32,532 nt of DNA from Bacteroidales bacterium (GTDB lineage: Bacteria; Bacteroidota; Bacteroidia; Bacteroidales; ML635J-15): positions 1-32,532 of the forward strand of contig JAQVOJ010000025.1 in assembly GCA_028702675.1 (NCBI GenBank), read 5' to 3'. The notes beneath the pieces are model-generated. The model searched no databases. It was given only the letters and a program-made list of their open reading frames with translations, and was not told where the DNA came from. A program made the translations under genes and the position numbers. Positions 1 through 32,532 of the stretch are shown here, piece after piece (the stretch's first letter is position 1; each line of letters starts with the position of its first letter).

Positions 1-2
1 GG

Positions 3-320
3 AAACAAAATATTGACAGACTTAAGCTTTTTGCAATGAAACGTCCTATGATAGTTAAAGAATTTATGCTTGAATATTTCGGATTACCTTTCAATATTTA
101 TCCAAATCCTGCTTCCAATAGTTTTAATATCAATTTGCTAAGCGATACCGAAAATCTAAATATCAGTATTACCGATTTATATGGTAGAACTGTTTACGAA
201 AAAAGTTATAGTAATCAGGGTTCTTTAATATCAATAAACCCCGAATTACCTCAAGGTATGTATCTGATCAACGTTTGTATTAATGACATGATATTTACAA
301 AAAAAATCGTTATGCTTTAA
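3..320 (+). CDS. C-terminal fragment of a T9SS-secreted protein (type A sorting domain)
   Basis: The reading frame is open to the left edge, so this is the 3' end of a longer gene; the ATG at 36 is internal rather than a start. The last ~75 residues have the pattern of a T9SS type A sorting domain: an IYPNPASN motif, then alternating beta strands, a LYGRTVY segment, a LPQGMYLI turn and a short basic C-terminus (KKIVML). Such domains target proteins through the outer membrane by the PorSS machinery and are removed at the cell surface. The function of the cargo lies outside the window. The next gene begins 2 bp after the stop, so the two are probably co-transcribed. Confidence 0.85.
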   Translation, partial: KQNIDRLKLFAMKRPMIVKEFMLEYFGLPFNIYPNPASNSFNINLLSDTENLNISITDLYGRTVYEKSYSNQGSLISINPELPQGMYLINVCINDMIFTKKIVML

Positions 321-322
321 GG

Positions 323-967
323 ATGAGAGTAGTTAAACATTCAATATTGTTTATTTTTATAATATCAGTGAAGTTTGCTTTTTCGCAAGAAACACGCTTC
401 GAGATTGGGACAGACTACACTATTAAAAAATTCAATATTGGATTAGAAGCCCAGTTAAGAAAGCCTTCGCTAATTAAGAATGATTATTTGGGTTTATTTC
501 AGGCAGAAGTAGAATATGAAATTTGTAAACAACTCGATTTTGAAGTTGGTTATAGATTTAAAACAGATATTGAGGAATTTTATCCCGAGAGCCATATCGA
601 CTACAATAGTAAACACCGATTTACTTTCGATTTGGGATATAACGCAAAAAGGTTCGACAATGATATTAAACTAAAAAATACAGTACGATATCAAACAAAT
701 TTTTCGCAAAACGGAAAACGAAAAAACTATTTACGAAACGAGTTTGAGTTGAATTATAAACTTACTAATAAGTTTGAGCCTTATATAGCACCCAGTATTT
801 ACTATAATCTTGACAAAAAACACTTTTCTGAATTTAGAATAGAAATTGGCAGTGGATTTGAGCTTGGGAAAAACTCTATTGATGTTTTTTATATTATCGA
901 ACTAGATGTGTTGGGTGTTGAGCGAACTCGATATATTTTGGGTCTTGCTTACGGGGTTTCGTTTTAG
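323..967 (+). CDS. DUF2490-type outer-membrane beta-barrel protein
   Basis: This 214-residue protein has a signal peptide (hydrophobic residues 8-19, ending AFSQ, cleavage near residue 21). After it come amphipathic beta strands rich in Tyr, Phe and charged residues in pairs (EVEYEICKQLDFEVGYRF, FTFDLGYNAKRF, NEFELNYKLTNKFEPYIAP). It ends in an aromatic residue (GVSF), as expected of an outer-membrane barrel. The layout fits the DUF2490 family, common in Bacteroidota and of unknown role. It starts 2 bp after the preceding stop, so it probably shares that transcript. The family call rests on pattern recognition only. Confidence 0.7.
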   Translation: MRVVKHSILFIFIISVKFAFSQETRFEIGTDYTIKKFNIGLEAQLRKPSLIKNDYLGLFQAEVEYEICKQLDFEVGYRFKTDIEEFYPESHIDYNSKHRFTFDLGYNAKRFDNDIKLKNTVRYQTNFSQNGKRKNYLRNEFELNYKLTNKFEPYIAPSIYYNLDKKHFSEFRIEIGSGFELGKNSIDVFYIIELDVLGVERTRYILGLAYGVSF

Positions 968-989
968 GTAAATATTAAAAGAGGGTTTT

Positions 990-1037
990 CTGCAACTTAA
1001 CCAAAATGCTGCTTCTGTGATACTCTTTGTAAAATGT
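990..1037 (+). repeat. 48-bp direct repeat, copy 1
   Basis: Copy 1 matches copy 2 (1223-1270) at 46 of 48 positions. The two differences are T/C transitions at the 29th and 41st bases. Both copies begin CTGCAACTTAACC and end AAAATGT. In both, a short TCT-loop hairpin follows three bases after the end, which suggests that repeat and hairpin form one unit. Confidence 0.9.
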
Positions 1038-1040
1038 TCC

Positions 1041-1053
1041 GCAGCTCTGCTGC
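1041..1053 (+). repeat. Short palindrome, TCT-loop hairpin family, member 1
   Basis: The sequence is GCAGC-TCT-GCTGC, a perfect 5-bp stem with a TCT loop. It is preceded by AAAATGT plus three pyrimidine-rich bases and followed by TTGG. It has the same stem as member 4 and the same flanks as member 3. Confidence 0.8.
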
Positions 1054-1106
1054 TTGGCGGTGTAGAATTTTTATCATATTTAGAAATTATCTTACCTATA
1101 GTTTGA

Positions 1107-1119
1107 GGTACAGAGTACC
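1107..1119 (-). repeat. Short palindrome, TCT-loop hairpin family, member 2 (inverted)
   Basis: The plus strand reads GGTAC-AGA-GTACC. On the minus strand this is GGTAC-TCT-GTACC, preceded by AATAT and TTC, which matches the flank of the other members. The stem is perfect but differs from members 1 and 4 at three inner positions, each change being compensated on the other arm. Confidence 0.75.
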
Positions 1120-1155
1120 GAAATATTGATAAAATAAGTGCTTTTTTTAGAAAAT

Positions 1156-1208
1156 GTTTTTGGCATGTGTTTTTGCTTTTCTTCGAGGCAAAAAACCATG
1201 CCAAAAAC
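1156..1208. repeat. Large stem-loop (12-bp perfect inverted repeat, 29-nt interior)
   Basis: Bases 1156-1167 (GTTTTTGGCATG) and 1197-1208 (CATGCCAAAAAC) are exact reverse complements. The interior can extend the stem: 1169-1176 pairs with 1188-1196 through GTTTTTGC and GCAAAAAAC with one bulged A. That leaves a T-rich 11-nt loop. No T-tract follows on either strand, so it does not look like a standard intrinsic terminator. It could end transcription of the upstream DUF2490 gene or belong to the repeat cluster. Confidence 0.7.
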
Positions 1209-1222
1209 CTTATTCTGCTTAT

Positions 1223-1270
1223 CTGCAACTTAACCAAAATGCTGCTTCTGCGATACTCTTTGCAAAATGT
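1223..1270 (+). repeat. 48-bp direct repeat, copy 2
   Basis: This is the second copy of the 990-1037 repeat, with the same orientation and length and two transitions. It is followed by the GGTAC-TCT-GCACC hairpin rather than GCAGC-TCT-GCTGC, so the hairpin stem has diverged faster than the 48-bp body. Confidence 0.9.
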
Positions 1271-1273
1271 CTC

Positions 1274-1286
1274 GGTACTCTGCACC
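1274..1286 (+). repeat. Short palindrome, TCT-loop hairpin family, member 3
   Basis: The sequence is GGTAC-TCT-GCACC, a 5-bp stem with one A/C mismatch. It is preceded by AAAATGT-CTC and followed by TTGT. The stem resembles member 2, and the flanks match member 1. Confidence 0.7.
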
Positions 1287-1323
1287 TTGTATCCTAACTG
1301 CCATTTGAAATTATAAATGTTTC

Positions 1324-1336
1324 GCAGCTCTGCTGC
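1324..1336 (+). repeat. Short palindrome, TCT-loop hairpin family, member 4
   Basis: The sequence is GCAGC-TCT-GCTGC with a perfect stem, preceded by AAATGT-TTC and followed by TTAG. It lies about 36 bp upstream of the ABC-F promoter's -33 box and lacks a preceding copy of the 48-bp repeat. Confidence 0.8.
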
Positions 1337-1371
1337 TTAGCTGTATAATTTTAATTAATATTAACTATTAG

Positions 1372-1405
1372 TTTTGTAATGGATATTTCATTTATTCTAT
1401 CTTTG
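1372..1405 (+). promoter_or_regulatory. Bacteroidota-type promoter of the ABC-F gene
   Basis: TTTTG at 1372-1376 and TATCTTTG at 1398-1405 match the Bacteroidota -33 (TTTG) and -7 (TAnnTTTG) boxes with a 21-bp spacer. The -7 box ends 19 bp before the ATG at 1425. Confidence 0.65.
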
Positions 1406-1424
1406 CCAAATTAATGAGAGGATT

Positions 1425-3362
1425 ATGATTTCAGTAAATAACTTATGTGTACGATTTGGTAGTTTTGAATTATTCAAAAATGTTGGGTTCATGATTAATC
1501 CCCGCGACCGTATTGGTTTAGCAGGTAAAAACGGAGCAGGCAAATCAACACTGTTAAAGGTTATTGAAGGAATTCATCCCGTTAGCGAGGGTGAAGTACA
1601 GGTGCCTCCGGGTGTAAGAACCGGTTACTTAGAACAACAGTTTTCTGCACTCGAAAAAGGCAGAACAGTTATTGAAGAAGCAAGAGAGGCTTTTTCAGAA
1701 ATAATGTATCTTGAAAAAAGAATTACAAAATTAAATGCAGAAATTAGCAACCGCACAGATTATGAAAGCGATAGTTACAACAAACTTTTAATTGAATTAA
1801 GTGAAGCAAATGAACGTTTTATATTACTTGGTGGCGATAGCATTGAAGCAGATTTAGTGCGAACTCTTAAGGGACTTGGTTTTAGAGAAAATGATTTAAA
1901 CAGACCCACAAATGAGTTTAGTGGAGGATGGCGAATGAGAATCGAATTAGCTAAACTTTTGCTGCAAAAACCTGAAGTTTTATTACTTGACGAACCAACT
2001 AATCATCTTGACATCATTTCAATTCAATGGTTAGAAGAATTTCTAAAATTGTATCCCGGTGCTGTAGTTGTTATTTCTCACGACAGAAAATTTTTAGACG
2101 AAGTTACAGAACGAACTCTTGAAATATCGCTGGGAAAAATTTATGATTACAAAGTCCCGTATTCAAAATATATTGAATTACGAAAAGAGAGACTGGCTCA
2201 ACAATTGGCTACATACGAGAATCAACAAAAAATGATAGCTGAAACCGAAAAATTTATTGAACGATTTCGCTATAAAGCGACCAAAGCAAATCAGGTGCAA
2301 TCACGAGTAAAAGCACTAGAAAAGCTTGACATTGTTGAAATTGATGAATTAGACACAAAAAACGTACACTTTAAATTTCCTGATGCTCCCAGATCGGGAT
2401 CGGTTGTAGTTGAATCAATTGATTTAAGTAAATCGTATGGAAATCTAAATGTTCTTAAAAATGTGGATTTTGTTTTGGAACGTGGCGAAAAGATTGCCTT
2501 GGTTGGAAAAAACGGAGAAGGGAAAACAACATTTTCAAGAATTGTTTCCGGAGACCTTGACTACAAAGGAACTCTTAAATACGGAGGAAATGTAAATATT
2601 GGCTATTTTGCTCAAAATCAAGAAGAATTATTAGACGAAAACGCTACAGTATTTGAAACACTTGATAGAGTAGCTGTGGGAGATATACGAACAAAAATTA
2701 GAGACATACTTGGCTCTTTTATGTTCAGTGGCGAGGATGTTGACAAAAAAGTGAAAGTGTTGAGCGGAGGCGAACGCACTCGATTATCCCTTGCTAAATT
2801 AATGCTTGAACCATATAATCTTTTAATCCTTGACGAGCCAACCAATCATCTTGATATTGCCAGCAAAGAAGTGCTAAAAGAAGCTTTAAAACAATATAAT
2901 GGTACTCTTGTGTTAGTATCTCACGACAGATATTTCTTAGACGGACTTGTTGATAGAGTTTATGAGGTAATAAATCATAAGATTAAAGAAGAGGTAGGTG
3001 GTATTAATGCATATCTTAATCGTTATCATAATTTAATTGTAAAATCGCTTGGTCAGGATAAGAAAGCAAAATCATCATTGCAAAAGAACTCTGAGAGCAA
3101 AGAATTGTACGAAGCACGTAAAAATTTTGAAAAACGATTGCGTAAACTGCAGCGTAAACTAGAATTAAGTGAAGAAAAAATTGAAATAATTGAAAATAAA
3201 ATTCAAGAATTAGACACACTACTTCAAAGCCCCGAAAATCTTTCTCCCGATTTTTATTCGGAATATGAAAATTATAAAAAGAAACTGAGCGAAGCATTTA
3301 CCGAATGGGAATACTTCGCTCAGAAATATGAGGAACTTAAACAACAAACTCCTCAAGATTAA
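1425..3362 (+). CDS. ABC-F family ATPase (Uup/YheS-like, ribosome-associated)
   Basis: This 645-residue soluble protein has two ABC domains and no membrane segment, the mark of ABC-F proteins, which act at the ribosomal E site. Domain 1 has Walker A GKNGAGKST at 34-42, signature SGGW at 166-169 and Walker B LLLDEPTNHLD with D189/E190. Domain 2 has GKNGEGKTT at 361-369, signature SGGE from S447 and D470/E471. Between them is a charged helical linker (about 238-310) typical of the P-site-tRNA-interaction motif. The last ~95 residues are a charged coiled coil, as in Uup/YheS types. Both active sites look intact. It converges on ssb with only 7 bp between the ends. Housekeeping translation factor or resistance subtype cannot be separated by eye; housekeeping is more likely. 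Confidence 0.93.
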   Translation: MISVNNLCVRFGSFELFKNVGFMINPRDRIGLAGKNGAGKSTLLKVIEGIHPVSEGEVQVPPGVRTGYLEQQFSALEKGRTVIEEAREAFSEIMYLEKRITKLNAEISNRTDYESDSYNKLLIELSEANERFILLGGDSIEADLVRTLKGLGFRENDLNRPTNEFSGGWRMRIELAKLLLQKPEVLLLDEPTNHLDIISIQWLEEFLKLYPGAVVVISHDRKFLDEVTERTLEISLGKIYDYKVPYSKYIELRKERLAQQLATYENQQKMIAETEKFIERFRYKATKANQVQSRVKALEKLDIVEIDELDTKNVHFKFPDAPRSGSVVVESIDLSKSYGNLNVLKNVDFVLERGEKIALVGKNGEGKTTFSRIVSGDLDYKGTLKYGGNVNIGYFAQNQEELLDENATVFETLDRVAVGDIRTKIRDILGSFMFSGEDVDKKVKVLSGGERTRLSLAKLMLEPYNLLILDEPTNHLDIASKEVLKEALKQYNGTLVLVSHDRYFLDGLVDRVYEVINHKIKEEVGGINAYLNRYHNLIVKSLGQDKKAKSSLQKNSESKELYEARKNFEKRLRKLQRKLELSEEKIEIIENKIQELDTLLQSPENLSPDFYSEYENYKKKLSEAFTEWEYFAQKYEELKQQTPQD

Positions 3363-3369
3363 AAACATT

Positions 3370-3693
3370 TTATTTGCGGAACAATACTTCGTCAACAACA
3401 ACTTCTGTAATATATTTACGCTCACCTTTGGCATCATCGTACGAACGACTACGTAACTTGCCGTTTAAAACTACTTCGGCTCCACTTTCCATATGTTTTT
3501 CAATTATTTCTGCAGTTTTGTTCCATGCTACTACATTGTGCCATGTGGTGTCCTGCTTACGCTCACCATTCTGAGTGTAATACTCATTAGTTGCTAATGA
3601 GAAACGTACCATTTTACGACCGTTTTCTAATTCTTTTACAATAGGATTTTTACCCATGTTTCCAATTAACTGTACACGATTTCTTAAATTCAT
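3370..3693 (-). CDS. ssb: Single-stranded DNA-binding protein, short form
   Basis: This 107-residue OB-fold protein has the SSB hallmarks: NRVQLIGNMGKNP at the N-terminus, FSLATNE, WHNVVAWNKTAEI in the middle and GKLRSRSYDD. It binds ssDNA during replication, repair or recombination. It ends (EVVVDEVLFRK) directly after the OB fold, so it lacks the flexible linker and acidic DDIPF-like tail that E. coli SSB uses to recruit partners. Short tail-less SSBs are known in Bacteroidota, so this is probably complete rather than truncated. A possible -7 box lies at 3776-3783, giving a leader of about 75 nt. Confidence 0.93.
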   Translation of the reverse strand: MNLRNRVQLIGNMGKNPIVKELENGRKMVRFSLATNEYYTQNGERKQDTTWHNVVAWNKTAEIIEKHMESGAEVVLNGKLRSRSYDDAKGERKYITEVVVDEVLFRK

Positions 3694-3775
3694 AACATTA
3701 AAATTTAAAAGTTTATAATTAATTTAATTTTTTACATTTTGAGTAATCCCGAGGGCTTACCGAAAAACGACACTG

Positions 3776-3783
3776 CAAAGATG
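3776..3783 (-). promoter_or_regulatory. Possible -7 box for ssb
   Basis: On the minus strand this reads CATCTTTG, followed by C. It matches TAnnTTTG at all but the first base. No well-spaced TTTG -33 box is seen, so the call is tentative. It would give a transcript starting about 75 nt upstream of the ssb ATG. Confidence 0.35.
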
Positions 3784-3825
3784 AATCACTCCAATTATTA
3801 TATTCGGTTAATAATTAATTGCTTT

Positions 3826-3867
3826 CGTTTAACATTCGTTTGTTGTCGTTTGTAAGCGTTTACAAAC
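3826..3867. promoter_or_regulatory. Phased CGTTT array ending in a LacI/cre-like palindrome
   Basis: CGTTT occurs at 3826, 3837, 3847 and 3857, intervals of 11, 10 and 10 bp, about one helical turn each. The last copy lies inside a perfect 8-bp inverted repeat with a 4-bp spacer (3848-3867, GTTTGTAA-GCGT-TTACAAAC). Its core TGTAAGCGTTTACA at 3851-3864 fits the LacI-family/cre operator form TGWAARCGYTWNCW. It lies about 135-175 bp upstream of the ssb start, just behind the candidate -7 box. Binding by a regulator is inferred; the regulator is not in this window. Confidence 0.45.
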
Positions 3868-4063
3868 ACTTTGCACTATCCATAACCACCTGATTTATTG
3901 CTCGTTATGCAATATTTAGGAATTGAAGTATTATGATTAATTTTTTTCAAAGAAATTCCTCTTTTGTTTAATCATATTTACTTAACCCAAAAACTTATAC
4001 TTTAATGTTCTAAGGAGAAGATGTGCTTATACATAAAAAGCTAGTAATAATAGAATAGCCTCT

Positions 4064-4753
4064 CTAATTAAAACTTTTAATTATTGATTCTAAGATTACT
4101 TTACCGTCAGTATTTCCGAGTTCAGGGTCGGTAGCACGTTCGGGGTGAGGCATCATTCCAAACACATTTTTATTCTTATTACATACGCCTGCAATATTCA
4201 TAATCGAGCCATTTGGATTACTTGCTTCGGTAAGTGAACCATCGGCATCACAATAACGCCATACAATTTGCCCGTTTGTTATCATTTCGCTTAAAACTTC
4301 TTTAGTTGCAAAATATCTGCCTTCGCCATGTGCAATAGGTATCTTTAGAGGTTCATCAGATTTAGCAAGTAAAGACATTGCAGTATCGGTATGTTCCGGT
4401 TTTATATACTGGTTTTTGCATATAAACTTCTGATTTACATTATGTAATAGTGCACCAGGCAAAAGTCCTGCCTCACAAAGTATTTGAAATCCATTACATA
4501 CTCCAAATACAAAACCCCCTTTATTTGCAAAGTTTATTACCTCATCCATTATTGGGCTAAAACGAGCTATTGAACCCGAACGTAAATAATCGCCGTAAGA
4601 AAAACCTCCGGGCAAGGCTATTATATCGCAAGATTTCAAATCTACTTCTTTGTGCCACAATGGAACAACCTCTTGACGAAGAATTTCGCCAAGCGAATAT
4701 ATCATATCATGATCGCAATTCGACCCTGGAAATACTATTACACCAAATTTCAT
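4064..4753 (-). CDS. purQ: Phosphoribosylformylglycinamidine synthase, glutaminase subunit
   Basis: This 229-residue class I glutamine amidotransferase supplies ammonia to PurL in step 4 of purine synthesis (FGAR to FGAM). The N-terminus MKFGVIVFPGSNCDHD and the block ALPGGFSYGDYLRSG are PurQ-specific. The nucleophile is C86 in FGVCNGFQ; the other triad members are H203 and E205 in MMPHPERA. A free-standing PurQ implies the split PurS/PurQ/PurL enzyme rather than one long PurL. Neither purS nor purL is in the window. It lies 41 bp behind the secreted coiled-coil gene on the same strand and may share its transcript. Confidence 0.95.
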   Translation of the reverse strand: MKFGVIVFPGSNCDHDMIYSLGEILRQEVVPLWHKEVDLKSCDIIALPGGFSYGDYLRSGSIARFSPIMDEVINFANKGGFVFGVCNGFQILCEAGLLPGALLHNVNQKFICKNQYIKPEHTDTAMSLLAKSDEPLKIPIAHGEGRYFATKEVLSEMITNGQIVWRYCDADGSLTEASNPNGSIMNIAGVCNKNKNVFGMMPHPERATDPELGNTDGKVILESIIKSFN

Positions 4754-4794
4754 CTATTATTGTTTATTTCTGATATCTACCAAAAGCAATATGC

Positions 4795-5463
4795 TTATTT
4801 TATCTTTTTTGCTTCGTTCTTAATGTTCTCAATCTCTTTATTTTTCTCTTCTATTTCTGCATTTTTTTCTTCAAGCTCCTTTTCCTTATTCTCTATATCT
4901 TTTTTGTTTTTTTCAATTCTATCTGCATAATCCTTATTTTGCTTTTCTAAATGCTCTTTATCATTTTTAACTTTATCTCTGTTTCTTATCATTTTATCAA
5001 GTTCTTTTTCTTTATCAGAAATAACATTAGTGTAAGAATCTGCAATTAATTCTAAAGCAAAATCTTGCATAATTTTTTCAGCAGCTTTGTATTTATCGGG
5101 ATGTTGAGAAGAACTTAAATATGCACCTCCCAAGTCAAATGCTACTTTCAAATGCACATCTTCACTTTTACGCTCTTGATTTACAGTGGCATATATATCC
5201 ACAGTATTATCAGAAATACTCTTAATTGATGCATCATCGGCAAAAATTTCTTTTTTCGATTTAACTTTTGCTCCATAATTTTTCATTAGCTTTTGCCAAG
5301 CTTTTTGAACTGTTTTAGCATCTGATTTAAGAATTGTAATTCCTAAAGCATTATTGCTACCGGAACTAAATTCGCAGGTGCTTTCTATCACCTCAACTTT
5401 TTGTGAAAAGGCTAACTGAGTAACTAATACAGTTACAACTAAACTAAAAATACACTTTTTCAT
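4795..5463 (-). CDS. Uncharacterised exported protein with C-terminal coiled coil
   Basis: I do not recognise a named family. The 222-residue protein begins with a signal peptide (KKCIFSLVVTVLVTQLAFSQ, cleavage near residue 20). Residues ~21-150 form a compact mixed domain with a conserved-looking start (KVEVIESTCEFSSGSNNALGITI). From ~150 to the end it is an uninterrupted Glu/Lys/Asn/Asp-rich helix, almost certainly a coiled coil. It is therefore likely periplasmic. A good -7 box lies 64-71 bp upstream on the same strand. The downstream neighbour is purQ, with no evident functional link. Confidence 0.75.
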   Translation of the reverse strand: MKKCIFSLVVTVLVTQLAFSQKVEVIESTCEFSSGSNNALGITILKSDAKTVQKAWQKLMKNYGAKVKSKKEIFADDASIKSISDNTVDIYATVNQERKSEDVHLKVAFDLGGAYLSSSQHPDKYKAAEKIMQDFALELIADSYTNVISDKEKELDKMIRNRDKVKNDKEHLEKQNKDYADRIEKNKKDIENKEKELEEKNAEIEEKNKEIENIKNEAKKIK

Positions 5464-5526
5464 AATTTAATATTTTAATCAAAAATAATGTCTCAATTAT
5501 TATATTCATAAAAGCTTTCGCCTATG

Positions 5527-5534
5527 CAAATATA
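5527..5534 (-). promoter_or_regulatory. -7 box for the exported coiled-coil gene
   Basis: On the minus strand this reads TATATTTG, followed by C, a full match to TAnnTTTG. It lies 63 bp before the ATG at 5463. A TTG about 20 bp further upstream is not present, so only the -7 half is supported. Confidence 0.45.
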
Positions 5535-5614
5535 AGAATTTGTTTATGATGAAATCACTAAAACGCAATTTTATAATTAACTTAGTGCCTAATTTTTAAT
5601 TAAAACCTGTTTCA

Positions 5615-8600
5615 ATGCTAAAAAAGATTAATATTAGTACTTATGCCTCATGGGTTTTAGGAATAATAACATTTTTTTTGTATTTGTTAAGCGCCTCGCC
5701 GGGAGCAAGTTTTTGGGATAGTGCTGAATTTATAGCAGTAGCTTCAAAATTGCAGGTTGGGCATCCTCCCGGAGCTCCATTTTATGTATTATTAGCTAGG
5801 ATTTTTAGTATTTTTAGTTTCGGAAATACTGATTCTACTGCTTTTATGATAAATATGCTTAGCGTAGTTTCTGCTTCACTTACGGTAGTTTTTACATACA
5901 ATACAATTTATTTATTGATAAAACGATTTGATTTAAACACCAAGAATAAATCTATATTTAATAAATATATCCCCGTAGTAGGAGGCTTTATAGGTGCATT
6001 ATCTTTAGCTGTTTCAATTAGTTTTTGGAATGCTGCCACAGAATCGGAAGTTTATTCTTTTTCGTTGCTTTTAACTGCTCTTATGTTTTGGGCAATACTT
6101 AAGTGGGAATCGCAAGCAAATAATAAAAATTCAATAAGATGGATATTCTTAATTGCATTTTTAACAGGAATAAGTCTTGGTACTCACTTGCTAGGATTAT
6201 TATGTTTACCTGCTATTATTTTAGTTATTTATTTTAAGCAATATAAACCCAAATGGAAAACAGCAATTCCAACATTTATTATTGCAATAGTCTCTCCTAT
6301 TATCATTTTGTTTGTATATATTCCTCTTGTATTAAACTTGGGTAGATGGTTCGATATATTTGCAGTAAACTCCTTATCACTGCCGGCAAATACAGGGTTG
6401 CTTGTTTTTGTTTTTCTGTTGTTTGCCATTTTAGCTTATGGAATTTACTATACACTTAAAAAACATCAAAAAGTTTCACACATTGCGTTTGTATCAATAG
6501 CATTATTAAGTTTAGGATTTTCTTCGTATGCTTTAGTAATAATAAGATCAAATGCCAATCCTCCGATTGATGAAAACAATCCCGAAAATATTATTAATTT
6601 AATTTCTTACATTAAGCGAGAGCAATACGAAAATAGTGCCTTAATATACGGACCTGTATTCAACAGTAGTGCCGATAAGCGTAGTCCGTATGTAGAAAGT
6701 AAAAAGATTAAAAAGCTTACTAATTCGGGATACGAAATAGCCGGATATAAATTAGAACCAAACTACGTAAAAAGAGATTTGAGTTTTTTCCCACGTATGT
6801 GGAGCCAAAAAAAAGAACATATTCCTGCATATATATCATGGAGTGGTGCTAAACAAGAAAAAACTCCTGATTTTGGAGAAAATTTTAAGTTTTTTCTTCA
6901 CTATCAAACCGACCATATGTACTTAAGATATTTTATGTGGAATTTTGTTGGAAAACAAAATGATATGCAAGGCCATGGAACTGCCTTAAGAGGAAATTGG
7001 ATGTCGGGAATTAATTTTATTGATAAAATTAGATTAGGTATTACTAAAAAAAATCTTGGACCATTTAAAAATGCCGGCACAAATACTTATTTCTTTCTTC
7101 CTCTTATTGTAGGAATTTTAGGTCTGTATTTTCAATATCGTAAAGACAAAAGGGGTCTTCTAATTCTCATTACATTGTTTTTGTTTACGGGTTTTGCAAT
7201 TGTAATTTACTTAAATCAAACACCTTTTCAGCCACGCGAAAGAGATTATAGTTTTTTAGGCTCATTTTACGCTTTTAGTTTATGGATTGGTATGGGTGCT
7301 ACTTGGATTATAATATCACTAATGAAATTAATTAAAAAAAATAAACTTGCTTTAGCATTGGGTAGCCTTACCACTTTATGTGTTCCTGCTTTAATGTTTG
7401 CTCAAAACCTTGACGATTGCAATCGTAAACACCAAACATTAACCAATGATTTAGCTTATAATATTTTAAACACATGCGAACCGAATGCTATATTGTTTAC
7501 TAATGGCGACAACGACACATTCCCCTTGTGGTATTTGCAGGAAACCGAAGGCGTTAGAACAGACGTTAGGGTCGTAAATATGAGCTATTTAAATATGGAC
7601 TGGTATATTGATCAATGTAAACAAAAACAATATAATTCAGAACCTGTTTCTATTTCTATACCTTCGGGAAAATACATTGCCAATCTGCGTGATTATAATG
7701 TAGTGCGCCCAAATTTTTTGCCTTTTGTTGATACTATCTATGCGATTTATAAAAAAGAGATTGACAGAGATTTTAAACTTCTATGCGATAAACTAATGTT
7801 TACTCTCAACAATTCTGATTTTCCGACAAAAAATCCTGAAGCATATAAACAAGTTGTCAATGAATTTTTAAACATTCGTCCACATGTTGGAAATCAACGG
7901 TTCTTAGAATTGAGAACTTTTATTATTGAACTCACAAAAACAGAAAACATTGCAGGCTATAGCCTTAGATATGATGCAGCTCAAAATCTGGCAGAAAACA
8001 TGGAATTGTTTATTCAAAAGCAAGCAAGTTTTCCTTTACCTTTAAATGCAGTTCTCGATTTTGTTTTTTCTGATGATGAAAAAAACAAAATAAACACCCT
8101 ACTATACAACAAAAAAATGAATTATATTCCTGGACAAATCTTAAGACTATCTATTGATACTACTCAGGTACTTAAAACAGGAACCTTGTCGCCCGAAAAT
8201 CTTGAATATATGGTTCCCGTAATGCAATGGAAAGTTGACAAAGATGTATTTACTAAAAGTGATTTAGTTATTTTAGATATAATTCGAACAAATAATTGGG
8301 AACGCCCTATATATTTTGTTAGCACAGCAGGAGTTACAAATTACTTAGGACTCCAAAAATATTTTACACTTGAAGGTATGGCTTATCGCTTAATTCCTCA
8401 AGTTACACCACTTAGTAATACAGAACATGGTACAACAGACCCATACAAAATGTACGATAATATCACTAACAAATTTAAATTCGAGGGAATTAATAATCCA
8501 AAAGCGTATTTAGACGAAAATATGAGAATTATTGCAATGAATATGCGGAATATGTTTGCAAGAGCTGCTCGTGACTTATATTTTGCCGGTGAAATTGAAA

Positions 8601-8965
8601 AAGCTGATGAAATTATTACTTTATCGCAAACTTTGATACCAAATAAAAAAGTCCCTTATGATTATTTTACCGTAAGTCTAGTGCATGCATATTACAGAAT
8701 TAATCAAAAACGTAAAGCAAGAGAATTAGCACAAATAGTTGTTCAGAACATGTGCAATAAGCTGGAAGTAATGTTAGCTATGGAAAATAAATATCAAAAA
8801 GCACTCGATGATGAAGAGATTAGGATTCTGGCAGTATTGCAAGAGATAAAAAGACTGGCAACAGAATATGAACATAAAGAATACGAATTGGAAATAACAG
8901 ATATTTTTAATTCTATGTACGAAAAATATGCCCGAAAAAAAGAACTATATGAAAACAAATCATAG
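5615..8965 (+). CDS. DUF2723/GT117-family membrane glycosyltransferase
   Basis: This 1116-residue protein has many membrane helices in its first ~600 residues and a soluble C-terminal part with helical repeats. The N-terminal loop LSASPGASFWDSAEFIAVASKLQVGHPPGAPFY is the DUF2723 hallmark (PF11028, listed by CAZy-style naming as GT117). The acidic SFWDSAEF loop resembles the catalytic loop of GT-C protein O-mannosyltransferases. The mid-protein motif FTNGDNDTFPLWYLQETEGVRTDVRVVN is also family-typical. Such proteins are thought to act in protein O-glycosylation at the inner membrane of Bacteroidota; donor and acceptor cannot be read from sequence. Its 3' end overlaps the NodB deacetylase gene by 17 bp, implying coupled expression. 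Confidence 0.88.
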   Translation: MLKKINISTYASWVLGIITFFLYLLSASPGASFWDSAEFIAVASKLQVGHPPGAPFYVLLARIFSIFSFGNTDSTAFMINMLSVVSASLTVVFTYNTIYLLIKRFDLNTKNKSIFNKYIPVVGGFIGALSLAVSISFWNAATESEVYSFSLLLTALMFWAILKWESQANNKNSIRWIFLIAFLTGISLGTHLLGLLCLPAIILVIYFKQYKPKWKTAIPTFIIAIVSPIIILFVYIPLVLNLGRWFDIFAVNSLSLPANTGLLVFVFLLFAILAYGIYYTLKKHQKVSHIAFVSIALLSLGFSSYALVIIRSNANPPIDENNPENIINLISYIKREQYENSALIYGPVFNSSADKRSPYVESKKIKKLTNSGYEIAGYKLEPNYVKRDLSFFPRMWSQKKEHIPAYISWSGAKQEKTPDFGENFKFFLHYQTDHMYLRYFMWNFVGKQNDMQGHGTALRGNWMSGINFIDKIRLGITKKNLGPFKNAGTNTYFFLPLIVGILGLYFQYRKDKRGLLILITLFLFTGFAIVIYLNQTPFQPRERDYSFLGSFYAFSLWIGMGATWIIISLMKLIKKNKLALALGSLTTLCVPALMFAQNLDDCNRKHQTLTNDLAYNILNTCEPNAILFTNGDNDTFPLWYLQETEGVRTDVRVVNMSYLNMDWYIDQCKQKQYNSEPVSISIPSGKYIANLRDYNVVRPNFLPFVDTIYAIYKKEIDRDFKLLCDKLMFTLNNSDFPTKNPEAYKQVVNEFLNIRPHVGNQRFLELRTFIIELTKTENIAGYSLRYDAAQNLAENMELFIQKQASFPLPLNAVLDFVFSDDEKNKINTLLYNKKMNYIPGQILRLSIDTTQVLKTGTLSPENLEYMVPVMQWKVDKDVFTKSDLVILDIIRTNNWERPIYFVSTAGVTNYLGLQKYFTLEGMAYRLIPQVTPLSNTEHGTTDPYKMYDNITNKFKFEGINNPKAYLDENMRIIAMNMRNMFARAARDLYFAGEIEKADEIITLSQTLIPNKKVPYDYFTVSLVHAYYRINQKRKARELAQIVVQNMCNKLEVMLAMENKYQKALDDEEIRILAVLQEIKRLATEYEHKEYELEITDIFNSMYEKYARKKELYENKS

Positions 8966-9569
8966 AATACCATATTTATTTCGAGTATTTTTTAATAAAG
9001 CAATATTTAGAATTAATAATAATCCAAATACAATATTTTTGAGTTTCGATGACGGACCTTATCCTGAATATACTCCGGCTATACTCGAACTCTTAGATAA
9101 GTTTAAAGCAAAAGCAAGCTTTTTTTGTTTAGGAAAAAACGTTGAACTTTATCCTACACTGTTTCAATCAATATTAAAAAAAGGACATACTGTTGGAAAT
9201 CATACTCATTCACATATTAATGGGTTTAAATCAAGTTATAAAGATTATTCTGAAGATGTAAAAAAAGCGTCTAAACTAATCAAAAGCAAACTGTTTCGTC
9301 CACCTTACGGAAATATAAGCCCAATCAGATATAATAAACTTTTAAAAGATTATAAAATAGTTTTTTGGGATGTTATGCCCGGAGATTTTACTAAAGGCAT
9401 TACATCAGACCAATTGACCGCAAATATGATAAAGCATATTAAATCAGGTAGCATAGTTGTATTGCACGATCAAAATATAGGCAAACAACACTTACTGCCG
9501 GCACTTAACAATATTTTACAATATTACTCGGGATTGGGCTATAATTTTTGTGATTTAACCAATTGTTAA
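8949..9569 (+). CDS. Polysaccharide deacetylase (NodB/CE4 family)
   Basis: This is a 206-residue CE4 domain with all five motifs: FDDGP (D34, D35), the metal ligands H85 and H89 in NHTHSH, RPPYG (from R117), FWDV and VVLHD near the C-terminus. CE4 enzymes remove N- or O-acetyl groups from envelope sugars using a divalent metal. There is no obvious signal peptide, only a short N-terminal tail with a mildly hydrophobic stretch, so its location is uncertain. I chose the ATG at 8949 over the one at 8928; both overlap the glycosyltransferase gene. Pairing with a GT117 gene suggests a role in glycan maturation. Its stop overlaps the stop of the convergent aroF fusion. Confidence 0.92.
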   Translation: MKTNHRIPYLFRVFFNKAIFRINNNPNTIFLSFDDGPYPEYTPAILELLDKFKAKASFFCLGKNVELYPTLFQSILKKGHTVGNHTHSHINGFKSSYKDYSEDVKKASKLIKSKLFRPPYGNISPIRYNKLLKDYKIVFWDVMPGDFTKGITSDQLTANMIKHIKSGSIVVLHDQNIGKQHLLPALNNILQYYSGLGYNFCDLTNC

Positions 9570-10633
9570 TTGTTGTTGTTGCGCAATATCTCAGACTGTC
9601 GTCTGATACTTTCTTTATGAATCATTTCTAGTAATTTGTGAACAAAATCATCTGGCAGACCAATACTTTCGGCTTGTTTCAATCGTGTTTCTAATATATT
9701 CGCCCAACGCTTTAGTTGAAATACACTTACATTGTGTTCTTTCTTATAATTTCCAATTTCGTCAACATATTTCATTCTAAGTTGCAAAAGCTCTAAAAGT
9801 TGACTATCAACACAATCAATCTTTTCTCGTATATCGTCAATTAAACGATTAAGTGTCTCATCCTCTGCAACTTGTCTTCTCCATTTTAAGCTTTCTAATA
9901 ATTCTTTAAACTGCTTTATATCAAATTGTTGATTCTTATCGCTAAGTGCTTCGACCGGATTTATATGAGTTTCTATCATTAACCCCTTAAAATTTAAGTC
10001 AAGGGCTCGTTGCGAAATTTCATGAATATATTGTCTTTTACCTGATATATGGCTTGGATCACAAAAAATTGTCAAATCGGGCAATCTTCGTTTCAATTCT
10101 ATAGGAACTTCCCATTTAGGTATATTTCTATAAGCATGTTTTTCGTAAGGGAAAAACCCCCTATGAATAGCCGCTATATCGTTTATCCCATTTTGTAATA
10201 ACCTTTCTATATTTCCGATCCACAGATCGACATCAGGATACTGAGGATTTTTTACCATTACACTTAATCCTGTACCTGCAAGAGCATTCGCAATTTTTTG
10301 TACCGAAAAAGGATTTGAAGAAGTACGGGCACCAATCCAAACTATTTTAATACCTGCCTTAAGGACTTTTTCTACATGTTCGGGTTCTGCAACTTCTGTG
10401 CTTACATATAAGCCCAGTTTCTTCTGTACTTCATTTAGCCAGTTTAAAGCAATATCTCCGGCACCTAAAAATGTATTAGGTCTTGTTCTTGGCTTCCATA
10501 CACCAGCTCTAAATATTATTCTTTTATCGAGCAAACTTAATTCTTTTGCCGTATTTAAAATCTGCTCTCTATTTTCGGCACTGCAAGGTCCGGCAATTAG
10601 TTTTATATCACTATTTTTTTGAAAAAATTGCAT
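9566..10633 (-). CDS. Bifunctional DAHP synthase / chorismate mutase type II
   Basis: The N-terminal ~255 residues are a class I-beta DAHP synthase (erythrose-4-P + PEP to DAHP, entry to the shikimate pathway), with AGPCSAEN, RAGVWKPRTRPN, GARTSSNPF, VKNP, HRGF, CDPSHISGKR and ETHINP. The C-terminal ~95 residues are an AroQ chorismate mutase (IREKIDCVDSQLLELLQLRMKYV, IGNYKKEHN and the final IHKESIRRQSEIL). This domain order is usual in Bacteroidota; in Bacillus the mutase is N-terminal. Such fusions are commonly regulated through the mutase domain by prephenate or chorismate. I chose the ATG at 10633; a TTG two codons upstream lies inside a TAATTTTG promoter-like box, which would make the message almost leaderless. 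Confidence 0.93.
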   Translation of the reverse strand: MQFFQKNSDIKLIAGPCSAENREQILNTAKELSLLDKRIIFRAGVWKPRTRPNTFLGAGDIALNWLNEVQKKLGLYVSTEVAEPEHVEKVLKAGIKIVWIGARTSSNPFSVQKIANALAGTGLSVMVKNPQYPDVDLWIGNIERLLQNGINDIAAIHRGFFPYEKHAYRNIPKWEVPIELKRRLPDLTIFCDPSHISGKRQYIHEISQRALDLNFKGLMIETHINPVEALSDKNQQFDIKQFKELLESLKWRRQVAEDETLNRLIDDIREKIDCVDSQLLELLQLRMKYVDEIGNYKKEHNVSVFQLKRWANILETRLKQAESIGLPDDFVHKLLEMIHKESIRRQSEILRNNNN

Positions 10634-10636
10634 ATC

Positions 10637-10644
10637 CAAAATTA
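10637..10644 (-). promoter_or_regulatory. Possible -7 box of the DAHP synthase fusion
   Basis: The minus strand reads TAATTTTG, a full TAnnTTTG match ending three bases before the ATG. Transcription would begin at or just before the start codon. No -33 box at the usual spacing is visible, so this could be chance in AT-rich DNA. Confidence 0.3.
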
Positions 10645-10738
10645 AACATTTTTATAGCATATTTATTTGATTGCATTAATATTATTTATTTTGATTAAAA
10701 TGATTTAATTTTACATCATAAACTAAAAATAATAAATC

Positions 10739-11758
10739 ATGCCGGCATTCAGAGTTTTAACATTAAATGAGGTTATTATACAAAAACAAAGTGCATTTCC
10801 ATATGCTAAAGGGGAATTATCAAGACTTTTGAGCCATATTGGCTTAGCTGCAAAAATTGTTAATAAGCAAGTTAACAAAGCCGGTTTAGTTAATATATTG
10901 GGTGAAGCACATCATGTAAATATACAAGGCGAAGCACAACAAAAATTAGATGTATATGCCGATGAGGTTTTTATAAAAGCACTAAAAGCATCAGGAATAG
11001 TTTGCGGTATTGCTAGTGAAGAAAATGACGAAATTGTAATTTTCGACGACGATTTATCTCTCGATGGCAGCTATGTCGTTTGTATCGACCCACTCGACGG
11101 GAGTTCTAATATAGACGTTAATGTTTCTATCGGGACAATATTTTCAGTTTTTAGGAGATTAAGCCCAAAAGGACAAAAAGCTACAATCGAAGATTTTCTG
11201 CAACCCGGTACTAAACAAATTGCCGCAGGTTATGTAATTTATGGTTCCAGCACAATGTTGGTTTACACAACAGGACTTGGCACTACAGGCTTTACCTTGG
11301 AACCATCAATCGGTGAATTTTGCTTGTCGCATCCATATATGGTTACTCCAAAATCAGGAAAAATATATTCTATAAACGAGGGTAATTATATCCGTTTTCC
11401 ACAAGGAGTTAAGAGTTATTTAAAATATTGTCAGGAAGAAGATAAAGAAACCTCAAGACCATATACATCAAGATATATTGGCTCGTTAGTAGCCGATTTT
11501 CACAGAAACTTGCTAAAAGGTGGTATATATATTTACCCTAAAACGGCTAGCAATCCTAATGGTAAATTACGATTACTATACGAGTGTAACCCTATTGCTT
11601 TCTTAGCAGAACAAGCCGGTGGACTTGCAAATGACGGATATGGAAATCGAATAATGGAGATACAACCAACTTCAATTCATCAAAGAGTTTCGTTTTTTAC
11701 CGGCAGTAAAAATATGGTTATCACAGCCGAAAATTTCATGAAAGAAATGGGAGATTGA
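10739..11758 (+). CDS. fbp: Fructose-1,6-bisphosphatase, class I
   Basis: This 339-residue enzyme hydrolyses fructose-1,6-bisphosphate to fructose-6-phosphate, the committed step of gluconeogenesis. The metal-binding core [20 protein letters not shown] (D117, D120) is intact. It is preceded by an EEND acidic pair and followed by [34 protein letters not shown] and the [17 protein letters not shown] substrate-binding segment. Length and N-terminus ([10 protein letters not shown]) fit the class I family. The next gene begins one base after the stop (TGA-T-ATG), so the two are likely co-transcribed. The 105 bp upstream is shared with the divergent aroF fusion. Confidence 0.96.
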
Positions 11759-11759
11759 T

Positions 11760-12851
11760 ATGCTAAGACATGTATTCAAATTCTTTATTCTTTCGGTATT
11801 AACTGCTACTGGCAGTATCAACTTGGCACAAAACTTTAGTTTATCTAGAGAAATTCATCTAAATAATATCTTACAAGAAACAAGCGGCTTACTATATTGC
11901 AATAGCGGCTTTATATCTCATAACGATTCGGGAGGAAAACCGGAACTATATGTTGTTGACTCAACAAATGGTAAAATAATAAATACAGTTTTGATTGAGG
12001 GAGCTGTTAATCGTGATTGGGAAGATATTGCAGAAGACGATAATTATTTCTATATCGGAGATTTTGGAAATAATTCGGGAAGTCGTACTGATTTAAGAAT
12101 ATATCAAGTTAAGAAACCACAAGATATTTTGCTTAAAACCAGCTTAAAGCTTAAAAACACATTCTATTTCAAATTTGAAGACCAAACAGATTTTAAAAAA
12201 AACTTTAGAGAAACTCCTTTCGACTGCGAAGCATTTTTTGTAATTAACAATATAGCTTATATTTTTTCTAAAAACTGGCACAATCAAACAACTAGTCTCT
12301 ATAAACTACCATTAGATGGTAACATAGAAACAGCAAAAAAAATTAGTACTCTTGATGCCGATTGCTTAATTACTTCCGCTGATTTTAATGAGAATATTAA
12401 TACTATTGCTTGTACAGGTTATAAAAAAGGATTTCCGATTAAAACAGTACTTATTTTTATTGGATTTAATCCAAAAAACGAAAGCATTACTTTTTTCAAA
12501 AGATACAATATGAATTATTGTAATCATCAAATTGAAGGATTAACATGGATTAACAATAATAAATTGTGTATAAGTAACGAGTATTCTAAAAAAATTCCTG
12601 CAAAACTTGTATGCTTAGATTTAAACACACAAAATGAACTTACATTAACTAAATTCAACAATAATAAATACAAAATCATATTACCTGACAAGTATTATGG
12701 TAAATATGTGATTAAGAATAAACTAGGGCAAGTTTTATATGGTTCAAAAATTAAACGCAAACAAAAAACTATAATAATAGAAATGCCTAATGGTGCACAC
12801 AAACTATTTATTGAGGGACAGCGATTAATAGCCTGGTTTTTTATCCCTTAA
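11760..12851 (+). CDS. Exported beta-propeller-like protein with degenerate T9SS-like tail
   Basis: This 363-residue protein has a signal peptide (residues ~5-23, ending NLAQ). The body shows repeated beta-blade patterns, including SGLLYCNSGFISHNDSGGKPELYVVD, DWEDIAEDDNYFYIGDFGNN and HQIEGLTWINNNKLCISNE. This resembles the SdiA-regulated/propeller proteins common in Bacteroidota. The final ~60 residues (YVIKNKLGQVLYGSKI ... MPNGAHKLFIEGQRL) have the strand and turn pattern of a T9SS sorting domain, but without the YPNP opening and with an unusual hydrophobic end (IAWFFIP). It may use T9SS or be periplasmic. No enzymatic motif is seen. It starts one base after fbp. Confidence 0.65.
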   Translation: MLRHVFKFFILSVLTATGSINLAQNFSLSREIHLNNILQETSGLLYCNSGFISHNDSGGKPELYVVDSTNGKIINTVLIEGAVNRDWEDIAEDDNYFYIGDFGNNSGSRTDLRIYQVKKPQDILLKTSLKLKNTFYFKFEDQTDFKKNFRETPFDCEAFFVINNIAYIFSKNWHNQTTSLYKLPLDGNIETAKKISTLDADCLITSADFNENINTIACTGYKKGFPIKTVLIFIGFNPKNESITFFKRYNMNYCNHQIEGLTWINNNKLCISNEYSKKIPAKLVCLDLNTQNELTLTKFNNNKYKIILPDKYYGKYVIKNKLGQVLYGSKIKRKQKTIIIEMPNGAHKLFIEGQRLIAWFFIP

Positions 12852-12867
12852 AAGATTCTTAGTTTAT

Positions 12868-14748
12868 TCAGCAAAACACGCCCATAACCAAAATATCATC
12901 TGTTTGCGGTTTTTCTCCCATCCAATTTTTATGAGCAGTCTGCAAATACTCATTTGTGGAATTTTCATCCATTTTATCGGTATCAATAATTAATTGTTTG
13001 AAGAGTGGGTACTTCATTTTTGTATTATTCTCACTACCAAACTGGTCGGCATATCCATCAGTAAATAAAAAGAATTTACTCCCCTTATCATACTTTATTA
13101 TTTGCTCATTAAAATTTGTTTTTAAATCATATCCTATATAAACGTTATTACCCCTGTATTCTGTAATAGTTTTATTCTTCAATATCCATAATCGTTGTTT
13201 ATTGCCGGCAAATATTGCAGTACCCCCCTCATTTAATAATAATAATGAAATATCCATTGATTCGTTTACAGAACTGCCTTTACTATTAAAATATTTGTAA
13301 AACAATCGATTAAGTTCCTCTAAAGTTTTACATGGAGAACTAATACCGGTTTTATCTATTGACCGTTCTAAAAATTGGTTACTTAAAGTTGATAAAAAAC
13401 CTCCGGCAACACCATGTCCTGTGCAGTCGGCAACTACAATTAAAGATTGATTGTTGGAATGAAAAAGCCTGTAAAAATCGCCACCTACTTTAGCCTTGGG
13501 CTTGTAAAACACAAAACTTTTATAAATTAATTGTTTAAAATTATTATTATTCAAAGTCCCCTTGTTTAAGATATATGCAGCATAATCAATACTTTCGTTA
13601 ATAGTTTTGTTTTGATCAGATATTAGCTTATTCTGATTGTTTAGAACTTTATTGAATCGATTTTTCTGAATTATCTGCTTTAGCAAAAGGATTAAACTCA
13701 ATAAAACAAACGAGCCTAATATAGTTAAAAGCCTTAAGCTATTTCTTTGTCGTTTTATTCTTTCCGATTTCAATTCATTATCACTTTTTAATTTTTCGTT
13801 TTCATAAATACTCTCGAGTTCTGCAATATGCTCTTTTAACTCTTTTGTTTCTATACTATCGCTAATTGCTTTACTAAGTTCAAAATATTTTAGTGCCTTG
13901 TCGGTTTTGTTTAATGATTTATTAATCTTGTAAATTAGATCATAAGTTTCCTTAATAATATCCAAACCCGTATTTTCATTAATTAGTTTTTCTGCTTTCT
14001 CAACAAATTGTAATGCTGAGTAATAATTTTGTAACTTATAATTAAGTTCTCCCAAACGATTAAGTACTAAATGTTCGCCATGCAAGTATGCGGCTTCTTC
14101 AAATAAATCTAGTGCTTCTAAATAATGTAATTCAGCAATATCAAATTTATCATTTAAAAAATTTACGTAACCAAGGTTATTCTCAATACTTGCAATTTCA
14201 ACTATTTGAGATTCGTTCAATTTTGCTAATTCGAGAGCTTGTTTAAAATAATAATTTGCCTTATCATAATAACTGTTTGTAGCATAAGTATTAGCAAGAT
14301 TACTTAATCCGTAAATCATACCAAGTGTATCTCCGGTAAGTTTGGCATAATCATAAGATTTTTCGAGATAATCTGTTGCCATATCAATGTAACCGGTAAG
14401 ACGATAAATAACCCCGATATTATTATAAATAAGATTAAGAGTAATGTAATCCGAACTTATTTTAGCATAATCTACAGCTTTTTCGTATTGCTTAAGTGCC
14501 TTATTAAGATTTCCGGTTTCGTGATAAACAACTCCCAAACTATAGTAGCAAATAGCTATAGATTGTGTATCTGCCTTAATTATAGCAATATCTAAAGCTG
14601 TTTCGGCATACTTTTGAGATAGATTAATATTTGTTTCTATTAATTGTCTTGCTTTCTCTGCATAAACTATGGGTGTTTTTACAGTATCCACCGAACTTAA
14701 TCCACCTACAAAAAGTAAAACAAATAATATTGAAAATGCGAATTTCAT
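12868..14748 (-). CDS. TPR-containing membrane protein with SpoIIE/PP2C phosphatase domain
   Basis: The 626-residue protein has four parts: a signal peptide (1-19); about six TPR repeats (~25-290, e.g. ICYYSLGVVYHETGNLNKALKQYEKA); a coiled region and a transmembrane helix (339-360); and a cytoplasmic SpoIIE-type PP2C serine phosphatase (415-626). Metal-site residues are present: D424 in GGDF, D441 in VVADCTGHG, D564 in FTDG and D617/D618 in QTDDIL. The layout predicts a sensor with a periplasmic TPR domain controlling a cytoplasmic phosphatase, as in partner-switching of anti-anti-sigma factors. No STAS or anti-sigma partner is encoded nearby. It converges on the propeller-like gene and is divergent from the outer-membrane gene at 14917. 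Confidence 0.9.
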   Translation of the reverse strand: MKFAFSILFVLLFVGGLSSVDTVKTPIVYAEKARQLIETNINLSQKYAETALDIAIIKADTQSIAICYYSLGVVYHETGNLNKALKQYEKAVDYAKISSDYITLNLIYNNIGVIYRLTGYIDMATDYLEKSYDYAKLTGDTLGMIYGLSNLANTYATNSYYDKANYYFKQALELAKLNESQIVEIASIENNLGYVNFLNDKFDIAELHYLEALDLFEEAAYLHGEHLVLNRLGELNYKLQNYYSALQFVEKAEKLINENTGLDIIKETYDLIYKINKSLNKTDKALKYFELSKAISDSIETKELKEHIAELESIYENEKLKSDNELKSERIKRQRNSLRLLTILGSFVLLSLILLLKQIIQKNRFNKVLNNQNKLISDQNKTINESIDYAAYILNKGTLNNNNFKQLIYKSFVFYKPKAKVGGDFYRLFHSNNQSLIVVADCTGHGVAGGFLSTLSNQFLERSIDKTGISSPCKTLEELNRLFYKYFNSKGSSVNESMDISLLLLNEGGTAIFAGNKQRLWILKNKTITEYRGNNVYIGYDLKTNFNEQIIKYDKGSKFFLFTDGYADQFGSENNTKMKYPLFKQLIIDTDKMDENSTNEYLQTAHKNWMGEKPQTDDILVMGVFC

Positions 14749-14916
14749 CCTTAAGATTATTCCGTATAATAATTTTCGAGATATAAATATATAAATTCTA
14801 TCCGTAATTTTTAACTTTTATATCGAATTTGCAATATTTAATTAAATTATTTGTTTTTAATTTATATTACTAATTTCACGAATTAAATTTTTAATACTAA
14901 AAGCACTAAACTAAAA

Positions 14917-16041
14917 GTGAAATTATTAAATACTATTGTTTTATTAATATTTTTTTTGACCGTTAAAGCTCAAACCAATTATCATTACGATTTTTATGAT
15001 AATATTGAGATAAAGAGCGACTCAAGCAACAGAATATTTTCATTTGGCATAAGAAATCTCAATTTCTTTAAAAACAATGAATATTTTAATAATATGGTTT
15101 ATTCGCGTGCATTAGCCGGTACCATTTTAGAACCAAGCATGCATTATCAAATTAACAACAACATAAAAATATCGGCAGGCTTATTTGTTCAGAAATATTA
15201 TGGCGAAACTAAGTTTGATAAGCTAAAACCCTTGTTTAGAATAAACTGGCAAATTAGTGAAGATATAAATCTTATATTAGGTGATTTAAATAATGGTCTT
15301 AATCATAGAATGGTTGAACAATTGTATCAATTCGACCGTCATTACATCAACAACGACGAAGAGGGCGTACAATTAGTAATCAATAAACCTCATTTTTTTT
15401 CTGATATTTGGGTAAACTACGACAGAAATTCTAAACCCCGCGATAAAGAACAAGAAATAATGCAATTGGGATATTCTGGCTCATATACTCTTTTTTTTAG
15501 TGCTTACACTCCACTAAAGATTTTTGTACAAACTTTATGGGCACATAAAGGCGGACAGCATCTTGCTGTAAGCTTTCCTGTAAGCACTATTTGCAATGCT
15601 GTTGGTGGCATTGATCTCTCGCATGGTATTAAATCTACATGGAATTTTCAAACTGGTGTTACAGCATATTATGCTCATTATGTAGAGCTTTCGCCAATCA
15701 GTTTAGAACGTGAGCAAACCGGCTATGGATATTACGGCAGCTTGTATCTTATGTCTGATTATATAATAGCTTCGTTAGGATATTGGCATTCCCACAATTT
15801 TATAAGCATGACTGGAGAACCTCTGTTTCAATCGAAAAGTTATATTTACAACTCGGTTTTTGAACCTAATCGTAAGGTTTTTTGCGTAAAACTTGGAATA
15901 AAAAAAGAAATAGCTAAGGGAATATTAGTTGGTGTTAGATACGAAAATTACTATGGAATTGATATTAATTCTTATGACTATTTTTACGGAATTCATCTTA
16001 TCTTGAATGATGAATTTCTACTGAAAAAGTTTAATAATTAA
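14917..16041 (+). CDS. Outer-membrane beta-barrel protein, unknown role
   Basis: This 374-residue protein starts at a GTG with a signal peptide (KLLNTIVLLIFFLTVKAQ, cleavage after residue 19). The rest alternates short polar turns and aromatic-rich beta strands over its whole length, like a 14- to 18-strand barrel. It carries long acidic or amide loops (QFDRHYINNDEEG) but no recognisable domain. It ends NDEFLLKKFNN rather than in a terminal aromatic, so the C-terminal strand may be offset. No ATG alternative preserves the signal peptide. A lipoprotein gene follows after 14 bp on the same strand. I cannot name the family. Confidence 0.65.
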   Translation: MKLLNTIVLLIFFLTVKAQTNYHYDFYDNIEIKSDSSNRIFSFGIRNLNFFKNNEYFNNMVYSRALAGTILEPSMHYQINNNIKISAGLFVQKYYGETKFDKLKPLFRINWQISEDINLILGDLNNGLNHRMVEQLYQFDRHYINNDEEGVQLVINKPHFFSDIWVNYDRNSKPRDKEQEIMQLGYSGSYTLFFSAYTPLKIFVQTLWAHKGGQHLAVSFPVSTICNAVGGIDLSHGIKSTWNFQTGVTAYYAHYVELSPISLEREQTGYGYYGSLYLMSDYIIASLGYWHSHNFISMTGEPLFQSKSYIYNSVFEPNRKVFCVKLGIKKEIAKGILVGVRYENYYGIDINSYDYFYGIHLILNDEFLLKKFNN

Positions 16042-16055
16042 ATCTTTACAGGAAT

Positions 16056-16589
16056 ATGAACGACAATTTTTTAAAAAATGTTTTAATCCTTACTCTTATT
16101 ATAAGTTTTGGGCTTTTTACTATTTCATGTAATAATAAAGCAGATACAAGTGAAAAAAATTTACAAACTGAAATAACCGATACTCTTGCAAGTGTTTATT
16201 TTAAAGAGATTGTAAAAACTCATTCAAGTGGTAAACCGGCAAAAGTGCAATATTTTGATACAAGTTCAAACAATAAAGTTTTAAAGCATGAAATAAGATA
16301 TTACCAAAATGGTAAAAAAGAAATGGAAGGTGCCTATAAAAACGGGAAAAGACATGGAAAATGGATAGCTTGGTACGATAATGAAGTAGTTTGGAGTATC
16401 GGTTATTACAAACAAGGATTAAAACATGGTAAATCTGAAGTCTATTTCCCAAATGGTGAAGTGAGATACGAAAAGAATTACGTTAACGATACTGCCGATG
16501 GTACGTGGTTGTTTTTTGACGAAAACGGAAACCCCATTGGTAAAGTAGTATATCAAAAAGGTGAAATAATTGAAGAAGTAGGAATCTAA
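16056..16589 (+). CDS. MORN-repeat lipoprotein
   Basis: This 177-residue protein has a signal sequence ending in a lipobox-like FTISC (C25). The C-terminal two thirds contains MORN/YwqK-type repeats: IRYYQNGKKEMEGAYKNGKRHGKW, YYKQGLKHGKSEVYFPNGEVRYEKNYVNDTADGTWLFF and a partial last repeat. These repeats form an extended beta sheet. In bacteria they are often labelled antitoxin-like YwqK, although no toxin lies beside this one. It follows the outer-membrane protein gene by 14 bp and is probably co-transcribed and surface- or periplasm-facing. Confidence 0.82.
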   Translation: MNDNFLKNVLILTLIISFGLFTISCNNKADTSEKNLQTEITDTLASVYFKEIVKTHSSGKPAKVQYFDTSSNNKVLKHEIRYYQNGKKEMEGAYKNGKRHGKWIAWYDNEVVWSIGYYKQGLKHGKSEVYFPNGEVRYEKNYVNDTADGTWLFFDENGNPIGKVVYQKGEIIEEVGI

Positions 16590-16743
16590 GAAACTAAGGC
16601 ACATTACTCTTTCTGAGATTTTTCTTTTTATTTAATACTTATAACTTAAAATATTTGTATGTTATATATTAAATATTTTTTACAATATTATTTCTGTGTA
16701 CGATCAAAAAACAATTAAAAGTATTTTTCATTCAATAATATAT

Positions 16744-16751
16744 TATTTTTG
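16744..16751 (+). promoter_or_regulatory. -7 box upstream of asnB
   Basis: TATTTTTG is a full match to TAnnTTTG and ends 21 bp before the ATG at 16773. No TTG lies at the expected -33 spacing. The in-frame TTG at 16749 overlaps this box, which is a further reason not to use it as the start. Confidence 0.45.
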
Positions 16752-16772
16752 TGCAAACTCACAATAGAAAAT

Positions 16773-18638
16773 ATGTGTGGAATAGCAGGATTTTATACTA
16801 AGAGTAGAGGTTTTGTAAGTGAACCGGAATTAAGAAATATGTGCAAGGCAATGGCACACAGAGGTCCTGATGCTGAGGGAGTTTATTATTCGGCAAATGT
16901 AGGCTTAGGACATCGCAGACTTAGTATTATTGATCTTTCTGATGATGCAAACCAACCAATGGACTCACACAGTATGAGATATATTTGTGTGTATAATGGC
17001 GAAGTATATAACTTCAAACAAATTGCTAAGGATTTAAATGTAGATTTTAGAACAACATCAGACACCGAAGTTGTTCTCGAAGCATTTGCCGAATGGGGAG
17101 TAACATTTGTAAATAAATTAAACGGAATGTTTGCTCTTGCTATATACGATAAGGAAGAAGATAAACTTTATATATTTAGAGACAGGATAGGAATTAAACC
17201 TCTTTATTATTATTGGGATGGAAGTACATTTGCTTTTGCTTCAGAATTAAAATCATTATTGCAAATAAATAAAATTAGAGATAAAAGGTCTGTAAGTTTA
17301 CAATCTGTTCGCGACTATTTACACCTTGGTTATATACCCGAACCTAACAGCATTTATCAAAATATTTTCAAGTTTCCCTCCGGCAACTTTGCTATACTTT
17401 CCGATGAGGGGTTAAGAATAGAGTCTTATTGGCATATCGAAGGTTTAATTCAACGATCTACAAATGAAGATGAAGTAGAAAGTAAACAAATTCTAAAAGA
17501 ACTCATTGAATCATCGATATCAAAAAGACTTATAAGTGACGTACCATTTGGAACATTTTTAAGTGGAGGTATCGACAGTAGTTTAGTTACAGCAGTTGCT
17601 AGCCAATACTGTACAGGTAAATTAAATACTTTTAGTGTCGGCTTTGAAGAGTCACAATTTAATGAGGCTGCGTTTGCTCGCAGAATTGCCGAACATTTAG
17701 GAACTAACCATCATGAATTTACTGTAACGGAATTAGACGCACAGCAAATGATAATTGAAATGCTCAATTATTATGATGAACCATTTGGAGATTCCTCAGC
17801 TATTCCTACAATGCTAATATCACGACTAGCAAGGGAACATGTTACAATGGTACTTAGCGGCGATGGAGGCGATGAATTATTTCATGGATACGGTTCGTAT
17901 CAGTGGGCACAACGACTAAACAGATTGCCGGTACGCTCATTTAGGCACACTATTGGATTTTTACTTTCACATTTTCCAAATAATAGATATAAGCGTGCAG
18001 CACACCTGTTTAAATATAAACAGTCTAAACTTATAAAAAGCCACATATTCTCGCAAGAACAATATCTTTTTAGCCTCGAAGAACTATCGAAACTGCTACA
18101 GGGTGCACCATATTCCGAATTAAGTGTTGACCAAGATTTTAGTTATTTTATTAGAAAACTTACACCAGCCGAAGCACAAGCAGTATTCGACTTAAGATAT
18201 TATCTTAAAGATGATTTGCTGGTTAAAGTTGATAGAGCTTCTATGAGGTACAGCCTTGAAACTCGAGTACCTTTACTAGACCACAGAATTGTAGAATTTG
18301 CCGTAAATCTGTCGCCAAAACTTAAAATACAAAAAGACAATCAAAAATATCTACTTAAAGAAGTTCTTTACGATTATTTACCTAAAGAGTATTTCGACCG
18401 CCCTAAATGGGGATTTTCTATCCCATTAAGCAAATGGTTAAAAAGCGACATGTCTTATTTAATTGATGAACACTTAAACGAATGGGTTATCAGAAAACAC
18501 AAAATAGTTGATTATAACGAAACTGCACGCTTAATAAAAAGTTTTAGAAACGGGACAGATTATTTATACAACAGAATTTGGTTATTAATTATTTTACATC
18601 GTTTTCTTGAAAAAGACAGAAATATCGATGTTTATTAA
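16773..18638 (+). CDS. asnB: Asparagine synthetase (glutamine-hydrolysing)
   Basis: This 621-residue enzyme makes asparagine from aspartate, ATP and glutamine. I chose the ATG at 16773 because class II glutaminases need Cys as residue 2 after Met removal. The protein then begins MCGIAGFY, whereas the longer TTG-started frame would bury the catalytic Cys. The glutaminase half has AHRGPDAEG, GLGHRRLSIIDLS and YNGEVYNF. The synthetase half has the PP-loop SGGIDSS (264-270), YYDEPFGDSSAIPT, LSGDGGDELFHGY and KVDRASMRYSLETRVPLLDH. All expected motifs are intact. Length and LKDDLLVKVDRASM fit AsnB; some relatives act in surface-sugar clusters, but no such cluster is here. Confidence 0.93.
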   Translation: MCGIAGFYTKSRGFVSEPELRNMCKAMAHRGPDAEGVYYSANVGLGHRRLSIIDLSDDANQPMDSHSMRYICVYNGEVYNFKQIAKDLNVDFRTTSDTEVVLEAFAEWGVTFVNKLNGMFALAIYDKEEDKLYIFRDRIGIKPLYYYWDGSTFAFASELKSLLQINKIRDKRSVSLQSVRDYLHLGYIPEPNSIYQNIFKFPSGNFAILSDEGLRIESYWHIEGLIQRSTNEDEVESKQILKELIESSISKRLISDVPFGTFLSGGIDSSLVTAVASQYCTGKLNTFSVGFEESQFNEAAFARRIAEHLGTNHHEFTVTELDAQQMIIEMLNYYDEPFGDSSAIPTMLISRLAREHVTMVLSGDGGDELFHGYGSYQWAQRLNRLPVRSFRHTIGFLLSHFPNNRYKRAAHLFKYKQSKLIKSHIFSQEQYLFSLEELSKLLQGAPYSELSVDQDFSYFIRKLTPAEAQAVFDLRYYLKDDLLVKVDRASMRYSLETRVPLLDHRIVEFAVNLSPKLKIQKDNQKYLLKEVLYDYLPKEYFDRPKWGFSIPLSKWLKSDMSYLIDEHLNEWVIRKHKIVDYNETARLIKSFRNGTDYLYNRIWLLIILHRFLEKDRNIDVY

Positions 18639-19144
18639 TTAACCAATATACTTATCATATCCACCTCTAATGTAATTTCAGGTAACTCCACAATAGTACC
18701 CACAAGTGTGCCAGAATTGTAAAAATAGAATGTAGGAACTCGCTCCACACTTATACCTAAAGCCTCAAATTCAGGCAAGGTTTTACTCCTGTCAACTGCA
18801 TAGATATCTACATTACTCCTATCCCAACCAATGCTATCAATAATCTTAAAAAATCTTGGCACCTCACGCCTCGAATCACCACACCAAGTTCCTAATACAA
18901 TTATTATTTTATCTGGTTCGGCATTGACTAATTGCTCTACTAATAACAAATCTACTTGGTAATCCTTGTAATTTGGCAAAAACCATTCGTTATTAGGAGG
19001 CATCTCTAAAGTGGAATAACTAATTTGCCCTACAAGTAAATTATTATTAATATTTTCTTTTTCTTGAGCTAGCGAAGAATTAAAAGTAAAAAAGATCAGA
19101 ACTTTTAAAGTAATAATAATTGTGAATAGTCGTTTATCAATCAT
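18635..19144 (-). CDS. Exported thioredoxin-fold protein with CxxS site
   Basis: This 169-residue protein has an N-terminal signal segment (about 7-26, ending SLAQ) and a thioredoxin fold from ~residue 60 on. The active-site loop is GTWCGDSRREVPRFF (W87, C88, S91) and the cis-proline loop is VERVPTFYFY. It has one Cys where the classical CxxC has two, so it cannot cycle an intramolecular disulfide. CxxS members may act by mixed disulfides or isomerisation. I recall similar WCxDS proteins in Bacteroidota, so this is probably family-typical. Its stop overlaps the asnB stop by 4 bp, and its start lies 34 bp from the divergent SUMF1 gene. Confidence 0.82.
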   Translation of the reverse strand: MIDKRLFTIIITLKVLIFFTFNSSLAQEKENINNNLLVGQISYSTLEMPPNNEWFLPNYKDYQVDLLLVEQLVNAEPDKIIIVLGTWCGDSRREVPRFFKIIDSIGWDRSNVDIYAVDRSKTLPEFEALGISVERVPTFYFYNSGTLVGTIVELPEITLEVDMISILVN

Positions 19145-19178
19145 ATTTTAGTTTTAAGTTTTTACAAAAACAATATTA

Positions 19179-19940
19179 ATGGTAAATTTAATATTTTTAT
19201 TTATACTTTTAGTTTCAAACCCGACTGATATTATTGACAACCCACCGGGAACTGTAAAAGTACAAGAGAATTTTTATGCAGATCGCACAGAAATTACCAA
19301 TCTTGATTATAGAGAGTTTTTATATTGGCTAAAAACTAATTATGGCGAAGACTCTCAAGAATATTTATTGCAATTACCAGAAACTACTTTATTAGATTCT
19401 CAAATTTCAAAACTTTACGATTTATATTTCAAACATCCCGAATATAATCACTTTCCCGTCTGCCTAATCAGCTACGAACAAGCTATTTCGTATTGTACAT
19501 GGAGAACTGATAGGGTCAATGAACATATTTATCTGAAAAAAAACAAATTAAATAGTTTACCTAAAACAATCAATAATATTCCCAAGTATTGTGTTTACCG
19601 CCTTCCATCGGTTAAAGAATGGGAAAAACTTGCAAGGATTGATTATGAAGAAAAAACAATTAAGAAATTGCAGAAAAAAAGTATAACAAAGGCTAATTGC
19701 CATAATATTCCAGAATCTGGATTTTTAGAAGTTATTAATGAAACAAAAGAAAGTATTCCTAACAAAATAGGCATATATGATTTATTTGGTAATATTGCCG
19801 AAATGACATCTACAAAAGGGATTGCTAAAGGTGGGTCGTTTTGCAATACCGAAGAAGACTGTTATGTCGGAAATAATTTCGATTATAAGCAAGCTTCGTT
19901 GTGGCTCGGATTTAGATGCGTATGCGAAAAATCATATTAA
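19179..19940 (+). CDS. SUMF1/formylglycine-generating-enzyme-like domain protein
   Basis: This 253-residue protein has a hydrophobic N-terminus (residues 1-13, short for a signal peptide) and one SUMF1 fold: FYADRTEITNLDYREFLYWL, PVCLISYEQAISYCTWRTDRVN, YRLPSVKEWEKLARIDY, GIYDLFGNIAEMTS, KGGSFCN and LGFRCVCE. The fold occurs in sulfatase-activating enzymes and, in Bacteroidota, in the gliding/T9SS lipoproteins GldJ and GldK. This protein is shorter than both and has no lipobox. No sulfatase gene is near. A catalytic Cys pair typical of true FGE is not evident, so a structural role is likelier. Confidence 0.78.
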   Translation: MVNLIFLFILLVSNPTDIIDNPPGTVKVQENFYADRTEITNLDYREFLYWLKTNYGEDSQEYLLQLPETTLLDSQISKLYDLYFKHPEYNHFPVCLISYEQAISYCTWRTDRVNEHIYLKKNKLNSLPKTINNIPKYCVYRLPSVKEWEKLARIDYEEKTIKKLQKKSITKANCHNIPESGFLEVINETKESIPNKIGIYDLFGNIAEMTSTKGIAKGGSFCNTEEDCYVGNNFDYKQASLWLGFRCVCEKSY

Positions 19941-19969
19941 AAATCTTATAAAAATTGATTTTGTAAAAC

Positions 19970-19977
19970 TATCTTTG
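19970..19977 (+). promoter_or_regulatory. -7 box just upstream of the EamA transporter gene
   Basis: TATCTTTG is a full TAnnTTTG match and the same 8-mer as at the ABC-F promoter. It ends only 8 bp before the ATG at 19986, so the message would carry almost no leader. No TTTG at the usual -33 distance is seen. Confidence 0.4.
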
Positions 19978-19985
19978 CTGCCCAA

Positions 19986-20912
19986 ATGAATAAAAGGCAC
20001 AAATATTTTATTATATATCCACTTCTCACGATTAGTATGATGTTGTGGGCTTATTCTTATATCTGGGCAAAAATAGCTCTAGAGTTTTATGGACCGCTTA
20101 CTGTTATTTTTTCACGCACATTGCTATCTGCTATCATATTGCTACCTGTATTGCTTGTTTTAAAAAAATTAGTAAAGATTAAAAAGCAACACATACCACA
20201 TTTTATGCTGCTGGCTTTTTTTGAGCCTTTTTTGTACTTTATTGGAGAAACAACCGGACTCAGCAAACTAGATGCTTCAACATCATCTGTTATTATTAGT
20301 ACAATTCCTCTTTTTACTCCTTTTGCTGCCCGCTATTTTTTAAAAGAAAAAGTTACAATTTTAAATATTGTCGGAATAGTTGTATCTATATTTGGGATAG
20401 GTGTAATAGTTTTAACTAAAGGTTTTAAGCTCGAAATATCAGGCAACGGATTAATATTTCTGGCTTTAGCTATAGTGGCTGCTATTGGATATAGTGTAAA
20501 GATTAAACTTATGCCCGGCAATTACAGTATATTTACTACAATATTTTATCAAAATATTATTGGTGCCTTATATTTTTTACCAATAATGTTATCATTCGAT
20601 CTTAGCCATAATATCGCTACAGGTTTTGTTCCCGAAGCCGGAATTGCAATATTAAAACTAGGATTCTTTGCCTCTACTCTGGCTTTTCTGTTTTATATGT
20701 ATGCTTTAAAATTTATGGAAATTACCAAAGTAAATATTTTTACAAATGTTATTCCTGTATTTACAATTCTCTTTTCGTGGCTTGTTCTTAATGAAATGAT
20801 TACAGCAAAAAAAATTATAGGTATGTCGATGGTAATTTTAGGGGTTTTAATATCTCAACTAAATTTTCGACTGTTAAAATCAAAATCAAGTGATAAATAT
20901 AGAGGAACATAA
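19986..20912 (+). CDS. EamA-family (DMT superfamily) transporter
   Basis: This 308-residue, very hydrophobic protein has about ten membrane helices arranged as two EamA repeats: repeat 1 begins ISMMLWAYSYIWAKIALEFYGPLTVIFSRTLLSA and repeat 2 begins LAIVAAIGYSVKIKLM. Both repeats end in the expected pattern (ISTIPLFTPFAARYFLKEKV; TNVIPVFTILFSWLVLNEMIT). Members export amino acids, nucleosides or other metabolites; the substrate cannot be predicted. The C-terminus is basic and cytosolic. The end of the gene overlaps the start of the YkgJ gene by 23 bp, beginning an overlapping three-gene run. Confidence 0.92.
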   Translation: MNKRHKYFIIYPLLTISMMLWAYSYIWAKIALEFYGPLTVIFSRTLLSAIILLPVLLVLKKLVKIKKQHIPHFMLLAFFEPFLYFIGETTGLSKLDASTSSVIISTIPLFTPFAARYFLKEKVTILNIVGIVVSIFGIGVIVLTKGFKLEISGNGLIFLALAIVAAIGYSVKIKLMPGNYSIFTTIFYQNIIGALYFLPIMLSFDLSHNIATGFVPEAGIAILKLGFFASTLAFLFYMYALKFMEITKVNIFTNVIPVFTILFSWLVLNEMITAKKIIGMSMVILGVLISQLNFRLLKSKSSDKYRGT

Positions 20913-21381
20913 GCAGCTTGCTCTGTCTCGAAAAAAAGAATTTAAAAAATTAACTCTCAGATTAAAAAAGTGGCCTATTCGTAAATTAGACGACACAGTG
21001 CATTTACTTCATAATCAGGTTTTTGCTAAGATTAATTGTTTGGAATGTGCCTCATGTTGTCGCTCTCTTGGTCCACGCATTACCGATATGGATATAACTA
21101 GACTATCTAAAGCCCTAAACCTAAAACCTTCAGTAATATTTGAAAGATTTCTACGTATAGACGAAGACGGCGATATGGTTTTTAAAACTATGCCCTGCCC
21201 TTTTCTTGATACCGATAATTATTGTAAAGTTTACGAGCATCGACCAAAAGCTTGCCGCAAGTACCCTCATACCAATATGGTTAAGTTTAGCAGAATAATA
21301 GACTTAAGTTTAAAAAACATTAATACTTGTCCGGCTGTATATCAAATATTTGATGAATTGAGTAAAATTGAGAAACAATGA
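20890..21381 (+). CDS. YkgJ-family cysteine-cluster protein
   Basis: This 163-residue soluble protein has eight cysteines in the YkgJ/UPF0153 pattern: C50-x2-C53-x2-C56-C57, then CPFLDTDNYCKVYEHRPKACRKYP (C103, C112, C122) and C147. The family is predicted to bind a metal or Fe-S cluster; its role is unknown. The start is a GTG inside the end of the transporter gene. No ATG occurs before the conserved region, and the chosen start gives a sensible basic helical N-terminus. It overlaps the next gene by ATGA. Confidence 0.88.
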   Translation: MINIEEHKQLALSRKKEFKKLTLRLKKWPIRKLDDTVHLLHNQVFAKINCLECASCCRSLGPRITDMDITRLSKALNLKPSVIFERFLRIDEDGDMVFKTMPCPFLDTDNYCKVYEHRPKACRKYPHTNMVKFSRIIDLSLKNINTCPAVYQIFDELSKIEKQ

Positions 21382-22019
21382 ATCCGCAAATCGAGCTACT
21401 TAGAAATAAGCTTCATAAATTATTTGCTAACGAACCAAGCGGACACGATTTTTGGCACTTACAACGTGTGTTTAATTTAAGTAGGCATATTGCAAAACAA
21501 GAAAATGCAAATAGCTTCATTTGTGGATTAGCTGCGTGGCTTCACGAATTTGATGATCCTAAACTAAAAGAAATAACAGGTGGCATCGAAAATTCTGAGA
21601 TTTTAATGCAAGAAATAAAAATTGATGAGAATATCAGAAAAGAAGTAAAAGAAATTATTTCTACATTGTCGTTTAAGGGGGCACATGTACCAACACCCAT
21701 GAAAACCCTTGAAGGTAAGATTGTTCAAGATGCAGACAGACTTGATGCCATTGGAGCAATAGGTATTGCTCGTACATTCAGTTTTGGAGGCTATAAATCC
21801 CGTTTAATATATCATCCAAACAGAAAACCCGTTTGTCATACTTCCGCTAAAGAATATTTTAATGATAAAGGGCCAACAATTAATCATTTTTACGAAAAAT
21901 TATTGCTATTAAAAGAGCGTATGAATACTAAAACAGCAAAAGATATGGCACAAAATCGGCACGATTTTATGGAACAATTCTTAAAACAATTTTATGCCGA
22001 ATGGGATTTAAAGCAATAA
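21378..22019 (+). CDS. HD-domain hydrolase (YedJ-like), with HE in place of HD
   Basis: This 213-residue protein has the HD-superfamily layout: H27 in GHDFWHLQRV, then AAWLHEFDD (H56, E57), and D118/D120 with D123 in VQDADRLDAIGAIGIARTF. The full arrangement resembles E. coli YedJ-type predicted metal-dependent phosphohydrolases. The second metal-ligand pair is normally His-Asp; here it reads His-Glu, confirmed in the DNA as CAC GAA. Glu can also bind metal, so activity is not excluded. D59-D60 follow immediately, and an alternative alignment using one of them is possible. It is translationally coupled to the YkgJ gene. Confidence 0.85.
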   Translation: MNPQIELLRNKLHKLFANEPSGHDFWHLQRVFNLSRHIAKQENANSFICGLAAWLHEFDDPKLKEITGGIENSEILMQEIKIDENIRKEVKEIISTLSFKGAHVPTPMKTLEGKIVQDADRLDAIGAIGIARTFSFGGYKSRLIYHPNRKPVCHTSAKEYFNDKGPTINHFYEKLLLLKERMNTKTAKDMAQNRHDFMEQFLKQFYAEWDLKQ

Positions 22020-22034
22020 TTATAATATGTTGGC

Positions 22035-22077
22035 GTTTTTAAAATTAATATATTTGACATTGTTTTTAAAATTAATA
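22035..22077. repeat. Two 16-bp direct repeats before porQ
   Basis: GTTTTTAAAATTAATA occurs at 22035-22050 and again at 22062-22077, with a 27-bp period. The first copy overlaps the candidate -7 box of porQ. The unit is AT-only except its first base, so chance duplication in AT-rich DNA is possible. Confidence 0.6.
22049..22056 (+). promoter_or_regulatory. -7 box upstream of porQ
   Basis: TATATTTG is a full TAnnTTTG match ending 25 bp before the TTG start of porQ. The TTG at 22030-22032 is 16 bp upstream, rather short for a -33 box. Confidence 0.45.
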
Positions 22078-22081
22078 ATAC

Positions 22082-23179
22082 TTGAGAATTAAAACACTAA
22101 TATTAAATTTTGCAGTTTTATTTTGCTTTCAGCAAGCATTTGCACAAACAGGCGGAGATAATACTTATGATTTCTTGAATCTGCCAAATGCAGCTCATGT
22201 AGCGGCTTTAGGTGGCAACAATGTTTCATTGTATGCAAATGATTTAAACATGGTTTACCATAATCCCTCACTTTTGCGTCCGGAAATGCACGGAAAATTA
22301 GTACTCAATTATATTAATTATATTGCAGATATTAATTTTGGCTACGTTTCGTATTCTCATCATCTTGAAGGTATTGGTACTGTAGGTGCAGGAATTCATT
22401 ATCTAAATTACGGAAACTTTATACACGCCGACGAAACCGGAACAATTCTAGGAGATTTTACTGCATCCGAATACTCGATTAATCTTTATTATTCAAGAGA
22501 AATTTATGATAAACTGTATGCCGGAGCTACACTAAAAACTATTTATTCAGCTCTAAGCACTTACTATAGTTCGGGTATGGCAATTGATGCCGGTATTACG
22601 TGGTTAGATACTGCTAACCTATTTTCGGCTGCCTTAGTCTTAAAAAATATCGGAGTTCAATTTAAGCCCTATCAACCCGGCAACAGAGAGCCTATGCCTT
22701 ACGATTTGCAATTAGGTGTTTCAAAAGGCTTAGAACATGCACCATTTAGAGTGTCATTAACATTTCAAAACCTTTTTAATTGGAGTTTACGTTACGATAG
22801 CCCTCTCGACAATCAAAATATGCTCGAAACAGACAATAACTCTTCCATTACTGATACAACTTTTGGACAAAAGTTTAATACTTTTTTAAATAAATCAGGA
22901 AATGTTGGAGACGAACTTTTAAGACATATAATTCTCGGTGTAGAGTTTGTACCTTCCGACAATTTTTATATAGCTTTTGGGTTTAATTATCGCCGTCGCT
23001 CTGAACTAGCATTACAAACTAGAGCTGCAATAGTTGGGATGTCGTTTGGTGCCGGAATTAACTTATCCAAATTTAACATTCATTATGGTTTAGCAAGTTA
23101 TCACCTTGCCGGCATGAGCCATCATATATCTCTTGGGCTTAATCTTAACGAGTTTTACAAAAAAGCTTCTGTATTTTAA
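22082..23179 (+). CDS. porQ: Type IX secretion system protein PorQ
   Basis: This 365-residue outer-membrane protein has a signal peptide ending AFAQ (residues 1-22) and the PorQ opening GGDNTYDFLNLPNAAHVAALGGNNVSLYANDLNMVYHNPSLL, followed by barrel strands to a terminal KASVF. PorQ and PorZ help attach T9SS cargo to the cell surface in Porphyromonas. The start is a TTG: an in-frame stop lies two codons upstream, and the next ATG would remove the signal peptide. It fits the T9SS sorting domains elsewhere in the window. It converges on the alpha/beta hydrolase with no gap between stops. Confidence 0.88.
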   Translation: MRIKTLILNFAVLFCFQQAFAQTGGDNTYDFLNLPNAAHVAALGGNNVSLYANDLNMVYHNPSLLRPEMHGKLVLNYINYIADINFGYVSYSHHLEGIGTVGAGIHYLNYGNFIHADETGTILGDFTASEYSINLYYSREIYDKLYAGATLKTIYSALSTYYSSGMAIDAGITWLDTANLFSAALVLKNIGVQFKPYQPGNREPMPYDLQLGVSKGLEHAPFRVSLTFQNLFNWSLRYDSPLDNQNMLETDNNSSITDTTFGQKFNTFLNKSGNVGDELLRHIILGVEFVPSDNFYIAFGFNYRRRSELALQTRAAIVGMSFGAGINLSKFNIHYGLASYHLAGMSHHISLGLNLNEFYKKASVF

Positions 23180-23983
23180 CTATTCATTAAAAAAAGATAA
23201 AATAGATTCCTCTATTGCTGCAGGCTGTTCTGCATGCATCCAATGTCCTGCACCAGATATTACCTTAATTTTACTATTGGTAAATATAAAATCTATATGC
23301 TTATAATCTTTATTATCAATATAGTCAGAATTACTCCCTTTAAGGAAAAGTGTGGAAGTATTAATCTTTCGATCTATAAAATCATCAATATTTAATCCCT
23401 CCATTATTTCGGGAAGATTATGTAAAAATGCATCTAAATTCATTTGCCAATGATATTTACCATTAGATTTTGTTGTATTTTTAAGCAAAAATCCAATTAA
23501 ACGTTTATCATCTATTTCATTAGCAAGCAAATCTTTTGCTTCTTTTAAATTACTTGCTTTATCAATCTCAATATTAAGTAAGCTATTTATTAGATTTAAA
23601 TGAAATAGAGCATGAGAGCTTTCTTCAATTAATTTTGTAGTCTCACTAGGAGCTATATCAACTATCACAAGTTTATCAACAAGTTCTGGATATTTTACCG
23701 TAAAAAACATTGCAGTTTTTCCACCCATTGAATGTCCTATTATATGAGCTTTTACAATATTTCGTTCAGCCATTAACTCTCGAATGTCTTCTACCATTAC
23801 ATGGTAATTATGAATATCGCTATGGGGAGATTTACCATGATTCCTCATATCAGGTAGTAAAACAGTATAGTTATCACTAAATTTTTTCGCAATACTCATC
23901 CAATTATCGCCACTACCATACAATCCATGCAATATAATTATGGTTTTATTATCTGAACCTATTTGTTGACAATGTAATTTCAT
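23180..23983 (-). CDS. Alpha/beta-hydrolase (YbfF-like esterase)
   Basis: This 267-residue cytoplasmic hydrolase has the oxyanion motif HGLYGSGDNW (from H19), nucleophile S85 in GHSMGGKT, DIAPSE after strand 6 and the catalytic H247 in GAGHWMHAEQP. DMRNHGKSPHS is typical of the YbfF acyl-CoA or carboxyl-esterase group. The natural substrate is unknown. It is the third gene of a minus-strand run after pheS, with 13 bp between them. Confidence 0.88.
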   Translation of the reverse strand: MKLHCQQIGSDNKTIIILHGLYGSGDNWMSIAKKFSDNYTVLLPDMRNHGKSPHSDIHNYHVMVEDIRELMAERNIVKAHIIGHSMGGKTAMFFTVKYPELVDKLVIVDIAPSETTKLIEESSHALFHLNLINSLLNIEIDKASNLKEAKDLLANEIDDKRLIGFLLKNTTKSNGKYHWQMNLDAFLHNLPEIMEGLNIDDFIDRKINTSTLFLKGSNSDYIDNKDYKHIDFIFTNSKIKVISGAGHWMHAEQPAAIEESILSFFNE

Positions 23984-23996
23984 TAATCAAATACGA

Positions 23997-25016
23997 TTAA
24001 ATTGCAGATGTAAATTGTTTCAAAAATCTGATATCATTTTCAAATAAAAGCCTAATATCATTAATTCCATACACAAGCATAGCGGTTCTTTCAATTCCTA
24101 TTCCAAAAGCAAATCCGGTAAACTTTTTAGTATCAATTTCTGCAACTTCTAAAACATTTGGGTCAACCATACCACAGCCCAGCACCTCTACCCAACCTGT
24201 GTGTTTACAAACCTTACAACCTTTGCCACCACAGAGAGAACAACTTATATCCATTTCGGCAGATGGTTCGGTAAAAGGGAAATATGATGGTCGTAGTCTA
24301 ATTTTTGTATCGCGTCCAAACATTTCACGAGCGAAAAAAAGAAGAGTTTGTCTTAAATCGGCAAACGATACATTTTCGTCAATATACAAACCTTCGATTT
24401 GATGAAATTGACAATGTGAGCGTGCCGAAATACTTTCGTTTCTAAATACTCTACCGGGAGATATTGTACGTATTGGAGGTTTTAGCTCTTGCATCTCGTG
24501 AGCCTGAACCGAAGAGGTATGTGTTCGCAATAAAACATTTAAATCGGGACTAATAAAAAAAGTATCTTGCATATCGCGAGCAGGGTGATTCTCAGGAAAA
24601 TTTAATCTACCAAAATTATGTTCGTCATCTTCAATTTCGGCACCTTCTGAAACGGTGTATCCAATCCTTTTAAATATTTCAATTATTTTACCTTTTACAA
24701 GACTTACAGGATGGCGTGTACCTAATTCTATGGGTAAACCCGGTAAACTTAAATCAATATTATTTTCGTTTTGAGTATTATCGTTAAAAGATTTTTTTAA
24801 ATCTTCGTATGTATTTGATGCAAAGTTTTTTAGTTCGTTTAAATCTTGACCTAATTGTCGTTTCAATTCGTTTGGTACATTTCTAAATTCTTGAAAAAGA
24901 GTAGAAACCTCTCCTTTTTTTGATAAATACTTAATTCTGAAAGCTTCAATATCATCAGGTTTTGAAACAATATAAGACTTTATACTTTCTTTTAATTTTT
25001 CAATCTTTTCTTTCAT
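23997..25016 (-). CDS. pheS: Phenylalanyl-tRNA synthetase alpha subunit
   Basis: This 339-residue class II synthetase catalytic subunit joins PheT to charge tRNA-Phe. It has the N-terminal coiled arm (KIEKLKESIKSY ... KGEVSTLFQEF), motif 1 region HPVSLVKGKIIEIF, the HPARDMQDTFF block, motif 2 ISPGRVFRNESISARSHCQFHQIEGLYID, the FTEPSAEMDISC region with a CxxC-type insertion, and motif 3 FGIGIERTAMLVYG. All are intact. pheT is not adjacent, common in Bacteroidota. It follows the cyclophilin-like gene by 35 bp. Confidence 0.97.
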   Translation of the reverse strand: MKEKIEKLKESIKSYIVSKPDDIEAFRIKYLSKKGEVSTLFQEFRNVPNELKRQLGQDLNELKNFASNTYEDLKKSFNDNTQNENNIDLSLPGLPIELGTRHPVSLVKGKIIEIFKRIGYTVSEGAEIEDDEHNFGRLNFPENHPARDMQDTFFISPDLNVLLRTHTSSVQAHEMQELKPPIRTISPGRVFRNESISARSHCQFHQIEGLYIDENVSFADLRQTLLFFAREMFGRDTKIRLRPSYFPFTEPSAEMDISCSLCGGKGCKVCKHTGWVEVLGCGMVDPNVLEVAEIDTKKFTGFAFGIGIERTAMLVYGINDIRLLFENDIRFLKQFTSAI

Positions 25017-25051
25017 ATTATTTTTTTAAAAAATATCTTACAAGTGCAAAA

Positions 25052-25951
25052 TTAGTTTTTTCTCTGTTTTTCTATACTTTTTTTAATTTCTTTCCATTCT
25101 TCATCGGTTAATACTTTGGTAGATAATATTAAAATATCTCTTTGAGGACGATATTTGATACGAGTTCTCTTTTTAGTTAATTTCTCTAATATATCTTCGC
25201 CATAAACAACTTCCCCAAAAATAGTGTATTTACCATCCAAATATGGTATCCCTGGATTTTCCGAATAAACTGTTTTTTGATAATCACTAAATTTAAAAAT
25301 GTTTTTACCATCACTCTTAATAATTGGTATCACTCTATCTCGAATTTTAACAAACAAATTCTCGAAGTCTTTATTCATACGCTGAATTTTATAATAATCC
25401 AAGCTATCTTTTAAATGTTTATTTTCATCTTTCTCTAAATACTTATCCATATATTCTTGTATAATATCTTTATTCATAATTGTTTCTATCAATTTTAGAT
25501 TTTTTTCCGAATAATTAACTCCATAAATCATATAAAATACCGTTGGGTGCGAATATTTTTCAGGATTATTCTCATCATCAACCCGCCATGCACCAATTTT
25601 TGCACGTGTATGAATTATTTCCGGATATATTTCAGGCTTTAATGATGTATCTATGGCAGTACTATTGAATAAATAATTAACATCTGCGTTTTTACTTGCA
25701 GTATCTCCGGCAATAATTATCCCATCAGGACCAATTTGATGTATTAACAAACTATCATAAGTATTCGACTCACAAACTTGTTTAAAATGATTTGAATGAA
25801 TAGGTGTTTTTTCATATAAACCGACAATAATATCCCCCTCAGAAGTTTTCATTTCTATATATGTATCCATTTTCAAACCTTTGTTAAATAAAGAACAAGA
25901 GCTTAAAAAAACACTTGACAATATCAATATCAGATAAATAGAGTTTCTCAT
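25052..25951 (-). CDS. Cyclophilin-like lipoprotein, probably without isomerase activity
   Basis: This 299-residue protein has a lipobox FLSSC (C19). Residues ~30-135 resemble the first half of a cyclophilin (YIEMKTSEGDIIVGLYEKTPIHSNHFKQVCESNTYDSLLIHQI ... AGD). A ~110-residue charged helical insertion follows (~140-245), then the last cyclophilin strand (YTIFGEVVYGEDILEKLTK). Aligned to human CypA, H54 is kept (H71), but R55, F60 and Q63 become Q72, G77 and I80, and the GSQFF loop becomes TVFYM. The catalytic Arg is therefore missing. A chaperone or binding role in the periplasm or outer membrane is more likely. It heads the pheS transcript. Confidence 0.8.
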   Translation of the reverse strand: MRNSIYLILILSSVFLSSCSLFNKGLKMDTYIEMKTSEGDIIVGLYEKTPIHSNHFKQVCESNTYDSLLIHQIGPDGIIIAGDTASKNADVNYLFNSTAIDTSLKPEIYPEIIHTRAKIGAWRVDDENNPEKYSHPTVFYMIYGVNYSEKNLKLIETIMNKDIIQEYMDKYLEKDENKHLKDSLDYYKIQRMNKDFENLFVKIRDRVIPIIKSDGKNIFKFSDYQKTVYSENPGIPYLDGKYTIFGEVVYGEDILEKLTKKRTRIKYRPQRDILILSTKVLTDEEWKEIKKSIEKQRKN

Positions 25952-25962
25952 AATGCTTTTTT

Positions 25963-25994
25963 TTTTGATAATATTAAAAATATTCTTAATATTG
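25963..25994 (+). promoter_or_regulatory. Possible promoter of the small lipoprotein gene
   Basis: TTTTG ending at 25967 and TAATATTG at 25987-25994 are separated by 19 bp. The -7 box matches TAnnTTTG at seven of eight positions. It ends 32 bp before the ATG at 26027. Confidence 0.4.
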
Positions 25995-26001
25995 TGGAAT
26001 A

Positions 26002-26036
26002 CAAATTTAATTAATTATTGTCGATCATGAACAAAA
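26002..26036 (-). promoter_or_regulatory. Possible promoter of the cyclophilin-like/pheS run
   Basis: On the minus strand TTTTG (26036-26032) is followed after 22 bp by TAAATTTG (26009-26002), a full -7 match. It is face-to-face with the plus-strand promoter of the lipoprotein gene and overlaps that gene's first codons. Confidence 0.45.
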
Positions 26037-26440
26037 GTATAATTAGCTTATCGATAATTGCTTTAATTGGCATTTTAGTTTTTGTTTCTAACTCATGTAA
26101 AGAACCTGAGCCACCAAGAGCAATTGTTTTGGTTTTAGATGAAAACAGTGAACCAGTTGAAGGAGCAATGGTTATTGTGAAAGCTGCCGACTCTGACAGT
26201 TCTCATACTGTTGTTTATTTGGCTGATGGTCCTAAACAAATTGCAGACACATCATGGACAGACGATAACGGAAAAGTATCTTACGAATTCCGCTACGAAT
26301 CTATTTACAAAGTTGAAGTAACTAAAGGTACAGACAGAGATCATCCATTTTTAAGAAGAGGATTAGGTGTTTTAATTCTTGAAAACGATAAAACATTTGA
26401 AGAAGAAATTACTATTAATGAGCAAACAGTTTTTAACTAG
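26027..26440 (+). CDS. Small Ig-like-fold lipoprotein
   Basis: This 137-residue protein has a hydrophobic signal and a Cys (C24, VSNSC), followed by a KEPEPP spacer typical of lipoproteins. The rest reads like one carboxypeptidase-regulatory-type beta sandwich: AIVLVLDENSEPVEGAMVIVKAAD, DTSWTDDNGKVSYEFRYESIYKVEVTK and the last strand FEEEITI. I chose the ATG at 26027 rather than a TTG three codons upstream. Such domains often act as adhesins or anchoring modules; nothing specific is shown here. Confidence 0.75.
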   Translation: MNKSIISLSIIALIGILVFVSNSCKEPEPPRAIVLVLDENSEPVEGAMVIVKAADSDSSHTVVYLADGPKQIADTSWTDDNGKVSYEFRYESIYKVEVTKGTDRDHPFLRRGLGVLILENDKTFEEEITINEQTVFN

Positions 26441-26492
26441 ACTCTAAAGTTGCAAAAACTGTTTTATAATGTACTTAGATATTATATTTATT

Positions 26493-26533
26493 AGAACAAG
26501 CATTTTCAATAGTTTGTTCTTTTCTTTTAAGAA
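26493..26533 (+). terminator. Possible AT-rich terminator after the lipoprotein gene
   Basis: AGAACAA (26493-26499) pairs with TTGTTCT (26514-26520) across a 14-nt loop and is followed by the T-rich TTTCTTTT. The stem has only two G-C pairs, so the call is weak. Confidence 0.35.
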
Positions 26534-26579
26534 TAATTACTCTGTGTTTCCTATTTTAATCATCCATAAATAATAGTAT

Positions 26580-27746
26580 ATGCAAACGAAAATTTTTTAT
26601 TGTGTTATTGTAATGGTCTTACTTTCAAATGTCTTATTTTCTCAAATAGTTTACGAAAGAAGTGATTATCATAATGCAGGCGATAAATGCCCTATTGTAA
26701 ATTATACAAACACATACGAAACTCAGAGTTTGCCTTTTTCTAATTTCTATACTGATGAGATATTTAGAATAGCACAAAACACTGGATTTGAGAATTGCAT
26801 AATGGATACTATATATTATTACGAACCTGCAGATTTTGATAATGAATCAAACTTCCCTGAAGCAAACTGTTTGTATATAAACGATCTTGGATTCGAAGTG
26901 TTTGTAAAAATTAGCGACACACAAGTGCAAGAAATAGGCTTAAAAGGAATACTTCCATTTGCTAATTTACCATATAGTTTAACGGCATCTAATCCATTAA
27001 CAACATTATATTTTCCTGCTCAAGTAGGTAGTGTTATCGAAGACACCGGATATTTAAACCAAAAATTTTTAATATCCGATTTTGAATCAATAATACCACC
27101 TGACGACTATCCTACTATTGCTGCTATATTCGACACGGTAAATGTACAAGTTGAAATTTCAGTCCATTCAGAATTTGAAAATGAAATACAGCTTGTAATA
27201 CAAGACACAAATGCATTTAACGCTACGCGACAAGTTTTAACCGAATATAAGAGAGATATTTACATAATGGATATATTACTTCGCAATAAATTATCGAATC
27301 AATATATTAGCTTAGGTTCTGTACCCGGAATTGGAGATATGATTCCTATTGATTTCCCGATTATTGATACTTCATACTATTTTAATTGTTACGCAAAAAC
27401 TTATGGCACTCCTCTATTGCATTGTGCTATAAATCAAGAAAGATCTATGATTTTTTCTATGAGAGTTTATAATGATAACAATTCGAGCATACCTAATTAT
27501 ATTGACGATTTTACCGTAAACCTATTCCCAAACCCTGCTAATAATATTCTAAATTTTTACTTTGGTAAACCTCAAAAAGGAGTTTTATCTATTCTAAATA
27601 TCGAAGGTAAATTAATGTCAGAAATGGAATTTAACACAAAAAATATTATCTTTGATGCCGCAAAATTTGATTCAGGTTTTTATATTTATATGATTAAAAC
27701 AAATACCGGCAAATTAAATATTGGTAAGTTTCAAGTTTTACGATAG
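26580..27746 (+). CDS. Exported protein with T9SS type A sorting domain
   Basis: This 388-residue protein has a signal peptide ending LFSQ (~1-22). Residues ~23-312 contain many short beta strands with acidic turns and several Cys, but I recognise no domain. Residues 313-388 form a T9SS type A sorting domain (VNLFPNPANNILNFYF, SILNIEGKLM, FDSGFYIYMI, final KFQVLR). The protein is thus predicted to cross the outer membrane by T9SS, for which PorQ is encoded 3.4 kb away. The tRNA-Ala gene follows after 12 bp. Confidence 0.85.
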   Translation: MQTKIFYCVIVMVLLSNVLFSQIVYERSDYHNAGDKCPIVNYTNTYETQSLPFSNFYTDEIFRIAQNTGFENCIMDTIYYYEPADFDNESNFPEANCLYINDLGFEVFVKISDTQVQEIGLKGILPFANLPYSLTASNPLTTLYFPAQVGSVIEDTGYLNQKFLISDFESIIPPDDYPTIAAIFDTVNVQVEISVHSEFENEIQLVIQDTNAFNATRQVLTEYKRDIYIMDILLRNKLSNQYISLGSVPGIGDMIPIDFPIIDTSYYFNCYAKTYGTPLLHCAINQERSMIFSMRVYNDNNSSIPNYIDDFTVNLFPNPANNILNFYFGKPQKGVLSILNIEGKLMSEMEFNTKNIIFDAAKFDSGFYIYMIKTNTGKLNIGKFQVLR

Positions 27747-27758
27747 TTCTTTAAATAA

Positions 27759-27832
27759 GGGGCATTAGCTCAGTTGGCTAGAGCGCGTGACTGGCAGTCA
27801 CGAGGTCAGCGGTTCGACCCCGCTATGCTCCA
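27759..27832 (+). tRNA. tRNA-Ala (anticodon GGC)
   Basis: This is a 74-nt cloverleaf. The acceptor stem is GGGGCAT/ATGCTCC and includes the G3-U70 wobble that marks tRNA-Ala. The D-arm contains AGCTCAGTTGGCTAGAGC. The anticodon stem is CGTGA/TCACG with loop CTGGCAG, so the anticodon is GGC at 27793-27795. The T-arm is AGCGG-TTCGACC-CCGCT and the discriminator is A. The 3' CCA is not encoded. Confidence 0.97.
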
Positions 27833-27840
27833 CAAGAATA

Positions 27841-27874
27841 AAGGAGTTCTTAAGAGCTCCTTTTGTTTTTTTTA
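27841..27874 (+). terminator. Rho-independent terminator after tRNA-Ala
   Basis: A 9-bp stem (27841-27849 AAGGAGTTC with 27854-27862 GAGCTCCTT, one G-T pair) with a TTAA loop is followed by TTTGTTTTTTTT. It ends the tRNA transcript and separates it from the PLP-enzyme operon. Confidence 0.85.
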
Positions 27875-27895
27875 ATTACTTAAATTTTTTTAAAA

Positions 27896-29077
27896 ATGGA
27901 TACATCAAAAAAAGGTTTTAACACAAAACTAGTACATGCAGGAGATTTTGAGGACATTCACGGAAGTGCTGTTACACCAATTTATCAAACATCAACATTT
28001 AAATTTAAAAATGCCAAGCACGGTGCTGATTGTTTTGCAGGCAAAGACCCTGGATACATTTATACAAGAATAGGTAACCCAACAATAAATGCTCTCGAAG
28101 ATAAACTAGCTTCTCTCGAAAATGGGTTTGGTGGCATTGCCTTATCTTCTGGCATGGCAGCAGTAAGTACAGTGTATATGGCTCTTTTAGGACAAGGAAT
28201 GCACATGATTGGAACATCAGCAATTTATGGACCTAGCAGAGGTGTTATGGAAAGAGATTTTTCTAGATTTGGTGTAGAATTTGATTTTGTTGATACTTCT
28301 GATTTAAAGAATATTGAAAAACATATTCGTCCTAATACTAAACTTTTATACTTAGAAACACCGGCAAACCCTACTATTCAAATTACAGATATTGCTGCTG
28401 CAAGCGAATTAGCTCATAAACACAATATTTTAGTTTGTGTTGATAATACTTTTAATTCTCCATATTTACAAAACCCTCTCGATTTAGGTGCAGACATAGT
28501 AGTACATTCGCTAACAAAGTTTATTAATGGACATGCTGATATTGTGGGTGGTGCAATTATTGCAAAAGATCCTGACACTTATAAATTAATAAGGCAAACT
28601 ATGGTTTATTTAGGAGGCAATATGGATCCTCATCAAGCATATCTGGTAATTCGTGGCGTAAAAACATTGTCGCTAAGAATTGAAAGATCACAACAATCGG
28701 CACAAAAAATTGCTGAATTTCTTGAAAATCACCCAAAAATAAAGTGGGTTAAATATCCAGGGTTAAAATCACATCCCCAATTTGAATTGGCAAAGAAACA
28801 ACAAAAAGGACCCGGGTCTATGATTAGTTTTGAACTTAAAGACGGAATAAAAGCAGGCGAAACTTTGATGAATAATGTTAAATTAGCAATCTTAGCAGTA
28901 TCTCTTGGAGGTGTTGAAACTTTAATACAACATCCTGCTTCGATGACTCATGCCGGAGTAAGTCACGATAATAGAATAAAAGCCGGTATTACTGATGGTT
29001 TAGTTCGATTATCGATAGGTATCGAAGACTTAGACGACTTATTAGATGACCTAAAACAAGCATTAGATAAAATTTAA
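27896..29077 (+). CDS. Trans-sulfuration PLP enzyme, methionine-gamma-lyase-like
   Basis: This 393-residue member of the Cys/Met-metabolism PLP family has the N-terminal NTKLVHAGD and TPIYQTSTF, YTRIGNPT, LSSGMAAVS, ETPANPT, VDNTFNSPYLQNPLDLGAD, the PLP lysine K208 in HSLTKFINGHAD, and SLGGVETLIQHPASMTHA with RLSIGIED. SLGxxETLxQHPASMTH is closest to methionine gamma-lyases. However, the active-site YGC of Pseudomonas MGL is YGP here (Y111-G112-P113), so the Cys that helps set methionine specificity is absent. Methionine gamma-lyase, cystathionine gamma-lyase and cystathionine gamma-synthase all remain possible. It heads a tight plus-strand run and is 5 bp from the M23 gene. Confidence 0.85.
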   Translation: MDTSKKGFNTKLVHAGDFEDIHGSAVTPIYQTSTFKFKNAKHGADCFAGKDPGYIYTRIGNPTINALEDKLASLENGFGGIALSSGMAAVSTVYMALLGQGMHMIGTSAIYGPSRGVMERDFSRFGVEFDFVDTSDLKNIEKHIRPNTKLLYLETPANPTIQITDIAAASELAHKHNILVCVDNTFNSPYLQNPLDLGADIVVHSLTKFINGHADIVGGAIIAKDPDTYKLIRQTMVYLGGNMDPHQAYLVIRGVKTLSLRIERSQQSAQKIAEFLENHPKIKWVKYPGLKSHPQFELAKKQQKGPGSMISFELKDGIKAGETLMNNVKLAILAVSLGGVETLIQHPASMTHAGVSHDNRIKAGITDGLVRLSIGIEDLDDLLDDLKQALDKI

Positions 29078-29082
29078 AACAA

Positions 29083-29913
29083 ATGGGGAGTAAAAAGAAA
29101 TCCAAATTAATTAAATGGTTTAAAAAACGCTTCAAACTTGTAGTTTATCATGCCGAAAACCTTGAATCAACCGGAGCATACCGGTTTAATAGATTTGGGT
29201 TTATATTAATCAACTTAATAGCTATTTTAGTTTTAATGTCAATTTTTTGGATAATTGTAGTGTTTACTCCCATAAAAGCCCTGATACCAGGTTATCCCGA
29301 TAATACAATACGCAAACACATGATAACCAATAAAATCAGAATTGACAGTTTGGAGTACGAAATAACTATTCGTGATAATTATTTGGAATTATTGCGTAAT
29401 GCAATCTTAGGAATAGAACCTCTTGACTCAACTATTAATATAGTTATTCCTAAGTCGGCTTATGATGATGCAAAAGCATTAAATAAAACCGAAAATTATG
29501 ATGCAGCAAAAAATCTGTATAAAGAGAACTTACAGCAAACAGAAGTTTTATCTTTGTTCCCTCCAGTCAAAGGAGTCGTTACCAATTCGTTTAATCCGGC
29601 GACAGGTCATTTGGGAACAGATATAGTTCCCGAACAAAACTCTTCGGTTTATGCTGCAAAAAATGGTACTGTAATATCAGCAAATTACACAATGGAAGCT
29701 GGTTATAGTATTTTAATTCAACACGAAAATAATGTTATAACAGCTTATAGGCATAATAAAGATATTTTAGTTCAGCAAGGAGACCAAGTAAAAGCCGGTG
29801 AGCAAATTGCAATTTATGGCAACACAGGGGAATATAGCACCGGAGCTCACTTGCATTTCGAAGTTTGGAAAAACGGAAAAGCTGTTGATCCCGAAATATA
29901 TGTTAAGTTTTAG
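29083..29913 (+). CDS. M23-family (LytM) peptidase, membrane-anchored
   Basis: This 276-residue protein has a basic cytosolic N-terminus, one transmembrane helix (~40-62), a periplasmic helical linker and a C-terminal LytM domain (~165-276). The zinc site is complete: H176 and D180 in HLGTD, and H256-L-H258 in HLHFEVW; H224 in AYRHN fills the catalytic position. It probably cleaves peptidoglycan cross-links or, like other anchored M23 proteins, regulates cell-wall shape. It lies 5 bp after the PLP enzyme gene and 8 bp before dxr. Confidence 0.9.
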   Translation: MGSKKKSKLIKWFKKRFKLVVYHAENLESTGAYRFNRFGFILINLIAILVLMSIFWIIVVFTPIKALIPGYPDNTIRKHMITNKIRIDSLEYEITIRDNYLELLRNAILGIEPLDSTINIVIPKSAYDDAKALNKTENYDAAKNLYKENLQQTEVLSLFPPVKGVVTNSFNPATGHLGTDIVPEQNSSVYAAKNGTVISANYTMEAGYSILIQHENNVITAYRHNKDILVQQGDQVKAGEQIAIYGNTGEYSTGAHLHFEVWKNGKAVDPEIYVKF

Positions 29914-29921
29914 GTCTATTA

Positions 29922-31085
29922 ATGAATAAAAAACATATAAGCATACTAGGTTCAACAGGTTCTATTGGCAGACAAGCAGTAGAAGTTATTGCCAAACATC
30001 CTGATTTGTTTGTTGCAGAAGTTTTAGTTGCTAACAACAACGCCGATTTATTGATCAAACAAGCTCTCTTGTTAGAACCAAATATGGTTGTAATTGCTAA
30101 CGAGAAAAAGTATAATTTTGTAAAAGAAGCATTATCAAATTTACCCATTAAAGTATTTACAGGATACGACTCGGTACTCTATGCTGCCCAGTTTGGCCCA
30201 TCAAATCTTGTCCTAACGGCAATGGTAGGATTTGCAGGTTTGCTACCAACTATTAAAGCTATTGAAGCAGGTAAAGTAATTGCTTTAGCAAATAAAGAAA
30301 CTTTGGTTGTTGCCGGAGAAATTATTACTCGTTTGTCCAGAGCATATAAAGCACCAATAATTCCGGTTGATTCCGAGCACTCTGCAATTTTTCAATGTTT
30401 ACTTGGTGAAAACATAGATTCAGTTGAAAGATTAATACTGACCGCCTCGGGAGGACCTTTTAGAGGAATGAGTTACGAAGAGTTGAAAAAGGTAAGCGTA
30501 AAACAAGCTTTAAATCATCCGAATTGGGTAATGGGCAATAAGGTAACTATTGATTCGGCTTCTATGATGAATAAAGGCTTAGAAGTAATTGAAGCACATT
30601 GGTTGTTTGGAATAAAACCCAATAAAATTGACGTTGTAGTTCATCCTCAGTCGATAATTCATAGCATGGTACAATTTACTGATGGTTCGGTAAAAGCACA
30701 AATGAGTCCTCCTGATATGCGTTTGCCTATTCAGTATGCAATGTCATTTCCTAATAGAACAAAATCTGATTTTCCAAGATTTTCGTTCGACGGCAAAACA
30801 AATTTAAGCTTTGAGTTACTCGACCAAAATACCTTTCGTAACTTAAATTTAGCATATATAGCTCTTAATAAAGCCGGAAATATGCCTTGTATTTTAAATG
30901 CAGCAAACGAAGTTGCTGTAGAACTATTCTTAAATGAAAAATTAAACTTTGTCCAAATGCCTGAATTGATTCAAGCTTGTATGGAAAAAGTTGAATTCAT
31001 TGCAAATCCTGAAATAAACGATTACGAAAAAACTAATACTATCACAAGACAATTAGCGTTTGAACTATATAAAAATTTAAAATAA
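29922..31085 (+). CDS. dxr: 1-deoxy-D-xylulose-5-phosphate reductoisomerase
   Basis: This 387-residue enzyme converts DXP to MEP with NADPH, the first committed step of MEP-pathway isoprenoid synthesis. The NADPH motif GSTGSIGRQAVEVI, ANKETLVVAGE, PVDSEHSAIFQ, TASGGPFRG, HPNWVMGNKVTIDSASMMNKGLEVIEAHWLF and LNAANEVAVELFL are all present. Length is standard. Its stop overlaps the start of rseP by one base (TAATG). In many Bacteroidota dxr and rseP are neighbours, linking undecaprenyl supply to envelope-stress proteolysis. Confidence 0.97.
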   Translation: MNKKHISILGSTGSIGRQAVEVIAKHPDLFVAEVLVANNNADLLIKQALLLEPNMVVIANEKKYNFVKEALSNLPIKVFTGYDSVLYAAQFGPSNLVLTAMVGFAGLLPTIKAIEAGKVIALANKETLVVAGEIITRLSRAYKAPIIPVDSEHSAIFQCLLGENIDSVERLILTASGGPFRGMSYEELKKVSVKQALNHPNWVMGNKVTIDSASMMNKGLEVIEAHWLFGIKPNKIDVVVHPQSIIHSMVQFTDGSVKAQMSPPDMRLPIQYAMSFPNRTKSDFPRFSFDGKTNLSFELLDQNTFRNLNLAYIALNKAGNMPCILNAANEVAVELFLNEKLNFVQMPELIQACMEKVEFIANPEINDYEKTNTITRQLAFELYKNLK

Positions 31086-32386
31086 TGAGTGGATTAATAA
31101 TGGCGGCGCAGCTCCTAACTGCATTATCTTTACTGGTTTTTATACACGAATTAGGTCATTACCTTGCAGCAAGAGCTTTTGGCATTAAGGTTGATAAATT
31201 TTACATCTTTTTCGACTGGGGTTTTAGTCTTTATAAAAAAAAGATAGGCGGCACCGAATTTGGCATAGGGTGGCTCCCTCTTGGTGGTTATTGCAAAATA
31301 TCAGGGATGATTGACGAATCGCTTGATACAGAGCAGTTAAAGAGCGAACCAAAAGAATGGGAATTCAGATCTAAACCTGCATGGCAGCGTTTTATTGTAA
31401 TGATTGCAGGAGTAGTAATGAATGTTATTGTAGGAATAATGATTTTTACTGCTGTTAATCTGGTATATGTAAAAGAATATGTTCCAATTACAAGTATAGA
31501 AGAAGGCATATATGCATATAAATATGGAAGATACATCGGGTTTGAAACCGGAGATAAAATTGTTGCCGTAAATGGTAAAGAAATCGATAGAATGCAAGAT
31601 GCTTTAATGTCGAACGCAATTTTGGGAGGAACAATTACAGTTGACCGAAACGGAACACTTATAGATGTTGAAATACCAGATACAGTATATAAATATATCC
31701 AAAGAGGTGGTCTTTTTATAGGATTCGAAAACCATCAGTTTTGTGTTGATAGCATTATAAAAGATTCAAATGCCGAAAAAGCAGGGATAAAACCAGGAGA
31801 TAAATTCATAAGTTTAAATCAAATCCCTATTAGCTCTTTCGGTGGATTTAAAGAAATGCTTTTAAATAATGCCAATGATACTGTAGAACTAAAAATTGAA
31901 CGGCACAATGTAATCGTAGAGCTAAAAGCTGTGGTAGATAGCATTGGTAAATTGGGCTTTGTTATAAAATATCCTGATTATAAAACCGAAACTTATACTT
32001 TTTTTAAAGCAATGAAATACGGCAACAAAGATGCTTTTGCTGCTGTAATTACTAATATTAAAGGTTTTAAGCTTTTATTTACTGGTCAAGAAAAAGTTAA
32101 AAATTTAAGTGGACCTATTGGTATCGCAAAATTTTATGGTGCAGAATGGAATTGGTTAAGATTTTGGTCAATTACAGGAATGTTATCAATGGTTCTGGCA
32201 TTCATAAATATATTACCAATACCCGGACTCGATGGTGGACACGCATTTTTTACTCTTATAGAAGCAATCACAAGACGTAAACTCCCCGATAGATTTATGG
32301 AAATTGTTCAATATATTGGAATGGTAATTCTATTAGCTTTAATTGTATTCATCGTAGGCAACGACATTATTAACTTATTCAGATAA
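31085..32386 (+). CDS. rseP: RIP metalloprotease RseP
   Basis: This 433-residue inner-membrane site-2 protease has the zinc motif HELGH (H21, E22, H25) in its first helix and the third ligand D383 in LPIPGLDGGH. Two periplasmic PDZ domains lie between (one containing GFETGDKIVAVNGKEI, the other GIKPGDKFISLNQIPI). Such proteases cut anti-sigma factors or remnant signal peptides within the membrane. Translation is coupled to dxr by the TAATG overlap, and another exported-protein gene begins 2 bp after the stop. Confidence 0.95.
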   Translation: MSGLIMAAQLLTALSLLVFIHELGHYLAARAFGIKVDKFYIFFDWGFSLYKKKIGGTEFGIGWLPLGGYCKISGMIDESLDTEQLKSEPKEWEFRSKPAWQRFIVMIAGVVMNVIVGIMIFTAVNLVYVKEYVPITSIEEGIYAYKYGRYIGFETGDKIVAVNGKEIDRMQDALMSNAILGGTITVDRNGTLIDVEIPDTVYKYIQRGGLFIGFENHQFCVDSIIKDSNAEKAGIKPGDKFISLNQIPISSFGGFKEMLLNNANDTVELKIERHNVIVELKAVVDSIGKLGFVIKYPDYKTETYTFFKAMKYGNKDAFAAVITNIKGFKLLFTGQEKVKNLSGPIGIAKFYGAEWNWLRFWSITGMLSMVLAFINILPIPGLDGGHAFFTLIEAITRRKLPDRFMEIVQYIGMVILLALIVFIVGNDIINLFR

Positions 32387-32388
32387 TT

Positions 32389-32532
32389 ATGAATAGACTT
32401 ATTGCATTTGCTGTACTTTTAGCTTATTCAATTAATATTAATTGTCAAGAATCATTGCAATTTGTTTATGGTCCAAAATACGATCTCCGTTTGCTAATTG
32501 TACCTTTCGACCCGATTATCTATTACAACGAT
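32389..32532 (+). CDS. N-terminal fragment of an exported protein (cut by right edge)
   Basis: The frame opens with ATG 2 bp after rseP and runs open to the window edge (48 residues). It begins with a signal peptide (NRLIAFAVLLAYSINI) and then NCQESLQFVYGPKYDLRLLIVPFDPIIYYND. The residues before the Cys do not form a good lipobox, so a type I signal peptide is likelier. Co-transcription with rseP is implied. The visible part is too short to name a family. Confidence 0.75.
   Translation, partial: MNRLIAFAVLLAYSININCQESLQFVYGPKYDLRLLIVPFDPIIYYND

Follow-up and report, generated by a model that had tools for sequence, protein, structure and literature searches.

Dispersed tagged hairpins in a Bacteroidales genome as probable REP-like elements associated with Y1 proteins of TnpA_Y1 subclass 1.2

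The window analyzed in this study, a 32,532-nucleotide stretch of a Bacteroidales genome (contig JAQVOJ010000025.1), contains four short tagged hairpins between positions 1034 and 1336. They probably belong to a palindrome family occurring in Bacteroidota, whose members are non-autonomous REP-like elements with a HuH/Y1 protein of TnpA_Y1 subclass 1.2 as their cognate enzyme; the copies in the window's genome (G000) are probably relics. Direct observations are the number of copies, the tag, the paired stems, the location between genes, the borders of the units, and the association with a gene and with one protein clade. Homology and linkage suggest how such elements could spread: the subclass 1.2 enzyme would bind one exposed DNA strand folded as a hairpin and recognize the 5' AATATTTC tag together with the T of an NCT loop, while the stem would have to pair but would need no fixed sequence. 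It would then cut near the tag and rejoin the ends, thereby spreading REPIN-like units between genes; in G000, a past enzyme may have mobilized the units and left the present copies behind. Neither excision nor cleavage was observed, and no empty site came to light.

Hairpins in the window

All four palindromes of the sequence-only reading, two with the stem GCAGC/GCTGC, one with GGTAC/GTACC, and one with GGTAC/GCACC, each around a TCT loop, were recovered by direct reading and fit the motif ATRTYYC-N5-TCT-N5. The common prefix proposed with them, AAWATRTYYC, is exact in two of the four copies only, whereas the shorter ATRTYYC is present in all. The region is bounded by the end of an ORF at 967 and the start of a gene for an ABC-F type ATPase at 1425, and contains the following features.

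1034-1053, plus strand: tag ATGTTCC and hairpin GCAGC-TCT-GCTGC (hairpin 1041-1053), perfect stem; this type also occurs in contigs C122 and C151 and in the related genome G029.
1054-1106, plus strand: linker between inverted hairpins, TTGGCGGTGTAGA...CTATAGTTTGA; by alignment, common to C122, C151, C49, and C67, with a more diverged version in C77.
1107-1126, minus strand: hairpin GGTAC-TCT-GTACC (1107-1119) and tag ATATTTC, perfect stem, inverted with respect to 1034-1053.
1219-1266, plus strand: 5' module of a composite element, here in its second copy after a first one at 986-1033; a related module occurs in C151, C49, and C35.
1267-1286, plus strand: tag ATGTCTC and imperfect hairpin GGTAC-TCT-GCACC (1274-1286) with one A.C mismatch.
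1287-1316, plus strand: linker setting a hairpin-to-hairpin spacing of about 50 nt, which recurs in C122, C151, C49, C46, C35, and C77.
1317-1336, plus strand: tag ATGTTTC and hairpin GCAGC-TCT-GCTGC (1324-1336), perfect stem.

A direct repeat of 71 nt (986-1056 and 1219-1289) is 86% identical. The A.C mismatch at 1274-1286 on the TCT strand corresponds to a G.T pair on the opposite strand, and DNA folding gave no stable structure for the TCT strand of this copy. Isolated 5-bp DNA hairpins are weak in such calculations (-2.4 to -5 kcal/mol), which fits recognition of a hairpin stabilized by the enzyme, without being evidence for it. The sequence TATCTTTG (1399-1406), located shortly after the hairpins and about 20 bp ahead of the ABC-F type gene, resembles the -7 promoter box of Bacteroidota, TAnnTTTG.

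Copies across the genome

G000 (3.09 Mb, 188 contigs, 98.9% complete) was examined by pattern search, with the stretches near matches being read. As the exact tag AAWATRTYYC was too strict, the search tag was loosened to ATRTYYC. The pattern ATRTYYC-N5-TCT-N5-T has 51 sites, compared with 25 for the same pattern read backwards. All five stem positions pair at 17 of the 51 sites; 2000 permutations of the 3' arms gave 3.6 such sites on average and never more than 10, so that full pairing is commoner than chance predicts. One of the 17, CTAAA/TTTAG, is probably an A/T-rich chance match. In total, G000 contains about 18 tagged hairpins, and all 18 inspected copies are intergenic and occur in both orientations relative to the flanking genes. 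A literature search on the palindrome itself found nothing relevant.

The paired stems of G000 are GGTGC/GCACC (eight cases), GCAGC/GCTGC (four), GGTGC/GTACC with a G.T pair (two), GGTAT/GTACC (one), and GGTAC/GTACC (one); near-miss stems are GGTAC/GCACC and ATAGC/GCTGC. Both G029 and a Dyadobacter genome also have the GCAGC type alongside GGTGC; these are old, co-existing stem types forming separate subfamilies, so the stems differ mainly by changes that are not recent in G000. GGTAC/GTACC alone has the look of a recent compensated change, from GGTGC/GCACC by way of the wobble intermediates found. Thus the three compensated differences initially noted between GCAGC and GGTAC stems are present, but they mostly result from comparing two old subfamilies.

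Paired intergenic stems with wobble intermediates could also be kept by selection on a transcript, the hairpins serving as terminators, mRNA-end stabilizers, or small RNAs. This is highly unlikely, as both orientations occur within one intergenic region as well as relative to the flanking genes, the wobble intermediates are present on both strands, and the linkage to a Y1 gene described below would be left without explanation. Further, the hairpin region has no Rfam match at the gathering score, with tRNA the sole family matched elsewhere in the window, and a relaxed threshold yielded only chance-level matches to eukaryotic or unrelated families.

Composite units and their borders

The hairpins of G000 form a mosaic unit, [5' module]-tag-H1-37-nt linker-tag-H2-53-nt linker-H3 (inverted)-tag, with an H1-to-H2 spacing of 50-51 nt. 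Two partial units are present in the window, 1034-1126 (H2-H3) and 1219-1336 (module-H1-H2), split by an unrelated long hairpin repeat at 1153-1211. Units with inverted outer hairpins were found in C86, C122, C151, and C49, and related copies in C67 and C77. In the alignment, the units are alike up to the outer tag of H3 and diverge just beyond it, a pattern consistent with the tag marking the edge of a dispersed unit. The arrangement is a mosaic REPIN/BIME-like one, with tag-hairpin and hairpin-tag inverted relative to each other, as in the inverted pairs of canonical REPs, plus tandem units of about 50 nt. The sequence-only reading had proposed selection on, or copying of, a folded single strand; the copies are seen to be dispersed as composite units, and selection on the stems is conjectural. 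The ends of three contigs, C49, C122, and C151, fall inside the repeats or within about 100 bp of them, and so the G000 assembly probably breaks there.

The repeat at 1153-1211 is a different dispersed element, a long hairpin of the form GGCATG...CATGCC bordered by T runs, with a DNA fold of -17.9 kcal/mol (z -5.5). Matches to it on both strands account for much of one list of 38 matches. The surroundings of 13 copies were read, and several of these are situated between convergent genes. The repeat may be a bidirectional terminator or a miniature element.

Occurrence in other bacteria and linkage to a Y1 gene

A search with the exact hairpin pattern in one genome per species fetched 79 contig stretches, all labelled as Bacteroidota or Chlorobiota bins. 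The relatives G019 (15 copies) and G029 contain tandem units of 50-53 bp. Nearly regular arrays of hairpin units, around 20 units with a period of 54-56 bp, extend to the gene of a 158-aa Y1 transposase in Dyadobacter frigoris and Dyadobacter sp. CY356. These arrays (L108 3100-4350 and L154 3600-4850) are directly upstream of the Y1 gene, and some of their units are open in several reading frames. A CRISPR-like array was rejected for the Dyadobacter units, as the "spacers" are near-identical from unit to unit, and attC sites were rejected for lack of a cassette structure. G019 also has a second type of TCT-loop hairpin with a different flank (GAGCC/GGCTC and GAACC/GGTTC; L070 1810-1880, L077 2517), which shares regions with the GGTGC hairpins.

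Starting from the hairpins, 12 of the 79 fetched contigs were found by tblastn to carry the same type of Y1 gene, mostly within about 100 bp of a hairpin, and the search found no RAYT-type gene in the fetched contigs. Most of the hairpins closest to the gene are in inverted orientation on its two sides: those upstream are on the minus strand in 14 of 17 cases and those downstream on the plus strand in 9 of 11. The Y1 gene flanked by the same element, which the sequence-only reading suggested looking for, thus exists in relatives, usually with inverted copies on both sides; this arrangement, typical of canonical REPs, was not found in G000.

The partner protein contains the Pfam Y1_Tnp domain and scores above the NCBIfam cut-off for IS200 and below that for REP_Tyr_transpos; by sequence, its nearest solved structures are IS200-type transposases such as ISHp608. 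The motifs WQ and Y---Q--HH are kept in all 41 aligned proteins, with W94, Q95, Y114, Q118, H121, and H122 invariant, and the HuH motif is mostly DHIH or DHVH, in some cases NHIH. Since the signature of TnpA_Y1 subclass 1.2 is DH[IV]H, WQ, and Y---Q--HH (Quentin et al. 2018, PMC6006769), and WQ and Y---Q--HH match it, the partner is classified by its sequence as an IS200-related subclass 1.2 protein and not a canonical class 2 RAYT. The early parallel with REPs and Y1 transposases is therefore supported, as the same hairpins flank a Y1 gene in relatives, with the refinement that the partner is not a canonical RAYT. The survey of Quentin et al. (2018) entered subclass 1.2 as REP: "no" (PMC6006769).

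Specificity of hairpins and proteins

The linkage was also approached from the protein side, with 30 subclass 1.2 loci, chosen as those matching the protein best among 393 genomes of the order, to which the genes of G019 and G029 were added. A tag with a hairpin is present within 300 bp of the gene in 23 of the 32 loci and in 2 of 27 control segments, shuffles giving an expectation of 0.7, with a tag expression composed after examples had been seen. Among loci of a second set, drawn from the family of the window's genome, only 6 of 18 genes had the tag motif, compared with 1 of 15 controls. Because of this poor representation of the tag, a tag-free de novo test was used, counting any palindromic core that occurs at least twice in the 300-bp flanks. 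Such repeated palindromes are present in the flanks of 45 of 49 subclass 1.2 genes and in none of 42 segments located 900-1200 bp away. Since the latter are largely coding, flanks of ordinary genes served as a second control, with 7 positives out of 154. The loci are related to a varying degree, so that the counts in these tests are not fully independent.

On the maximum-likelihood tree of 41 proteins, the GGTGC-type hairpins require 3 changes, compared with 13.7 after shuffling (none of 500 shuffles was as low), and all proteins with such hairpins fall into one group of 20 rows with support 91/97. On the tagged strand, most loops in the flanks of this group read TCT or GCT, and the stems include GGTGC, GCGGC, GGGGC, GCTGC/GCAGC, GGCGC, and GCCCC. 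Hence the loop is constant and the stem is variable yet paired, and one subclass 1.2 clade goes with GGTGC-type, NCT-loop hairpins. A loop base is directly contacted in single-strand transposases and in some REP systems (PMC8266576).

The tandem 50-56 bp units and the chimeric hairpins of C67 point to recombination, and the arrays might have grown by replication slippage and recombination alone, their proximity to Y1 genes reflecting shared intergenic "repeat islands". We regard this as unlikely: the excess of repeated palindromes at subclass 1.2 genes over ordinary genes, the way the hairpin type follows the protein clade, and the dispersed copies with unrelated outer flanks all argue against it.

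Probable orphan copies and the RAYT genes of G000

Among the 393 genomes of the order, the subclass 1.2 gene is present in 13 of the 14 hairpin-positive ones (G000 excluded) and in 169 of the 379 negative ones (P = 3e-4). Protein searches detected no such gene in G000 (best E 0.33), and so its hairpins are probably orphaned relics, the gene having been lost or never present. It is also possible that the gene is hidden in an assembly gap, given the ends of contigs C49, C122, and C151. In G019 and G029, other palindromes flank the subclass 1.2 genes; the GGTGC arrays may therefore be generally orphaned in the window's family, and the putative cognate pairing of hairpin and gene is seen outside this family.

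The G000 assembly yielded no Y1 genes other than three of the RAYT type (L007, L008, and L009 on C130, C187, and C28), of which the two tested both match NCBIfam REP_Tyr_transpos. Mobilization of the hairpins in trans by these canonical genes is nevertheless extremely improbable, and we rejected them as the source: their flanks carry their own, different palindromes (CCGCACGAC/GTCGTGTGG and ACTCCGATA/TATCGGAGT), no TCT-tag hairpin lies beside any of the three, and RAYT-type genes are absent from the hairpin-fetched contigs. One of the three genes has an internal TAG.

More generally, we lean towards the view that the subclass 1.2 proteins of Bacteroidota are REPtron-like, with lineage-specific GTAG-less palindromes around the gene that can outlast it as orphans. 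They would represent a second, independent lineage, IS200-like and not RAYT, whose transposase-type proteins seem to sustain extragenic palindromes. Our observations point to a DNA on which this Y1 subclass, of previously unknown role, may act, and the many natural hairpin variants make testing of binding and cleavage straightforward.

Comparison with known systems

The hairpins resemble the REP and REPIN/BIME elements with their RAYT (TnpA_REP) proteins, known from Escherichia coli and the Stenotrophomonas REPtrons, in being short extragenic palindromes with a 5' tag, in their inverted pairs, clusters, and inverted flanking of a Y1 gene, and in stems that vary while pairing persists. In the Stenotrophomonas system, a 3-nt GCT loop matters (PMC8266576). 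In contrast to canonical REPs, the GT[AG]G foot is absent and an ATRTYYC tag (AATATTTC-like) is directly 5' of the stem, and the partner has Y---Q--HH where class 2 has a Y...NP motif. As in canonical REPs, the palindrome is multicopy and extragenic, but the about 18 copies are few for a REP; a copy number in the tens, not hundreds, counts against our preferred explanation, as do the weak stems, the tag motif at only 6 of 18 family-level genes, the failure to find a subclass 1.2 gene in G000, and the different palindromes beside such genes in G019 and G029.

The partner agrees with TnpA_Y1 subclass 1.2 (PMC6006769) in having DH[IV]H (in most cases), WQ, and Y---Q--HH, a length of about 150-160 aa, occurrence in Bacteroidota, and low copy number, whereas the repeated palindromes observed here at nearly all genes tested differ from the "no" for REP in that survey. 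The HuH/Y1 fold is shared with IS200/IS605 elements, and IS200-type transposases are the nearest solved structures. The hairpins are dispersed alone, mainly without the gene, and where the gene is present they are mostly inverted around it; in this they seem to differ from the fixed ends of IS200/IS605 elements.
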